From contig NZ_CP019791.1 in the NCBI RefSeq assembly GCF_002007645.1, positions 1,798,001 to 1,862,000 on the forward strand: 64,000 bases of DNA, in the 5' to 3' direction. Source of the stretch: Anaerohalosphaera lusitana (GTDB taxonomy: Bacteria; Planctomycetota; Phycisphaerae; Sedimentisphaerales; Anaerohalosphaeraceae). The notes beneath the pieces are model-generated. The model did no database searches and had not been told where the DNA came from. It was given only the letters and a program-made list of their open reading frames with translations. Shown here piece after piece: positions 1-64,000 of the stretch; within the stretch, counting starts at the first letter, position 1, and every line of letters begins with the position of its first letter. A program made the position numbers and the translations under genes.

Positions 1-2
1 CC

Positions 3-902
3 ACACCGGAGAACTTCACGACCGACTTCCTGGCCGACAAAGCGATCGAGTTTGTCACCGCCAACAGAAATGAGCCTTTCTGTTATATGGTAAGTATCCC
101 TGACCCGCACGGACCCAATTCAGTCCGACCACCATATGAAACCATGTACCAGGACCTTGATTTCCAGCCGCCCGAGACATCGAAAAAATCCGCCGAAGGA
201 CTTCCATCCTGGGGCAAGAAAGCACGACCGATCGGACCCCGCGGAATGGCAAAATACTTCGGCATGGTAAAATGCATCGACGACAACGTCGGCAAAATGG
301 TCGACCATCTCAAAAAGCTCGATCTGCTTGATAATACCATAGTTGTTTTCACCTCTGATCACGGCGACCTCTGCGGCGAACACAGTCGCAACAATAAAGG
401 CGTCCCTTACGAAGCCTCCGCAAAAATACCGTTCGTCATATCCTGGCCCAAAAAGATCAAAAAAGGCAACGTCATCAACCACGCCATGTCATGCGTGGAT
501 TTCCTGCCCACCGTACTCTCACTGATGGACGTGCCCACGTCCGGCAAAGAAGATGGCCGTGACGCTTCAGGACTGTTTACTGGCACCGATGGCAGTTACA
601 AAGACATAGCATTTATACGCGGAACCGGAGATAGAAATGGCACCGAAAAGGGCGATGACAAGGACAACTGGTTCGGTGTCGTAACCAGCCGTTATAAGTT
701 GATATATGCACCTGAAGACAAGCCCTGGCTCTTCGATCTGAAGAAGGATCCTGACGAACTTGTGAACTTCTACGAGGAACCGGCCTACAAAGATACTCGC
801 AAAGAACTGGCAAAAGAACTGATCGCTTACGCTAAAAAGCACAACGACCCGCGCATAACCGTCGCGACCACAAAAAAGTATCTTGCCGAAGCAATAGCAT
901 AG
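3..902 (+). CDS. Sulfatase, C-terminal part (5' end outside window)
   Basis: The reading frame is open from the window edge, so the N-terminal half, with the catalytic C-x-P-S-R site, is missing. What remains is a typical family-S1 sulfatase C-terminal half: the stretch VVFTSDHGDLCGEH carries the metal-binding Asp-His pair, and PFVISWP follows. The C-terminal subdomain contains the usual LFDLKKDPDE segment. The family hydrolyses sulfate esters, in planctomycetes mostly on algal or animal glycans. The substrate cannot be read from this fragment. A hairpin follows the stop and an IS630 element lies 120 bp downstream. Confidence 0.88.
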   Translation, partial: TPENFTTDFLADKAIEFVTANRNEPFCYMVSIPDPHGPNSVRPPYETMYQDLDFQPPETSKKSAEGLPSWGKKARPIGPRGMAKYFGMVKCIDDNVGKMVDHLKKLDLLDNTIVVFTSDHGDLCGEHSRNNKGVPYEASAKIPFVISWPKKIKKGNVINHAMSCVDFLPTVLSLMDVPTSGKEDGRDASGLFTGTDGSYKDIAFIRGTGDRNGTEKGDDKDNWFGVVTSRYKLIYAPEDKPWLFDLKKDPDELVNFYEEPAYKDTRKELAKELIAYAKKHNDPRITVATTKKYLAEAIA

Positions 903-916
903 CCTCAACAAGCGTT

Positions 917-948
917 TGCGGGCACGGGCTTCAAGGTTCGTGCCCGCA
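917..948 (+). terminator. Hairpin after truncated sulfatase
   Basis: A 10-bp perfect stem (TGCGGGCACG with CGTGCCCGCA) has a 12-nt loop and lies 15 bp after the sulfatase stop. Only a weak T-rich tail follows, so termination efficiency is uncertain. Confidence 0.55.
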
Positions 949-1036
949 TTGCACTTATTGTCCGCGACACACATTATGGGACCTGTCTGACGAAATTCCC
1001 AAAAAAGTGCAGCGGGCAGTATAATACGCATTGTGA

Positions 1037-1609
1037 TTAATTCTCATGCTTAATCCATTCAGTATTGCATATTGAGCAGAACATTTCTGAGGTTATATTG
1101 TTCCATGCAACTGTTCCTGCGTTGAATATTTCCTCATAATTTTTGTAAATGCGGTTGCTCAAGTAGTGACTCTTCATATAGGCCCAAAGACGTTCTATCG
1201 GATTCAATTCCGGACTGTATGCAGGCAGGTGAAGCAGGCTGATATTCTTCGGCACAACCAACTGTTTAGCGATATGCCAACCAGCCTGATCAAGAACCAG
1301 AACCACATGTACATCTTTGCCTGCCTCCTCGCTTATAAATCTCAGGTGGTGATTCATATAATCAGTGTTAACAGTCGGAGTAATCACAGCCGACGATTTG
1401 CCATTGACAGGATTGACAGCTCCAAAAATATATACCCAATCATACTCGGTCTGCTTTACTGCTGTAGGCCTGGATCCTTTTGGAGCCCAAACATTGGTCA
1501 GTGTTCCTTGCTGGCCTATTCGCACTTCGTCCTGGAACCAGATCTCAATTTTCTTTTCGGGGTTTTCTGTTCGGACTTTTTGGACAAAAAGGGGGCTTGC
1601 TCCAACCAC
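1037..1609 (-). CDS. IS630 transposase, catalytic frame (OrfB)
   Basis: This frame encodes the DDE superfamily endonuclease domain. The acidic triad is visible as D in WFQDEVRIGQ, D in VLVLDQAGWHIAK, and E in SPELNPIERLW. It lies in the -1 frame relative to OrfA. The overlap holds homopolymer runs in OrfA reading (five C followed by five T, then C-AAA-AAG) that could serve as a slippery site. All three catalytic acids are intact, so a frameshifted fusion of about 345 residues could be active. Confidence 0.85.
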   Translation of the reverse strand: MVGASPLFVQKVRTENPEKKIEIWFQDEVRIGQQGTLTNVWAPKGSRPTAVKQTEYDWVYIFGAVNPVNGKSSAVITPTVNTDYMNHHLRFISEEAGKDVHVVLVLDQAGWHIAKQLVVPKNISLLHLPAYSPELNPIERLWAYMKSHYLSNRIYKNYEEIFNAGTVAWNNITSEMFCSICNTEWIKHEN

Positions 1610-2085
1610 TGCTGCATTTTTTCCGGATCGTTCTTTCGGTGCTTAGGCCTTGGTTTTAGACATGAAAGCCCCAATCTATGCATTAGATCATAGACGCCGA
1701 AGAGCGAATATTTTACGCCAAATTCTCTTTCAAGAATCCGTCTTATGTCTCTGCCGCGTAGCACACATACACCACCGTCTGAATCGGTTGGTCCATCTTG
1801 AATTCGCTTGATCAACTCAGGCTCTTTTTTGCGTGGCAGTTTTGTAGGCCTGCCGCTTTGACGTTTTGGTGCGATAGCCTCAATGCCGCCATCACGGTAG
1901 AAATAACACCATCGCTGAACGAAGTTTTTGCTGCGATCAAGTTTTGTCATGATCGCTTTTGTTTGCCATCCCTCCAATGCCAGGGCTACCACCCGATATC
2001 GATCTCGCTGCTTTGCATTGGTTTCAATCCGAGCTTTTTCTTTTAACTTTTGCAGGTCACCGTACTTGATCTCACTGATGTGCAT
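1516..2085 (-). CDS. IS630 transposase, N-terminal frame (OrfA)
   Basis: This 189-residue product carries the DNA-binding half of an IS630 transposase. A helix-turn-helix region at about residues 25-65 (RYRVVALALEGW... KNFVQRW) is followed by a second winged-helix-like region around GVKYSLFGVYDLMHRLG. The reading frame runs past the start of the catalytic half and ends in a basic out-of-frame tail. The catalytic half is encoded in the -1 frame, with a 94-nt overlap. Either programmed frameshifting or a mutation separates the two. Confidence 0.85.
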   Translation of the reverse strand: MHISEIKYGDLQKLKEKARIETNAKQRDRYRVVALALEGWQTKAIMTKLDRSKNFVQRWCYFYRDGGIEAIAPKRQSGRPTKLPRKKEPELIKRIQDGPTDSDGGVCVLRGRDIRRILEREFGVKYSLFGVYDLMHRLGLSCLKPRPKHRKNDPEKMQQWLEQAPFLSKKSEQKTPKRKLRSGSRTKCE

Positions 2086-2353
2086 GCCATATTTCCTTTC
2101 ATTTTTTAGGAATTATGACACATCATTAGCGATGGCGCAAGTCTAAAACCGTGGCGCGCGAAAAAATTTCACAATGCGTATAACTGATTACATAAAGCAA
2201 ACCCCTCTTTAGCACCGTTTAGTGCCATTATAAACACAATTCGAGTGACAGCGTCCTGGGATATCCCCCACATCTGTTTTTTCCTTCAATGGCTCCCAAT
2301 TCTGACCGATACTTCAATCGAGTGATTTTATGTTCCAGGAAGGAGCTGATAAT

Positions 2354-2689
2354 ATGGGTATTGAAAATTGGTCGGACAACGTGGTTGTTTTGGATCTGGC
2401 TGCAGAACCGGATCTCGGAGAAGAGCTGGAATCTGCTGTATCCCTCGCACAGAAAAAGGGCGATGTGAACGTAGTGGTCGATTTCACGGACGTGGACATC
2501 ATTACCTCTTCGAGCATTGCAAAACTGCTTAAGCTAAGAAAAGTGCTCACCGATACCGGCCGCCAACTGATATTCACGGGTGTCGGTTCGCAGACAATGT
2601 CGGTTTTCAAGGTCACTGCACTTGATTCTGTTTTCGAGTTCGTAGATGATAAATTCGTAGCGCTGGCAAGCCTGCAAATGGCTGGATAA
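2354..2689 (+). CDS. STAS-domain protein, anti-sigma factor antagonist type
   Basis: A 111-residue single-domain STAS protein of the SpoIIAA/RsbV type. These cytoplasmic proteins bind an anti-sigma factor kinase and are controlled by phosphorylation of a serine at the end of the second strand-helix unit. The segment VVDFTDVDIITSSSIAKLLK has that topology, and its serine cluster contains the candidate phosphosite. The ATG at 2354 is chosen because AGGAAGGAG sits 8 bp upstream. An in-frame ATG at 2330 would place the ribosome site inside the gene. No anti-sigma kinase lies nearby, so its partner is unknown. Confidence 0.85.
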   Translation: MGIENWSDNVVVLDLAAEPDLGEELESAVSLAQKKGDVNVVVDFTDVDIITSSSIAKLLKLRKVLTDTGRQLIFTGVGSQTMSVFKVTALDSVFEFVDDKFVALASLQMAG

Positions 2690-2730
2690 GTAAGGCAAAA
2701 CTGAAGTAGTTTTACAGCAGGACGTACCTG

Positions 2731-2758
2731 TTGACTTTAACTGCTGCGCTGCTATAAT
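2731..2758 (+). promoter_or_regulatory. Predicted sigma-70-type promoter of rnc
   Basis: TTGACT at 2731-2736 and TATAAT at 2753-2758 are separated by 16 bp, about 100 bp upstream of rnc. It is one of the best matches to the housekeeping consensus in the window. Confidence 0.7.
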
Positions 2759-2855
2759 ACCCGCGTTAAACAGAACCTGGCAAGCCTGCCTCGAAGGCCG
2801 TCTTCAAGTACAGCGGCTTTCGAAATGGGCTCGCTTCTCATGTAAGGCCCAAAAT

Positions 2856-3548
2856 ATGGAAGATCGCCAGATCCAGCAGCTCGAAGAGCTGATCGGTTAC
2901 CGTTTCAATGACAGATCGCTTCTGATAGAATCGTTCACCCATTCATCCCACGCCGACCACCGCCTAAAGAGTAATGAAAGATTGGAGTTCCTCGGCGATG
3001 CGGTCCTCGACCTTGTCATCTGCAAGGCCCTCTTCGATCAGTTCCCCGACTACCTCGAAGGCGATCTCACCAAGATAAAGAGCATGCTAGTCTCGCGAAA
3101 AACCTGCGCAAAGATCGCCTCACAGCTCGACCTGCCTCAATTCACACGGGTCGGTAAGGGCATGGATCAGACCCGCGCAATGGAGGGTTCAATAGCGGCA
3201 GGGCAGCTCGAAGCCATCATCGCCGCCATCTATCTCGACGGCGGTTACGACGCAGCCGCAAAGTTCATAATCAATTCCTTCGAACCGCTCATCGTAAAAG
3301 CCGACGCCAAACAGCATCACGAAAATTACAAATCGATGCTCCAACAGTTCGCCCAGTGTCAGTTCGGCCAAACCCCCGCATACCAGCTTCTCGATGAGAA
3401 GGGGCCAGACCATGACAAGTGTTTCGAAGTGGGTGTAAACATAAGCGATCATACTTTCCCCGCTGCCTGGGGAAACACAAAAAAAGAAGCCGAGCAGAAA
3501 GCCGCCCTGAATGCCCTGGTTGAATTACGTCAGATCAAATCACAATGA
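2856..3548 (+). CDS. rnc: Ribonuclease III
   Basis: This 230-residue double-stranded-RNA endonuclease processes rRNA precursors and structured mRNAs. The nuclease domain (about residues 1-150) has the family signature NERLEFLGDAVLDLV with its metal-binding Glu and Asp residues, and a second acidic site in QLEAIIAAIYLDGGY. A double-stranded-RNA-binding domain follows at about 157-226, ending AAWGNTKKEAEQKAALNAL. Length and order are normal. Long inverted flanks around the 23S gene in this window are a likely substrate. Confidence 0.96.
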   Translation: MEDRQIQQLEELIGYRFNDRSLLIESFTHSSHADHRLKSNERLEFLGDAVLDLVICKALFDQFPDYLEGDLTKIKSMLVSRKTCAKIASQLDLPQFTRVGKGMDQTRAMEGSIAAGQLEAIIAAIYLDGGYDAAAKFIINSFEPLIVKADAKQHHENYKSMLQQFAQCQFGQTPAYQLLDEKGPDHDKCFEVGVNISDHTFPAAWGNTKKEAEQKAALNALVELRQIKSQ

Positions 3549-3569
3549 CAACCGTCAACCGGGCCGGCC

Positions 3570-3821
3570 TCAAGTGGTGATAAAATGAACTATCACATGA
3601 AGGCCCGCCCCCGCCAACACTATAAACACACTCAGCGTGAGAAACAGCACCACGACTTCTTTGATAAATTTGGCAGGGAACAGAACCCGCATCTTGGTCG
3701 CTTTGTACACTATCGCTATCGCCGCCAGCAGCGGAAACATCCACAGCAGGGACGCAGGATCCATCTTAATGCTCATCGGCGAAGTGAAACTGCCCAGAAT
3801 AATTGCAAGACTACTGAACAT
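3570..3821 (-). CDS. Small membrane protein, unknown function
   Basis: This 83-residue protein has three hydrophobic stretches, at about residues 4-14, 22-38 and 57-80, with a short basic loop (KATKMRVLFPAKFIKE). The ATG at 3821 is preceded by GAGGAGGAAG and overlaps the 3' end of the upstream gene by 11 bp, so the two are probably translationally coupled. I do not recognise the family. It ends a three-gene unit behind the SurA-like chaperone gene, suggesting an envelope role. Longer upstream starts would run into the neighbouring gene. Confidence 0.65.
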   Translation of the reverse strand: MFSSLAIILGSFTSPMSIKMDPASLLWMFPLLAAIAIVYKATKMRVLFPAKFIKEVVVLFLTLSVFIVLAGAGLHVIVHFITT

Positions 3822-4230
3822 CTTCTTCCTCCTCACCGATGATCTCTCCTCGACCGCTGTGTGCCATATAAACAGCACTGATCACGCACAGCAAATTAAG
3901 CAGTCCTGCAACAGTCGTATATATCTGGCCTATATCGCTCTCGCGTCCGTACACCACAAGCCCCTTGGAAGCAGTCATTTGGCCGACCATCGCCACCAGA
4001 GGAGACACGAGCATCTGCCCGATATACCACAGCCCGCCCGCATTCGGATTGACCACGGCTATCGATCCCACAAACAGACCTATCGCGAACGTGCTTAATA
4101 TCGTCACGCATATTATCGCGCCACGGCGTTTCTCCTTGATCATGAAATGACCCGCGCCCGGAATTATCCACGCAAGGGCACCCACGGTAAGCAGAAAGAT
4201 CGTATGGTCTGTGCCGGATCGATTGGGCAT
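3811..4230 (-). CDS. Membrane protein, DUF6677-like
   Basis: This 139-residue protein has about four membrane segments and an acidic C-terminal tail (GEEEEDVQ). The start LAWIIPGAGHFMIKEKRRG resembles small planctomycete membrane proteins of the DUF6677 type. That match is from memory and not certain. The ATG at 4230 follows the stop of the SurA-like gene within 4 bp; a GTG at 4233 is an alternative. It sits in the middle of an apparent three-gene operon. Function unknown. Confidence 0.68.
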   Translation of the reverse strand: MPNRSGTDHTIFLLTVGALAWIIPGAGHFMIKEKRRGAIICVTILSTFAIGLFVGSIAVVNPNAGGLWYIGQMLVSPLVAMVGQMTASKGLVVYGRESDIGQIYTTVAGLLNLLCVISAVYMAHSGRGEIIGEEEEDVQ

Positions 4231-4233
4231 CAC

Positions 4234-6402
4234 TTACTCCGTCTCAGTCTTATCATCGGCCGCTTCCGCATCCTGCTCAGCAGATTCCTCAGCAGCCTCT
4301 TCGTCGTCCGTTTCCCATTCAAAGTCGGTTCTGGCCCGGATATTATCAGGCAGGTAGTGCAGCAGCATAACGCTCTGGGCACTCATCTGTGCCGCCGCCA
4401 TCGCACGTCTGCCTTTTTGCTCGGCCAGTTGTTTCGTAGTAGCGTGCTTGATGTCGATCTCTTTGACAACATACCACGCTTTTTCAGGAGCGAACTCAAC
4501 CGCTGCCGGCGTTTCGACATCTGACGACTCATAGAAAAGGTCAGCTTTCCTACCCTGTGATGCAAAGTTTTTGATGTAATCAACTCTGCCCGGCATAGCT
4601 TCCATCGCGGACTCGATCGAGTACTCCTGCATCAGCGACAGCCGTCTCTGTTCCGTGAACTCCTCTGTGCTGACCTGCTCATTGTCACCATCCTCTTCGT
4701 CCGTCTCAGCAAGTACCTGTTCCCAGCCTTCGCTTGCGATCCGTTCGATCAGAGCATCGGCCTTAGACTTGGCGATCTCCAGGGCCTTGAGCGTTTTCAC
4801 GTCTTCCACGACCTGATCTTGTACTGAGAACACTTCTCTTGCGTCCGACCCCGGCTTAACTCCGGTAACATCATAGCTCGTATCCAGCGATTCGGGCACC
4901 TGCTCTTGTTTCGCATCGATGACGCGTACAATGGCTCTCGAATCAAATCCCCGAAGTGCGCCAAGGTTTTCCCACATCCGCGGTGCATCTGCTTCGTACT
5001 GCCCAAGCTCGGTAACCCCAAGCTCCTCTACCGCAAAAACAGCCTTCATAAGCTCTGTCCCCGCCGTGCCCGCAGCCTCCAGACGCATTCGGCCGATATT
5101 CTGGTCGCTCGCAAGATCCTCAGCACTCAGGTAACCCGTCTTGCCCGCGTAGACCTTCACGCCGTGCTTCTCTGTAAGGTTCTGAGCGATCTGCTCGTAA
5201 TTAACGGCACTTTCCTTAAGCTCCTCTACAGACGCTTCCTGAAGATCGACACCGATCAAACCCTCATCAGCCATTTCGATGGCTTCGTTGATTATCATAT
5301 CGGCTCGGCTGTTCTTACGCTGCCTGATAATACGGTTTCGGATCTGGCCCCTGACCTCTGCAAAGTCCTTGACTTTCTGAACCTTTTCACCTTCAGGCTC
5401 ATCAGGATTGACCGGCTCTTCGGTTGTGAATTCGTGCGTATTGGTCTGATAGTACTCCGTAAGCTCCTCAGCGGTTGGCTTCTCGATGATGTCCTCGATC
5501 TCATCCAACTGCAGATAAATGTAACCAAGCTGAACCCGCGCGGGCAGCATGTATCCAAAACCGTACGGATTAGCTTCCGTATATTTGCCCTGACGGAATT
5601 CCTTGTAAGTGTCAAACTGCTCCTGCAGTTCCTCATCTGAAGGATCTACCACCATATCGGTGTAATCGTCCGCTGAAAATTCAACGTATTCAGCCGACAC
5701 GGTCTCATTCTCAAACCCAATTCCGCTTCGTACCTGTCCCAGCGTAACATTCTGCGTAGAACAAATGGTTTCGCCGTACAGCATTACCGACCACAGATCG
5801 GCAAAAACCTTCAATATCTGATCCTCGGTCAGTCTCTGCTGCTCCATGACGCTGTTCAGTATCTGAGCCGAAGAAACCCGTCCCTGCGTCATGCTGCTTA
5901 TTATGGCGTCCAGTATCTGACCGGCTTCTTCATTAGTGATGATAAAGCCCGCATTGCGAGCCTCTTCCTTCAGCAGTATCCAGTTGATCGTCGGATTAGC
6001 GCCTGCCTGCTTGAAGAACTCGTTCACGTCTTCAAGCTTTATTGTCGGCGTGCTGGCGGCCCTCTGGGCCAACTGGCTGTTCAGGTTCGCCGCATACTCG
6101 GAATTCGGGAAAAGCAACTGCCCCAGAAGCTGTGCATTGAGCTCACCCCGCTGAGAAGGCTGATACATGAATGCGTTCATGTTGAGCATCCGCAGGAGGT
6201 CCAGCTCGCTCTGAGCTACCCGCATCTCCATCTGGGTTATCTTCTCGCCGTCCTGGTAGGTCGCCACCGCACGGTTGCCCCCGCCTATTCGAGACAGGAT
6301 TTGCGTCAGTGCATAACCGCCCACAAATGCGATCATGATCACGATCACAAAAATAGCCATCAGCTTACGCTCGTTCTTGCGGATCCACTTGATGAGATTC
6401 AT
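4234..6402 (-). CDS. SurA/PpiD-like membrane-anchored chaperone
   Basis: This 722-residue protein begins with a basic cytoplasmic start and one membrane anchor (KLMAIFVIVIMIAFVGGYAL, about 14-33). An N-terminal SurA-like helical domain follows at about residues 40-220. The long periplasmic region contains repeated segments such as PTAEELTEYYQTN, which resemble linkers before parvulin domains. A clear parvulin active site is not obvious, so isomerase activity is doubtful. The C-terminus is strongly acidic. Such proteins help outer-membrane and secreted proteins fold. It is first in a minus-strand unit with two small membrane proteins. Confidence 0.78.
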   Translation of the reverse strand: MNLIKWIRKNERKLMAIFVIVIMIAFVGGYALTQILSRIGGGNRAVATYQDGEKITQMEMRVAQSELDLLRMLNMNAFMYQPSQRGELNAQLLGQLLFPNSEYAANLNSQLAQRAASTPTIKLEDVNEFFKQAGANPTINWILLKEEARNAGFIITNEEAGQILDAIISSMTQGRVSSAQILNSVMEQQRLTEDQILKVFADLWSVMLYGETICSTQNVTLGQVRSGIGFENETVSAEYVEFSADDYTDMVVDPSDEELQEQFDTYKEFRQGKYTEANPYGFGYMLPARVQLGYIYLQLDEIEDIIEKPTAEELTEYYQTNTHEFTTEEPVNPDEPEGEKVQKVKDFAEVRGQIRNRIIRQRKNSRADMIINEAIEMADEGLIGVDLQEASVEELKESAVNYEQIAQNLTEKHGVKVYAGKTGYLSAEDLASDQNIGRMRLEAAGTAGTELMKAVFAVEELGVTELGQYEADAPRMWENLGALRGFDSRAIVRVIDAKQEQVPESLDTSYDVTGVKPGSDAREVFSVQDQVVEDVKTLKALEIAKSKADALIERIASEGWEQVLAETDEEDGDNEQVSTEEFTEQRRLSLMQEYSIESAMEAMPGRVDYIKNFASQGRKADLFYESSDVETPAAVEFAPEKAWYVVKEIDIKHATTKQLAEQKGRRAMAAAQMSAQSVMLLHYLPDNIRARTDFEWETDDEEAAEESAEQDAEAADDKTETE

Positions 6403-6642
6403 ATCAGTACCTTTTTAAACACAAAAATCGCCGTTTTTTCGTTATTTACAAGACTGTAAAGTATAGGTAACTCGCTATTGTTTGCAAGAAAAATAAAGGA
6501 CTTACGCCATTTCGGGCGACAAAGCTGATTGAAGGGCAAGCGGGCACAAAAAGAATTGTTGAAAAAACACAGCAACTAGCGCAGAATGCCCTTTATCAAT
6601 GAGAAAATAGTCAAAAACGCGCCCCTTTACGGAGAAATATAT

Positions 6643-7518
6643 ATGAATGACAAACAAGGACCCCATGATATTGTCGATACGACGGATTGTTTTGAAGCGA
6701 TCAGCGTCTTCAAGTCCGCCAAAAACTTCCTTTTTATGATCATCCTGATCTGCCTGCTGCTCACGCAGGGAGTATTCTGGCTCAAAGAAGTCGGCTACAT
6801 CGAGGCCGCCCCGGATGATGAGCCAGAGGTGGCCCTGCTCGCATTTGCCGACACCGACCCGGATCCGCTGCCCCAGCCAGAACCCGAGCAAAACAGCGAT
6901 CAGGCCCAGGATGATGCTGCTCAGGACATTCTTAAGGACACTCCCGCCCAAATTGAAGAAAAGGCCCGACAAGCCGCAGACCAGCTTCTTGGCGAGACAG
7001 CATCCGAGGACCAGCCGACCCAGGAGGGCGAACAGGTCGAGCAAGGAGATGCCGCAGAAGAAACCCAGGATGCGTCCGAGCCATCCGAAAACCGTCTCAG
7101 TATCATTAAACCCGGCAAAAAACACATCATCGCAGCGGTCAAGATCGCTAACTTTATTCTCGTACTCGCTTCCGTAACATACTGTCTGCTGCTGCTTATG
7201 AGCGTCAAAATATCCCTTGCGGGCCGAATGGGAGGCCTGACGCACATTTCCCGCGCCTTCCTCTGCTCACTGTACTTCCTCGTTTTTCTGCTTCCATGGC
7301 AGACTTTGCTGCCAGGCGTCGTGACCGGCACTATTTACGCCCCCGCAGAACTCATGACCGGCTGGCAGAATGTAGACGACAGCACCGGCACGCAGATCCT
7401 TTATTACCTGCGTTTCGTAGGCATGTGGGTACTCGTTCTCATCCTTCTGCTCAACGCTCAGATACGCTCGGCCCGCTGGTCAAGGACCACACTGAGAAGA
7501 CTGGGCATCATCCAGTAA
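6643..7518 (+). CDS. Membrane protein with long acidic linker, unknown function
   Basis: This 291-residue protein has one membrane segment near the start (about 28-48). A Glu/Gln/Pro-rich acidic linker (about 60-150) follows, then three more membrane segments (about 160-187, 203-225, 253-275). The ATG at 6643 is chosen because GGAGAA lies 6 bp upstream; an earlier in-frame ATG at 6586 lacks a ribosome site. It is divergent from the SurA-like gene and precedes the sulfatase gene by 42 bp. I do not recognise the family. The linker probably extends into the periplasm. Confidence 0.72.
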   Translation: MNDKQGPHDIVDTTDCFEAISVFKSAKNFLFMIILICLLLTQGVFWLKEVGYIEAAPDDEPEVALLAFADTDPDPLPQPEPEQNSDQAQDDAAQDILKDTPAQIEEKARQAADQLLGETASEDQPTQEGEQVEQGDAAEETQDASEPSENRLSIIKPGKKHIIAAVKIANFILVLASVTYCLLLLMSVKISLAGRMGGLTHISRAFLCSLYFLVFLLPWQTLLPGVVTGTIYAPAELMTGWQNVDDSTGTQILYYLRFVGMWVLVLILLLNAQIRSARWSRTTLRRLGIIQ

Positions 7519-7560
7519 GCAGTGAGTCAGAATTTTCAAATATATTTAAAGGACTGTGGC

Positions 7561-9228
7561 ATGTTCAATAAACCACTGATTAAAGGGTCGATTCCTTTAT
7601 ATTTTATAGCTATTCTTGCAGTTCTACCCTTATCTGCGGAGTTCGCTTTTTCGGCAAACAAACCCAATATCATGCTCATCCTGGTAGACGACGTCGGCTA
7701 TGCGGATGTTGGCGTTTTTTCTGCAAGGCTCAATAACACGACCACCGACAAGCTTTACTATGAAACTCCTCGGCTCGACAGGTTGGCTGAGCAGGGGACG
7801 ATGTTTACTCAATTCTATGCGTGCTCAGTATGTGCCCCTTCTCGGGCAAGCCTCATGACCGGCAAGATGAACAATCGCATGGGTATGTGGGATGCTTATG
7901 CCGGCACAAGGACGACTTTCGAAAAAACAGGAAAGCAAGTACCTCAGGGGTGTCATGTTCTTGATCATGAACCATTGAAAGAATATCGTTATAAGAAAGA
8001 TGATATTGCAGCTCGCGGTATGACCATACCAATTGCTGCAACGGCATTACACGATGTGAAAACCATTCCGAAGGCTTTGAACGGCTATCACACGGCCTTT
8101 ATCGGGAAATGGCATTTGGGAAGTCATAACCATAAAGGATACCGTCCTGAAGACCAGGGATTCGACGAGACACTCGCTTATTTTGACGGGGGTGGTTCAG
8201 GGTACTACTGGCCTTTTAGGGCATATGCTGCCCGCACAAAAAAATGGGACAAACCGGGACCGGACCTCACTCCGCGTCAGGACTATCTTAGCGATGATAT
8301 CGCAGCGCGGGTCAATAGGTTTTTAGAAGAACGTGTTGCCGACGATGAAGATAAGCCTTTCTTTTTGTATCTTGCCCATCCGGCCGCTCATTCCCCGATC
8401 CAGTCCCGCGCTGACAACCTTGCTTATTTTAAGAAAAAGAAGAAGATACCCGGCCTGATCGGCCATAAAAATCCCGAATATGCAGGTCTGATCAAGGGGT
8501 TGGATCGCAGTATTGGTCAGATTTTGGACAAGCTGGATGAACTGAAGCTGACGGACAATACGGCCGTGATCTTTATTTCTGACAACGGCGGCCACCCCAG
8601 ATATACGCGTAATACTCCCCTGCGGGGAGGTAAGTCCATGCTGTACGAAGGGGGTGTCCGTGTGCCGATGATCATTCGCTGGCCAGGCAAGACCCGGGCG
8701 GGCGCAGTTTGCGATGTTACATCAGATATAACCGATATTTACCCGACTGTAATGGCGATGGCAGGGGTGGACTACAGTGACTTCAAGGCGGATGAGACTA
8801 CAGACGGCCAATCGCTGACGCCTTTATTCAGTGACCTGAAAAATGCAAAACAAGGTTATACACGCAATGAGTTTTATCAGTTCTACGGTAAGCTGGGGTA
8901 TTCCGGTTTTCACAATTTCTCCACCTGGGCTACACTGCGCAAGGGTGACTTTAAGCTGCATTATGACTACCAGGGCAAGGTGGAGCTTTACAACATTGCC
9001 GAAGATATTTTCGAAAAGAGGGACCTCACCAAAAGCAAACCCAAGATGGCACACGATATGCTGGTACAACTGACCGATTGGCTCAAGGCCAACTGCAACG
9101 CGGCTTATCTGCCGAAACCCAATCCGGAATTCAATCCGAAGGGGAAATTGCCGTATGGGCCTTATATCCCTCTTGAACAGTTAAAAGCTTCATTGAAAAA
9201 GAAGGCAGCCGCAAATTCAAAGCAGTGA
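7561..9228 (+). CDS. Secreted sulfatase (family S1)
   Basis: This 555-residue exported sulfatase has a signal peptide (hydrophobic core IPLYFIAILAVLPL). Metal-binding DD is at about residues 43-44. The catalytic motif CAPSRASLMTG has Cys91, the residue converted to formylglycine. GKWHLG is at about 182-187, and FISDNGG at about 338-344 supplies the second metal site. In anaerobes the Cys-type site needs a radical-SAM maturase, which is not in this window. The ATG at 7561 is chosen because it gives a compact signal peptide. Unlike its neighbours, the gene does not show the C-rich top-strand bias of the region, which hints at recent arrival. Confidence 0.93.
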   Translation: MFNKPLIKGSIPLYFIAILAVLPLSAEFAFSANKPNIMLILVDDVGYADVGVFSARLNNTTTDKLYYETPRLDRLAEQGTMFTQFYACSVCAPSRASLMTGKMNNRMGMWDAYAGTRTTFEKTGKQVPQGCHVLDHEPLKEYRYKKDDIAARGMTIPIAATALHDVKTIPKALNGYHTAFIGKWHLGSHNHKGYRPEDQGFDETLAYFDGGGSGYYWPFRAYAARTKKWDKPGPDLTPRQDYLSDDIAARVNRFLEERVADDEDKPFFLYLAHPAAHSPIQSRADNLAYFKKKKKIPGLIGHKNPEYAGLIKGLDRSIGQILDKLDELKLTDNTAVIFISDNGGHPRYTRNTPLRGGKSMLYEGGVRVPMIIRWPGKTRAGAVCDVTSDITDIYPTVMAMAGVDYSDFKADETTDGQSLTPLFSDLKNAKQGYTRNEFYQFYGKLGYSGFHNFSTWATLRKGDFKLHYDYQGKVELYNIAEDIFEKRDLTKSKPKMAHDMLVQLTDWLKANCNAAYLPKPNPEFNPKGKLPYGPYIPLEQLKASLKKKAAANSKQ

Positions 9229-9236
9229 GTGACAAA

Positions 9237-10118
9237 ATGAAAAACATCGCATTCATAGGCGCAGGTATCATGGGCGTGCCCATGGCAAAGAATCTCATCG
9301 AGGCAGCCTACAGCCTCACTATGCATTCCCGTACCCAGTCAAAGGCCCAGCCGGTCATTGACGCAGGCGGAACCTGGGCCCAAACGCCCGCCCAGGCTGC
9401 AAAAGACGCCGACGTCCTCATCACTTGCGTAACCGATACCCCCGATGTCGAAAAGGTCCTCCTCGGCCCGGCCGGCGTGATCGAAACCGCCCGCGAAGGT
9501 CTGATCTGCATCGATATGTCCACGATATCCCCAGCCGCAACCCGCAAAATGGGCGAAACACTTGCTGCAAAAGGCGTCACCCTTATCGACGCTCCCATCA
9601 GCGGCGGCGAGATCGGCGCCATCGAAGCCAAACTCTCCATCATGGCAGGAGGCCCAGAAGACGCATTCAACAAAGTAAAGCCCATCTTCCAGGCGATGGG
9701 ACGCACCATCACCTACTGCGGTCCCCTCGGCTCTGGTCAGACTACAAAACTCGTAAACCAGGTCATGGTCATTCACACCATCATGAGCATATCCGAGGGC
9801 CTGGCATTCGCAGAAGCCGCCGGCCTCGACCTCGAAACAACCCTCGCAGCAACCTCCGGCGGGGCGGCAGGCAGTCACTCGCTCAAGGTGCTAGGCCCTA
9901 AGATCATCGCCGACGATCTCAAACCCTCCTTCATGGTCGACCTCCAGCTAAAGGACCTCAAACTCGTCATGGAATACGCCCGTCAGATCAAGCAGACCCT
10001 GCCCGGCACCGCACTCGCTCAGCAGCTAATGACGGCCCTGCAGGCTCAGGGACGCGGCCGCGATGGCACCCAGGCACTGATAGACGTTATCCGACAGCTA
10101 GGCCCGAATACCAAATAG
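9237..10118 (+). CDS. NAD(P)-dependent beta-hydroxyacid dehydrogenase
   Basis: A 293-residue member of the 3-hydroxyisobutyrate dehydrogenase / tartronate semialdehyde reductase family. The Rossmann motif is IAFIGAGIMGVPMAKNL at the N-terminus. The substrate-binding motif DAPISGGEIGA starts at residue 118. The segment GSGQTTKLVNQ carries the catalytic Lys. The exact substrate cannot be assigned. The ATG at 9237 lies 8 bp after the sulfatase stop; a GTG at 9225 would overlap that stop by 4 bp. The tight spacing suggests cotranscription with the sulfatase, although strand composition differs sharply between the two. Confidence 0.9.
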   Translation: MKNIAFIGAGIMGVPMAKNLIEAAYSLTMHSRTQSKAQPVIDAGGTWAQTPAQAAKDADVLITCVTDTPDVEKVLLGPAGVIETAREGLICIDMSTISPAATRKMGETLAAKGVTLIDAPISGGEIGAIEAKLSIMAGGPEDAFNKVKPIFQAMGRTITYCGPLGSGQTTKLVNQVMVIHTIMSISEGLAFAEAAGLDLETTLAATSGGAAGSHSLKVLGPKIIADDLKPSFMVDLQLKDLKLVMEYARQIKQTLPGTALAQQLMTALQAQGRGRDGTQALIDVIRQLGPNTK

Positions 10119-10173
10119 AAAAATAAAAGGTTTATTACGCAATAGCGACCAACGAATAGTTATTCAAATCCCG

Positions 10174-10254
10174 AGCCGCATAATTTCACAGTCTGCCGAG
10201 AATGGACTCCAAAGAAAGTTCGTCGGAGGCGCGGCTGTTAAATTCTGCGGCGGC
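10174..10254 (+). repeat. 81-bp fold-back repeat, copy 1
   Basis: It starts AGCCGCATAATTTCACAG and ends CTGTTAAATTCTGCGGCGGC. The two ends are imperfect inverted copies of each other. It lies between two convergent genes. Five other copies of the same length family are at 29657, 44503, 51706, 60138 and 60569. Confidence 0.92.
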
Positions 10255-10293
10255 CAAAAAGGTGCTCCTAATTTTACCGCGCCGAACAAAATG

Positions 10294-10328
10294 AAAAAAG
10301 CATCGGACGCCGTCTTAACGCCCGATGC
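10294..10328 (-). terminator. Intrinsic terminator of the pilin-like gene pair
   Basis: Read on the minus strand, a hairpin with GCATCGG and CCGATGC arms is followed directly by six T. It lies 45 bp beyond the stop of the 10373-11740 gene. Confidence 0.78.
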
Positions 10329-10372
10329 TCCATACATGCCATCCGTGTATAATGCGTTCCAGGAAGCTGTTT

Positions 10373-11740
10373 CTATGTCCCTGTTATTTCCGAATAACTC
10401 GTGGGGTCGTAATGCATTATTATCTCAGGCTCAAAACCAGCGGGCACTTCCGTCACGCCTGACCTGTTGAAGTACAGGTCGCTGTTGCCGCTGAAGGTCA
10501 TCTGATTCTGGCTGTAGTTTACGATCGACCCCTCGATCGTACCGCCGGCGTTACCGTAGAAATCAACGCCGTTCGCAGCGATACAGCCGTTGAGCGTGCC
10601 GAAGTTACCACCCATGCTGATTGAAAATCCGGGCGTCATCAAAAACGTACCCGTCTCGTCACGCAAACCGTCAAATTGCGACTCCAAAGGCAAACTCGCA
10701 ACGCTTGTACTGCTCACGTTACCCGTAAAATCAATAGTGTTCGTCTGGCTGTCATCCGTCACATCGCCGTCGCCAACGATGACTCCGATAATGTCCACGT
10801 TGCCCCCGAATGTTACCTGGTTGGGCGTCTCGATATACAGCACGCCTTCGATTGTTACATCCCCGCTGAAGTGAGGATTCGTCCCCGCCAGCACCCTTGC
10901 ATTTGTAAATGTTGCATCCGCGGAAAGATCCGTCGTCGAATCGATAATCTGACCACTCAAATACTTCTCGAACGACCCGGGATTGGGCGCAGGAAATTCG
11001 GTAGGGGGCACACCGGTGAACACGTCCCCGCCGATCTCTGCCTGTCCGCCCTGCAGGTTCACATCGCCGTCTTCATTCGTGATATTGACATCTCCCGCTA
11101 TTCGCGAATTACCTATAATAGACAACGCGATACTCTCGGGGCTCTCGATATAAACGCTCGCTTCGACGCTGATGTTCGTGCCGTCCAGATCAATATTACC
11201 GCTAAGTTCCAATGTCCCGCGTGTCGCCACGCCGAAATCGAAAACACTCGTCTCACGCACACCGAACGTATAGTTGCAAGCGATCGTCCTTTCCAGCCCG
11301 TTCGCCATCCCCGTTATATTCATCTGCACAGTATCATTGTCCACGGGAAGTATCTCAGCACTGAAACTCTCACCCTCACCAAGCGAAACATCCGCCACAC
11401 TGTAGCAGCTCCCGTCGTACGTCGTATTGAAACTGGTAATGCCGTTGTTGCTGAAAATAGTGTCAAGCGAACTGACCAGCGTATCATACCGCAGATTATC
11501 GTCGATCGTTCCGTCCATCGCAACCTTGTCCAGCCAGTGCCTCATCACCTCTGCACCAGACTGCGCGCACGCAAACGCTCGATTTCCGTCTCGATAGTTG
11601 TCAGCTATAGACGCATTCTGCGTAGAAAACGTCATAAAACCTACAGCGATCGAGCTGAACAGAATCAAAAATATCATCGCCGTCACCAGCGCAATGCCTC
11701 GGCGATTACCTCGATTTGTCGATATGTTTTTGGAGCTCAT
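10373..11740 (-). CDS. PilX-like pilin-anchored beta-solenoid protein (paralogue 2)
   Basis: This 455-residue protein has a type IV pilin-like N-terminus: basic residues, then RGIALVTAMIFLILFSSIAV as a membrane helix, then an amphipathic segment with a conserved NYRDGNRAFACAQSGAEV. This resembles PilX minor pilins, but the Glu5 of true pilins is not visible. The rest (about 170-430) is built of short strands with a recurring F-x-GN-x-D pattern (FSGD, FGGN, FTGN, FSGN), suggesting a parallel beta-solenoid. It follows a close paralogue and shares its G-rich pre-start sequence (GGGGGGCC), which is why the ATG at 11740 is preferred to one at 11788. Confidence 0.78.
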   Translation of the reverse strand: MSSKNISTNRGNRRGIALVTAMIFLILFSSIAVGFMTFSTQNASIADNYRDGNRAFACAQSGAEVMRHWLDKVAMDGTIDDNLRYDTLVSSLDTIFSNNGITSFNTTYDGSCYSVADVSLGEGESFSAEILPVDNDTVQMNITGMANGLERTIACNYTFGVRETSVFDFGVATRGTLELSGNIDLDGTNISVEASVYIESPESIALSIIGNSRIAGDVNITNEDGDVNLQGGQAEIGGDVFTGVPPTEFPAPNPGSFEKYLSGQIIDSTTDLSADATFTNARVLAGTNPHFSGDVTIEGVLYIETPNQVTFGGNVDIIGVIVGDGDVTDDSQTNTIDFTGNVSSTSVASLPLESQFDGLRDETGTFLMTPGFSISMGGNFGTLNGCIAANGVDFYGNAGGTIEGSIVNYSQNQMTFSGNSDLYFNRSGVTEVPAGFEPEIIMHYDPTSYSEITGT

Positions 11741-11864
11741 ATCTTGGCCCCCCAATCTGAACATCCAATAAGTAAAATTATTTGTCATCCTGACGATGTC
11801 TCTGACGCTGCCTTAAATCTTCAGCCATGCCCGAAAAAAAGTCTAAGATACAGCTTCGGTTCTG

Positions 11865-13274
11865 TCAAAATCCGCCCTCGGAATAAGTTGACTGCATAAA
11901 TTCCAATACATAACTGCCTTCGAATCCGCTGGGATCAGGGTCGCTGTCGCTCCTGTCGATGTAAACCCTCGCATTGCCCTGAAACGTCATGGTTTCATCT
12001 GAATAGTTTATAAGTGAGTTTGTTATCGTGCCTCCCGCGTTTCCCGTGAACCTGATACCGCTCGCCGCGATCGCGCCGTCGATCGTGTCGAAGTTGCCCT
12101 TGAACTCCACCTCAAACCCGGGAGCCATGATGAACGTCCCAGTCTTCTCCCGCAAGCCGTCAAACTGCGAATCCGAAGGCAGCTCGTCCACACCCATGTT
12201 ATCCATATTGCCCGTAAACTCCAGCTTGTCCCCGCTGACGGGATTATCAATGTCACCCTCCGCCACTATAACGCCCTGAAGGTCGGTATTGCCCGAGAAT
12301 TTCACATGATTGGGCGATTCGATGTACACCACGCCCCTGAGCGTCACGTTGCCCCCGAAGGTGGGATTGGTTCCCGCCTCGATTCTGATATTTTCCAGCG
12401 TCACGTTCCCGTTGACCTTTGTCGAACTGTCCACCGTATTGACCGCCCAGGCCTCGAACTCACTGCAGTCGGGCATGGGAAATTCCACCGTATCCACACC
12501 GATGTCGACATGATTGTCTATCGCATCCTGGCCGCTCTCTCCGCCGATCGTGCCGGGTCCTTTCATGTCCACATAGCCGTCAGGATTGGCGATATCCACA
12601 TCCCCCGCGATGCTCACATTACCGTTCATCGCAAGCGCCTCATGCTCGTCCAGGCTCTCGATATAAAGACTTGCCTCGGAAGGATCATTGGCACCCATGA
12701 TGTCCGCGTTACCCTTGATCTCGATGGGGCCCTTGCTCGCAACGCCGTAATCAAAAACCCTGCTGCTCCGCTGCCCAAAAGAGAAATTTGTGGTTATCTT
12801 CCTGCTGATCTGCCCGCTTATGCCCGTGACTTCCAGCTCAAGCGTATCCCCATCGAGCTGTCTCAGCTCAGCACGGAACTTCTGCCCCGAACTGCCGTCC
12901 AACACGACCCCGTCCTTCACACTGGGATCGGGTATCTCGATCTTATCTTCCAGACTGTTGTAATTCACACTCAGATTCGTTACGCTCGCACCGTTCAGTC
13001 GGCCCGTCAAGGTGTTGTACACCTCGCTGAGCCTGTTCGAAGGCGCTACCGAACCCGATACCTCTATCCCGTTCAGCCAGTACCTTGTTATATCGATACC
13101 CGACTCTGCGCTCACCAGAGCTAGATTGCCTTCGCGCTGATTATCCGCGATCTCGACATTGCCCGAAGACGTCGTAAATATCCCTACTGCCAGCGATGAA
13201 AACAGCACCAGGAACATCATCGACATCACCATCGCAAAACCAGGGCGTGTGTTTTTTCTTTTCTTGGCTGACAT
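11865..13274 (-). CDS. PilX-like pilin-anchored beta-solenoid protein (paralogue 1)
   Basis: This 469-residue protein is a paralogue of the next gene along its whole length. The pilin-like membrane helix is PGFAMVMSMMFLVLFSSLAV, followed by IADNQREGNLALVSAESGIDI. A passenger of strands with F-x-GN motifs runs to near the end, where the two proteins share the pattern TITNSLINYS...MTFQGNA. It is probably exported by a type IV pilus or type II secretion assembly machine encoded elsewhere. The pair looks like a tandem duplication and probably forms one transcript ending at the hairpin at 10294. Confidence 0.78.
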   Translation of the reverse strand: MSAKKRKNTRPGFAMVMSMMFLVLFSSLAVGIFTTSSGNVEIADNQREGNLALVSAESGIDITRYWLNGIEVSGSVAPSNRLSEVYNTLTGRLNGASVTNLSVNYNSLEDKIEIPDPSVKDGVVLDGSSGQKFRAELRQLDGDTLELEVTGISGQISRKITTNFSFGQRSSRVFDYGVASKGPIEIKGNADIMGANDPSEASLYIESLDEHEALAMNGNVSIAGDVDIANPDGYVDMKGPGTIGGESGQDAIDNHVDIGVDTVEFPMPDCSEFEAWAVNTVDSSTKVNGNVTLENIRIEAGTNPTFGGNVTLRGVVYIESPNHVKFSGNTDLQGVIVAEGDIDNPVSGDKLEFTGNMDNMGVDELPSDSQFDGLREKTGTFIMAPGFEVEFKGNFDTIDGAIAASGIRFTGNAGGTITNSLINYSDETMTFQGNARVYIDRSDSDPDPSGFEGSYVLEFMQSTYSEGGF

Positions 13275-13401
13275 CTCAGCCCCCCATACATAAAATGACT
13301 CTCAGCAGGATAAAACATAATAAACAACCGCGGCCATGCCAAATCGTCTCGCCCGGATTTTGCTTTTCCAACACTAATAAAGGTTCTTGCACATGCTTAA
13401 C

Positions 13402-13430
13402 TTGACAGCCCCCTGCGCATAGACAATAAT
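13402..13430 (+). promoter_or_regulatory. Promoter of AEC transporter, likely leaderless
   Basis: TTGACA at 13402-13407 and AATAAT at 13425-13430 have 17-bp spacing. The start codon begins at 13437, about where transcription should start, so the mRNA may have no leader. Confidence 0.68.
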
Positions 13431-13436
13431 GCCTCG

Positions 13437-14378
13437 ATGGACGTACTTAACACAATTGCCCCGGTCTTTCTGGTCATACTTACCGGCTACATACTGACGA
13501 AAAAGCGGTTCTTATCGGACTCGCTCGTAAAGGACCTCAACCGCATATGCTTCTGGATCGCGCTGCCTGCGCTTCTGTTCGGCAAAATTGTGGGTTCGAC
13601 CGGCAATTTCACCGTGGTCATGGAAACTTTCCTCGTAGTCACTGCCGGCATGGTCGCATGTCTTCTCGGCGGTTTCGTCCTCGCCCGGTTACTCAAGGTC
13701 CCGTTCACCTCCGTGGGCACCTTCGTACAGGGAACCTACCGCGGCAATCTCGCCTTCGTCGGCCTTGCCGTTATCATATACAGCCTCGCTGACTTCACCC
13801 CCGAACACGCACAGCAGGTCGAAACCCTCGCGGTATACGTCCTAGCCCCCATCGTTCCGATCTATAACCTCGTCGCGGTCTTTCTGCTGGTGGCTTTCAG
13901 ACAAAACGACAACCGCAACGCCGCCCTGAAAAAAATTCCCGTTCAACTTGCCTCCAACCCCCTTGTCATCGCCTGCGCAGCCGGTTTCCTCGTTCAACGT
14001 TTTTTGCCCTCACCCCCACTGGCGATCATGCGGACACTAGACGTCCTCGGACAAATGGCACTGCCTCTTGCACTGTTGGGAGTCGGCGGCGCACTTGCTC
14101 ACCGCAAGATCGCAGGCCGAAGTTTATACGCAATCTCAGCCAGTTTGCTAAAAACTGTCCTCGCTCCCGCGGTCGGCCTGCTGCTGGCTCACCTGATGGG
14201 ACTCAGCCAGGACGAAATGCGAGTCGCCCTCATATTCCTTGCCTGTCCCACAGCCATATCCTCCCACACCATGGCCGAACGCATGGGCGGCGACGCACAA
14301 CTCTCCGCAGCGATCGTGATAATCAGCTCCCTGCTGTCGATCCTCTCCCTCTCCGCCATCCTCGCGATGTTCTATTGA
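13437..14378 (+). CDS. AEC family transporter (auxin efflux carrier type)
   Basis: This 313-residue inner-membrane carrier has about ten hydrophobic segments in two five-helix halves. The N-terminal segment IAPVFLVILTGYILTKK is typical of the AEC/malonate-transporter family. The family moves organic anions; the substrate here is unknown. No Shine-Dalgarno sequence precedes the ATG, and the promoter -10 ends 6 bp before it. The stop overlaps the end of the convergent lipA gene by 7 bp. Confidence 0.9.
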   Translation: MDVLNTIAPVFLVILTGYILTKKRFLSDSLVKDLNRICFWIALPALLFGKIVGSTGNFTVVMETFLVVTAGMVACLLGGFVLARLLKVPFTSVGTFVQGTYRGNLAFVGLAVIIYSLADFTPEHAQQVETLAVYVLAPIVPIYNLVAVFLLVAFRQNDNRNAALKKIPVQLASNPLVIACAAGFLVQRFLPSPPLAIMRTLDVLGQMALPLALLGVGGALAHRKIAGRSLYAISASLLKTVLAPAVGLLLAHLMGLSQDEMRVALIFLACPTAISSHTMAERMGGDAQLSAAIVIISSLLSILSLSAILAMFY

Positions 14379-15235
14379 TCGGTTCTCTCCAGCTCCGCAT
14401 GATAACTGCTCCGCGTGAACGGCGAAGACATCACCCAGCTAAACCCCAGCTCTTTCGCCTTCTCACCCCACCAATCGAATTTCGCCGGCTCGACATACTC
14501 CACCACATCCAGCGACTCCTTCGAAGGCTTGAGATACTGCCCCATCGCAACCCGGTCAACCCCCACCGAACGCAGGTCCTTCAGCACCTCGATAACCTCC
14601 TCATCCGTCTCGCCAAGCCCGAACATCATCGAAGACTTCGTCGGCGTATCAGAGAACCTATTCTTGAACTTTCGCAGCAGATCCAGAGACCGTTCATAAT
14701 TCCCGCCGGGCCGAGCCTTCGTATACAATGACGGCACAGTCTCCACGTTATGACTGAACACGAACGGCAGGGCGGTCCCCAGTATCTCTATCGACTCATC
14801 CATACTGTCCCGAAAATCACCCGTCAGAAGCTCAAACTGCATCCCGTCGTTCAACTCCCGGCAGCGATTGACCACAGCCGCAAAATGTCCCGCACCCCCG
14901 TCCGGCAGATCGTCCCTGTCCACGCTCGTTATAACCAGGTACTTCACGCCCATCCGCTTTGACATCTCCGCAATCCTGTCCGGCTCATCCGCCGCAGGGG
15001 GCTCGGGCTTGCCATGACCCACCGAGCAAAACTTGCAGTTCCTCGTACAGACGTTCCCCAAAATCAGAACCGTCGCCGTCCCGCGATCCCAGCACTGCCC
15101 GCGATTCGGACAATTCGCATTCGTGCAGATCGTCTCAAGCTCCAGATCCTTCAGCGTATTCCGCGTATCGCCATAAGTCGCGCTCGCCGGCATGCGCCGT
15201 TTCAGCCACACCGGCAGCTTCCCTCTATTCTTCAT
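14372..15235 (-). CDS. lipA: Lipoyl synthase
   Basis: This 287-residue radical-SAM enzyme inserts two sulfurs into protein-bound octanoyl groups. The auxiliary cluster motif CTNANCPNRGQC and the SAM-cluster motif CTRNCKFC are intact, and the C-terminal SSPFTRSSYHA resembles the conserved RSSYHA end. ATG at 15235 is preferred to the upstream TTG because AAGGAG lies 10 bp before it. It overlaps lipB by 11 bp, so the two enzymes of lipoate synthesis are coupled. Confidence 0.96.
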   Translation of the reverse strand: MKNRGKLPVWLKRRMPASATYGDTRNTLKDLELETICTNANCPNRGQCWDRGTATVLILGNVCTRNCKFCSVGHGKPEPPAADEPDRIAEMSKRMGVKYLVITSVDRDDLPDGGAGHFAAVVNRCRELNDGMQFELLTGDFRDSMDESIEILGTALPFVFSHNVETVPSLYTKARPGGNYERSLDLLRKFKNRFSDTPTKSSMMFGLGETDEEVIEVLKDLRSVGVDRVAMGQYLKPSKESLDVVEYVEPAKFDWWGEKAKELGFSWVMSSPFTRSSYHAELERTDQ

Positions 15236-15902
15236 ATCGCACAAGCTCCTTATCCGACCAGTGTTCCACGCACACCCCGGCCAGAACTTTTCTAACTCGT
15301 TTCATATCGATCTCACCGCCCACCTCCTTCACCAGACTCGTCATCTCAACCCCCGCAAGCCCGCAGGGCACGATCGTATCGAATATCCCAAGATCGTTAT
15401 TGATATTGATCGCCATCCCGTGATAAGTCACCCACTTCTGCACCTTCACACCCACCGAGCCGATCTTTCGCTCACCTACCCACAAACCCGGCGCACCCTT
15501 TTTCCGTCCGCACTCGAGCCCGAACTCCGCCAGCATATCTATACCGATCTGCTCCAGCGAACGCACATAATCACTCACGCTCAGCCCCAGCGACTTGAGC
15601 TTGACCACCGGATACAGCACTATCTGCCCCGGATTGTGCGCCGTCGTACCCCCGCCCCGACGAACAGCCTCCAGCACGATGCCCCGCCTGCCGAATTCCT
15701 CATCCCCCAGCAGCAGCCGGTTCTCGCTCTTCCTCGCGCCCATCGTCACTACGGGCTCATGCTCGACGATCAGCACCGTGTTCGGCACCTCATCCGCGAT
15801 CCGCCGCTCGAGCAACTCGAGCTGCAGATCCAGCATCTCGCGATAACCGCTTGTACCGCAATCTCTTACGATAAGCTCACTTTTTAAAGAATCGTTAAGC
15901 AA
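15225..15902 (-). CDS. lipB: Octanoyltransferase
   Basis: This 225-residue enzyme transfers octanoate from acyl carrier protein to lipoyl domains, making the substrate of LipA. Family motifs include RRGGGTTAHNPGQIVLYP, then GERKIGSVGVKVQKWVTYHG with the catalytic Lys, and IVPCGL with the catalytic Cys. A TTG start at 15902 is needed to keep the conserved N-terminus, as no in-frame ATG lies close. It is the first gene of a two-gene operon with lipA. Confidence 0.94.
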   Translation of the reverse strand: MLNDSLKSELIVRDCGTSGYREMLDLQLELLERRIADEVPNTVLIVEHEPVVTMGARKSENRLLLGDEEFGRRGIVLEAVRRGGGTTAHNPGQIVLYPVVKLKSLGLSVSDYVRSLEQIGIDMLAEFGLECGRKKGAPGLWVGERKIGSVGVKVQKWVTYHGMAININNDLGIFDTIVPCGLAGVEMTSLVKEVGGEIDMKRVRKVLAGVCVEHWSDKELVRYEE

Positions 15903-15983
15903 ACCCTTATCCTGACTCGATATCTAGACAAAAACGCTCCCTTGCCGTCTCATCACTTTGTAATCCGGAAAAACTGTAATGGT

Positions 15984-16013
15984 TTGACACTTCAGCCGTC
16001 TATAATATAGAAT
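15984..16013 (+). promoter_or_regulatory. Possible promoter of the DUF697-like gene
   Basis: TTGACA at 15984-15989 is followed by TAGAAT at 16008-16013 (18-bp spacer). A better TATAAT at 16001 is too close to the -35. Either choice supports starting the gene at 16076 and not further upstream. Confidence 0.4.
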
Positions 16014-16075
16014 GTTTGCAGAATATTCAACCGCAGCACAGAACTTTTCCGCCCAGGCCAAAGTTATTATACGGT

Positions 16076-17362
16076 ATGCAAATGATCAAAAACATATTCC
16101 GAATAACAAAATTCGCTTTCATCACCGGCGGCATCCTGCTCACCTTCTTCATCTTCATCGAGCTTATCCGCGCCTACCAGACCCTTCGCGACATGCACCC
16201 GATCGCGGGCTACGTCTACCTCGCAATCCTGGCCGGCTCACTCGCCTACGTGATCATTTATGTCGCCCGAACGCTAAAAAACCACCCGCCCAGCCTCAAA
16301 CGCCCGAAAATAAAGGATACCTCCAACGCATCCCCGCGCCGGCTCCGCAAATATGCCCGCTACCTCAACCGATACATCGCCCGCCTCGCCACCAGCCCAG
16401 CCCTCGACGAACACCAGCAGGAAGTTGCCCAAACCGGCAGGACCACACTTACCGAACACGTCAATTCTGCATCCGACACCGAATGCATCCTCACAGCCAT
16501 CCGCCGGGCCGAAGAAAGCACCGTCAACCCGCTCCTCGAAATAATCGACGACTACGCCGCCCGCCACGTCCGCAACTGCATGCGAGACGTCATGATCGCC
16601 GTCACCCTAAGCCCCTACAAAGCCGCCGACCTGATCATCGTCCTCTACCGCAATCTGATGATGGTCACAGGCATCATAAAAGCCTACAACTCCCGACCCC
16701 GCCTCCGCGAACAGCTCAGCATAATGGTCGACGTCCTTGCCATCGTCGCCACCGTCAACTACATCAACATGGGCAAGAACCTCATCGAGGGTCTCGCCTC
16801 CCGCGTCCCCGGCATCGGCAAATTCGTCGACGACATCGCCCAGGGCATGGGCGCCGGCTTCATGACCACCGTCTGCGGCCACGCAGCCATGCAGCGCTGC
16901 CGTGCCTTCACCGGCTGGGACGCCGAAGCCGCAAAACGCAATATCTTCAACAACATCACCGATTTCTACGCGGACGTGAAAAACGTCTTCTGGAAGGATA
17001 TCTGGCCCGCACTGCGCGTCCGCGCCGGCGAAGTATCCACCGACATGAAGGACAAGATCGCAGCCACCCTCGACGACACCCAGGCCGCTGTCAGCAAAAT
17101 CGTCAAGTCTCCCTTCACCGCCGCATACACCGCGACCTCCTCAGCGGTCAACGTCTCCACCAACGGCACCAAGGTCGTCGTCAATTCCGCAGGCAAGGTC
17201 GTCACCACCGCCGGCAACGTAACCTACAAAACCGCACGTTCAGTCGTTAAAACACCGGGCAAGCTCTTCCGCTTCGGCAAGAAAACCGCAACCTCCGCCG
17301 CCTCATCCCTTCGCCGAAAACCGAAAAAACTCCCGCCCGAAACCGACAACGACAGAGAATAG
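16076..17362 (+). CDS. DUF697/YcjF-like membrane protein
   Basis: This 428-residue protein has two N-terminal membrane segments (about 8-26 and 41-60). A helical region follows, then a DUF697-like domain at about 180-300 with the characteristic pattern VDVLAIVATVNYINMGKNLI and GIGKFVDDIAQGMGAGFMTT. The C-terminal 100 residues are Thr/Val/Lys-rich and probably extended. The family is of unknown function and is often linked to envelope stress. The ATG at 16076 is chosen because upstream starts precede the likely transcription start. It stands alone between two convergent or divergent units. Confidence 0.75.
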   Translation: MQMIKNIFRITKFAFITGGILLTFFIFIELIRAYQTLRDMHPIAGYVYLAILAGSLAYVIIYVARTLKNHPPSLKRPKIKDTSNASPRRLRKYARYLNRYIARLATSPALDEHQQEVAQTGRTTLTEHVNSASDTECILTAIRRAEESTVNPLLEIIDDYAARHVRNCMRDVMIAVTLSPYKAADLIIVLYRNLMMVTGIIKAYNSRPRLREQLSIMVDVLAIVATVNYINMGKNLIEGLASRVPGIGKFVDDIAQGMGAGFMTTVCGHAAMQRCRAFTGWDAEAAKRNIFNNITDFYADVKNVFWKDIWPALRVRAGEVSTDMKDKIAATLDDTQAAVSKIVKSPFTAAYTATSSAVNVSTNGTKVVVNSAGKVVTTAGNVTYKTARSVVKTPGKLFRFGKKTATSAASSLRRKPKKLPPETDNDRE

Positions 17363-17398
17363 TCTCCCACAGCTCCAGCCGCACACCCGAACGCGTTA

Positions 17399-18208
17399 TC
17401 ACGAATGCTTGACGATCGTAGTCTGCCCCGCCTCGAACATCCTCACCGCACCTCCGTCCAGCCGCAAGATAAGCCCCTCCACCGGATCCACCCCCGCGCA
17501 GATACCCGAATACCGCCTATTGTTATGCTCCACCGTCACATACTCGCCCAACTGACTGCTCAGCCTCCCCCAGCCGTCGATGACCGCCTTCTCATCCGCT
17601 TGCATCTTGCCCACCCACACATCCAGCTTCCGCAGCAATACCCCCGCCAGCTCGTTCCGATCACAAACCTCACCCATCGCCAGGTCTACACTCGTCCCCG
17701 GCATCCGCAGCTCCTCACTCCCGAAAAAATCTTCCCCCTGATGACAGTTAATTCCGATCCCCACAACAAACACCTTCCTCCCCGCGATCGCCCTCGACTC
17801 CACCAGTATCCCGCAAATCTTCTTCCCCCCGACCATCACATCATTCGGCCATTTGATCCTCGCGCTAACTCCCGCATACTCCCTGATCGCCTCCGCCGTC
17901 GCCACCGCACTCGCCAGCGTCAAAAGCTCCGCACCCGCCGAAACCCCCGACACGATCACCGAACACAACAGACTCTGCCCCGCACTGCTCAGCCATTTAT
18001 TCCCGCGCCTGCCCCGGCCCCCGCTCTGCTCCTCCGCAAACACCACCAGTCCATCACTCTCCGCACCCTTGGCATATTCCCACGCGATGTCGTTCGTACT
18101 CCTGGTCGACTGATAAACCACCACCCGCCGGCCGATCACGCACCCGCTCGCCGCTTCCTCTATTCTGTCAACGTCCAGCCTGTCCACCCAGCCCGCATCT
18201 GTCCCCAT
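17399..18208 (-). CDS. birA: Biotin-[acetyl-CoA-carboxylase] ligase
   Basis: This 269-residue enzyme activates biotin and attaches it to biotin carboxyl carrier proteins. The biotin-binding loop is EEQSGGRGRRGNKWLS, followed by IKWPNDVMVGGKKICGILVE with the catalytic Lys, and GIGINCH. It lacks the N-terminal helix-turn-helix of E. coli BirA, so it should not act as a repressor. It ends the uvrB-nadC-birA unit, 5 bp after nadC, with GGAG upstream of its ATG. Confidence 0.95.
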   Translation of the reverse strand: MGTDAGWVDRLDVDRIEEAASGCVIGRRVVVYQSTRSTNDIAWEYAKGAESDGLVVFAEEQSGGRGRRGNKWLSSAGQSLLCSVIVSGVSAGAELLTLASAVATAEAIREYAGVSARIKWPNDVMVGGKKICGILVESRAIAGRKVFVVGIGINCHQGEDFFGSEELRMPGTSVDLAMGEVCDRNELAGVLLRKLDVWVGKMQADEKAVIDGWGRLSSQLGEYVTVEHNNRRYSGICAGVDPVEGLILRLDGGAVRMFEAGQTTIVKHS

Positions 18209-18213
18209 GCTTC

Positions 18214-19086
18214 CTACTCCCTGTCCAGCCCAATGTCCACGCTCACCGCACTGTGCGTCAGTGCGCCGACCGATATCCGCTCCACACCCGTCTCAGCCAC
18301 CTCCCGCACATTTTCCAGCCGTATATTACCGCTTGCTTCCAGCAGGGGCCTCTCGCCGCACATCTCGTTCCGCATCTCCACCGCGCGCCTCATCTCCTTA
18401 TAGCTCATATTGTCAAGCAGCACCACATCGATACCCTCGACCGCCAGCACCTGCTTGAGCTGAAAGTCCACATCGTCAACCTCGACCCCCACGAATTTTA
18501 CCCGCGGATAGAGCCTCGCCCTCGCAACCATCGGCCCCAGCTTCTCCGCGATCTTGTCCCCGAACTCCGTAACGTGATTGTCCTTTATCAAAACCCCGTC
18601 CCCCAGGTTCATCCTGTGATTTACCCCGCCTCCGCACCGCACTGCGTACTTCTCCAGCTCTCGCCAGCCAGGCGTCGTCTTCCGCGTATCCAGTATCTTC
18701 GCCTTCGTTCCCTTAACCGCGTCTACATACTCCTTCGTGCCCGTACTTATCCCGCAAAGCCTCTGCAGGAAATTCAGCACCACCCGCTCCGCCGCCAGAA
18801 GCGACCGCGTAGGCCCCTGGATCACGCCTAGCAGATCACCTTCTCCCGCCTCCTCGCCGTCATTGACAAGGACCTGCAGCCCAAGCTTTCTGCTGTACCG
18901 TCCAAGAATATCACCCACGATCGACATCCCGCAAACGACTATCTTCTCCCTGCTCACGATACCCGCTCTGCCCCACGCATCCTCAGCCACAGTTATCTCG
19001 CTAGTCGGATCACCGTCCGCGTAATCCTCATCCACCGCCAGATCTATCAACCTGCCCACTGCTTTGAGATCGATCTCATGCATCAT
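18214..19086 (-). CDS. nadC: Nicotinate-nucleotide pyrophosphorylase (carboxylating)
   Basis: This 290-residue quinolinate phosphoribosyltransferase makes nicotinate mononucleotide in de novo NAD synthesis. The segment [14 protein letters not shown], the motif [20 protein letters not shown] and [20 protein letters not shown] are characteristic. The start codon overlaps the uvrB stop by 4 bp, showing translational coupling. Length is normal. Confidence 0.97.
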
Positions 19087-21107
19087 TTCTTTTTCCCGCC
19101 TTTGTTGGAATTCTTGTTAGCCTCTCCGACATCCGCCATCTCCGGCAGCTCCTTAACCTCCTTGAGCCTATCACGCAGCTTCGCCGCCCGTTCGAAGTCC
19201 AGCTCCTCCGCCGCCTTGAGCATCTCTCTTTCGATCTCAGCCGCAAGCTCAGCACTGTCGAACTCCTTGTCCTCGAAGTGCAGCGCCTCCTGCGCCGTCT
19301 TCCTCGCCTGCAGCCGCCTCTCGATGCCCCTCTTTATAGCCTTCTTCACAGTCTCAGGCGTAATGCCGTTCTCTTCGTTATATTTAAGTTGTATCTCGCG
19401 CCTGCGATTCGTCTCGTCCATCGCCCGCCTCATCGAATTCGTCACCCGGTCCCCATACAGCACCACCTTCGCATTCACGTTCCTCGCCGTCCGTCCGATC
19501 GTCTGTATCAGCGACGTCTCGCTCCGCAAAAATCCTTCCTTATCCGCGTCCAGTATCGCAACCATCGAAACCTCCGGCAGATCCAGCCCCTCGCGCAATA
19601 GGTTGATCCCCACCAGCACGTCGAACTCACCCGTCCGCAGATCACGCAGTATTTCGATCCTCTCCAGCGTATCTATCTCACTGTGCAGATACCGACACCG
19701 AAACCCGCTCTTCGTCAGATAGCTCGAAAGATCCTCCGCCAGCCGTTTCGTCAGCGTCGTCACCAGCACACGCTCGTTCACCTCCACCCGCTTTTCGATC
19801 TCGCTCACAAGGTGCGGAACCTGGTCCGTCGCCGGATGCACAAATATCTCCGGATCCACCAGCCCCGTCGGTCGAATGATCTGCTCGACGATCTCACCCT
19901 GCGACAGCTCCACTTCGTACTCGCTCGGCGTCGCCGACAGGAACACCACGTTCCGCCACCGATCCTGAAACTCCTCGAACCGCAAAGGCCTATTGTCCAT
20001 CGCGCTCGGCAGCCGGAACCCGTGATCCACCAGCACCTCCTTGCGGTTCCTGTCCCCCGCATACATCGCCCGCAACTGCGGAATCGTCACATGCGACTCG
20101 TCTATGAACATCACGAAATCGTCCGGGAAATAGTCCAGCAGCGTATACGGCTTCGCTCCCGCCGGCAGCCCCGCCAGATGCCTCGAATAATTCTCGATCC
20201 CGCTGCAGTACCCAACCTCCTCGATCATCTCGATGTCGTACTTCGTCCTCGCCTCAAGCCTCTGCGCCTCCAGCAGCTTACCCTGCCTCCGCAGCTCCAT
20301 CAGCCTCTCCTCCAGCTCCGCCTTGATACTCGTCGTCGCCGCCTCTATCCGATCCCCGGGCATCACGTAATGCTTCGCCGGAAAGATAAACACCTGCTCC
20401 TCGCTTGCCAGCACCTCACCGCTCGTCGGATTGATATAACTGATCGCCTCCACCTCATCCCCGAAAAACTCGAACCGCAGCCCATACGATTCATACGAAG
20501 GCCACAGCTCCACCACATCCCCCCTCACCCTGAACGTACCCCGACCGAAATCTATGTCGTTCCTGTCATACTGCAGATCCGCGAACCGGCCCAGCAGCTC
20601 GTTCCTGTCGATCTCATCACCCACGTTCACCGGTATCACGCTCGCCTTGTAATCGCCCGGCGAACCCAGCCCGAATATGCACGACACCGACGCAACGATT
20701 ATCACGTCGTCCCGGCTCAGCAGACTCGTCGTCGCCGACAGCCTCAACCTGTCCAGATCATCGTTACGTGACGCATCCTTCTCGATATAAATATCCCGCT
20801 GCGGAATATAAGCTTCCGGCTGATAATAATCGTAATAACTGACAAAATACTCCACCGCGTTATCCGGAAACAGCTCCTTCAGCTCCTCGTAAAGCTGTGC
20901 CGCCAGCGTCTTGTTATGACTGATCACCAGCGCGGCCTTGCCCGTCCGCTCGATCACGTTCGCCATCGTAAACGTCTTCCCGCTGCCCGTCACCCCAAGC
21001 AGCGTCTGAAACCGCTTACCCGCATCCAGCCCCGTCACCAGCCGATCGATCGCCTGCGGCTGATCCCCCCGAGGCGTATATTCACTTTTGATCTTGAACT
21101 CTGTCAT
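19083..21107 (-). CDS. uvrB: UvrABC system protein B
   Basis: This 674-residue damage-recognition helicase-like subunit belongs to nucleotide excision repair. Walker A is [12 protein letters not shown] (about 38-49). The beta-hairpin that probes DNA is near [19 protein letters not shown]. The helicase motif [10 protein letters not shown] follows, and late motifs include [14 protein letters not shown] and QTIGRTARN. The C-terminal UVR motif (about 625-655) binds UvrC. All motifs are intact. It is first in an operon with nadC and birA. Confidence 0.98.
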
Positions 21108-21234
21108 ATAAACCGGATTCCTGAACTACCACGCAAAAACGAGCATTTTAACTTACTTCCCGCATCCTCGCTACTCTAATTCATCCCAGTCTGTTCGATT
21201 GCTCGGCTGCTGCACCATTTCACGCAACGCGCGC

Positions 21235-21268
21235 AAAAAAACGGGCATCGCATCTCACGATACCCGTC
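21235..21268 (-). terminator. Intrinsic terminator of rpsU
   Basis: On the minus strand, an ACGGGTATCG / CGATGCCCGT hairpin is followed by seven T, 34 bp beyond the rpsU stop. Confidence 0.85.
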
Positions 21269-21301
21269 TGTAATCTATATCACCAAAGAGCGGCAGGGCG
21301 A

Positions 21302-21493
21302 TTAGCGTCTTCGCGTCCCCATCTGTGCCATGCGCTGAGCCTTACGGCGACGACGGCGATTCTTTTCCGATGGCTTCTCGTAGTAGCTGTTGCGCTTCAT
21401 ATCGCGGATCAGACCTTCTTTTTCACACATCTTCTTGAAACGCTTAACCATCGCCTGAACCGATTCGCCTGCTCTTGCTCTTACTTTAATCAT
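21302..21493 (-). CDS. rpsU: 30S ribosomal protein S21
   Basis: This 63-residue basic protein matches bS21 throughout, including VKRFKKMCEKEGLIRDMKR and a C-terminal run of Arg/Lys. S21 sits near the anti-Shine-Dalgarno region of 16S rRNA and helps translation start. It stands alone with its own terminator and an AAGGG motif 12 bp before the ATG. Confidence 0.96.
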   Translation of the reverse strand: MIKVRARAGESVQAMVKRFKKMCEKEGLIRDMKRNSYYEKPSEKNRRRRRKAQRMAQMGTRRR

Positions 21494-21807
21494 ACAGTTT
21501 GTAACCCTTTCTTAATAACCTGCAAAGAAATCAACTAACAACCTACACAACTACACAAACATGCTAAGAGTATACTAAATTACACATCCGCCATACTTTT
21601 TCAAGGTAAAAATTGTTCATTCACCGGCTTTTCCAGCAAAAAACGCACAAAATCCAGCCGATTTCCCCTCCCGTCGCCGCTTTTTTGCCAATCTAACCAA
21701 CTTTTAACCCCCATCCCGCTTGCATTTATACCAAAACTTGAGTATACCTGAGATTTTACGTATTTTCAACCGCCCCGGCAGCCCCAGGGCGATTTAGCGA
21801 GGATCTC

Positions 21808-22854
21808 ATGGAACACACTGACAATCTGAACATTGTACAATTCAAGCCGCTGATCACACCCGACCAGCTCAAGGCCCAGCACCCCGTCACCGAGCAGACG
21901 CTCAAAAGCGTCGCCCAGTCGCGCCACGCCGTCCAGCGGATCCTCCGCGGCGAAGACAAACGCCGCATGGTCATCACCGGCCCTTGCAGCCTCCACGACG
22001 AAAAAGCCACCATCGACTACGCCCAGCGTCTCAAAAAACTCCAGCAGGACTGCGCCGACGAGATCCTCATCATCATGCGCGCCTACTTCGAAAAGCCCCG
22101 CACCACCATCGGCTGGAAGGGCATGCTCTACGACCCCCACCTCGACGGCTCATACGACATCGAGTTCGGCATCACCCAGAGCCGCAAACTCCTCTGCGAC
22201 ATCGCCGAGATCGGCCTGCCCACCGCCACCGAGTTCCTCGACCCCATCGTCCCCCAGTACATCGCCGACCTCATCACCTGGGCCGCCATCGGCGCACGCA
22301 CAACCGAATCACAGATACACCGCCAGATGGCCAGCGGCCTCTCCATGCCCATCGGCTTCAAAAACGCAACCGACGGCAACCTCGGCGTCGCAATGGACGC
22401 CATCAAAGCCGCCATGAACCCCCACTCCTTCCTCGGTATCGACCGCAACGGCAAGGTAATCTCAGCAGAAACACGCGGCAACCTCTACGGCCACCTCGTC
22501 ATGCGCGGCGGCAAGGACGAACCAAACTTCGCCAGCCAGTACGTCGCATTCGCCGAGGTCCTCCTGCAGAAACTCGAAATCCCCAACGGCATCGTCATCG
22601 ACTGCAGCCACTCTAACTCATACAAGGACTTCAAACGCCAGCGGAACGCACTCGAAGACATCGCCGACCAGATCCGCAACGGCAACAAAACCATCGCAGG
22701 CGTAATGCTCGAAAGCTTCGTAAACGAGGGCAAACAGTCCATCGACGCCCCCCAACTGAACTACGGCGTATCCCTCACCGATAGCTGCATAGGCTGGCAA
22801 GAAACCGAACAACTAATCCGCCACCTCGCAGGCGCAGTAAAAGCCGCAAACTGA
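21808..22854 (+). CDS. aroF: 3-deoxy-7-phosphoheptulonate synthase (class I)
   Basis: This 348-residue enzyme condenses phosphoenolpyruvate and erythrose 4-phosphate, the first step of aromatic amino-acid synthesis. The motifs ITGPCSLHDEKATI, FEKPRTTIGWKGM and IGARTTESQIHRQMASGLS match the E. coli AroF/G/H type. The sequence does not show which amino acid inhibits it, so the symbol is one of three equivalents. GAGGA precedes the ATG. It is monocistronic and strongly C-rich in third codon positions. Confidence 0.95.
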   Translation: MEHTDNLNIVQFKPLITPDQLKAQHPVTEQTLKSVAQSRHAVQRILRGEDKRRMVITGPCSLHDEKATIDYAQRLKKLQQDCADEILIIMRAYFEKPRTTIGWKGMLYDPHLDGSYDIEFGITQSRKLLCDIAEIGLPTATEFLDPIVPQYIADLITWAAIGARTTESQIHRQMASGLSMPIGFKNATDGNLGVAMDAIKAAMNPHSFLGIDRNGKVISAETRGNLYGHLVMRGGKDEPNFASQYVAFAEVLLQKLEIPNGIVIDCSHSNSYKDFKRQRNALEDIADQIRNGNKTIAGVMLESFVNEGKQSIDAPQLNYGVSLTDSCIGWQETEQLIRHLAGAVKAAN

Positions 22855-22987
22855 ATCATCGCGACATTGAGAGCCAAAGACGAATACCGGCATCAGTACT
22901 AGCGCCACCAAAGTTGCGCCATTATTTCCTCTTGCCAAAGCCCGACATACGTGGTAAAGTCGCCCCGATTAAACCGAAAGGCGGCAA

Positions 22988-23560
22988 ATGACCCGAACCC
23001 AGATACTCGCAAAGGCACTCCTGGCAGTCCTCGGCGTACATGCGTTCTTCTACCTCTTCTTTAAGGCCTTCGACTATATCCGCCTGGCATCCAGATACTC
23101 AGCTTCTGCTGTCATCGCATCCGCGATCCTGCTTCTGCTGTTCTGGCTCATTCTAGTCTACCTTGTTTTTCGTAATAATCGCCTCGCAGCTATACTGCCC
23201 GGCCCAGCCCCCGACGATCCCCCGGCAACCACGCTGTTTACGGTACTGACCTTTCGCACCGCTTTCGTTGCCTATGGTCTCATCCTCATTGGAAAAAATG
23301 CACGGCATTTTCTGGGTATCCTCTCCTTCTTGTTCCCTTCTCGTATTCGCGATTACATAAATCAGATCATCACTGGTAGTACGGACCTCGCCGATGTGCT
23401 CACAATATATACTCTTTACCCGCTTGGCTACCTTGTATTGTTCATCCTGAGTATATATTTCATTACTGGCGCCCCGCATCTTGTCCGGTTTTACACCCGC
23501 CAGATCGCATCCTTCGCTTCCCAAAAGCCCAAACCTTCAGGAGTCTCCGAAAATGAATAG
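22988..23560 (+). CDS. Four-helix membrane protein (tandem paralogue 1)
   Basis: This 190-residue protein has four hydrophobic segments (about 10-28, 38-60, 85-102, 138-160). Its end, TGAPHLVRFYTRQIASF, recurs as AGAPHFVRWQTRKTLEF in the next gene, and the starts (TRTQILAKALLAVLG and NRTHQLAKLALALIG) also align. The two are therefore tandem duplicates. The start is preceded by AAAGGCGG. The family is not recognised. It overlaps the next gene by 8 bp. Confidence 0.75.
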   Translation: MTRTQILAKALLAVLGVHAFFYLFFKAFDYIRLASRYSASAVIASAILLLLFWLILVYLVFRNNRLAAILPGPAPDDPPATTLFTVLTFRTAFVAYGLILIGKNARHFLGILSFLFPSRIRDYINQIITGSTDLADVLTIYTLYPLGYLVLFILSIYFITGAPHLVRFYTRQIASFASQKPKPSGVSENE

Positions 23561-24083
23561 AACCCACCAGCTCGCAAAACTCGCCCTCGCTCTCATCGGA
23601 ATCTACTTCATAGTGCTCGCGGTGCCCACACCCATAACATATATCATGGTGATAATTTCAGGTGGTGCCGCAGACTCAGCCAACATCCTGCAGATATTCA
23701 TAGGCACCCTGATCTATCTGGGATACATGTACCTACTCTACTTCCTGCTCATCCGCAAACGCGCCTGTTTTGCTGAAAAGATCGTGCCCGAGGCCGACCA
23801 GTCCGAACCCGGTTCTCCCTCTCAGTGGATTCCCCTCGTATACCGCCTTACCTGTATCTCCGTCGGCATATATCTCTCCGCACTGGTCATCACGAATATT
23901 ACCTCGATAATCAACAACTGGATATTGCATCGACAAATTCCCGACGGTGTTTACTCTGCACCCAACTCGTATAGCTCCATCTTTCTCATCCCCCTCGCAG
24001 CCTACCTCCTCGCCGGTGCACCGCACTTCGTTCGCTGGCAAACCCGCAAAACCCTCGAATTCTGCAAAACGCAAGAGCAGTAA
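23553..24083 (+). CDS. Four-helix membrane protein (tandem paralogue 2)
   Basis: This 176-residue protein has four membrane segments and is a paralogue of the preceding gene, as judged by shared N- and C-terminal motifs. The ATG at 23553 has GGAG 9 bp upstream and overlaps the preceding stop, so it is probably coupled; an earlier in-frame start at 23481 lies deep in that gene. A conserved Pro-His-x-Val-Arg near the C-terminus faces the cytoplasm if the N-terminus does. Function unknown. Confidence 0.75.
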   Translation: MNRTHQLAKLALALIGIYFIVLAVPTPITYIMVIISGGAADSANILQIFIGTLIYLGYMYLLYFLLIRKRACFAEKIVPEADQSEPGSPSQWIPLVYRLTCISVGIYLSALVITNITSIINNWILHRQIPDGVYSAPNSYSSIFLIPLAAYLLAGAPHFVRWQTRKTLEFCKTQEQ

Positions 24084-24157
24084 ATCCGTCCAGTATCCCC
24101 GCCCCGGCTCGCTCTGACACTTCAGTTTACAAAACAGCAAATTCCCGCTATACATCC

Positions 24158-24185
24158 TTGCTTTTTACGCCGAAATATGTATAAT
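24158..24185 (+). promoter_or_regulatory. Predicted promoter of the giant secreted protein
   Basis: TTGCTT at 24158-24163 and TATAAT at 24180-24185 are separated by 16 bp, about 40 bp before the start codon. Confidence 0.6.
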
Positions 24186-24224
24186 TACGCTATTCAATTT
24201 CGGGCAGGTGCAAGGGAGATGTGA

Positions 24225-27200
24225 ATGGAAAAAATCCTCCCCGAAAAAAGTAAAAAACGAGAGAGGGCCATTATGCGTTCACTTTTCCGTAATCTGTGCA
24301 TTATCTGCGTCATAACCGCTTTTTCAGCAGCCGCCCACGCACTGCCTGGCAGCGGTACCGAAGCCGACCCCTGGCTCATCCAGTCCCTCGCCGACTTCGA
24401 CGAATTCGCCGCCGACCCCAACTACTACTCAGGCCACACCCGCCTAGAAACCGACATAGACCTAACCGGCCGAGTCTACGAAACCGCCGTAATCGCCCCG
24501 GACACCGACAAAGATACCTCCGATTTTCAAGGCACCAAATTTACTGGTTCCTTCGATGGTAACGGCCATGTCATCAACGGGCTGGTGATCACACCCCAGG
24601 AAAAAGGACTTGATTACATAGGTCTGTTTGGCTTCTTGGATTCTGCAGCCATTTCAGATATAGGTCTGCAGCACGGCATTATAATTCTCAATAGAGATGG
24701 TTCTTATGTTGGCGCTCTGGCCGGTATGAACGAAAATGGTCATGTACAAAGGTGCTTTTCTGCTGTTGACATAATCGCTGACGGTTGTACTGGCGTTGGC
24801 GGTCTGCTCGGCGTAAATATGGGAAACATTGCTTTCTGCTATGCCGCTGCAAATGTCGAGGGTAACCATGCCGGTGGACTGGCAGGTTATAATATTGGAC
24901 AGGTTAACGACTGCTGCACAGCACCCGGCCAACTAGTCGAAGGCGATCTTGCGGCTGGATTCATAGCAATCAATAAGGGTTCAGTTACCAACTGTTACTC
25001 TACGACTGCAGTCGAGTCTGCCTCCAGCGGCAACAATGCTTTCATTGCAGTGTCTCAGAATGCAACTGTTCAGGGCTGTTTCTACGAGGTGCCCAGCGAA
25101 AGTGCAAGTGGCAGCATTTCCGGCGGTGCGATAGGCAAAACCACCGCCGAACTCCAGGATCCATCTACGTTTATATCCGCTGGTTGGACTCTTGTCGATC
25201 CCCAATCCGGACCCACCGGCTGGTACATGACTGAAGACCAATACCCGCAGCTTTACTTCCACACGGCCGATACCGTCACAGTTCCATATGTCAAAGAACT
25301 GTCACAAAATCAGGCCCAAACGATTCTAAGCCAGAGCGGCTTTACCTCTTTAATCACACAGTCCGTTCCAAGTCTTTCCGTGGAGCAGGGAAAAGTTACC
25401 GGCCTTTCACTTGCCGAAGGCAGCCGAGCCAATCGTGACCATGCTATAGTCCTTTATATCTCTGCTGGCAAAGGACTGGCTGATGGATCACAGCAAAACC
25501 CCTGGCCCATATCGTCACAACTGGATCTCGAATACCTTACAGATAATCGACAGCTTTATGCGGACAATTTCAAAGTACAAATAGATATCTTTATTGATTA
25601 TAAAACCACTTACAAGAACGCTATAATATCACCCTATATAGAAGGTTCAGTTCCTTTCAGTGGCAGTTTTGATGGAAATGGCCGCAGCATTCACGGCATC
25701 ACTATCAATGCATTCGGCATAGCCCAAGATGATCTCGGCCTCTTCGGGTCTCTCAGTAGTGCAGCAGTCTCAAACCTGAATCTTGTCAACTGCTCAGCAG
25801 TCGGAAACTCTCAGGACATCGGCTTACTTGCTGGAAGCAGTGCCGCTAGGATCACTAATTGCAATGCCGACGGTAATGTATTCGGTTCAAAGTTTATCGG
25901 CGGCCTGGTTGGAAGATCTTACAATGATAGTTTGATAGAAAACTGCTCGTTCAATGGCACTGTCTACGGCCATGAATATTCATCAAATATCGGCGGCCTA
26001 GTTGGCTACAATGCTGAACTCTGGTCGGGTGATTGTAAAATTATGAATAGCAGCTTTACCGGCACTGTGACAACTGAGACAAGCTCCCAATATGTTGGCG
26101 GAATTACCGGCTCAAATCGGGGGATTATTGATGGCTGTTCCGCAAATGTCACCATAGAGAGTCAACGAATGGTCGGAGGAATATGTGGCCTTAACAGGAG
26201 TCGCATCAGCTCGTGCAGTTCGCAAGGTTCAATCAAGGGATCTGAGGCCGTGGGCGGAGTTGTTGGCGATAACAGTTCAAACATATGGTACTCATCTTCA
26301 ACTGCTGAAGTTATAGGCAGTGATAACGCTGTTAATATAGGTGGCCTCGTCGGTTACAATGGCACTTTCATAAAAGATTGTTATTATGATGGCTCTGTAC
26401 GCACGGGCCTATCATCAGATTCAGTTGCAGGTTTTGTAGGATATAACCGAGGGAGTATTTGGGCATCCTTTTCCAGCTCCGATGTTCTCCTCGGTCAGAA
26501 CTCACTAAATGTTGGCGCATTTATCGGCAAACAGGATAGCATCGGAAGTGTAAGTTGCTTCTGGAACAAAGATTTATCTGTACCCGCATCCGGCATAGGC
26601 AATGCTTTAAGCGGCTACACCGACGTGACAGGCCTGACTACTGCTCAGATGCAGGACCCCGAAACCTTCAAGCAGGCATACTGGTATACATCCGATTTTG
26701 AACGCGGCTACCCTGGCTGGTACATCGAATCAGGCTCCCTCCCCAAACTGCACTATCAGCGCCCCGACACGTTGGTTGTTCCTCAAGTTCGTGGCTTGTC
26801 CTCAACTGACGCACAGGACACCCTCACAGCAGAAGGCATAAACATCGATTCAGTTAAGCACGTCGCCAGCCTTTCAGTACCCGCCGGCAACGTCGCGGGC
26901 CTCTCAGCGGTACAAGGCGAACGGATCGCAAACACGACTGCGATCACAGTCTACGTCTCCACCGGCCCGGGCGACGCCGACGGAAGCCCGGAAAAACCCT
27001 GGCCCCTCGCATCCCAATTGGACCTGGCTTATATCAGAGACAATGTTCTAACGCCTCGCAACTGCATCCTGACTGCAGACATCATGATGGACAGTGTACG
27101 CTTTGAAAATGGGCTGGGTGGGATAATCGGCCTTTTTGACGGCAACGGTCATGTGATCGGCAATTACAGAGGACCAAGTTTCTTTTCCGTAATCGGATCA

Positions 27201-29516
27201 CTGGATGAGAGAGGGCGCGTGATCGATTTGGGATTTGAGCATGCAAATGTCCGTGGGGGTCGCACTGGTGGAATAGCCATCACGCTTGAACAGGGCCTAT
27301 TGAAAAATTGTTTTATAAAAGAGAGTTTCGTGGCAGGCATGGAAGAAACCGGAGGGCTGGTCTATCGCATTGGGAAAAAAGGAACAGTCGAAAATTGCTA
27401 TTCAGATGCATATTTATCATCGTTTGTGGTAGGAGGTTTGGCGGCAATTGGTACAGGAAAGATTTCGAACTCTTATGCAACTGGGATTCTGATGGTTAGC
27501 CAGGTTGGTAGCTATACGTGGGCCGGAGGTCTGGTCGCTCGCAATTCCTCTGGCAGCGTCACTGATTGCTACGGTGTTGTTAAGGTGCTTGGAGAAGAAA
27601 AAGTCGGCTTATTGTTCGGCGAGTTTTACGGCGGTGCAGAAAATTGTTTCTGGAATACGGAACTGCAGCCGGGTATTCCTGCTGTCAGTGACGGTCTTCA
27701 GTATGACGGCATCACAGGTTTGACTACCGCCGAAATGCAGAACGCGCAAACATTCATCGAGGCAGACTGGCACCTCGCTGACTTCACCACAGGCGCACCC
27801 GGCTGGTATCTCCCCGAAGGTTCCTATCCCCAACTGCACTACCAGAACCCGAACGCCACCCGTATTCCGTACCTCCTCAGTCAAACCCAGGCAGACGCAC
27901 AAAACAAGCTCGCCCAAGCGGCCCTGACCGTCGATTCAACCCAGAACGTCCCAAGCATCTCCGTCCCGACCGGCCTCACTGCAGGCCTCTCCCTCTCAGA
28001 AGGGGGGTACGTCACAAAAGGCACCGCAGTCGATCTCTACATATCATCAGGCCCCGGCGCCGCCGACGGCACACAATCAAACCCCTGGCCCATAGCTTCC
28101 CAGCTTGACCTCGAATACCTCACCGCCCACCCAGAGCTCTACACCGACTGCTTCACCCTGACAACCGACATCTCCGTCAGGCGGAGTCGAATCTACCATG
28201 ATGCGATCATAAATCAGGACTTCTCAGGTATTTTCGACGGAGCCGGGCATTCTATCAATAATCTTAGATTCCTGCTTTTTGATGACTATAACACCACCTT
28301 AAACATGGGACTTTTCAACGGCATTACTGAGCAGGGCATTGTCCGCAACTTAGGCCTGCATGATTACCTGACAAAATACGCCGATCGTATGTCTGGCTTT
28401 GCATTTATCAATGCCGGCACCATAGAAAACTGCAGCTTCTCAGGAGCACCCGGAAACGTAGCAGGAATGGTAGGTGCAAATAACGGAACAGTGGTCGACT
28501 GTCGCGCCGAAGGCTATGCCAGTCGAGCCGGCGGTATTTCAGGATCAAACAGCGGATTGATCACTAACTGCACATCCGGCATCCAACAACAAGGCTCATA
28601 TTCAGGAAGTGTCGGTTGTCTGGTGAATAAGAATTACGGCACAATAGAGTCTTGCAGTGCGTCCGGCAAATTGATCTCCGGCAGATTCTGCGGCGGTATC
28701 GCCGGCGAAAACACCGGCGAGATCATAAACTGCCAAAGCACCGCAGATATTGTTCTGGATGTTTATGCGTCGCCGTCTGAGTCCTACATGGCCGGAGGCC
28801 TCGTCGGCTACAACGCCACAGGACTGATCGACCGCTGTTTCGCGCATGGCACAGTTGAAGGTCCTGTTGCCGGTGGACTTGTAGGTTGGAATGTTGCACG
28901 GATCAGCAATAGCTATTCTCTAAGCGACGTAAAAGGCTCATATGCAGGTGGCTTCGCGGGCTACAACTGGTACTATGAATGGTTCTATACATATGATGGC
29001 CCAACCGAACTCCTCAACTGTTACTCCACAGGCTCAGTAGAACCCGTCGACGCCGAATCCAGCATCGGTGGTATGGTTGCATTAAATAGACTCGCCAACA
29101 TCGCCGACTGCTTCTGGGACACCGAAACCTCAGGCCTCACCAACGCACTCGGCAACGACGACCCCAACTCCGCCTTCGCTACCGGCCTGCCCACCGCCGA
29201 CATGCAAACCGCTGCGACCTTCACCAACCCAGGCTGGGACTTCACCACCGACGACGGCGACCCCGCCGACTGGCACATCCGCGAAAACCACGGCTACCCG
29301 CTCCTCGCATGGCAGCAGCTCGCCCCAGGCGACATCGCCGGCTCATACGCCGTCAACAACATCGACTTCGCAGCCTTCGCCGCAGCCTGGCAGACAACCT
29401 CCACCGACCCCGCCTACAACCCCGACTGCGACCTCAACCCCGACGGCTCCATCAACGTCCACGACCTCATAATCTTCGCCGACAACTGGCTAACCAACCC
29501 CCAGCACGGCACCTGA
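24225..29516 (+). CDS. Giant secreted GLUG/PASTA/dockerin-like repeat protein
   Basis: This 1763-residue exported protein has a signal peptide ending near AAHA (about residue 39). Four modules begin with a DPW/NPWPI-type segment and contain GLUG-like repeats (GGLVGYN..., GCSA, NCYS), at about 41-350, 418-845, 915-1210 and 1282-1690. Three PASTA-like domains separate them, at about 353-417, 850-914 and 1214-1279. At about 1703-1759 is a dockerin-type-I-like end whose second calcium loop, DLNPDGSINVHDL, is intact and whose first is degenerate. PASTA domains bind muropeptides in other proteins; here they may act as spacers. It probably sits on the cell surface. The ATG at 24225 has AAGGGAG upstream; 24273 is an alternative. 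Confidence 0.87.
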   Translation: MEKILPEKSKKRERAIMRSLFRNLCIICVITAFSAAAHALPGSGTEADPWLIQSLADFDEFAADPNYYSGHTRLETDIDLTGRVYETAVIAPDTDKDTSDFQGTKFTGSFDGNGHVINGLVITPQEKGLDYIGLFGFLDSAAISDIGLQHGIIILNRDGSYVGALAGMNENGHVQRCFSAVDIIADGCTGVGGLLGVNMGNIAFCYAAANVEGNHAGGLAGYNIGQVNDCCTAPGQLVEGDLAAGFIAINKGSVTNCYSTTAVESASSGNNAFIAVSQNATVQGCFYEVPSESASGSISGGAIGKTTAELQDPSTFISAGWTLVDPQSGPTGWYMTEDQYPQLYFHTADTVTVPYVKELSQNQAQTILSQSGFTSLITQSVPSLSVEQGKVTGLSLAEGSRANRDHAIVLYISAGKGLADGSQQNPWPISSQLDLEYLTDNRQLYADNFKVQIDIFIDYKTTYKNAIISPYIEGSVPFSGSFDGNGRSIHGITINAFGIAQDDLGLFGSLSSAAVSNLNLVNCSAVGNSQDIGLLAGSSAARITNCNADGNVFGSKFIGGLVGRSYNDSLIENCSFNGTVYGHEYSSNIGGLVGYNAELWSGDCKIMNSSFTGTVTTETSSQYVGGITGSNRGIIDGCSANVTIESQRMVGGICGLNRSRISSCSSQGSIKGSEAVGGVVGDNSSNIWYSSSTAEVIGSDNAVNIGGLVGYNGTFIKDCYYDGSVRTGLSSDSVAGFVGYNRGSIWASFSSSDVLLGQNSLNVGAFIGKQDSIGSVSCFWNKDLSVPASGIGNALSGYTDVTGLTTAQMQDPETFKQAYWYTSDFERGYPGWYIESGSLPKLHYQRPDTLVVPQVRGLSSTDAQDTLTAEGINIDSVKHVASLSVPAGNVAGLSAVQGERIANTTAITVYVSTGPGDADGSPEKPWPLASQLDLAYIRDNVLTPRNCILTADIMMDSVRFENGLGGIIGLFDGNGHVIGNYRGPSFFSVIGSLDERGRVIDLGFEHANVRGGRTGGIAITLEQGLLKNCFIKESFVAGMEETGGLVYRIGKKGTVENCYSDAYLSSFVVGGLAAIGTGKISNSYATGILMVSQVGSYTWAGGLVARNSSGSVTDCYGVVKVLGEEKVGLLFGEFYGGAENCFWNTELQPGIPAVSDGLQYDGITGLTTAEMQNAQTFIEADWHLADFTTGAPGWYLPEGSYPQLHYQNPNATRIPYLLSQTQADAQNKLAQAALTVDSTQNVPSISVPTGLTAGLSLSEGGYVTKGTAVDLYISSGPGAADGTQSNPWPIASQLDLEYLTAHPELYTDCFTLTTDISVRRSRIYHDAIINQDFSGIFDGAGHSINNLRFLLFDDYNTTLNMGLFNGITEQGIVRNLGLHDYLTKYADRMSGFAFINAGTIENCSFSGAPGNVAGMVGANNGTVVDCRAEGYASRAGGISGSNSGLITNCTSGIQQQGSYSGSVGCLVNKNYGTIESCSASGKLISGRFCGGIAGENTGEIINCQSTADIVLDVYASPSESYMAGGLVGYNATGLIDRCFAHGTVEGPVAGGLVGWNVARISNSYSLSDVKGSYAGGFAGYNWYYEWFYTYDGPTELLNCYSTGSVEPVDAESSIGGMVALNRLANIADCFWDTETSGLTNALGNDDPNSAFATGLPTADMQTAATFTNPGWDFTTDDGDPADWHIRENHGYPLLAWQQLAPGDIAGSYAVNNIDFAAFAAAWQTTSTDPAYNPDCDLNPDGSINVHDLIIFADNWLTNPQHGT

Positions 29517-29563
29517 TCGCCGCAACAGATACCTCCCCAGCACATGTAATCATCACATAAATC

Positions 29564-29598
29564 AAAAGCCCCCGGCAACCCAAAGTCGGGGGCTTTTA
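29564..29598 (+). terminator. Intrinsic terminator, AAAAGCCCCCG stem
   Basis: The arms AAAAGCCCCCG and CGGGGGCTTTT form a hairpin with flanking A and T tracts, 47 bp after the giant gene. It could work in both directions, and lies between convergent genes. Confidence 0.9.
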
Positions 29599-29656
29599 TA
29601 CTTGTTGCAGAAACCGGCCAAAGCAAGCAACAGTCAAAATATATGCCGCATTCCCC

Positions 29657-29737
29657 AGCCGCATAATTTCACAGCTCGCCGAGAATGGACCCAACGGATA
29701 GTTCGTCGGAGGCGCGGCTGTTAAATTCTGCCCCGGC
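29657..29737 (+). repeat. 81-bp fold-back repeat, copy 2
   Basis: Same orientation as copy 1, with the same length and ends except CCCC in place of CGGC near the right end. It lies between convergent genes, just after the terminator at 29564. Confidence 0.92.
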
Positions 29738-29807
29738 CCAATTAAAGCTTCCTACTATCCCGTCCCAAATACTGCAAATGCCGCAACAGCAAACCCGATC
29801 CGCCCCC

Positions 29808-30950
29808 TCAATCAAACCGCAAAAACCCCTCCGCCTTGCCCAGCAGCTTTCCGACCTTCCCAACATCCTCGATCCGCCCGATCTTCCCCTCCTTCCGCAT
29901 CTTCATGATCCGCCGCACCGTCACAGGCCCCAACCCCGGCACACGCAGAAGATCCTTCCGCCTCGCCCGGTTAACGTCCAGCGGGAAAAACTCCGGATGC
30001 GCCTCCGCCCACACCTCCTTCGGATCCGCATCCAGCGACAACTGCCCGCCCTCACCGTACACAATATCCTCATCCTTAAACCCATACTTCCGCAGCAGAA
30101 AATCCACCTGATAAAGCCGATGCTCCCGCGTAAACGTATCCTCCGCACGCTGCACCTCCGCCTGCTCCCCCGGCATCGCCTCATGCCCCAGCCCCTTCTG
30201 GTACGCACTGAAAAATATCCGATGCATTTTCAGCCGATCATACATCCCGCCCATATACTTCACGATCTCCGCATCGCTCTCCCCAGCCGCCCCCACGATA
30301 AACTGCGTCGTCTGCTTCACCCTCGCGTACCGCTCCCCCTTCGCCGTCAGCCTGCTGATCATCTTTATCGGTTCGACGATATCCCGCATAAAGTCCTTCT
30401 TCCCCGACAGCTTCGCCAGCTTCCCCGCACCCGGCGTCTCGATATTCAGCGAAACCGCACTCGCCAAACTCACCGCCTCACGTATCGCCCCCGCACTCGC
30501 CCCCGGTATCACCTTCAAATGAATAAACCCCCGAAATCCGTGCTTGGCCCGCAGTATCTTCGCAGTCGCATTCAGCCGATCCATCGTCGCGTCCGGCGAC
30601 CCGCAAACCCCGCTGCTCAGAAACATCCCGAAAACCTTACCCCTCCGCCAGTACTCCATAAACACCCGCGCCGTCTCCTCAGGCCCCAAACTCACCCGCC
30701 GCAGATCCATATCCTCACGCAGCGGACAGTACCGGCAGTCGTTCCCGCACGCATTCGACATCAGCGTCTTGAACAGCACGCTCTTGCCCCCGTTCGGCAG
30801 GCTCACCGGGTATATCCACTTCCCCTCGCTGCCCCGCACACGCTTATCATCATCCTTACCGCTGCACGCACAAGCCAGATCATACTGCGCATCCGCGCTC
30901 AGTATCTCCAGCTTCTTCAAAGTGTCCGGCCTCGAAATTATCGCCGTCAT
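29808..30950 (-). CDS. Radical-SAM protein, putative DNA modification/repair type
   Basis: This 380-residue enzyme has a radical-SAM cluster motif CGNDCRYC at about residues 62-69, in a short N-terminal context (LEILSADAQYDLACACSG) that matches the family annotated as putative DNA modification/repair radical SAM protein. A helix-hairpin-helix motif near the C-terminus (LLRVPGLGPVTVRRIMKMR) supports DNA binding. In other genomes this family often sits beside a uracil-DNA-glycosylase-like partner, which is absent here. The ATG at 30950 has AGGGA upstream; a start at 30995 would add 15 unconserved residues. The reaction is unknown. Confidence 0.82.
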   Translation of the reverse strand: MTAIISRPDTLKKLEILSADAQYDLACACSGKDDDKRVRGSEGKWIYPVSLPNGGKSVLFKTLMSNACGNDCRYCPLREDMDLRRVSLGPEETARVFMEYWRRGKVFGMFLSSGVCGSPDATMDRLNATAKILRAKHGFRGFIHLKVIPGASAGAIREAVSLASAVSLNIETPGAGKLAKLSGKKDFMRDIVEPIKMISRLTAKGERYARVKQTTQFIVGAAGESDAEIVKYMGGMYDRLKMHRIFFSAYQKGLGHEAMPGEQAEVQRAEDTFTREHRLYQVDFLLRKYGFKDEDIVYGEGGQLSLDADPKEVWAEAHPEFFPLDVNRARRKDLLRVPGLGPVTVRRIMKMRKEGKIGRIEDVGKVGKLLGKAEGFLRFD

Positions 30951-31122
30951 AAAAGCATCCCTGCCCTGAAAAAACGCAAAACTTGCAACACCCATACCAT
31001 ACCGAACAAATGTTCGGGTCGCAACCCTCTCTTCAAAATAATCTGCCGACTAACCCTCGAAATCTCCCACGAAAGGTGCTATAATACCACCTCAATTCAT
31101 AATTAAGTCAGGAGAACTACCA

Positions 31123-31515
31123 GTGGGACTCGATGATATGCTCGGCGATTTCAGCGACGACATGACCGACGGCACGATGATGGGCCCGGGCTTCGGCGGT
31201 GCAAACTCACGCTCTAGCTCCCAGCCCCAGAACCTCGGCCAGGCACACAGCCGAATAACCCACCTCGAAACCGCACTCGCCAAAACTCTCACCATCTGCG
31301 AGGCCCTCTGGGAAATAATGCGAGACGAGAACGGCTACACCGACGCTATGATCCAGGCAAAGGTCAGGCAGATCGACAACCGAGACGGCAAACAGGACGG
31401 CCGAAACAAATCCGCCCCCATCAAATGCTCCAACTGCGGCCGAACCATCGCACCCCGACACCAGGCATGCATGTATTGCGGAAACCCAAACGAAAAATCC
31501 CTTTTCTCGATGTGA
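31123..31515 (+). CDS. Small protein with C-terminal zinc ribbon
   Basis: This 130-residue protein has a Gly/Ser-rich, acidic N-terminus (about 1-40), a helical middle, and a C-terminal zinc ribbon with two Cys pairs, CSNCGRTIAPRHQACMYCG. The start is GTG, supported by AGGAG 8 bp upstream. It is followed after 6 bp by the Sel1-repeat gene, so the two are probably cotranscribed. The family is not recognised. Zinc ribbons of this type often mediate protein or nucleic-acid contacts. Confidence 0.72.
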   Translation: MGLDDMLGDFSDDMTDGTMMGPGFGGANSRSSSQPQNLGQAHSRITHLETALAKTLTICEALWEIMRDENGYTDAMIQAKVRQIDNRDGKQDGRNKSAPIKCSNCGRTIAPRHQACMYCGNPNEKSLFSM

Positions 31516-31521
31516 TCGAAC

Positions 31522-32484
31522 ATGGCTAAAAAAAACAACGACCGAAAGATCGAATCGCTCAAAAAAACCGCCGACCATGGCAATATGTACGCTCAGTACG
31601 AGCTCGCAAACGCATACTTCTTCGGCAGGGGGGCACCCCAGGACCACGAAACAGCCCTCAAGTACTACCGCCTCGCCGCAAAACAGAACCTCCCCGAGGC
31701 CCAGTACATGGTCGGCCACTGCTATTACCACGGACTCGGCACACGCAAAAGCTACAAAACCGCCCTCAACTGGTTCGAAAAAGCTGCCGGCCGGGGCAAC
31801 CCCCAGGCACACGGCTACATCGGCGAAGCATACAAATACGGCAACGGCGTCCCGCAGGACCGCGCAAAGGCTCTACCGCATTTCAAGGTTGCAGCAAAAG
31901 CCGGCGACTCCATCGCACAGGTCGACCTCGCCTATTCGCTCTGGGAGGGCATCGGCACACGCAAAAACCGTCCCCAGTCCATAAATTGGTACCGCCAGGC
32001 CGCCCACCAGAACAACGAACGCGGCCAGTTCAACCTCGGCCTCTGCTATCTCTTTGGCGAAGGCGTCCGCAAGGACATCAAAACCGCCTTCAAATGGTTC
32101 CACCTCGCCGCCGAAAACGGCCATCCCCGCTCGATGTTCTGGGTCGGCCACGCATACCTCACCGGCCAGGGAACCCGCAAAAACTCCTCGCTCGCCTTCA
32201 AGTGGTTCCTCAAAGCCGCCGTCGCCGACGACTCACGCGGCCAGACCTACCTCGGCATGTGCTATCACGACGGCATCGGCGTAGACACCGACCTCGAAGA
32301 AGCCGTCCACTGGTATCGTCTCGCCGCCGCCCAGGACGAACCCTTCGCCCAGTACTGCCTAGGCCTCTCCTACCTCGACGGCGACGGCGTAAAACCCAAC
32401 AAAACCACCGCACGCAAATGGATAACCAAGGCCGCCCAAAACGGCGACCCCCTAGCCCAAAAAGAACTGGATCATCTAACATAA
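31522..32484 (+). CDS. Sel1-like repeat protein
   Basis: This 320-residue protein is almost entirely Sel1-like (TPR-type) repeats of about 36 residues. About eight are visible, each with an A-x-x-x-YG/FG-x-GV or GTRKN core and an AF/AL-x-W-F/Y-x-x-AA second helix. There is no signal peptide, so it is likely cytoplasmic. Such solenoids act as protein-binding scaffolds in signalling or assembly. It forms a pair with the preceding zinc-ribbon gene. Its partner is not evident. Confidence 0.9.
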   Translation: MAKKNNDRKIESLKKTADHGNMYAQYELANAYFFGRGAPQDHETALKYYRLAAKQNLPEAQYMVGHCYYHGLGTRKSYKTALNWFEKAAGRGNPQAHGYIGEAYKYGNGVPQDRAKALPHFKVAAKAGDSIAQVDLAYSLWEGIGTRKNRPQSINWYRQAAHQNNERGQFNLGLCYLFGEGVRKDIKTAFKWFHLAAENGHPRSMFWVGHAYLTGQGTRKNSSLAFKWFLKAAVADDSRGQTYLGMCYHDGIGVDTDLEEAVHWYRLAAAQDEPFAQYCLGLSYLDGDGVKPNKTTARKWITKAAQNGDPLAQKELDHLT

Positions 32485-32618
32485 CAAAACCGCCAACATT
32501 TGAAGTAAACGGCACAAAATATACTTCCTGAGCCCAAATCAACCAGAATTGTCATCCGCCGCAGGCGGACCAAGAGAACAAAACGCCCCTCGAACTCACT
32601 AACAACAACATCGGTACG

Positions 32619-32640
32619 ACCAAAACCACATGCAGCCAAC
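32619..32640 (+). repeat. 22-bp direct repeat, copy A
   Basis: It begins ACCAAAACCACATGCAGCC. A second copy with one mismatch lies at 32980-33001, 361 bp downstream. Confidence 0.75.
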
Positions 32641-32879
32641 CTGTAGGGTGGACCATGTCCACGCAAGGTAACGCCTTTACGCAAAACTAAGCACTGCCGG
32701 CATAATGACCATAAACGCTTCCGCGGCCAAACTGTTATTCTGCGAAGCCCCCGAACTCAGCACAAAGCAACCAACGCAAAGTGATTCATGCTTCTTGTCA
32801 TCGCCAGCAGCAAAACACGCTGTTACCCATCTGCCCTGTTTGTTTTGTAACCTATCTTAACGGTTTGTCCCCATTGTCA

Positions 32880-32898
32880 CCCCGGACTTGATCCGGGG
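32880..32898. repeat. CCCCGGA-cttga-TCCGGGG palindrome
   Basis: A 7-bp perfect stem with a 5-nt loop. Palindromes of this kind, often flanked by GTCA and GGTC as here, are dispersed in many bacterial genomes. Confidence 0.65.
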
Positions 32899-32979
32899 TC
32901 CAGAGAACACCACGTGCGCGCATGCACGTACACAACACCAATCTACTCAACGTAGACAATTAAACGTGCATGGTGCTTA

Positions 32980-33001
32980 CCAAAACCACATGCAGCCGAC
33001 A
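32980..33001 (+). repeat. 22-bp direct repeat, copy B
   Basis: Second copy of the repeat at 32619, ending GCAGCCGAC in place of GCAGCCAAC. Confidence 0.75.
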
Positions 33002-33039
33002 AAACGCAATCGGCGCCTAAGCCGCGAGCCCCCGCGCAC

Positions 33040-33071
33040 AAAAAAAGCGGGCCGCCCAAAAACGACCCGCC
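33040..33071 (-). terminator. Intrinsic terminator of dapF
   Basis: On the minus strand, a GCGGGTCG / CGGCCCGC hairpin with an internal T/G-rich loop is followed by seven T. It lies 20 bp beyond the dapF stop. Confidence 0.82.
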
Positions 33072-33091
33072 TCATCATCGTAACGAACCAC

Positions 33092-33970
33092 CTACTCCGG
33101 CCATTCACCCGTGAATACTTCCGTCGCAGGACCCGTCATATACACACAATTATCTTCCTCGCACCAGTTCAGCTCCAGATCCCCGCCCGGCAGATGCGCC
33201 TTCGTAACACGCTCGGTCTTACCCGTCAAAACGCCCGCAACGCCGCACGCACATGCACCCGTGCCGCATGCCATCGTGATCCCGCTGCCGCGTTCCCACG
33301 TGACCATCGTAAACTCATCCGGAGCATGCACCTCGACCCAGTGCCCGTTCACTCTCTCCGGGAACAGATCATGATTCTCGACCTTAGGCCCGATCTTAGG
33401 AAGAACGATACTGTTCACGCCTTCGTCAACGAAGAATACCGCATGCGGATTACCCATCCCCACACACGTCATCCGCAATACATCGCCCTCGACCTCGATC
33501 GGCTCTTCGATCACCTCGTCCAGGTTCAGCGCAACCGGGATATCCTCACCCTTGAGTATCGGCTGACCCATATTAACGCAAACCTTCTCGACCTTGCCGT
33601 CATCGCCTACTGCCAGACCCAGCTTTAGGATTCCTCTGCCAGTTTCCACACGCAGAGAATTCTTGAACGTTTCCTGGCCCGGCACCGAAAACTCGCTGTC
33701 GCCCCTAGCCAGCCCATGATCGAAAGTGTACTTCGCAACACAGCGAATGCCGTTGCCGCACATCTGTGCTTCCGAACCGTCCGAGTTGAACATCCGCATC
33801 CGCACGTCCGCAACATCACTCGGGCATATCAGGATCAGCCCGTCCGCCCCGACGCCGAAATGCCGGTCGCTGATCTTCACAGCCACCTCTTCCGGGTTCT
33901 CGACCTTCTCTTCAAAACAGTTCACATAGACATAGTCATTACCAAGACCATGCATTTTCGTAAATTTCAT
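33092..33970 (-). CDS. dapF: Diaminopimelate epimerase
   Basis: This 292-residue enzyme converts LL- to meso-diaminopimelate, for lysine and peptidoglycan synthesis. The N-terminal GLGNDYVYVNC and both catalytic cysteines, in MCGNGIRCVAKY and ACGTGACACGVAGV, are present, so it should be active. GAGGTGA lies 5 bp before the ATG. It is monocistronic, with its own terminator. Confidence 0.97.
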   Translation of the reverse strand: MKFTKMHGLGNDYVYVNCFEEKVENPEEVAVKISDRHFGVGADGLILICPSDVADVRMRMFNSDGSEAQMCGNGIRCVAKYTFDHGLARGDSEFSVPGQETFKNSLRVETGRGILKLGLAVGDDGKVEKVCVNMGQPILKGEDIPVALNLDEVIEEPIEVEGDVLRMTCVGMGNPHAVFFVDEGVNSIVLPKIGPKVENHDLFPERVNGHWVEVHAPDEFTMVTWERGSGITMACGTGACACGVAGVLTGKTERVTKAHLPGGDLELNWCEEDNCVYMTGPATEVFTGEWPE

Positions 33971-34174
33971 TATCTCACCTCGGTGTAAAAGTTATCATCA
34001 CAAAATCGTCCCGACTGTCATCCGCGCATACAGAAATGCGCGCACACCAGATCGGTAAACAGGGATTATACCCGCAAACACAGGAAAATCAAGAAATGAA
34101 CGATACTGCTTCAGCTTCCCCGCAACTCTTCACCCGCTCCGCATATTACCCCCAGGCAGATGATTTCAACTTCA

Positions 34175-34185
34175 CCCCCCCCCCC
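34175..34185. repeat. Run of 11 C
   Basis: A homopolymer of 11 C lies downstream of the sigma-factor gene. It is intergenic, so no coding phase switch is implied. The length may be uncertain in the assembly. Confidence 0.6.
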
Positions 34186-34244
34186 GTATGAGAACTTCCG
34201 TCTTACTTGAGAAGGGCGGCACCGCGCCCGAAACTGGATACTGC

Positions 34245-35027
34245 TCATTTCGCTACGGAAAACTCTTTCTTGCGTGTGTTCATCTGCGCCTTCAGCCTTG
34301 CGATGATCGAAGAATGCATCTGGCTCACACGTGACTCACTCAGATCCAGAGTCGCGCCGATTTCCTTCATCGTCATCTCTTCATAGTAATAAAGAATGAT
34401 GATCAGCCGCTCGGCACGCGTAAGCCCTTTAGTCAGCAGATTCTTAAGATCCCGCTTCTGCGCCTCGACCAGCGGATCCGAACTCTTCTTGTCCTTGATC
34501 ACGTCAATCTCGCGGACGTCCTTGTCACCCTCGGAATCCGAAAAGTTCGTGCTCAAAGAAACGACTCCCGTCGCATAAGCATCTCGCTGCAGTCTCTTGA
34601 ATTCCGTCATGTCAAGCTGCAGTTCGTTCGCGATCTCCGTCTCGGTAGGCATGCGTCCCAGGTGGGCTTCCAGCGTACTCAATGCGCCTTCCAACTGATG
34701 CGCCCTCGCCCGAACAAGTCTCGGCACCCAGTCCATGCTTCTAAGCTCATCGAGGATCGCCCCGCGTATTCTTGGAGTGCAATATGTCTCGAACTTAACC
34801 CCTCGCTCAGGATCGAATGCATCTATCGCATCCATCAATCCGAATATGCCCGCACTGACAAGGTCATCAACCTCAACCTTGTCCGGCAGCTTCGCATAGA
34901 TCCTGTCCGCTGTATACTTCACTATCCGCAGATAGTTTTCCATCAGGAGGTTGCGATATTGTTCGTCATGCGTTTCAAAGAAGCTCTGCCAAATCTGGCC
35001 GATGTCTTGGGCTTGAGCTGTTTTCAT
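34245..35027 (-). CDS. RNA polymerase sigma factor, FliA/WhiG type
   Basis: This 260-residue sigma-28-type factor has regions 2, 3 and 4. Region 2 is visible as DLVSAGIFGLMDAIDAFDPERGVKFETYC in two halves, with RIRGAILDELRSMDWVPR following as in FliA and WhiG. Region 4 is LTRAERLIIILYYYEEMTMKEIGATLDLSESRVSQ. The ATG at 35027 is chosen because GGAGG lies 7 bp upstream; an earlier in-frame start at 35126 lacks this. It follows an flhG-like gene in the same direction, as in many flagellar loci, though no structural flagellar operon is in the window. Confidence 0.9.
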   Translation of the reverse strand: MKTAQAQDIGQIWQSFFETHDEQYRNLLMENYLRIVKYTADRIYAKLPDKVEVDDLVSAGIFGLMDAIDAFDPERGVKFETYCTPRIRGAILDELRSMDWVPRLVRARAHQLEGALSTLEAHLGRMPTETEIANELQLDMTEFKRLQRDAYATGVVSLSTNFSDSEGDKDVREIDVIKDKKSSDPLVEAQKRDLKNLLTKGLTRAERLIIILYYYEEMTMKEIGATLDLSESRVSQMHSSIIARLKAQMNTRKKEFSVAK

Positions 35028-35177
35028 TGTGAAACCTCCGTGTTTTTTACCAAATTTTCTTCCCGCTGGTCCGCCTGCGTCCGATAACCGCGACTGGCCG
35101 CCTTGATTCCTGGCCTTCCAGCCCAAAAATGTGCCTCTGCTAAGGCCCTTACCTATCGGCCATTGATCAAACCGGGT

Positions 35178-36023
35178 TTAGCTGAATAAATTCGCTACTC
35201 GTTTGAAAAAACCTTCCTTGGTTTTTACCGCTGCGCCTCGCGACAACCTTGCCGCCATGGCGCCTATCGATGACGTAATGCCTGACCTCGGGTAAGCCAG
35301 CACAACCGGCTTTCGCTTCCTGACCGCTGAGACCAGCTTGTCCGTCCTGCACAGAACACCTGCTTCATAAACAGGTATATCCAGGAAACGCATGGCAACG
35401 TCGGATATCTGCCGGTAAACCCGCTTACCTTCACTCACTGACCTCGCCATATTAACTACCAGGCTGATACGTCCATCATAATCGTGTGCCGCAAGTACCT
35501 TTATCATCGCATATGCGTCCGTCATCGCAGACGGCTCCGGCGTAGTTACAACCAGCGTATGATCCGCCGCCAGGCAGAAACTCACTACCGAGCTGCTTAT
35601 CCCGGCTCCGTTGTCGATGATGATCAGATCTGAATTCTTCTGGATCCCGTCCAGCTCCTCCAGCAGCCTCTGCCTCTGGAACTTATTGAGATTCGCCAGC
35701 TCCTCGATGCCCGACCCGCCGCAGATCACATCAACGCCGCCGGGCCCAACCTGGATGATCTCTTCCAGGCTCTTCTGCCCGCTTATGACGTGTCCCAGGT
35801 TGCTCTTGCAGCTAATGTCCATCACCACATCCAGATTGCCAAGCCCCAGATCAGCATCCATCGCGACAACCTTCTTACCCGACACTGCCAGGCAGATCGA
35901 CAGATTTGCGACGATATTGGTCTTACCGACACCGCCTTTGCCGCTGGTTACCGCGAGAACTTTTCCTCTGACGCTTTGCTCGGACATTACCTCTTCCAGT
36001 TTTTTCGTATTCTCATCCGTCAA
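35178..36023 (-). CDS. FlhG/MinD-like ParA-family ATPase
   Basis: This 281-residue P-loop ATPase has a deviant Walker A (SGKGGVGKTN) and the switch motif MDADLGLGNLDV typical of FlhG, plus IIIDNGAGISSSVV. FlhG controls flagellar number and place through FlhF. The N-terminal DENTKKLEEVM is reminiscent of the DQAxxLR activator helix, which supports the TTG start at 36023; an ATG at 35987 also has a purine-rich site. No flhF is present. It is in a minus-strand unit with the FlgB-like gene upstream and the sigma factor downstream. Confidence 0.85.
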   Translation of the reverse strand: MTDENTKKLEEVMSEQSVRGKVLAVTSGKGGVGKTNIVANLSICLAVSGKKVVAMDADLGLGNLDVVMDISCKSNLGHVISGQKSLEEIIQVGPGGVDVICGGSGIEELANLNKFQRQRLLEELDGIQKNSDLIIIDNGAGISSSVVSFCLAADHTLVVTTPEPSAMTDAYAMIKVLAAHDYDGRISLVVNMARSVSEGKRVYRQISDVAMRFLDIPVYEAGVLCRTDKLVSAVRKRKPVVLAYPRSGITSSIGAMAARLSRGAAVKTKEGFFKRVANLFS

Positions 36024-36079
36024 ATTATTCTTCCTTCTTCCCTCGCGTCCTGCAAAGCAGTCAAATCCGGGCTGTCGTC

Positions 36080-36502
36080 TCAGAGCTGCTTAACAGTCGC
36101 CTGTCGCTGCTCCTTATGTCGGAGCAATTCCTCCGCGACTTTTCTGTTAAGCATATTCTCGGAGATCTTCTTCATCTGTTGTTTGAGGTACTTACTTATG
36201 TCATTTTCAAAGAGCTTTTTTGCTTGCCTGTCCACCACGGCCTCGGTCTCGAACCGTCCGCCGCCGCAGAATCTTATTGTCTGGTTATCACTGAAAACAA
36301 GCCGATTGTTGCTCACATGCTCGGACATTGCAAACGCCATAAGATCCGCAAAACCGTCCACATCGAGGTCTCTGGGCTCAAACGACTCATCGTTAACCGC
36401 GAGTACGTTGTGCCTGAGAACCTCGTCACGACGCCTGGTGAATTCAATGATCTTTACCAGGATATCAGTGACATTGTCTTGTATGGCCGGTTTGAGGTTC
36501 AT
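36080..36502 (-). CDS. FlgB-like small protein (remote rod-protein similarity)
   Basis: This 140-residue protein lacks an obvious named domain. Its start, TRRRDEVLRHNVLAVN, followed after equal spacing by PRDLDVDGFADLM, aligns in spacing with the FlgB rod-protein N-terminus (N-x-A-N-x-x-TPGYKARDIDF). Its C-terminal RFETEAVVDRQAKKLFEND resembles the FlgB VDxExExxxLAEN helix. The canonical TPGY residues are replaced by DESFEP. It lies just upstream of the FlhG-like gene. The assignment is inference from residue pattern and context, not a clear family match. Confidence 0.5.
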   Translation of the reverse strand: MNLKPAIQDNVTDILVKIIEFTRRRDEVLRHNVLAVNDESFEPRDLDVDGFADLMAFAMSEHVSNNRLVFSDNQTIRFCGGGRFETEAVVDRQAKKLFENDISKYLKQQMKKISENMLNRKVAEELLRHKEQRQATVKQL

Positions 36503-36602
36503 TGTCTTAACTGCCGTCTAAAAATCTTTTTCCTGTCTCTTATTATTTTTCAATTTTTTCTCTTTTGGGGCCGATAACAGGGATACAACTCAGGTCCCGC
36601 CC

Positions 36603-36857
36603 TTAAGAATCATTCCCAGAAGAAAGTAAGATAGTCTTGATCTCCGAAAGGGTCTTGGTCTTACGCAGGTCCATGATCAGCTTCAGACGCTCAAAAACGC
36701 TCTCGTCATAAAGCCTGTGTCCTCCCTCGGTCCATCCGCATTCCTGGATAAGCCCCATCGTTGTGTAATTGTGTATAGTTTGCCGGGTAAAGGGGGTATG
36801 CCGTACAACCTCTCCTATGCGATACCGCTTTGCAGGAGTTTCAAAATTCTCAGCCAT
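36603..36857 (-). CDS. Short MerR-like DNA-binding protein
   Basis: This 84-residue protein contains only the MerR-type winged helix: YRIGEVVRHTPFTRQTIHNYTTMGLI, then GGHRLYDESVFERLKLIMDLR. The usual effector domain and long dimer helix are missing, so it may dimerise through its short C-terminal helix. GGGGA precedes the ATG. It is transcribed away from the palindrome at 37253 and is the first gene left of the strand-bias switch. Target unknown. Confidence 0.82.
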   Translation of the reverse strand: MAENFETPAKRYRIGEVVRHTPFTRQTIHNYTTMGLIQECGWTEGGHRLYDESVFERLKLIMDLRKTKTLSEIKTILLSSGNDS

Positions 36858-37019
36858 GCAATGTTCCCCGAACCCTTTTCTGTTTTCTCCACCTGTCAGC
36901 TTTTCGTAAAAGCTCTTCTTATTAGCATCTTCCTGCTTTGCTGGAAGCCTTCATAGTGCTGATTTTAGCAACCGGTTTGTTAAGCTAACAGCCCCCGTCG
37001 CCGTTCCAGCGTTGCTGCC

Positions 37020-37147
37020 TCTGAGCATCACAAAGAGCCTTTCCCGTTCCAGCTTCAGCAACTTCCAGCTTTGCTGAAAAACCTTCAATGTTTCAGCACC
37101 TGAACCTGTGAGCACCACAAAGAGCTTTTTCTGTTCGAGCTTCGGCA
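37020..37147. repeat. Pair of 41-bp direct repeats, 87 bp apart
   Basis: Units at 37020-37060 and 37107-37147 match at 34 of 41 positions by hand count. The period of 87 bp is a multiple of three. An open frame on the minus strand reads KLEQKKLFVVLTGS and KLERERLFVMLRGS from them, but it has no ribosome site. Confidence 0.7.
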
Positions 37148-37148
37148 C

Positions 37149-37624
37149 TGAAAAGTTCTGCCGAAAACTTACTTTTCCAGCCTCAGCAGCTTATCTTCCA
37201 CCCGGCTGAACACCCGGCAGCACACAAATCTGCCGGTACAAACCAAAACGTGTTTTACATTTTATAAAATGTAAAATACATTTTGCTTCCAGTCAACGTT
37301 TTTTTGATATTTTTTGTCTTTACAGAACGATAAAAATGCCGATAAAGCCTAATCGCATCATTTCGAGCATTAAATACCGCCCATATTTTGCTTTGAGTCA
37401 CCAGCTAAAGTCCTGAAATTACCCATCGATGCAGCAGTTTTTGACTGCCTCGCGGTGTTTTTCATTATCCTTAGACAATTGCGATTTTCTCACCCATTTT
37501 CAATATCGCAGATTAACGCGCGAACCGCTCAAGCCGATACTTTACTGTCTGATACAGTTGCAGGTCTTTGAGACCTCAGCAGCGGGAAAGGGGAAAATGT
37601 TCTTTAGAGAAAATCCAGTGTACT
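37149..37624. other. Intergenic DNA at strand-bias switch, possible replication origin
   Basis: No gene is supported in this 476 bp between divergent genes. It is AT-rich around 37250-37400 with T tracts (GTTTTTTTGATATTTTTTG), and holds a perfect 24-bp palindrome. The top strand is C-rich to the left and G-rich to the right. No perfect TTATCCACA DnaA box was found by eye. Confidence 0.45.
37253..37276. repeat. Perfect 24-bp AT-rich palindrome
   Basis: The half-site is TTTTACATTTTA and the second half is its exact complement. It lies about 400 bp upstream of the MerR-like gene and 350 bp upstream of the GGDEF gene. It could be an operator or part of an origin. Confidence 0.75.
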
Positions 37625-38701
37625 ATGGAAGATAATAGACCAAAGCAAAACAGCCATGATCCGCTCAAATGTTCGGGCCAGGTCTGCAGGCTGGAATCGA
37701 TCACGCCGCTGGCCAGAAAACTGAATTGCCTGGACATGAAGCAGATCGCCGACATCTGCGTCACCGACATGCCCAAACTGGTAGGGGCCAGGCTCGCATC
37801 ACTGTACATACTGGACGATACGAGCGATATTTTGCACCTAGAAAAAAACAACCATCCGTTCCTTATAAACAACATTGTGTCACTGAACCAGAAACCGCCT
37901 TCACCGATGGTGGCGGCGGTTCGCAGCAAGAATCTGATACTGGTGGGCGACATCGACGACATCAAAAAGCCATCCAGCAACAAGATATCTCGTGCATTTT
38001 CCAAAAATTACAATACCAAAAGCTGCATAATCGCGCCGCTTATCTGTCAGAACAGGGTGGTCGGCGTGCTGAATCTCAGCGACAAGGCCGACGGCGGAAC
38101 GTTCGGCAGGGCGGATGTGGCGGCAATAGAGCTGTTCAGGCAGCTTATCGGCGCATCGATAGGCAATGTAAAGCTGTTTGAGAAATCACAGCGGCTCGCG
38201 CAGACCGATGGTTTGACGGGAATGTATAATCACAGAACATTCTATGAAACGCTGGAGGCGGAACTGCGGCGTGCGGAGCGGTACGGCGGGCAGATATCGA
38301 TCATAATGGCGGATATTGACAACTTAAAGCCCATAAATGACAATTACGGGCACAGAGCGGGGGATCTGGCGATCAGTCAGATCGCAAGACGGATAAGAGC
38401 GTGCATCAGGCAGATCGACATACCGGCCAGGTACGGGGGTGACGAATTCGCGGTAATACTGCCCAATACTACACTTAGCGATGCTGAAAGAGTGGCGAAC
38501 CGCATCGTGAGTATGGTAAAAGGGACACCGATGTACTGGGAACAGAACGAAATACCGCTTTCTATAAGTGTAGGAGTGGGGCAGTACAATTCCCGGAGTG
38601 CTCCGGGGGATGTTACAAAGGCGACCGATCAGGCGATGTATGCGGCGAAACAGGCGGGTAAAGGCACGGTAAAGGTGTTTGAGACGCAGTCCGTGCTATA
38701 G
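37625..38701 (+). CDS. GAF-GGDEF diguanylate cyclase
   Basis: This 358-residue cytoplasmic signalling enzyme makes cyclic di-GMP. A GAF-like sensor domain occupies about residues 30-180 (ending CIIAPLICQNRVVGVLNLSDK). A GGDEF domain follows at about 195-350. The active site is intact (RYGGDEFAVILP), and an RQID I-site lies five residues upstream, so product inhibition is likely. The ATG at 37625 is chosen because the region before it does not align with the family. No phosphodiesterase is nearby. Cyclic di-GMP would fit control of the surface and pilin-like proteins. Confidence 0.92.
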   Translation: MEDNRPKQNSHDPLKCSGQVCRLESITPLARKLNCLDMKQIADICVTDMPKLVGARLASLYILDDTSDILHLEKNNHPFLINNIVSLNQKPPSPMVAAVRSKNLILVGDIDDIKKPSSNKISRAFSKNYNTKSCIIAPLICQNRVVGVLNLSDKADGGTFGRADVAAIELFRQLIGASIGNVKLFEKSQRLAQTDGLTGMYNHRTFYETLEAELRRAERYGGQISIIMADIDNLKPINDNYGHRAGDLAISQIARRIRACIRQIDIPARYGGDEFAVILPNTTLSDAERVANRIVSMVKGTPMYWEQNEIPLSISVGVGQYNSRSAPGDVTKATDQAMYAAKQAGKGTVKVFETQSVL

Positions 38702-38851
38702 GCTGTCCGGCTGTAAGTGATTGTTTGTGCATGACTTATGACGTTGTATTGTCTGGCTTATGGGCGGGTTAGCAGGTTTTTCTAATTATGAGCAGGCGTG
38801 CACGAAAACCATCTGTTTATTGGGTTAAATAGACTCTTTTTATGGCTTAGT

Positions 38852-38917
38852 AAGTAGGGTAAAAGTGGGGTAAAACGCGTCAAAAGTGGGTAGAAGTTAA
38901 GCAAAAGTAGGGTAAAA
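38852..38917 (+). repeat. Four iteron-like direct repeats, AAGTRGGGTAAAA
   Basis: Matches to AAGTRGGGTAAAA begin at 38852, 38862, 38882 and 38903. The third is the weakest (AAAAGTGGGTAGAA). Spacing alternates between 10 and about 20 bp, so all lie near the same face of the helix. The surrounding 38702-39059 has no gene and lower GC than its neighbours. Confidence 0.7.
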
Positions 38918-39023
38918 ACGGCTAAACCTGCGACGGTTTGGACCGGTGTAAAAGGGGCGTCAAAGTCGCTAATTGCTTCCTCTATTCTGCTGCGTCAATC
39001 TTGCACAAAATTCAAATTCATGA

Positions 39024-39052
39024 TTCTAATTCCCCCATGCCATCCGTATAAT
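39024..39052 (+). promoter_or_regulatory. Promoter of rarA, likely leaderless
   Basis: A TATAAT box at 39047-39052 lies 7 bp before the rarA ATG at 39060. A weak -35 (TTCTAA, 39024-39029) is 17 bp upstream. No Shine-Dalgarno sequence fits between them. Confidence 0.55.
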
Positions 39053-39059
39053 TGCCCCG

Positions 39060-40400
39060 ATGGCAAAGGACTCCAAAAACTCACTATTCGAGAGTGCTGA
39101 ACGCGAGAAAATCCAGCAGAATGCTCCGCTTGCGGTGCGGATGCGGCCGAGGGATCTGGATGAATTCGCGGGGCAGCAGCATTTTATTGGCCCGGGCAAG
39201 CTGCTGCGCAGGATGCTGGATGCGGGCAGGCTGACCAGCGTGATATTTTACGGTCCGCCGGGTGTGGGCAAGACAAGTCTTGCCAGGCTGATCGCTACAC
39301 TCACTGAGGCGAAGTTCCATTATATTTCCGCGCCTGCAGCGTCGGTGAAGGATATACGGGAGATTATCGACACGGCGAAATCGAGGTTGATGTCCTCGGG
39401 GCCGAGGACGCTGCTGTTTATTGACGAAATCCACCGTTTTAACCGTGCGCAGCAGGACGTGCTGCTGGATGATGTGGAGAACGGGGTGGTGACTTTGATA
39501 GGCGCGACGACGGAAAATCCTTTTTTTTCTGTAAATTCGCCGTTGATCAGCCGGAGTACGATCTTTAATTTCGAACCTTTGGACCAGTCGGACATTATAA
39601 CACTGTTGCGACGTGCGATCTGTGACCCTGAACGCGGATTCGGCAAGCTGGACATCGATGCGGATGATGATGCATTGGAATACCTGGCTCTGATGTGCGA
39701 CGGCGATGCGAGAAGGGCGCTTACAGCTTTGGAAGTGGCGATACTTTCACAGCAGAAAACGGGCGGGAGGGGGCAGAAAATACGCCTGGATCTGACAATA
39801 GCTCAAGAATCCATTCAAAAAAAGTCGATTCGTTATGATAGCGACACGCATTATGACCTTGCGTCTGCGCTGCAGAAGTCGATGCGGGGTTCGGACCCTG
39901 ATGCGACGACTTACTGGCTGGCGAGGATGATAGCAGGGGGCGAGGACCCCCGATTTATCGCAAGGCGTATAGCGGTTTGTGCATCTGAGGACGTTGGCAA
40001 TGCGGATCCGATGGCTGTGGTGGTAGCAGCCTCGGCGGTGCAGATAGCGGAGCTGGTCGGTATGCCGGAGGCGCAGTTGGCCTTGTCGCAGGCGGCTATC
40101 TATGTTGCGTGTGCTCCGAAATCGAATGCTTCTGCGAGTGCTATCTGGCAGGCAGTGTCGGATGTGAAGGCAGGCAGGACGATACCTGTGCCCGCACATT
40201 TGAAGGATGCTCATTACAAGGGTGCCAAAAAGATGGGATACGGAACCGGATACAAATATCCGCACAAGAGCCCGACGGGGTTTGTTCCGCAGGACTATCT
40301 TGGTGAGGAGCTTGGGAAGCATTACTATGAACCGAAGGAAGTCGGCAGGGAAAAAACGGTTAAGCAACATTTGCAAAAGCTCAGAAAGTATCTAAAATAA
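39060..40400 (+). CDS. rarA: Replication-associated recombination protein A
   Basis: This 446-residue AAA+ ATPase of the RarA/MgsA/WRNIP1 family acts at stalled replication forks. Features are MRPRDLDEFAGQQHF near the start, Walker A FYGPPGVGKTSLAR (about 62-75), Walker B LLFIDEIHRFNRAQQD, the sensor segment LIGATTENPFFSVN, and the C-terminal tetramerisation domain with KMGYGTGYKYPHKSP. Intact and of normal length. It lies next to the iteron-like repeats and opens a plus-strand series. Confidence 0.96.
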   Translation: MAKDSKNSLFESAEREKIQQNAPLAVRMRPRDLDEFAGQQHFIGPGKLLRRMLDAGRLTSVIFYGPPGVGKTSLARLIATLTEAKFHYISAPAASVKDIREIIDTAKSRLMSSGPRTLLFIDEIHRFNRAQQDVLLDDVENGVVTLIGATTENPFFSVNSPLISRSTIFNFEPLDQSDIITLLRRAICDPERGFGKLDIDADDDALEYLALMCDGDARRALTALEVAILSQQKTGGRGQKIRLDLTIAQESIQKKSIRYDSDTHYDLASALQKSMRGSDPDATTYWLARMIAGGEDPRFIARRIAVCASEDVGNADPMAVVVAASAVQIAELVGMPEAQLALSQAAIYVACAPKSNASASAIWQAVSDVKAGRTIPVPAHLKDAHYKGAKKMGYGTGYKYPHKSPTGFVPQDYLGEELGKHYYEPKEVGREKTVKQHLQKLRKYLK

Positions 40401-40431
40401 TTCTCTGAGCGGCGATTTTTAAGAGGAATAT

Positions 40432-41013
40432 ATGGACAAGAATCAACTGCGTATGCAGATCAAAAGAGCCATGCTGGACATGGACGATCAAAAGCGGGCA
40501 CAGCTCAGCAAGAAGGCATGCCAGAACCTCATAAACACGGACGACTTCAAAAAAGCTGCGGTAATAATGGTATATCTGTCGCTTCCGCATGAGGTTGACA
40601 CGACATTTATCATCTTGCAAGCGTGGCAGCAGAATAAGACGGTTGCGGTTCCGAAGGTTTCGTGGCAGCAGAGGCACATGATACCAGTGGAGATAAATTC
40701 TCTGGAGAGCGGTCTGTCGGTGGAAAGGCATGGTCTGAGGAATCCGAGTACGGGTTTGCCGATGCCTCTGGAGGATATAGACCTTGTAGTTACGCCTGCT
40801 TTGGCTTTCGATCGACATGGACACAGACTGGGCAGGGGAGGCTCATATTTTGATCGCTTTTTCCAGTCACCAAGACTGAAGGCTAAGAAATGCGGACTGG
40901 CATTTTCCGGTCAATTGCTGGATGAGGTGCCGCAGGATGAACATGATGTACCAGTCGACTGTATAGTCACCGACGAAGGTGTCATTGATTGCAGTTCACT
41001 CACGGAGGAATAA
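40432..41013 (+). CDS. 5-formyltetrahydrofolate cyclo-ligase
   Basis: This 193-residue ATP-dependent enzyme returns 5-formyl-THF to the folate pool as 5,10-methenyl-THF. The N-terminal Lys-rich helix and the C-terminal ATP-binding motif RHGHRLGRGGSYFDRF are diagnostic. AAGAGGA lies just before the ATG. The downstream gene starts 1 bp after its stop, so the two are cotranscribed. Confidence 0.93.
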   Translation: MDKNQLRMQIKRAMLDMDDQKRAQLSKKACQNLINTDDFKKAAVIMVYLSLPHEVDTTFIILQAWQQNKTVAVPKVSWQQRHMIPVEINSLESGLSVERHGLRNPSTGLPMPLEDIDLVVTPALAFDRHGHRLGRGGSYFDRFFQSPRLKAKKCGLAFSGQLLDEVPQDEHDVPVDCIVTDEGVIDCSSLTEE

Positions 41014-41014
41014 A

Positions 41015-42178
41015 TTGGCCCGAAGACGACGCAAATATCCAAAATACAGAAGCCGTTACAGCAGCTACGGGCGGCGTGCGGCCCAGCGGAAGCAGCGAAG
41101 GTTAATGGTTCTCGGTGTGCTTGTAATCGCCGCGGTTTTTCTTTTCTTCAAGTTCAGGGGCGATGATGAGCAGCCGGAAGTTGTTGGTGTGGATGACAGT
41201 ATCATAAATGACATCAATCCTGATTTTGGTGAAGATACATCGTCTGCGAATACGTCTGCTGAATCTTCCAACAAGCCAAGTCCGGAGCCTGCATCTGATC
41301 CGGTTTCTGAAACGCAGACGAAACCTGAGGTTGTTACACAGCCTAAAGTCGAAGCTCCAAAACCGGAGCCGGTTGAAGTTGTTGAAAAGAAAGAAACGGT
41401 AAAGGACAAGGTCGCCAGTGAGCCTGCAGCGAAGGAACTGACGGCGAAGGCGGTTCAGGACATGAGAGCGGGTAAGACGATAGCTGCCCGTGATAAGCTC
41501 AACGAGGTCCTGGACATGAAGCTGAGTGATAGCGACAGGGAGAAGGTCAAGGCGGCGCTTGCGGATCTTGCGGAGAGGTGGCTGTTCAGTCCAGAGGTTC
41601 TTCCGGGGGACGAATTGAGCGAGTACTATCTGGTGCAGCGGGGCGATTATCTTTCGGAGATCGGCAAACGTTACAAGGTTCCTTATCAGTTGATCATGAA
41701 GATCAACGGCATACCCAGTGCCAACCGTCTGCGTGCGGGGCAGAAGATCAAGGTGGTCAAGGGGCCTTTCAACGTTGCGATATTCAAGTCCGACTTTACG
41801 ATGGATCTTTATCTGCAGCGGACCTACGTGAAATCTTACGAGGTCGGTCTGGGCAGCATGGAACACGAAACGCCATCGGGCAAATGGCGCGTGGAGCCGA
41901 ACGACAAGCTAAAGCGTCCGAACTGGACAGATCCTGATACGGGAGAGACGTTTATCGCGTCCGATCCTGAATATCCGATCGGCGAACGATGGATCGGTAT
42001 CGAGGGGATCGAGGACAAGACCCGGGACAAGACAGGTTTTGCAATACACGGTACGAACGAGCCTGAGAGTATCGGCAAGCGAGCGTCGCGGGGATGCATC
42101 CGGTTGAAGAATACCGATGTGATCGAAGTTTACAATATGCTTTATACAGGTGATTCGCTTGTCTACATATACGACTGA
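41015..42178 (+). CDS. LysM and L,D-transpeptidase (YkuD) envelope protein
   Basis: This 387-residue protein has a very basic N-terminus, one membrane anchor (RLMVLGVLVIAAVFLFF, about 29-45) and a Ser/Pro/Glu-rich linker. A LysM domain follows (about 205-250, YYLVQRGDYLSEIGKRY). The C-terminal YkuD catalytic domain holds HGTNEPES and SRGCIRLKN, with the active-site Cys. It should bind peptidoglycan and form 3-3 crosslinks or attach proteins. The TTG at 41015 is the chosen start because GGAGG lies 7 bp upstream; an earlier start would sit in the previous gene. It overlaps the VWA gene by 1 bp. Confidence 0.92.
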   Translation: MARRRRKYPKYRSRYSSYGRRAAQRKQRRLMVLGVLVIAAVFLFFKFRGDDEQPEVVGVDDSIINDINPDFGEDTSSANTSAESSNKPSPEPASDPVSETQTKPEVVTQPKVEAPKPEPVEVVEKKETVKDKVASEPAAKELTAKAVQDMRAGKTIAARDKLNEVLDMKLSDSDREKVKAALADLAERWLFSPEVLPGDELSEYYLVQRGDYLSEIGKRYKVPYQLIMKINGIPSANRLRAGQKIKVVKGPFNVAIFKSDFTMDLYLQRTYVKSYEVGLGSMEHETPSGKWRVEPNDKLKRPNWTDPDTGETFIASDPEYPIGERWIGIEGIEDKTRDKTGFAIHGTNEPESIGKRASRGCIRLKNTDVIEVYNMLYTGDSLVYIYD

Positions 42179-43089
42179 TGGATCAGCGTAAAGAGAACAT
42201 ATTAGCGTCCATGTACAGCCCGGCCCGTCCGTCAAGAAGATGGGCCTGGGCTGTTTCTATTGCGCTTCATCTGTGCCTGTTCGGAGTGTTTGCGGCGATA
42301 AATCTGCATGATGCGAACGGGCAGTCGGAGCGGGTGGGGGTAAGCAAGGCGAATATAAAAGCTATCCAGGAGAACTCGCTTACGGTTCCCAAGCCGAACA
42401 TCAAGCCGCCGAGTACTACAGCAGCCAAGCAGGCTTTGCGGCCGGATGCAGCAGAGAAACCCGCATTTTTGAGATCGCCGCAGGAGGACAGGCCCGAGCC
42501 TGCTGTGCAAACACTTGCGACGCCTGCAATCGCGCAACCGCGGACGGAGTTTTTCGGCAGCCGGACATCTCAGCGAAAGATATGTTATGTGGTGGACTGT
42601 TCGGGTTCGATGCTTGGTTTTTTCTCGCGTGTGCGGGATCAGTTGGCAGCTTCGATCAATTCGCTGAAGCCGGACCAGTATTTCTATGTCATCTTTTTTC
42701 ATGGCGATGAGCTTATCGAGAGCGGTGATGGACGCTTCAAACGGGCGAGCAGGTCAGCTAAGGCTGAGGCGATCGATTTCGTGAGGTCCATACGGCCGGG
42801 CGGTGCTACGAATGCCGAGAGGGCGCTTCGCAGGGCCATGCTGATCCGTGATCATTCGGGCAATCCAGCCCAGCAGATATATTTTCTGACCGACGGTTTT
42901 GATTTTGCCTCGCCTGATCCTGACGTTGTTTCGACGTTCACTAGGGACATACTTGAAAAGGTTCGACTGCTTGCGCCGCGTGTGCGGATCAGTACTATCG
43001 GCTTCTGGGTCGAGCCGGCGGATGAAGAGGTGCTGCGTTCTCTGGCTCGTCTGACGCAGGGCGACTTTGTGAATCTGGGTGAGGAATGA
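42178..43089 (+). CDS. Membrane-anchored VWA-domain protein
   Basis: This 303-residue protein has a TonB-like N-terminal anchor (WAWAVSIALHLCLFGVFAAINL), a Pro-rich linker and a von Willebrand A domain at about 130-300. The metal-ion-dependent adhesion site is complete: DCSGSM, a Thr in GGATNAERAL, and an Asp in LTDGFDF. The start overlaps the L,D-transpeptidase stop by 1 bp (TGATG type), and ExbB/ExbD genes follow. The N-terminus suggests it may occupy the position of TonB or TolA in an energised envelope complex. Confidence 0.88.
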   Translation: MDQRKENILASMYSPARPSRRWAWAVSIALHLCLFGVFAAINLHDANGQSERVGVSKANIKAIQENSLTVPKPNIKPPSTTAAKQALRPDAAEKPAFLRSPQEDRPEPAVQTLATPAIAQPRTEFFGSRTSQRKICYVVDCSGSMLGFFSRVRDQLAASINSLKPDQYFYVIFFHGDELIESGDGRFKRASRSAKAEAIDFVRSIRPGGATNAERALRRAMLIRDHSGNPAQQIYFLTDGFDFASPDPDVVSTFTRDILEKVRLLAPRVRISTIGFWVEPADEEVLRSLARLTQGDFVNLGEE

Positions 43090-43129
43090 TCCGCTTGATT
43101 TATTAAACTGCATAGGGTACTTTATCGCC

Positions 43130-44011
43130 ATGAAGACATTTCATAAAAAGAACGGTAAGGCCGGACCCGGTGGGCCTGGGGCTTTATTGACGCTGGTTAT
43201 CTGCATAGCGTGTGTTACCGCTACGCTGTTTGCGGCTGAGCAGGGGGGCGGGGGAGATGGGGCCGGTCAGAAGAGCCTTTTCGCTCAGTTCATTGTCGCG
43301 GGGGGGTATATCGTATGGTTCGTGCTGATCCCGATGTCGATGGCTGCGATCTATCTGATCACGGATCTGTCACTGTCGTTGAGACGCAAGAAGCTGCTGC
43401 CGGACCATATTGCAGCTGATATCGAAAGCAAGGCAGCGAACGCATCGCCTGATCAGCTTGCCCGGGTCCTGGTGAGTCATACCGATCTGGTCAGCCGGGT
43501 GCTGATGCGGATCATCGCGAAATCGAAGAATACGCATCCCGATAAGAAGTACATCAACCATCTGGCGTCGGAGGCGTTGAATGAGCAGGCATTGCAGTTA
43601 CTTCGCAAGGTCGAATGGTGCAATATAATCGGGAACGTGGCTCCGATGGTGGGTTTGTTCGGGACGGTTTTCGGCATGATCAAGGCGTTTAACATTCTGG
43701 GTATTTCGGCGTCTCAGCCGAGGCCCGACGAGCTGGCGGGGGCGATCTCGACGGCTCTTATCACGACTTTCTGGGGGCTGCTGGTTGCGATACCGGCGCT
43801 GGCGATGCATGGTGTTTTCAGGTCGCGGATCGAGGCGCTGGTGAGTGAGGCTGCGATCGAGGTTGAGACGCTGCTGTCGCAGATAACGCTGCCCCATGCT
43901 CCTGATGCGGAGGGTAAGGGGGCGAATAACATTCCGTTCGCTAAGCCTGTATCGCGGGGGGCGAAGCAGACGCCTCGCCGTTGTCCCATTAACCGAACCG
44001 GTTCAGCGTAG
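43130..44011 (+). CDS. MotA/TolQ/ExbB family proton channel protein
   Basis: This 293-residue protein has a possible signal or first anchor (LLTLVICIACVTATLFA), then a Gly-rich segment and three further membrane helices. The hallmark domain is at about 165-245, with VEWCNIIGNVAPMVGLFGTVFGMIKAF and AISTALITTFWGLLVAIPAL. With ExbD it forms the inner-membrane channel that couples proton flow to work in the periplasm. The ATG at 43130 lies 40 bp after the VWA stop. The next gene is exbD-like, 5 bp downstream. Confidence 0.92.
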   Translation: MKTFHKKNGKAGPGGPGALLTLVICIACVTATLFAAEQGGGGDGAGQKSLFAQFIVAGGYIVWFVLIPMSMAAIYLITDLSLSLRRKKLLPDHIAADIESKAANASPDQLARVLVSHTDLVSRVLMRIIAKSKNTHPDKKYINHLASEALNEQALQLLRKVEWCNIIGNVAPMVGLFGTVFGMIKAFNILGISASQPRPDELAGAISTALITTFWGLLVAIPALAMHGVFRSRIEALVSEAAIEVETLLSQITLPHAPDAEGKGANNIPFAKPVSRGAKQTPRRCPINRTGSA

Positions 44012-44016
44012 TTGGT

Positions 44017-44484
44017 ATGCTTTATACTAGCCGTAAAAAATCCGATGCGTCTCAGTGTGATCTTACGCCGATCATAGACATCGTGTTTCTGCTGATCATT
44101 TTTTTTATGATCGTGTGCACTTTTATATCGGCGGAGAATTTCGAGGTTGAGATCCCGGATGATATCGAGACTGCGCAGGATGCACAGGTGGATCCGCCTC
44201 AGACGGTGACTTTGACGGCGATGCTCGAAGATGGTGAGGTGGTTTATGCGGTGGGGTCGGCGCGTATATCCGTGCCGGCGTCGGGGGAGCTATTGGGGAG
44301 TCTTACGGATCAGCTCGATGCTCAGCTTGCGAAACTGCCGGAGGATAAGAGGCTGGTCGATCTGCGTATCGACAAGGATATTCCGTACAAGTACTGCCAG
44401 AATGTGCTGGCGGCGATCAATCGGAGCAGTGCGAGCAAGATCAATATTGCGGTGACGAAAGAAAAAAGGTTCGCAGCGGAATAA
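44017..44484 (+). CDS. ExbD/TolR-like protein
   Basis: This 155-residue protein has one N-terminal membrane helix with the essential Asp (CDLTPIIDIVFLLIIFF, residues about 14-30), then a periplasmic domain with an LPEDKRLVDLRIDKDIPY segment like the ExbD peptidoglycan-binding fold. It is the partner of the ExbB-like channel directly upstream, and closes the L,D-transpeptidase-VWA-ExbB-ExbD unit. A terminator hairpin follows at 44648. Confidence 0.92.
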   Translation: MLYTSRKKSDASQCDLTPIIDIVFLLIIFFMIVCTFISAENFEVEIPDDIETAQDAQVDPPQTVTLTAMLEDGEVVYAVGSARISVPASGELLGSLTDQLDAQLAKLPEDKRLVDLRIDKDIPYKYCQNVLAAINRSSASKINIAVTKEKRFAAE

Positions 44485-44502
44485 TGGTGAGTATTGAGTT
44501 GT

Positions 44503-44583
44503 GCCGCCGCAGAATTTAACAGCCGCGCCTCCGACGAACTTTCCGCTGGGTCCATTCTCGGCGGACTGTGAAATTATGCGGCT
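44503..44583 (-). repeat. 81-bp fold-back repeat, copy 3
   Basis: Minus orientation, 81 bp, lying between convergent genes (exbD-like and clpX) 18 bp after the exbD-like stop. Confidence 0.93.
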
Positions 44584-44647
44584 GGGGAGTTGGTGAAGGG
44601 GAGGGGACATTTGACTGCTGCTTCCGCTGCTCGTAAGGGTATTAAAA

Positions 44648-44677
44648 AAAGGCTGCGCTAAGTATAGCACAGCCTTT
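44648..44677. terminator. Bidirectional terminator between exbD-like gene and clpX
   Basis: A stem AAAGGCTGYGCT with CTTAG/TATAG loop has A residues on the left and T residues on the right. It can end transcription of both convergent genes. Confidence 0.82.
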
Positions 44678-44714
44678 CAATTATTCTGCTTTATCGGGCT
44701 CGATCTCTTTAGAT

Positions 44715-45989
44715 CTATGCTGATTCTTTTCTTGCCTGCTGCTTCTGTTCGAAGAGATCCTCGCGTTTTTCGATAACGGCCTCGGTGATGACGTACTTGC
44801 CGTTCTCGGGCTGTTCGGGCAGATGGTACATCAGCTCGATCATCAGTTCTTCGGTGATGGCGCGGAGCGCTCTTGCGCCGGTATCGCGTTCGATAGCTCG
44901 TTTTGCTAGCAGTTGCAGTGCGTCATGGGTGAACTCGAGTTCGGCGTTTTCGAGTTCGAACAGTTTTTTGTACTGCTTGACCAGAGCGTTCTTGGGCTCG
45001 GTAAGTATCTGTACCAGAGCATCTACATCCAACGAATTCAGGGTTGTGATGATGGGCAGACGACCGACCATTTCGGGTATCATGCCGTACTGAATGACGT
45101 CTTCGGCCGTTACTTTCGAGATGGTCTGGCTGTATTCGTTCTGTTCGTCGTCGTTCACGGGCTTTTGCTCGCTGCCGAAGCCGATCATGCGTTTACCGAG
45201 ACGCTGCTTGACGATGTTGTCGAGTCCGACGAACGTGCCGCCGCAGATGAAGAGGATCTGGGATGTGTCCATCTGGATGTAGGACTGCTCGGGGTGTTTT
45301 CGGCCGCCCTGGGGCGGGATGTTTGCGGTGGTGCCTTCGAGCATTTTGAGCAGAGCCTGCTGTACGCCTTCGCCGGAGACGTCGCGAGTGATCGAGACGT
45401 TCTGGTTGGTTTTGCCGACCTTGTCGATCTCGTCGATGTAGACGATGCCTCGCTGGGCGGCTTCTACGTCGTAATCGGCGCTCTGGAGGAGGCGCAGGAG
45501 GAAGTTTTCGACATCCTCGCCGACGTAGCCGGCTTCGGTGACGGTTGTTGCGTCGCAGATCGCGAAGGGTACGTTGAGGATCTTTGCGAGTGTTTTTGCG
45601 AGCAGGGTCTTACCGGAGCCGGTGGGGCCGATGAGAAGGATGTTCGATTTTTCGATCTCGACTTCCTGGTCTTCCATGTCGGCATGCATGAGGCGTTTGT
45701 AATGGTTGTGTACGGCGACGGAGAGGCACTTTTTGGCCTCGTCCTGGCCGATTACGTACTCGTCGAGGAATTCTTTTATTTCGCGCGGCTTGGGCACGTC
45801 CTGCATTACGAGCGAGGAGCCTTTTTGCCTGCGTCGTTCCTGTCTTACGATGTTGTAGCAGAGGTCGATGCACTCGGGGCATATGAAAACGCCGCCGGGG
45901 CCTTCGACGAAGGCGTCGACCTGTTTTTTGGACCTGCCGCAAAAGCTGCAGACCTCAACTTTTCTACCGTCTCCTGATTTCTTAGCCAT
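44715..45989 (-). CDS. clpX: ATP-dependent Clp protease ATP-binding subunit ClpX
   Basis: This 424-residue unfoldase delivers substrates to ClpP. A four-Cys zinc-binding domain is at the N-terminus (CSFCGR and CPECIDLC), Walker A is [17 protein letters not shown], the pore loop is AGYVGED, and Walker B is IVYIDEIDK. The RKH loop (GGRKHPEQ) is also present. The ATG at 45989 has GGAG upstream; a TTG four codons earlier overlaps that site. clpP is not in the window, which is unusual since the two are often adjacent. Confidence 0.97.
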
Positions 45990-46161
45990 ATATTGCTCCA
46001 ATCACGTCCTGGCTGTTTGTCCAGGGCAAATTCTTTTGTTCTTTCCGCCCCTAAAATACTCAGAAGCACTTACTCAACTGCTTCCGGTTATTAACAAGCC
46101 TTTAATAAACATTTGTTACTCGGGCTCATTGTAGGTTGATATCGGGAAATAATCAAGCTTT

Positions 46162-48372
46162 CTATTTTCCTGTTTCCTTGAGCGATACGAATTTTTCGGG
46201 CCATGGTTCCGGTATTTCGGAAAAGGAGTTCAATAAGACGTCGACGGCGTGGTTGAGGTCGGCGGGGTTGGTTTTGGGGGTTTGGGACCAGTTTTGCAGC
46301 TCGTGGTATTTTGCCCGCCACCACTGCCAGGAGGGGGTGTTTGAGTTTTGGGCGGATTTTCTGTGTGCGGCGATGGTGGTCCAGAGGCGGCGTGCCTGGG
46401 TGAATTTGTTTTGCAGGGTGAAAAATCTTGCTCGGCAGCGGAGGTAAGGTACACTTTCGCTGTATTCAGTTTGGGTTAGTTCTTCGAGGATTTCGCGGAT
46501 TTCGTTGAGGTCGGTTCGGTTAGGGGTGTCGGTGGTTTGTGAGAGGATGGTGAGTTCGGCCCAGGTGAGTTTTGCTGTGGGGGTGGGGAGTATGCGGAGG
46601 CATTTGTCGGCGAGGGAGAGGTATTTTGCGGGAGGGGGCGTGAGGGTGTATGCGCCGCTAGCGTGGACGTTTTCGCCGCCGTTGAGGATTTCGGTGAGGA
46701 CGTGGATGCCGGTTGCGGCCCAGTCGCTGTCGGGTTTGTCGAATTGCAGGAGCGTGGTGACCGCGTGGGTGTGTTTGTCGGCCCGGAGGAGGGCGCGTGT
46801 GCGGGTTGTGCAGAGGTGTTCGGTCCGGGCTGCTGATTCGGGGTCGATGAGGTTGAGGATGCGGGTTGGGGCGTCTTCATTGTCGGTTTCGAGCAGCCAG
46901 TTGCCGTATGTTGCGAGGGCTCGCAGGCGGAGGTCGCGTTGGGGCTGGGTGTTCGGGTTGAGCTGGTCCAGGAGGTTTTGCAATTGTTTGCGGATATTGC
47001 GTTTTTTGTCGGGGTTGGCGGCGGTGTCATATTTTATCAGCAGGTTCTCAAATTGGGCGTGCGGGGCGTAGGTTTCGGCCTGATCGGTCAGTTCGGAGAA
47101 GATTGTTTTTGCGTGGTCGGTCCGGCCGTTCTCTTTGAGGAGGAGGGCGTAGAGGTATCTTAGCTGTTCGTCGTATGTGTCGCCTGCGAGGGTGAAATAG
47201 TATGCCATGGTGTCGCGGGCGATGCGTAGGTAGTGGCTGTCCTGGTAGTACAGGCCGTAGGCGCAGCGGGCTCCTTCGGCGGCAATTTCGGCTCCGCTGA
47301 GGGTGAGCATCTTGTCCTGTTCGTCACGCTGTTTGTCGGCTGCCCGCATGTAGAGTTCTATGGCTTTGAAGGCGTTAGTTTCGGCCAGGCTTTTGGCAGA
47401 TGCGTAGCAGACGGGGGCGGATGCGAGGTGGTCCGTGTTGCGGATCTTTTTGAGCAGGGCGGTGTAATCGGCAGGGTCGCGTCTCAGGGTTTCGGTTGCG
47501 ATGAGCTTTGCTTCTAGCGTGGTCATTTTGTCGATTTTTCGGTTTGGTGCGGCGTCGAGCAGGACCATTCCCGCGTGGGTTCGCAGGGCGGGCCAGCGTT
47601 CGAGGACGTTGCTTATTATGGAATCGCTGCCGACTTTCAAGCCGACGAGGGCGAGTTTTAGCCAGGGTTCGTAATTGTCGCGGCTGGGGCCTTGCTGGAG
47701 TTTGTCGGCTAGTTTTTCGATGGTTTGCGGGTTGGGCGGTTCGGTGCATCTGTTGAGGAGGGCGGCGGCGTCGATGCGTACGGGGGCGGGGAGGCGTTCG
47801 TCTCGGAGCATGCTCTGGGCCGCTTCGATGGTTCTGCGGTTGTTTTCGTTGAGGCTTTGTGCACGCAGGCTCATGACTTGAGCTTCGCCGCCTGTGAAGA
47901 CGTCGCGGAGGGGGGCGCATTTTTGTGTGATGCTTTCGATCAACTGTCGGCGGTTTTCGCCCTGGGCATTGACGGCCTGCCAGAAATTGCACCTTGCTAT
48001 CAGGAGCCGGGTTGAGGCTATGTCGGCGACGAGGCGTCTCCAGAGGCCGTTGGATCCGAATCGCCGGTCCCAGTCTTCGCCGTCATAGTTTTCTATCTGG
48101 TCGCGGTAGGTTTGCTGTTTTTGCAGTACAGTGTGGAGTTTGCTTACAGTGTCTGATGCGGTGGCGGCGAGTTTGCTTTTTGGGTCGCTTTGAAGGTTAT
48201 CGCCCTGACAGAACCAGCCCATACGCTGGGTCAGGGTTTCGGAGAGGAATTGGCCGTAAGTTTCATGGGCTGTTTCTCTTGCCCGCCTGATGTCGCCGCC
48301 GTCGCAGAGTGTGCCTGCTGCTAATGCGGATGCACAGGTTCCCAGAATTAAAAAAAGAAATATTCTGATCAA
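46162..48372 (-). CDS. Secreted helical-repeat (TPR-like) protein
   Basis: This 736-residue protein has a signal peptide (IRIFLFLILGTCASALAAG). The rest is helical throughout, with TPR-like pairs such as QLRYLYALLLKENGRTDHAKTIF. No enzyme motif is seen. The start is a TTG at 48372 that overlaps the upstream ExbD-like stop, so it is translationally coupled. It is last in the korDABC-exbD unit. Its job may be to work with the ExbD-like protein in the periplasm. Third positions are strongly C-rich on its own coding strand because of the right-arm strand bias. Confidence 0.78.
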   Translation of the reverse strand: MIRIFLFLILGTCASALAAGTLCDGGDIRRARETAHETYGQFLSETLTQRMGWFCQGDNLQSDPKSKLAATASDTVSKLHTVLQKQQTYRDQIENYDGEDWDRRFGSNGLWRRLVADIASTRLLIARCNFWQAVNAQGENRRQLIESITQKCAPLRDVFTGGEAQVMSLRAQSLNENNRRTIEAAQSMLRDERLPAPVRIDAAALLNRCTEPPNPQTIEKLADKLQQGPSRDNYEPWLKLALVGLKVGSDSIISNVLERWPALRTHAGMVLLDAAPNRKIDKMTTLEAKLIATETLRRDPADYTALLKKIRNTDHLASAPVCYASAKSLAETNAFKAIELYMRAADKQRDEQDKMLTLSGAEIAAEGARCAYGLYYQDSHYLRIARDTMAYYFTLAGDTYDEQLRYLYALLLKENGRTDHAKTIFSELTDQAETYAPHAQFENLLIKYDTAANPDKKRNIRKQLQNLLDQLNPNTQPQRDLRLRALATYGNWLLETDNEDAPTRILNLIDPESAARTEHLCTTRTRALLRADKHTHAVTTLLQFDKPDSDWAATGIHVLTEILNGGENVHASGAYTLTPPPAKYLSLADKCLRILPTPTAKLTWAELTILSQTTDTPNRTDLNEIREILEELTQTEYSESVPYLRCRARFFTLQNKFTQARRLWTTIAAHRKSAQNSNTPSWQWWRAKYHELQNWSQTPKTNPADLNHAVDVLLNSFSEIPEPWPEKFVSLKETGK

Positions 48373-48890
48373 CTTCTACCCCAGCTTTCATTCATACAGA
48401 AAGTTACGTCGTCCATTCCCATGCTGCCCAGTACGTCATATATCTTGACGAGGTATTCCCAGGTAACTTCGTCGTCGCAGCGTATTTCTACGGGGTCGCC
48501 GGCGTATCTGCCCTGAGCGTCGGCGACGGATCTGAATGCATTTGCAAATTCGGCGAGGCCTGTGTCGATGTCGTCGGCTGTTATGTCGGCTTGTGCTCTG
48601 CCGCCTATGACTACACGGCAGCCGTTGGATTGGTTGGTTACCTGGACGTTGAGGGGTTCGATCGCGGAATAGGTTTCTATCCGGGCATCGCGTTTCGGGA
48701 GCTTGATGGACATGAAATCTTCTGGCAGGCGGAAGTTTGCGGTGAGTACGAAGAATGCCAGGAGCAGGAATATGACGTCGATCAGGGGGAGCATCCGCAG
48801 TGCGATCTTTCTGCTTTTTGGCTTTTCGAATGCTTCAAGCCTGAGTCTACCGCCATCTTCGATGTAGTGTTCGTCTGCTTCCATTTGCAT
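48369..48890 (-). CDS. Second ExbD/TolR-like protein, coupled to korC
   Basis: This 173-residue protein has one membrane helix with the conserved Asp (ALRMLPLIDVIFLLLAFFVLT cut as LRMLPLIDVIFLLLAFF, about 31-47) and a periplasmic domain. The start codon overlaps the korC stop (TGATG). No ExbB-like gene is adjacent; the nearest is at 43130 on the other strand. Two extra Cys (CRVVIGG and FCMNE) distinguish it from the other ExbD-like protein. Function is inferred as part of a proton-driven envelope complex. Confidence 0.85.
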   Translation of the reverse strand: MQMEADEHYIEDGGRLRLEAFEKPKSRKIALRMLPLIDVIFLLLAFFVLTANFRLPEDFMSIKLPKRDARIETYSAIEPLNVQVTNQSNGCRVVIGGRAQADITADDIDTGLAEFANAFRSVADAQGRYAGDPVEIRCDDEVTWEYLVKIYDVLGSMGMDDVTFCMNESWGRS

Positions 48891-49447
48891 CAGGCTTTAT
48901 TTTTGGCTGCAGCTTTTGCGCCGGCTTCCAGCGCCTTGTCATTGATCGCGAGCAGTTGAGGTTTTTTGCTTCCGAAGAGGTCCTCAATCGCACGTACTAC
49001 GTTGGACATTTTGACGACTTCGGTCATCGCAACGAATGCGCCAAGCGCGGTGATGTTGGCTACGCGTATATTGCCGAGGCTGCGGGCGAGTTCACCGGCG
49101 GGCAAGCAGCACACGTCGAGGTCGTCGCGGTCGAGTTTGCAGCTTGCGAGACTGCCGTTGATTATCGCTACGCCGCCCGGTTCTATTGCGGGGACGAACC
49201 TGTCGACGGAGGGCTGGTTGAGGAGCATGGCTGCATCGGGGCGTTCGACTACTGGGCTGGCTATTTCGTCGTCACTGATTACGATGGTTGCGTTGGCTGT
49301 GCCGCCTCGCATTTCGACGCCGTAGCTGACCATGCCGGTGACGTTCTTTTTTTCGAGTACAGCGGCCCGGGCGAGTATGTTTCCTGCAAGGACGATACCC
49401 TGTCCGCCGAAGCCCGCTATCGCAATTTTAGTTTCTGTGGTTTGCAT
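48890..49447 (-). CDS. korC: 2-oxoacid:ferredoxin oxidoreductase, gamma subunit
   Basis: This 185-residue subunit belongs to the enzyme that oxidatively decarboxylates a 2-oxoacid (probably 2-oxoglutarate) with CoA and ferredoxin. It begins with the family motif IAGFGGQGIVLAGNILARAA, and VSYGVEMRGGTAN follows. GAGG precedes its ATG. Gene order D-A-B-C and subunit sizes match 2-oxoglutarate:ferredoxin oxidoreductases. Substrate specificity is inferred from that architecture and is not proven. Confidence 0.93.
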   Translation of the reverse strand: MQTTETKIAIAGFGGQGIVLAGNILARAAVLEKKNVTGMVSYGVEMRGGTANATIVISDDEIASPVVERPDAAMLLNQPSVDRFVPAIEPGGVAIINGSLASCKLDRDDLDVCCLPAGELARSLGNIRVANITALGAFVAMTEVVKMSNVVRAIEDLFGSKKPQLLAINDKALEAGAKAAAKNKA

Positions 49448-49472
49448 AGTTTACCTCAGAGCAATGGCTGAA

Positions 49473-50210
<738 letters not shown>

Positions 50211-50245
50211 CTCAAACCTTTTCCAGTATGTACCGAAGCGGGGAG

Positions 50246-51307
50246 TTAGCCGCCCAGGACTGTTTCGATCTTTTCCAGGACATTTTCGGGTGTGGGGTAC
50301 CAGCCGCCTCCGACACCCATGAACTCTACGGGCTTTTTGCATTCGATGGCGAGTTTGACATCCTCGACGAACTGGCCGTTGCTCATTTCGACGACCAGGA
50401 ACTTGTCCGCTTTTTCGGCGGCACGTTTGAAGGTGTCTGTGGGGAAGGGCCAAACGGAAATTGGCCGGATTAGGCCGACCTTGAGGCCTTTTGCGCGGGC
50501 GTTTTTGACGGCGCCTTTGGCGATCCTGGCGGTCATGCCGTAGCCGGAGACGATCAGCTCGGCATCGTCGGTCATGTATTCTTCGACGAGTGAGAGTTCG
50601 CTTTCGATCTTTTTGTATTTCTGGACGAGGTGCCTGTTGTGGTCGGCGAGGGCCTCGACGCTGCCAAGCATGAGGGTTTTGACCACATTTGACTTTCGGT
50701 TCGTGCAGCCGGTCAGAGCCCAGTCTTTTTTGGGAAGCTTGCAGGCGGGCCTGTACTTCTTTTTGACCACGGGTTCGGCGGTTTGTCCGAGCAGGCCGTC
50801 ACCGAGCATGAGGACGGGGTTGCGATAAAGGTCCGCCCAGTCGAAGGCCTTCATTGTCAGGTCATAGAGCTCCTGCACGCCTGCGGGGGCGAGTACGATC
50901 AAACGGTAGTCGCCGTGACCGCCGCCTTTGACGGCCTGGAAATAGTCGCCCTGGGCTGCGCGTATGTTGCCGAGTCCGGGGCCGCCTCGCTGGACGTTGG
51001 CGATCACGCAGGGCAGTTCGGCGGCTGCGATATAGCTGATGCCTTCGAGTTTGAGGCTGATGCCGGGGGAGCTGGAGCTTGTCATGCATCGTGCGCCGGC
51101 AGCGGATGCGCCGAAGATCATGTTGATCGCGGCGAGTTCGCTTTCGGCCTGTATGAATGTTCCGCCGACCTGGGGCATGCGCCTGGCCATGGTTTCGGGG
51201 ACCTCGTTCTGGGGTGTTATGGGGTATCCTGCGAAGAAGCGGCATTTGGCTTCTATGGCCGCCTCGACCATTGCCTCATTTCCCTTGAGCAATATCTTTT
51301 CTGCCAT
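50246..51307 (-). CDS. korA: 2-oxoacid:ferredoxin oxidoreductase, alpha subunit
   Basis: This 353-residue subunit contains the pyrimidine-binding part of the enzyme: EAKCRFFAGYPITPQNEVPE, then SSSPGISLKLEGISY and QRGGPGLGNIRAAQGDYF. The ATG at 51307 is chosen because GAGGA lies 6 bp upstream; another ATG at 51310 overlaps the korD stop. The four kor genes form one unit. Confidence 0.95.
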   Translation of the reverse strand: MAEKILLKGNEAMVEAAIEAKCRFFAGYPITPQNEVPETMARRMPQVGGTFIQAESELAAINMIFGASAAGARCMTSSSSPGISLKLEGISYIAAAELPCVIANVQRGGPGLGNIRAAQGDYFQAVKGGGHGDYRLIVLAPAGVQELYDLTMKAFDWADLYRNPVLMLGDGLLGQTAEPVVKKKYRPACKLPKKDWALTGCTNRKSNVVKTLMLGSVEALADHNRHLVQKYKKIESELSLVEEYMTDDAELIVSGYGMTARIAKGAVKNARAKGLKVGLIRPISVWPFPTDTFKRAAEKADKFLVVEMSNGQFVEDVKLAIECKKPVEFMGVGGGWYPTPENVLEKIETVLGG

Positions 51308-51309
51308 CA

Positions 51310-51513
51310 TTATTCCTCTATTTCGATAGCGACGTCCGGGCACATCTGGCAGCAGATCGCACATCCTGTGCACTCTTTTTCATCTATGATGCAGGCATAG
51401 TAGGCGCCTGCTTCGTTTGGTTCGTCACTCATTTCGATGTTGCCCCGAGGACAGCACGAAACGCAAAGACAACAGCCCTTGCACTTCTTTTTGTCTATAT
51501 TGATGTCGGCCAT
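51310..51513 (-). CDS. korD: 2-oxoacid:ferredoxin oxidoreductase, 4Fe-4S delta subunit
   Basis: This 67-residue ferredoxin-like subunit has two complete 4Fe-4S motifs, CKGCCLCVSCCP and CTGCAICCQMCP. It passes electrons out of the enzyme. It is the first gene of the operon, with AAAGG upstream of the ATG and a stop that overlaps the korA start region. Confidence 0.95.
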   Translation of the reverse strand: MADINIDKKKCKGCCLCVSCCPRGNIEMSDEPNEAGAYYACIIDEKECTGCAICCQMCPDVAIEIEE

Positions 51514-51705
51514 TTGAAAACCTTTCGAAAACCGCCTGATCCGATCGTTAGGCTTGCCGATCGGATTACTTAGCCCGCAATACTTCAGTTGTCAGTCATC
51601 CTAATACAATCATAAGCGGCTTACAACTCAAAAATTGAGCAAAGCGGCATTAGAAGATCATGATTTCTGTGGTGTTTGTGTTTTGCGGGCCAGTCCTCCA
51701 GTTGG

Positions 51706-51786
51706 GCCGCCGCAAAATTTAACAGCCGCGCCTCCGACGAACTTTTGGGAGGGTCCATTCTCGGCGGACTGTGAAATTGTGCGGCT
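51706..51786 (-). repeat. 81-bp fold-back repeat, copy 4
   Basis: Minus orientation, 81 bp. Unlike the first three copies it lies in a divergent intergenic region, just beyond a minus-strand terminator. Confidence 0.92.
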
Positions 51787-51814
51787 TGGGGGTGCGCTGA
51801 TTTCGGTTGGCGCA

Positions 51815-51846
51815 GAAAAAAGGCCGACCCCTGTTAAGGGCCGGCT
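51815..51846 (-). terminator. Minus-strand terminator with no gene upstream
   Basis: On the minus strand, GCCGGCCC pairs with GGGTCGGC and is followed by six T. No coding region ends before it, so it may end an unannotated RNA transcribed leftward from 51850-52500. Confidence 0.75.
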
Positions 51847-52592
51847 CCCAAAGGAACTCCTCACCTCATCCTTCTCCAAAAAGTCTCCTCACCCATTCCT
51901 CTCCGAATTCATCACTTCCGGCTCCTGCAGCACTTTGCCTTTGGCCAGTGCCAAGGAAGTCCAGGTTCTTCATTTGTTTCTATCACCCAAGACCCGTAAA
52001 TGGGCCTGTTTTATACTGCACGCTTCACCACGCGGGGCAAAAGCGCACTAATAGCCCTCTCCAAAGCCAGGAAATAACAGATCGCACTTTTCCGTAAGCA
52101 GGAAAGTACTGAGCTTGAGAATCAGGTGTGGAATGTGTGTGTCCCGTTGCGGGTCTTGGATAGTGCAGGTTTTTGGCTTGATAGATACCATTACCACTCA
52201 ACAAAAGGTTATTCCATCACTTGCAAAGTCAGCAACTCCATCACTCTCCCCCAGAACCGAATTAACGGCCTAGCATTGAGCTGACTTCAAGCCTTTACTT
52301 TTGCATGATAGCAAAAACAGGACGGATGCCCAAAGATAAAAGCTACTAATGGAGGAAATGCTTATCGGGGTTTTTCGCATAAGGGTATGTGTCGCATGTA
52401 CTTAGAGAAAGGAATTTTTAGTTTGTGAGGGCGGTAAATTGTCGTTTTTTTTATGCATCCTTCATTCGCATGGGCTTATTCTTGCCGAATGGGGGGGGCG
52501 ATGAATGAAGAATTTAGTGCATTGTATTTCGGAGGTGGTGTCTTAGAATTGATGGGCCAGATATGTTTATGTTGAGCGAATAAGGTGTTTTG
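51847..52592. other. Intergenic region, possible small RNA on minus strand
   Basis: No coding region is supported. Near the left end several short complementary stretches are visible (GGCCCAT with ACGGGTC near 52005; CTTTGG with CCAAAG), consistent with a structured RNA read on the minus strand. No consensus promoter was found for it. The rest, 52130-52590, shows nothing recognisable. Confidence 0.35.
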
Positions 52593-53333
52593 ATGGATAC
52601 TGTCTTAGCAGGTACTTTGGTGTCGCTGATCGCGGGCTGTGCGATGGGCGTGGGCGGAGCTTTTGTGTATGTTGTTCGCCGGCCGAGTGATCGGACTCTG
52701 GATACATTGCGTGGGTTCGGTGCGGGGGTCATGCTTGCGGCTGTTTGCTTTGGCCTTACGGTGCCGGCGGTCGATCTGGGGGGAATTCGACCGGTGATCG
52801 CGGGCATTGCTGCGGGGGCGGCGTTGGTGATGTTTGCAGAGAGGGCGGTGGCGCATATGCATTTTGGCGGGCGTGAAGTGCTGGTGGCGGGGCGAACTGT
52901 TTTTCTGGCGGCTGCTGGAGCTGTGATTCGCAGTTTGTCGGCGGGAGTGGCGGTTGGTGCTGCGTTCGGGCGGCAGGGAGCTTTGGAGGCGGGTTGGCCG
53001 ATCGCGATAGGGATAGGGGCGGCGAATATAGCGGAGGGGCTGCCTATTGTGTTTGTTCTTGTTGGCGAGGAGTGTAAGAGGGGGCGTGCGATCGGGATAG
53101 TATTGTGCGCGGGGGGTGCGGCGGGTGTTGGGGGGCTGGTCAGCGTTTCGGTGGTGTCGTTTGTGCCCTGGCTGCTTCCAGCGGGGCTGGCGTTTGCTGC
53201 GGGGGCGATGCTGTATGTTGTGTTCGAAGAGATAGTGCCTGAAACGTATGCGGGGGGCAGTGCGCGGCCTGCGACGATGGGGCTGGTTGCGGGTTTTATG
53301 CTGATGTTGATGCTGGAGAGCGTTGCAGGTTGA
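52593..53333 (+). CDS. ZIP-family transporter-like protein with altered metal site
   Basis: This 246-residue protein has about eight membrane helices in the ZIP arrangement. In helix 4 the usual H-N-x-x-E-G is R-S-L-S-A-G, and in helix 5 it is A-N-I-A-E-G, so both His and one Glu of the binuclear site are lost. The late EEIVPE motif is present. It may transport poorly, have changed specificity, or serve another role. AAGGTG precedes the ATG at 52593. Very G-rich coding strand, in keeping with the right-arm bias. Confidence 0.78.
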   Translation: MDTVLAGTLVSLIAGCAMGVGGAFVYVVRRPSDRTLDTLRGFGAGVMLAAVCFGLTVPAVDLGGIRPVIAGIAAGAALVMFAERAVAHMHFGGREVLVAGRTVFLAAAGAVIRSLSAGVAVGAAFGRQGALEAGWPIAIGIGAANIAEGLPIVFVLVGEECKRGRAIGIVLCAGGAAGVGGLVSVSVVSFVPWLLPAGLAFAAGAMLYVVFEEIVPETYAGGSARPATMGLVAGFMLMLMLESVAG

Positions 53334-53472
53334 TGGCTGGGGTAAGTCTTTTGTTGAAATATGTGCGGGTGGTATTATACTCGCGGTAAAATTATGTGAC
53401 GTGCGGCTGATGCGGTTTTGTATGGCTGCTCGGTCCTAAGTGAAGAAACTTTAGTTACGATGAGGAACTGGA

Positions 53473-54465
53473 ATGGCCACGCAACAGGATTTTGTCAATG
53501 CCGTCGAACTGATAGACAAGTCGAACAATGTGCTGGTTACGTCGCACACGCGTCCGGACGGGGATGCGTGCGGGTGTGTGCTGGCTATTTGTACGGCGCT
53601 GGAGCAGCTTGGTAAGAAGGCTCAGCCGATGTTTTTGTCGGCGATCCCGGAGTGGTATCGGTTTTTGTTTGAGTCGGAGCCGGCGGTGATCGGCGAGGAT
53701 ATTACGACGGAGGAGCTCAGCGGGGCGGGGTATGATCTGGTGGTGATCGTTGATACGAACAGTTATGTGCAGTTGGCGAAGTTTGATGAGTGGCTGCGGG
53801 CGAGTGATGTGCCTGTTCTGGTGATAGATCATCATGTGACGAGCGATAATCTGGGGGATGTGGAGGTTATCGATACTACGGCGAGTGCGGCGGGGGAGAT
53901 CGTGTATGATCTGTTCAAGCGTGCTGGGTGGGAGCTTGGTGGAAAGACGGCGCGGGATCTGTTCGTGGCGATCGCGACGGATACGGGGTGGTTTCGGTTT
54001 AGGAATGCGGATGCTAGGGTGTATCGGTATGCGGCGGAGCTGATCGAGAGGGGGGTGGATCCGGCGGCGGTGCATGAGCAGATATATCAGAACTTTTCGC
54101 CGGCGCGGATGGCGCTGCTGACGCGGATGCTGAACAATCTGACGCTGGAGTTTGATAAGCGGGTTGCGGTGCAGTATCTGCTGCAGGAGGATTTTAGGGC
54201 GGCGGGGGCGTCGATGAGCGATACGGAGGATCTGATCGATGAGTGTCAGCGGGTGTCGACGGTGCAGGTGGCGGTGATATTTGTGGAGCTGGGCAACGGG
54301 AAGTTTAAGATATCGTTGCGGTCGAAGACGAATGTGAATGTGCGTGAGATCGCTCAGTTGTACGGCGGGGGAGGGCATACTGTGGCTGCGGGGGCGACGC
54401 TGGATATGCCGTTGGAGCAGGCTCGCGAGGAGATATTGGGGCATATCGCGAAGCAGTTGGATTGA
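53473..54465 (+). CDS. nrnA: Bifunctional oligoribonuclease/PAP phosphatase (NrnA-like)
   Basis: This 330-residue DHH/DHHA1 phosphoesterase degrades very short RNAs and may dephosphorylate pAp. Metal-binding motifs are RPDGDACG (about 25-32), VIVDTN, and VIDHHVTSDN. The C-terminal DHHA1 motif GGGGHTVAAGA is intact. GAGGAAC precedes the ATG. A bidirectional hairpin follows it, separating it from the convergent TerB gene. Confidence 0.92.
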   Translation: MATQQDFVNAVELIDKSNNVLVTSHTRPDGDACGCVLAICTALEQLGKKAQPMFLSAIPEWYRFLFESEPAVIGEDITTEELSGAGYDLVVIVDTNSYVQLAKFDEWLRASDVPVLVIDHHVTSDNLGDVEVIDTTASAAGEIVYDLFKRAGWELGGKTARDLFVAIATDTGWFRFRNADARVYRYAAELIERGVDPAAVHEQIYQNFSPARMALLTRMLNNLTLEFDKRVAVQYLLQEDFRAAGASMSDTEDLIDECQRVSTVQVAVIFVELGNGKFKISLRSKTNVNVREIAQLYGGGGHTVAAGATLDMPLEQAREEILGHIAKQLD

Positions 54466-54507
54466 GGGGTGCTTTCGGCAGGTGCATGATCATTCAGGTG
54501 GATGACA

Positions 54508-54546
54508 AGAGGGCGGTTCCGGTTAGATCCCGGCGACCGCCCTTTA
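54508..54546. terminator. Bidirectional terminator between nrnA and TerB gene
   Basis: AGGGCGGT at 54510 pairs with ACCGCCCT at 54536, with an inner CCGG pairing. Both convergent genes end near it. Confidence 0.75.
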
Positions 54547-54583
54547 ACGTTTAAGTGCTAATGTTATATGTGCTGAGGACGTT

Positions 54584-55492
54584 TTAGAGGCCGAGCTGTT
54601 TGTCGGTCAGGGTTACTTTTGCGGCGATGAAGTCCTGGTGGCTTAGTTTGAGGCCTACGGCGATGTCACGTATTTCTTCGATCTCTTCGTGGCTTGCCTG
54701 GCCTGATGCAGCGGCTATTTTGAAGAGGCAGACCATGAATCGCTGTCTTTGTTCGCGTGTGGTGTTCTGGTAGAAGCCGTCGGTGAGTCTGTATTTGTCG
54801 AGGCCCTGGGTTGTTTCGTCGCTGGCGACGTCTACGATGGCTTGGGCGGTTTGGGGGTCGAGGTCCCAATTATTCTGGAGGATGTGGACGGCTGCTTTGC
54901 GTTCGTTTGTGCAGATGTCTTTGTCGACGTTTGCGACGAGGCCGAGGAGGCCTGCTGCGAAGCTGAGCTTGCGTGCCTGGTCTTCCGAGAGGTTGGTATC
55001 GATGCCGTTCTGTTTGAGCGAGTAGAAAATCTTGTTGCGGAGGAAGTCTTCGATGTCGGTTTCGCGGGCGGTGTCTGGGGTGGTGTTTTTGTTGTTGCCT
55101 ATTACGCTTCGCATGAGTTTGCTGAGTTTGCCGGTGAGGCCCGTGGATGCTCCGTCGATGAGGGCCTTTGTATCCTGCAGGAAAGCTTTTTCTTCTGTGC
55201 CTACGATGCCGTCGGAGGTGAGGAGCTTGCTGAGCATGTATTCGACGAATTCCTTTTCTTCGGAGCTGCTGATCTTATTGTAGACCCTATTTTCGAGTGC
55301 CTGCCTTTCTTCATCGCTGACGGGGGAATCCATGTATATCTCGATCTCGGCCCAGTCTTCTGCGTTGAGTTCACCCAGTTCCCACATTAGGCTCTTTAGG
55401 ACGTTGATCTCGGAATTCTGGAGCTGGCCGTCTGCCCAGGCGGCGGCGACCATCAGTTTAGCGACGTCGAGCTTGAATGCATTGTCTATCAT
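54584..55492 (-). CDS. Protein with two TerB-like domains
   Basis: This 302-residue cytoplasmic protein appears to contain two TerB-like helical domains, at about 3-110 (KLMVAAAWADGQLQNSEINVL and LLTSDGIVGTEEKAFL) and about 180-295 (GLVANVDKDICTNERKA and KIAAASGQASHEEIEEI). Each has the acidic D-G-x-x-x-x-E pattern of TerB. The family is linked to tellurite or stress response, but its biochemistry is unsettled. AAGGAG precedes the ATG. It faces away from the rRNA operon and is probably monocistronic. Confidence 0.8.
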   Translation of the reverse strand: MIDNAFKLDVAKLMVAAAWADGQLQNSEINVLKSLMWELGELNAEDWAEIEIYMDSPVSDEERQALENRVYNKISSSEEKEFVEYMLSKLLTSDGIVGTEEKAFLQDTKALIDGASTGLTGKLSKLMRSVIGNNKNTTPDTARETDIEDFLRNKIFYSLKQNGIDTNLSEDQARKLSFAAGLLGLVANVDKDICTNERKAAVHILQNNWDLDPQTAQAIVDVASDETTQGLDKYRLTDGFYQNTTREQRQRFMVCLFKIAAASGQASHEEIEEIRDIAVGLKLSHQDFIAAKVTLTDKQLGL

Positions 55493-55832
55493 GGATACTC
55501 TCCTTGTACAGGTTAGCAGGGGGTAATGGCTTTTCCGGCCCGGTCACCATGTCAGGGCCGTTCAGGTTGTGGCAGGTATATTAAGGCAGGTTGTGCCGGC
55601 TGTCAATTGAACAGTTAGACACGGAAAACAGGGCTGAAACCGCGGGAAGATGCTGCAAACGGGGCATGAGGGGTTGGGGGAGATTGCGATTTTGAGTGAA
55701 TTGGGTGCTTCGGACTCCGGAAGTCGTCAGGATGACGGCGTGATATCGGCCCAGGTGCGGGGCTCGTAAGTGCTTTGATTGCAGAGGCTTAGGGTCGGTC
55801 TAAAAAAATGTTAAAAATCGTGGGAAAAAGCG

Positions 55833-55860
55833 TTGACCTCAAATCAATTCTGAATATACT
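55833..55860 (+). promoter_or_regulatory. rRNA operon promoter P1
   Basis: TTGACC at 55833-55838 and TATACT at 55855-55860 have 16-bp spacing. An A/T-rich stretch just upstream (55801-55830) could act as an UP element. Confidence 0.7.
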
Positions 55861-55969
55861 ACGACACCTCGTCAATGGGAACACCAAAGGCGAGGACAAG
55901 AACAAAAGAGGCCCGAGAGATTGATGTCGGGACGGCTTCAAAAAACTTTTGAAAAACGTTTTTTTGTTC

Positions 55970-55998
55970 TTGACTGTCTCTGGCTGAGGCGATAACAT
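55970..55998 (+). promoter_or_regulatory. rRNA operon promoter P2
   Basis: TTGACT at 55970-55975 and TAACAT at 55993-55998 have 17-bp spacing. T-tracts precede it. Tandem promoters are common before rRNA operons. Confidence 0.5.
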
Positions 55999-56137
55999 TC
56001 TTCGCTCAGCAGATGTCGCTGAAGACAGATGACAGCGGCATTTTTTAATGCTCTTTTCTAAAGTATATAAAGGCGATTAAGCCGAACAGCCGACTGCGAG
56101 TCGGGTTGGCTACCTACCGGTTTTGGTCAAACAAGTC

Positions 56138-56211
<74 letters not shown>

Positions 56212-56259
56212 TTTCAAGACCGGCTGAATAAAGCTGGATCGCCGGTGGACAGCAGGTCC

Positions 56260-56332
<73 letters not shown>

Positions 56333-56599
56333 TGATATTTCGGTTGCTGGAATTTTTTCGGGATGAACCCGAGATGAGACGAGCAACTATAATATATAGG
56401 TTAGTTCTTTGAAAAGTTAATAGTGAATGCGAGTTGTGGTTGAGTTGCAGACTCCCCAGTCTGTAACGCAACAACTGCAATTAAACTCAAACAGAGTCTT
56501 TAATTAGATTCTGGGATGAGCGCTCATTAGTGAATCAATTCTCCGTCACACGCAAGTGTGATGAAAAAAATGGCGAACCAATCAATCCATGATTGATAT

Positions 56600-59520
<2,921 letters not shown>

Positions 59521-59642
59521 ATATCAATCATTGGTTGATGGTACGCAATTTTTGTGAGAGTTGATTTACAGCTCATCCAATCGCATTCACTATTTTTCTT
59601 TATATTTGAATACATCCCGGCCTTCGGGTCGGTGTTACAAGT

Positions 59643-59752
59643 TTCCTGGTGACCATACGGACGGGGAAACGCCTGATCCCATTCCGAACTCAGAAGCTAA
59701 GCCCGCCCGGCCGATGATAGTCCTTATGGGTGAAAGTAGGTGATCGCCAGGT
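59643..59752 (+). rRNA. 5S ribosomal RNA
   Basis: About 110 nt. The ends TCCTGGTGA and TCGCCAGG pair, and the conserved CCGAACTCAGAAG block is central. It lies about 120 bp after 23S. Ends are approximate. Confidence 0.93.
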
Positions 59753-59756
59753 TTAT

Positions 59757-59793
59757 AAGGGCCGATGAGCATAACGCTTGTCGGCCCTTTCCT
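59757..59793 (+). terminator. Intrinsic terminator of the rRNA operon
   Basis: A hairpin with AAGGGCCGA / TCGGCCCTT outer stem and a further GAGC/GCTT pairing lies directly after 5S, followed by TTCCTT. Confidence 0.85.
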
Positions 59794-59850
59794 TATGCGC
59801 TGTTGGGGGGGGATGTTGTGCGGTTGTTTTGGGTGGAATGGTAGATGATC

Positions 59851-59930
59851 GGGGGTGTTGGTCCGTTAGTTTCATTAGATAAAGTCTTGTGATAATCCTT
59901 TTGCTTATGCTTGACAGTTAGCGGTGTTCC
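59851..59930 (+). repeat. About 80-bp diverged direct repeat, copy A
   Basis: Similar along its length to 60239-60317. Both contain the exact 11-mer GCTTGACAGTT at the same place. The two copies flank fold-back repeat copy 5. Confidence 0.55.
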
Positions 59931-59964
59931 AAGGATAGGCTGGCAGGGGTATCCTGAACTGGGC

Positions 59965-59983
59965 GATAGTGATAATCATTATC
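59965..59983. promoter_or_regulatory. Fur-box-like site with no adjacent gene
   Basis: GATAGTGATAATCATTATC matches 18 of 19 positions of the classical Fur box (GATAATGATAATCATTATC). A TTGACA lies 50 bp upstream at 59911, without a clear -10. The next supported gene starts 1 kb downstream. Confidence 0.6.
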
Positions 59984-60137
59984 ATCGCGGTTTTTGTCTT
60001 ACCGTTTAACAGGTGATTTATTTTGTCTGCTAGGTGTATTTGCTACGTTGTGTGCGGGGGTGAAATTCGCATCCACCACCGCCTAACCCACACTGCATTC
60101 CGTTCGATTTTGTGGCGTTTGGATGTGCGGGCATGGA

Positions 60138-60218
60138 GCCGCCGCAAAATTTAACAGCCGCGCCTCCGACGTACTTTCCCCTGGGTCCATTCTCGGCGGA
60201 CTGTGAAATTATGCGGCT
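60138..60218 (-). repeat. 81-bp fold-back repeat, copy 5
   Basis: Minus orientation, intact, 81 bp. It has CGACGTACTTT where most copies have CGACGAACTTT, a variant shared with copy 6 420 bp away. Confidence 0.93.
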
Positions 60219-60238
60219 GGTGGGTTCGGGAAATGGTC

Positions 60239-60317
60239 GGGGTTGTTGGGACGTTGATTTGGTTGGCTGATGTTTTCTGATGATCTTTCGTTTGGGCTTG
60301 ACAGTTTGTGGGGTGCG
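60239..60317 (+). repeat. About 80-bp diverged direct repeat, copy B
   Basis: Second copy of the repeat at 59851. TTGACA is at 60298-60303 in this copy. Confidence 0.55.
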
Positions 60318-60568
60318 GGTGGGCTTCAACCATGGTGCTGCAGAGCGGGCACAAACATGACACCAGGATGTAAACCATTGTTAAAAAAGCATTTAAGAGC
60401 AATATAAAGGTGTCTGACCCTTTTTATTTGACCCAAGAAGAAATGCAGAACCTTGTTTATTATTACAATTACTATTTTTCTTTCCGGGCCTCTGTTTCTG
60501 CTAACCTACACGTTTGTTTTTGGGGGGCGAATAGAGTTTACAGGTTTATGGTAGTGCGTAAGTGTTGG

Positions 60569-60811
60569 GCCGCCGCAGAATTCCAGAAACTGTTTCAAAA
60601 CTCAGATTTGCCTTTCGGCGGCCCTTTTTCCGTTTGGCTTTGTTGTGCAAAACCACCCATAGAATAGCTATGGCCGGTTTCACACGCCTTGCCGAGACAA
60701 AAAAATTGCACGCCGAGAAGACAAAAGCAGTTTCGAAACAGCTTCTTCAGCCGCGCCTCCGACGTACTATCCGCTGAGTCCATTCTCGGCGGACTGTGAA
60801 ATTGTGCGGCT
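60569..60811 (-). repeat. 81-bp fold-back repeat, copy 6, interrupted
   Basis: The outer part GCCGCCGCAGAATT at 60569-60582 and the remainder from CAGCCGCGCCTCC at 60748 to 60811 belong to the 81-bp family. They are separated by a second fold-back element. Three bases of the intact sequence (TAA) are missing at the junction. Confidence 0.88.
60585..60746. mobile_element. 162-bp fold-back element nested in repeat copy 6
   Basis: The ends AGAAACTGTTTCAAAACT and, on the other strand, AGAAGCTGTTTCGAAACT are inverted repeats with two mismatches in 18 bp. The two halves stay complementary in patches to a central CCATAG-AATAG-CTATGG hairpin, so the whole element can fold on itself. No transposase is encoded. 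It resembles a miniature inverted-repeat element or a REP-type doublet. Confidence 0.75.
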
Positions 60812-60971
60812 GGTGGGTGCGGTGATTGGGTGCAATTCAGAGGAAATATCAAAATTTGGTAGAATTGCTGTAACTTATGTGATTGATATGTGTCTTGTAT
60901 TTAGATGAACTGAATGAGAAAGCATCCGTCCTAGAAAGAGTGAAGCTGAAAGATACCAGAAAGGTGGAGTT

Positions 60972-61964
60972 ATGAAGAGAGCAATCCAAGCATCAGTGAT
61001 TTGTATCGTTCTTGTTGTGGTATACCTAGTGTTTTCAGCGAATGGATTGGGCTTGATGCCCAAAAGTGGGGATACCCATATCGAAGGAGATGAGAAGGGG
61101 GTGTCGAGTGAGGGAACGCGAGATATGGAGAATAATGAAGTTATCTCTGTTTCTAATATTGATGCTGGCCAGGGAGGGGCAGTTGCGAAGTTGCCGAATG
61201 GTGTGCGATTTGAGCTGATCGCTTTGTGCGAACATCCTAGTGAAGGCAAGAAGTGGTGGCGGCCGGATGGGACGCTGCTTGGGTTTGCTCCCCATGAGAA
61301 ACTTAATGACAGCGATAGGTATAATGACGTGCCGTTTTATGAGGTCGTGTTTCGCATTGAACCTGACAATGGTACTACTTGCAAGATCGATACTTCCGGT
61401 CGGACGGCCGGTTTTTCAGGACCCCATGTCATTGAGGGCAGAGCTGAGGGGGTCGTCAATGGCTTTGAAGACGCAATGTATAGTCTTGTTCCTGTTGCTG
61501 GCGGGGATGATCCGGTAAACCTGACCTTTCTGTTGGGAGATGAATCAGGGTGGGAGTGGCACGCCAAGGTCAAGTCGCCAGTCCACAAGCGAGGGGTGAT
61601 TACAAGTCGTGCTACATTAGACGTGAGTGTGGGTGAGAACAGGAAAGTGATCGCACACGTCGCTCACAGGATCGAGAATGAGGAGGTGCGTGTGATAGCG
61701 CGAAATAACTCTGGCAAGGTGTTTTATCCGGGTATGAGTGGAAAGGGTCGCACTTGGATAAATATAATTACGGCAGAGTTTGATCATTTAACTGTTGATG
61801 ATGCCGCTGCGGTAGAATTGCAAGTTCAAGAATTCCAGCCGGTTACTTTTCAAAACGTCTCATTGCAGCCCGGTTTGAAAACGGATGTGGAAGTCGTACT
61901 TGAGCGGGAAGAAGAAAGCGGGGATGCGAAGAGGCCTGCAGGGCCAAGGAAATGCAGTAACTAG
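60972..61964 (+). CDS. Exported protein with HPSEGKKWWRPDG motif, unknown function
   Basis: This 330-residue protein begins with a signal anchor (AIQASVICIVLVVVYLVF). The stretch LPNGVRFELIALCEHPSEGK, then WWRPDGTLL, recalls a segment found in planctomycete membrane proteins fused to BlaR1/M56-type or sensor regions, recalled from memory. The rest is predicted beta-rich, and the C-terminus is acidic then basic. GGTGGAG precedes the ATG. A strong terminator follows. It stands alone after a repeat-rich kilobase. Function unknown. Confidence 0.8.
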   Translation: MKRAIQASVICIVLVVVYLVFSANGLGLMPKSGDTHIEGDEKGVSSEGTRDMENNEVISVSNIDAGQGGAVAKLPNGVRFELIALCEHPSEGKKWWRPDGTLLGFAPHEKLNDSDRYNDVPFYEVVFRIEPDNGTTCKIDTSGRTAGFSGPHVIEGRAEGVVNGFEDAMYSLVPVAGGDDPVNLTFLLGDESGWEWHAKVKSPVHKRGVITSRATLDVSVGENRKVIAHVAHRIENEEVRVIARNNSGKVFYPGMSGKGRTWINIITAEFDHLTVDDAAAVELQVQEFQPVTFQNVSLQPGLKTDVEVVLEREEESGDAKRPAGPRKCSN

Positions 61965-61981
61965 CTCACTATGTGAATAAG

Positions 61982-62019
61982 AACCGGCCGGGGAGCTTTG
62001 GGGCTCGCCGGCCGGTTTT
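61982..62019. terminator. Strong hairpin with AACCGGCCGG stem
   Basis: AACCGGCCGG pairs with CCGGCCGGTT around a short loop, followed by TTG and TTTG. It lies 18 bp after the preceding stop and 40 bp from the end of the convergent lipoprotein gene. Confidence 0.88.
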
Positions 62020-62058
62020 GTTTGGTGGTTGTGTTGGTGTTGGTTATTCTGTTTTTGT

Positions 62059-63186
62059 TTAGTTCAGTTCAATTTTTGAGGCCTTGAATGTTGTGGGGGC
62101 CCGGGGTTCGTCTGCTGCTGCGTGGATGCGGTTTGTCGGGGTTGCGAGGCAGCCCTGTGCGATGGCGTCGTTGTGGATGTACTGCAGGATGGTGGGCCAG
62201 TGGAGCAGGGGTTTGATGGGTTTGCCTGCGGGGTCGTCGTAGACCAGTCTTGCGATCTTGTTCCAGCCGAGCCAGTTGGTTTTGATCTCGATGTCGACTT
62301 TGAAGCCGTTGGCGACAAGTGAGTCGATGGTCGGGGCCGGGTAGGATACGGGTTCGGGGTCGCCGCATACGCCTGGGACGAGTGCGGGTGATACGTAGCC
62401 GTCATCGACGCCGATGTCCATGTTGCGGCGGATGGTGTCGCAGGCCAGGTAGCCCTTGTACCATTTGTTTTTGACGCTTTCGGAGGCATCGTGGGCGACT
62501 TTGCTGGACTGGACGTCGAGGAATTGCAGTTCGCGGTTGAGTGCGTAGGTGACTGCGTCGTCGAAGGAGCGTGTTTTGTCCTGGAGCGCGATCGCGCCGA
62601 TGCGTGTGCCGAGGAGGTTCGAGTAGGTGTCTTCCCATGAGAAGGCGGACTGGAACTCGGAGAAGAATACGAGGCTCTTGAACTTGAACCATGTGAGGAC
62701 CTCGTGCCAGTTGACCATGTTGTAGGCCATGTACTGGCTGAAGTCGAGGGATATCTCGTCGATGATGCGTTCTTTTTCGGCGGGTGAGAGGGTGTCCCAG
62801 TTTTCGGGGTATTCGAGGTTTACGTAGTGGCGGGTCGGTTCGACGTTCATTTTGAATTTGAAGCGGGTGTCGCCGTCGGTGAGGTGGTCGTGGATCTCGT
62901 CGTGGAGCCAGCGTGTGTGATCAACCGCGATGCGGAGGTGTGCTGTATCGATGTGGCCGCCTCGTGCGGTGTAGAGTATCCCGTTGTGCTCGCCGAACGG
63001 CAGGGCTCGTGAGTGGCTGCCGAGGTCGTCGAGCTCGATGAACTTTGTGCCTGCGACGTCTGCTGCGACGTTGCCGTAGCGTGGGCGCGGTTTGCCTGTG
63101 AGTGAGCAGCCCGAGGCGAGGAGGGCGATGCTGAGGATCGTGAGTATTGTTGGTACGACGAGGGTTTTGCGACTTGATCTGTTCAT
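62059..63186 (-). CDS. DUF4056-like lipoprotein (paralogue 1)
   Basis: This 375-residue protein has a lipoprotein signal peptide with lipobox LLASGC (Cys27). The conserved motif GILYTARGGHIDTAHLRIAVDHTRWL is typical of DUF4056 in its first half; the family is recalled, not searched. A shared C-terminal segment, RRNMDIGVDDGYVSPALVPGVC (quoted in parts), recurs in the next gene as RNMDIGLDDGYVTPTLVPGVC. The function of the family is unknown. Membrane-anchored in the periplasm. Confidence 0.82.
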   Translation of the reverse strand: MNRSSRKTLVVPTILTILSIALLASGCSLTGKPRPRYGNVAADVAGTKFIELDDLGSHSRALPFGEHNGILYTARGGHIDTAHLRIAVDHTRWLHDEIHDHLTDGDTRFKFKMNVEPTRHYVNLEYPENWDTLSPAEKERIIDEISLDFSQYMAYNMVNWHEVLTWFKFKSLVFFSEFQSAFSWEDTYSNLLGTRIGAIALQDKTRSFDDAVTYALNRELQFLDVQSSKVAHDASESVKNKWYKGYLACDTIRRNMDIGVDDGYVSPALVPGVCGDPEPVSYPAPTIDSLVANGFKVDIEIKTNWLGWNKIARLVYDDPAGKPIKPLLHWPTILQYIHNDAIAQGCLATPTNRIHAAADEPRAPTTFKASKIELN

Positions 63187-63565
63187 ACATTTGTCCTGTA
63201 AAACACTTGTTTATTGCGAAAATGACGTAATTCAACGTACTGCGGGCGCGCACTATGGTCGGGAGAAGTGTCGATGCAGGTTTAGCGTTAATTAGTGCTC
63301 TTTGGAGTACCGTTTCCAGTTGGGGTGTTTTACGGGTGGGGCGAAGAGCTGGTTCGGGAGAAATTGTTCAGGGAGGTGGATTTCTGAGGAGAACGGGATC
63401 CTATTGCAGATGAGAGGCTAAAATGGCGGGTGTATGGTTAAAAGCAGTCTTGAAACTTCTTCTAGTTGAGTATGACTTTGGTGGTATGCCTGCGGTGGAG
63501 GCGGGGAGCGGGTGCAGATCGGGTGCGGTCAGTGTGCTTGCCGAAAATTCGGCTGGGTTGTCTTC
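63187..63565. other. Intergenic gap between DUF4056-like genes
   Basis: Nothing recognised in this 379 bp: no repeat family member, no hairpin with a T tract, and no credible gene. It probably holds the promoter of the 62059-63186 gene. Confidence 0.5.
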
Positions 63566-64000
63566 TTACTGGATGGTCGTTGGGCTGGTTTTTGTGGTGT
63601 CGGCTGCAGTCGATCGCTCTGGGTTGGAGTTTGTTGATCCGTTTGACGGCCTGGTGTTGTAGCCTCTGGAGATGGCTTCCTGTTCGATGTGGCGCATCAT
63701 GACTGGGAGCTGGGTTATCAGGTCTATTCGGCCGGTTTCGGGGTTTTGTTTGACGACTTTGAGGATGCGGCCCATTTCCATGATGTTTGACTGGACCTCG
63801 AGGTCGATGGCGAAGCCGTTGCGGGTGAGGCTGTCGAGTGTAGGGGCGGGGTAGGAGAGGGGTTGGGCATTTTCGCATACGCCGGGGACGAGGGTGGGTG
63901 TGACGTAGCCGTCGTCGAGGCCGATGTCCATGTTGCGTTCCCGCATGTCGACGAGTACCGCGCCGACGTACCATTCGCCGCGCATTTTTGCTGCGGCCTG
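63566..64000 (-). CDS. DUF4056-like lipoprotein (paralogue 2), 5' end outside window
   Basis: The last 144 residues of a paralogue of the preceding gene are present. The frame stays open to the window edge (QAAAK before MRGEWYVG), so the internal Met at 63985 is not the start. The shared DIGLDDGYVTPTLVPGVC and SYPAPTLDSL segments define the relation. The C-terminus is diverged and rich in Thr/Ser. Two copies in tandem suggest duplication. Confidence 0.85.
   Translation of the reverse strand, partial: QAAAKMRGEWYVGAVLVDMRERNMDIGLDDGYVTPTLVPGVCENAQPLSYPAPTLDSLTRNGFAIDLEVQSNIMEMGRILKVVKQNPETGRIDLITQLPVMMRHIEQEAISRGYNTRPSNGSTNSNPERSTAADTTKTSPTTIQ

Follow-up and report, generated by a model that had tools for sequence, protein, structure and literature searches.

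A fold-back element with IS5-type ends inside an 81-bp repeat of Anaerohalosphaera lusitana: a probable MITE within a MITE

In a 64,000-nucleotide stretch of the Anaerohalosphaera lusitana genome (here called the window; G000:C1:1798001-1862000 of a 4,250,973-base single-contig genome with a completeness of 99.96%), one copy of an 81-bp repeat, copy 6, is broken into two parts. This locus raises the question of whether the intervening sequence is a separate mobile element that entered an existing repeat, as a sequence-only reading of the window had proposed, or whether the whole is one larger unit, and of how old the arrangement may be. Copy 6 begins with GGGCCGCCGCAGAATT, is interrupted by 165 bp and resumes with CAGCCGCGCCTCC, in agreement with the split of about 165 bp noticed in that reading (Table 1). 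By trimming against other copies, we placed the ends of the inner element so that it measures 160 bp and carries terminal inverted repeats (TIRs) of 17 bp, where 18 bp had been described. The TIR pattern, searched with at most 2 mismatches, gave 4 matches in the window with respect to 0.32 expected, and 3 of these 4 lie within the inner element. Elsewhere in the window, at 56138-59752, two tRNA genes and the 23S and 5S genes stand in a row; 16S gave no Rfam match within the window at the gathering threshold, and linkage between the 16S and 23S genes seems to be absent.

Table 1. Features of the nested locus and other copies of the host repeat in the window (window coordinates).
Feature	Position	Strand	Basis
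Host 81-bp repeat core, left part (GGGCCGCCGCAGAATT)	60567..60582	+	corresponds to the left arm conserved in the repeat
Left junction, CCA where TA is expected	60583..60585	+	bases also altered here in other composites
Inner fold-back element, putative IS5-family type MITE	60586..60745	+	homologous to 19 other compared full copies
Left TIR of the inner element	60586..60602	+	consensus left end vs IS: left end 16/18, right end 15/18
Right TIR of the inner element	60729..60745	+	consensus right end vs IS: left end 17/18, right end 16/18
Internal paired arms and central hairpin of the inner element	60615..60716	+	covariation (alignment columns 31-133)
Right junction (TT)	60746..60747	+	flank comparison of copies
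Host 81-bp repeat core, right part	60748..60810	+	match to host repeat
Host repeat copy 5, neighbouring, uninterrupted	60138..60241	+	match to host repeat
Host repeat copy, uninterrupted	51706..51809	+	match to host repeat
Host repeat copy, uninterrupted	44503..44606	+	match to host repeat
Host repeat copy, uninterrupted	29652..29741	-	match to host repeat
Host repeat copy, uninterrupted	10169..10258	-	match to host repeat

Copies of the inner element in the genome

The inner element belongs to a family, of which we compared 20 full-length copies in its own genome in addition to fragments; these counts are lower bounds, 40 of the 52 first-look candidates having been scored. The two ends of the copies are variants of GAAGCNGTTTCAAAACT and of its complement. 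No 81-bp core lies within 200 bp of 18 of the 20 full copies, the exceptions being the window copy and the locus L008, and most host repeats are uninterrupted (50 of the 54 read), which bears out the proposal that a separate mobile element was inserted into a pre-existing repeat.

TA flanks both sides of 9 of the full copies, one side of 7 and neither side of 4. The background for TA on both sides is 0.2% per copy, corresponding to about 0.04 expected among 20; the tally of 9 is the one used, and L013 would make a tenth by eye. Among the copies outside the 81-bp repeats, 16 of 18 have TA at one end at least, while L006 and L010 lack it at both ends. From the nine copies with TA on both sides, we read the target context as YTAR, with C or T before TA in 8 of 9 and A or G after it in 9 of 9. 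No spanning stop-to-stop frame of at least 150 residues was found in 17 of the 20 copies (for L017, L019 and L023, the matched part alone was examined).

Shorter and longer forms were observed as well. Eight 22-bp palindromes built solely of two inner-element ends were read, at G000:C1 13742, 121203, 733340, 1131389, 3011409, 3484346, 4091440 and 4236382 (L064, L065, L066, L068, L063, L072, L073 and L074, respectively), with TA on both sides in 5 of 8, and these are probably remnants of the inner element left by internal deletion. The same 96-bp central insert is present in two inner copies at different loci (L023/L018 and L019/L025, at G000:C1 951211-951468 and 3712246-3712504), suggesting that the enlarged element moved or was copied as a unit.

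Three RHS-type genes hold an inner copy with shortened ends, each at 1501-1641 (L021, L020 and L024, at G000:C1 4016735, 4080796 and 3006227), and the sequence of an RHS-type paralogue devoid of the element, L128, continues where its three relatives have the inner copy. The frame is open across the element in two of the three genes, with a gain of 54 residues in the one that was counted; in the third, a scripted frame search found a longer frame elsewhere. The segment around L021 matches the RHS core model TIGR03696 above its cut-off and the Pfam RHS repeat below cut-off.

An IS5-type element with matching ends

The sequence-only reading had suggested searching the genome for other copies of the inner element, with and without the surrounding repeat, and for a transposase with the same ends. 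Besides the copies described above, of both kinds, this search led to G000:C1:3348024-3348921, where two TIR matches 900 bp apart flank an element of 898 bp, preceded by CTA and followed by TAT, that is, with TA on both sides. Between its ends and those of the inner consensus, 15 to 17 out of 18 positions are the same. The 898-bp element has two frames that overlap, and seven A in a row lie in the shared part; in Pfam, the first frame matches PF13340 (DUF4096, IS4/5; E 2.3e-26) and the second PF01609 (E 1.5e-22). The best NCBIfam model for both frames is NF033580, IS5 family, with E 5.5e-42 for the second frame, above the cut-off, and E 1.2e-29 for the first, just below it. In a search limited to the DUF4096 domain, this element was the sole match in the genome. 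The conserved start of its first frame immediately follows a stop in that frame, suggesting that this copy may be inactive.

Given that it shares its ends with the genome's single DUF4096 (IS5-family) element, the best reading of the inner element is a MITE of the IS5 type, putatively of the IS427 group. PMC3281130 lists at least 11 elements of the IS427 group, with lengths of 832-865 bp and 2-bp repeats in at least 10, and describes some members as having a pair of overlapping ORFs and a motif for frameshifting. Compared with these descriptions, the 898-bp element shows the 2-bp TA and the two overlapping frames, and it is slightly longer than 832-865 bp. The inner element resembles MITEs of this group in its IS5-type ends (DUF4096, two-frame), its 2-bp TA flanks and its length of 160 bp, too short for a transposase gene; it differs from them in its long covarying internal arms, and what it shares with the 898-bp element is seen in the terminal 17-18 bp only.

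Other classes of small elements were considered. The TA target would also fit an IS630/Tc1-mariner MITE, and an IS630 assignment guessed from this target was dropped once the IS5-type element with the same ends had been found. The size of the inner element and its TA-flanked long TIRs are not suggestive of REP/BIME sequences (palindromes of 20-40 bp with a REP-associated tyrosine transposase). In Streptococcus pneumoniae, the RUP element, 107 bp long and linked to IS630-Spn1, is reported to insert into other mobile elements (PMC2229807); as described there, it is, like the inner element, non-autonomous, with ends like those of a resident IS, a TA target and insertions into other mobile elements, whereas it is tied to an IS630-type transposase and the ends matching our inner element belong to an IS5-type element. 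Given this report on RUP, nesting itself is already known. In a literature search that covered few subscription journals, no account of nested bacterial MITEs was recognised as describing the present pair of families, which is weak evidence of absence.

The host repeat, its composites and the number of insertions

The right-half pattern of the 81-bp repeat has 58 matches in the genome, 29 per strand and scattered, of which 54 were read (368937, 1116078, 4074074 and 298297 were left out). Among the latter, two carry the full inner element at one and the same site (the window copy and L008), 50 are without insert and two, 2531394 and 3543882, are chance matches by eye; 3822313 and 3441039 are truncated. 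The host tree comprised the 50 rows other than these last four, and the arm test 49, and a first comparison of the window repeat, which scored 40 of 67 candidates, gives a lower bound. In other genera of the family, the best matches to the repeat have 82-83% identity, with matches in 4 of 40 genomes, the own genome included.

Host copies have wider, less conserved arms that by eye look like GGTTCATCACGGAATA, the sequence at the ends of eight 1308-bp ISL3 elements in this genome (L111-L118; 96-98% identical to one of them). The 8-bp flanks of these ISL3 copies are identical in 6 of 8, and 6 of 8 bases are alike in the two others. Arms within 5 mismatches of 16 to the ISL3 ends were found on the left in 17 of 49 host copies, on the right in 12 and on both sides in 3, while a shuffled-end control gave means of about 0.8 and 0.7 and maxima of 5 and 7 for left and right. 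In a comparison of the 8-bp flanks of 3 host copies for which both arms had been found, one copy (376844) has 7 of 8 matching bases. The resemblance to the ISL3 family holds family-wide and is weak in single copies, and the host arms, unlike those of ISL3 elements, are degenerate. The 81-bp core has no stretch similar to the ISL3 element, its one weak match (19 bases, E 0.035) lying outside that element. Because the arms resemble ISL3 ends above the shuffles, the 81-bp unit is best read, from sequence comparison, as the putative conserved core of a larger, older and degenerate ISL3-related MITE.

Two other identities of the repeat were discarded. An integron attC site, considered from a stretch resembling RYYYAAC, a motif of such sites, was rejected given that the matches are scattered and form no array. 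A 5'-leader, considered from an AGGAGG-like stretch that follows some copies, was set aside, as the flanks contain the arms resembling ISL3 ends; varied gene contexts of the copies in the window also speak against it. As separate observations, two host copies, L035 and L044 (G000:C1 ~427184 and ~1066201), are alike over about 600 bp, with 81% identity, a similarity that extends far upstream of the 81-bp core, perhaps as part of a larger duplicated segment; and at L117/L071 (G000:C1 ~2810081-2810176), an ISL3 copy adjoins, or sits within, a truncated inner-type end, perhaps another nesting of different order.

The host consensus contains only one YTAR, the TTAA of GCAGAATTTAACAGCC, and the inner element is located there. 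With a probability that we put at about 0.8, the inner 160 bp are an IS5-family MITE, moved in trans and inserted at this sole YTAR of an ISL3-related MITE core; the nesting of one MITE in another is supported at the window locus and is of an ordinary type. An IS5-family (IS427-like) transposase would recognise the GAAGCNGTTTCAAAACT ends and move the non-coding inner MITE in trans, with insertion at TA in a YTAR context. The inner MITE would in this manner have entered the TTAA of a second, unrelated MITE, and the junction bases would have been altered after insertion. The expected junctions are TTTA/GA...TC/TAAC, and we read TTCCA/GA...TC/TTC in the window copy and TCCG/GA...TC/TGC in L008, altered alike and without TA duplication. 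For the window copy, a missing target duplication and the loss of TAA had been noted before, and we find the same, the host TTTAA being disrupted.

Four further loci consist of a host left arm, an inner left part of about 55-62 bp, a linker and the whole host core; in one of them, L026, we judge the host left arm to be diverged. All six composites, 2 full and 4 truncated, have one orientation, 5 of 6 have C at the altered left junction (L026 differs), and 5 of 6 start with GAAAC instead of GAAGC, as also the standalone L013 does. The like junction C, GAAAC and the single orientation are not predicted by separate insertions. They raise the possibility of one old insertion, after which the composite spread as a unit via its outer ends and later diverged, partly by gene conversion, a history that shares the nesting with our reading and differs from it in the number of insertions. 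The second full composite at the same site and in the same orientation, the common layout of the four truncated ones, the GAAAC start and the absence of TA duplication in both full composites would all fit it; enlarged forms can spread, as the two inner copies with the same 96-bp insert indicate, and in the host-core AU test a common origin of the two full composites was not rejected (p = 0.227, 67 columns).

Comparisons of the two parts lean against such a single event. The inner tree was built from 20 copies over 160 columns, after those holding the 96-bp central insert of two copies had been taken out; in it, the window copy is placed next to L002 (94/94) and L008 next to L010 (94/90), neither grouping being starred, and the window copy and L008 were joined in 0% of 200 bootstrap trees. 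The AU test against joining their inner parts gave p = 0.038, a value that is indicative only, the differing central loops of the two nested copies having been seen before the test. In the host-core tree, L008 falls in a starred set of 8 rows without copy 6, the two host cores differ in form (short in copy 6, T-rich in L008), and around the insertion the two loci are alike for no more than about a dozen bases beyond the composite. As the inner elements are of different subfamilies, the full composites are probably not copies of one larger unit. It had been stated at the outset that repeated occurrence of the composite as one unit would indicate a single larger element: the composite does recur, in full twice and truncated four times, but the full ones differ in inner subfamily. 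We consider a single insertion possible, though unlikely, and more than one insertion at the TTAA site is favoured over one insertion and spread by about two to one.

The age of the event was also claimed in the sequence-only reading, in which the inner element was called recently mobile. This is unsupported, since nesting gives an order without a date. Divergence from the inner consensus amounts to 10.0% in the window copy and 9.4% in L008, compared with 3.1% in the closest copies and three copies within 4%, and in its host core, copy 6 differs from the host consensus by 9.0%; on these distances, nothing marks the insertion at the window copy as recent.

Distribution, folded shape and meaning

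With the window copy as query, no match to the inner element was found in 39 other relatives. With the near-consensus L003, 5 of 161 genomes of the order gave matches, the own genome included; with at most 5 candidates scored per genome, the numbers of copies are lower bounds. Another genus of the same family has a full-length copy that is flanked by TA at both ends (L136, in G131; 74% identity), and partial matches of 70-77% to L003 occur in three genomes of another family. No blastn match was found in plasmids and phages, and no match to one exact pattern in viral contigs; L061, on a Pseudohalocynthiibacter plasmid and the sole pattern match in genome contigs, was set aside, with no element ends nearby by eye.

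As single-stranded DNA, the inner element outscores each of 200 dinucleotide shuffles in folding (z = -4.4), in line with its earlier description as two halves folding back on each other. Covariation was evaluated on an alignment of 20 sequences, namely 17 of the 20 copies, two of the three RHS copies and L136, with L017 and the two copies carrying the 96-bp insert left out. Of 28 predicted pairs, 10 show compensatory changes, with 31 cells changed on both sides; shuffles gave 4.7 pairs and 7.5 cells, and slid partners at most 3 pairs and 9 cells. Further pair types are not above the shuffles, 227 of 500 of which reach the observed number. Related rows inflate the shuffle controls, while the slid control keeps relatedness but leans to a structure from the same rows. 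A similar pattern could come from palindrome correction; conserved unpaired patches between the helices count against a simple form of it. The folded shape appears to be preserved, and the covariation is the most unusual result.

A stronger interpretation combines these observations: the element would be a mobile hairpin whose structure is selected and shared between genera, the TTAA of the ISL3-type MITE core would be a recurrent docking site yielding composites, and the same element would elsewhere add in-frame segments to RHS proteins. We regard this combination as speculative and rather unlikely. The compensatory pairs, in excess of both controls, and the 74% identity retained over the full length in another genus would also be expected if the inner sequence were selected as a structured RNA or a regulatory hairpin and its mobility were incidental. 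This is improbable, considering the inflation of the shuffle controls, the further pair types and the possible palindrome correction just mentioned, as well as the scattered TA-flanked copies and end-only remnants, which behave like transposon derivatives; moreover, the inner element in the window has no Rfam match at the gathering threshold. Chance or an assembly artefact as the source of the nested arrangement is refuted by the copy number, in a nearly complete genome of a single contig whose family members lie at separate loci with different flanks.

In summary, one genome holds two putative families of MITEs, and for both it also has resident elements that carry a transposase and whose ends match or are similar; no accepted view is overturned by this arrangement. 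The nesting at the predicted target site makes a relative ordering of mobile-element activity possible, and the covariation makes it possible to test whether the hairpin structure of a bacterial MITE is under selection.
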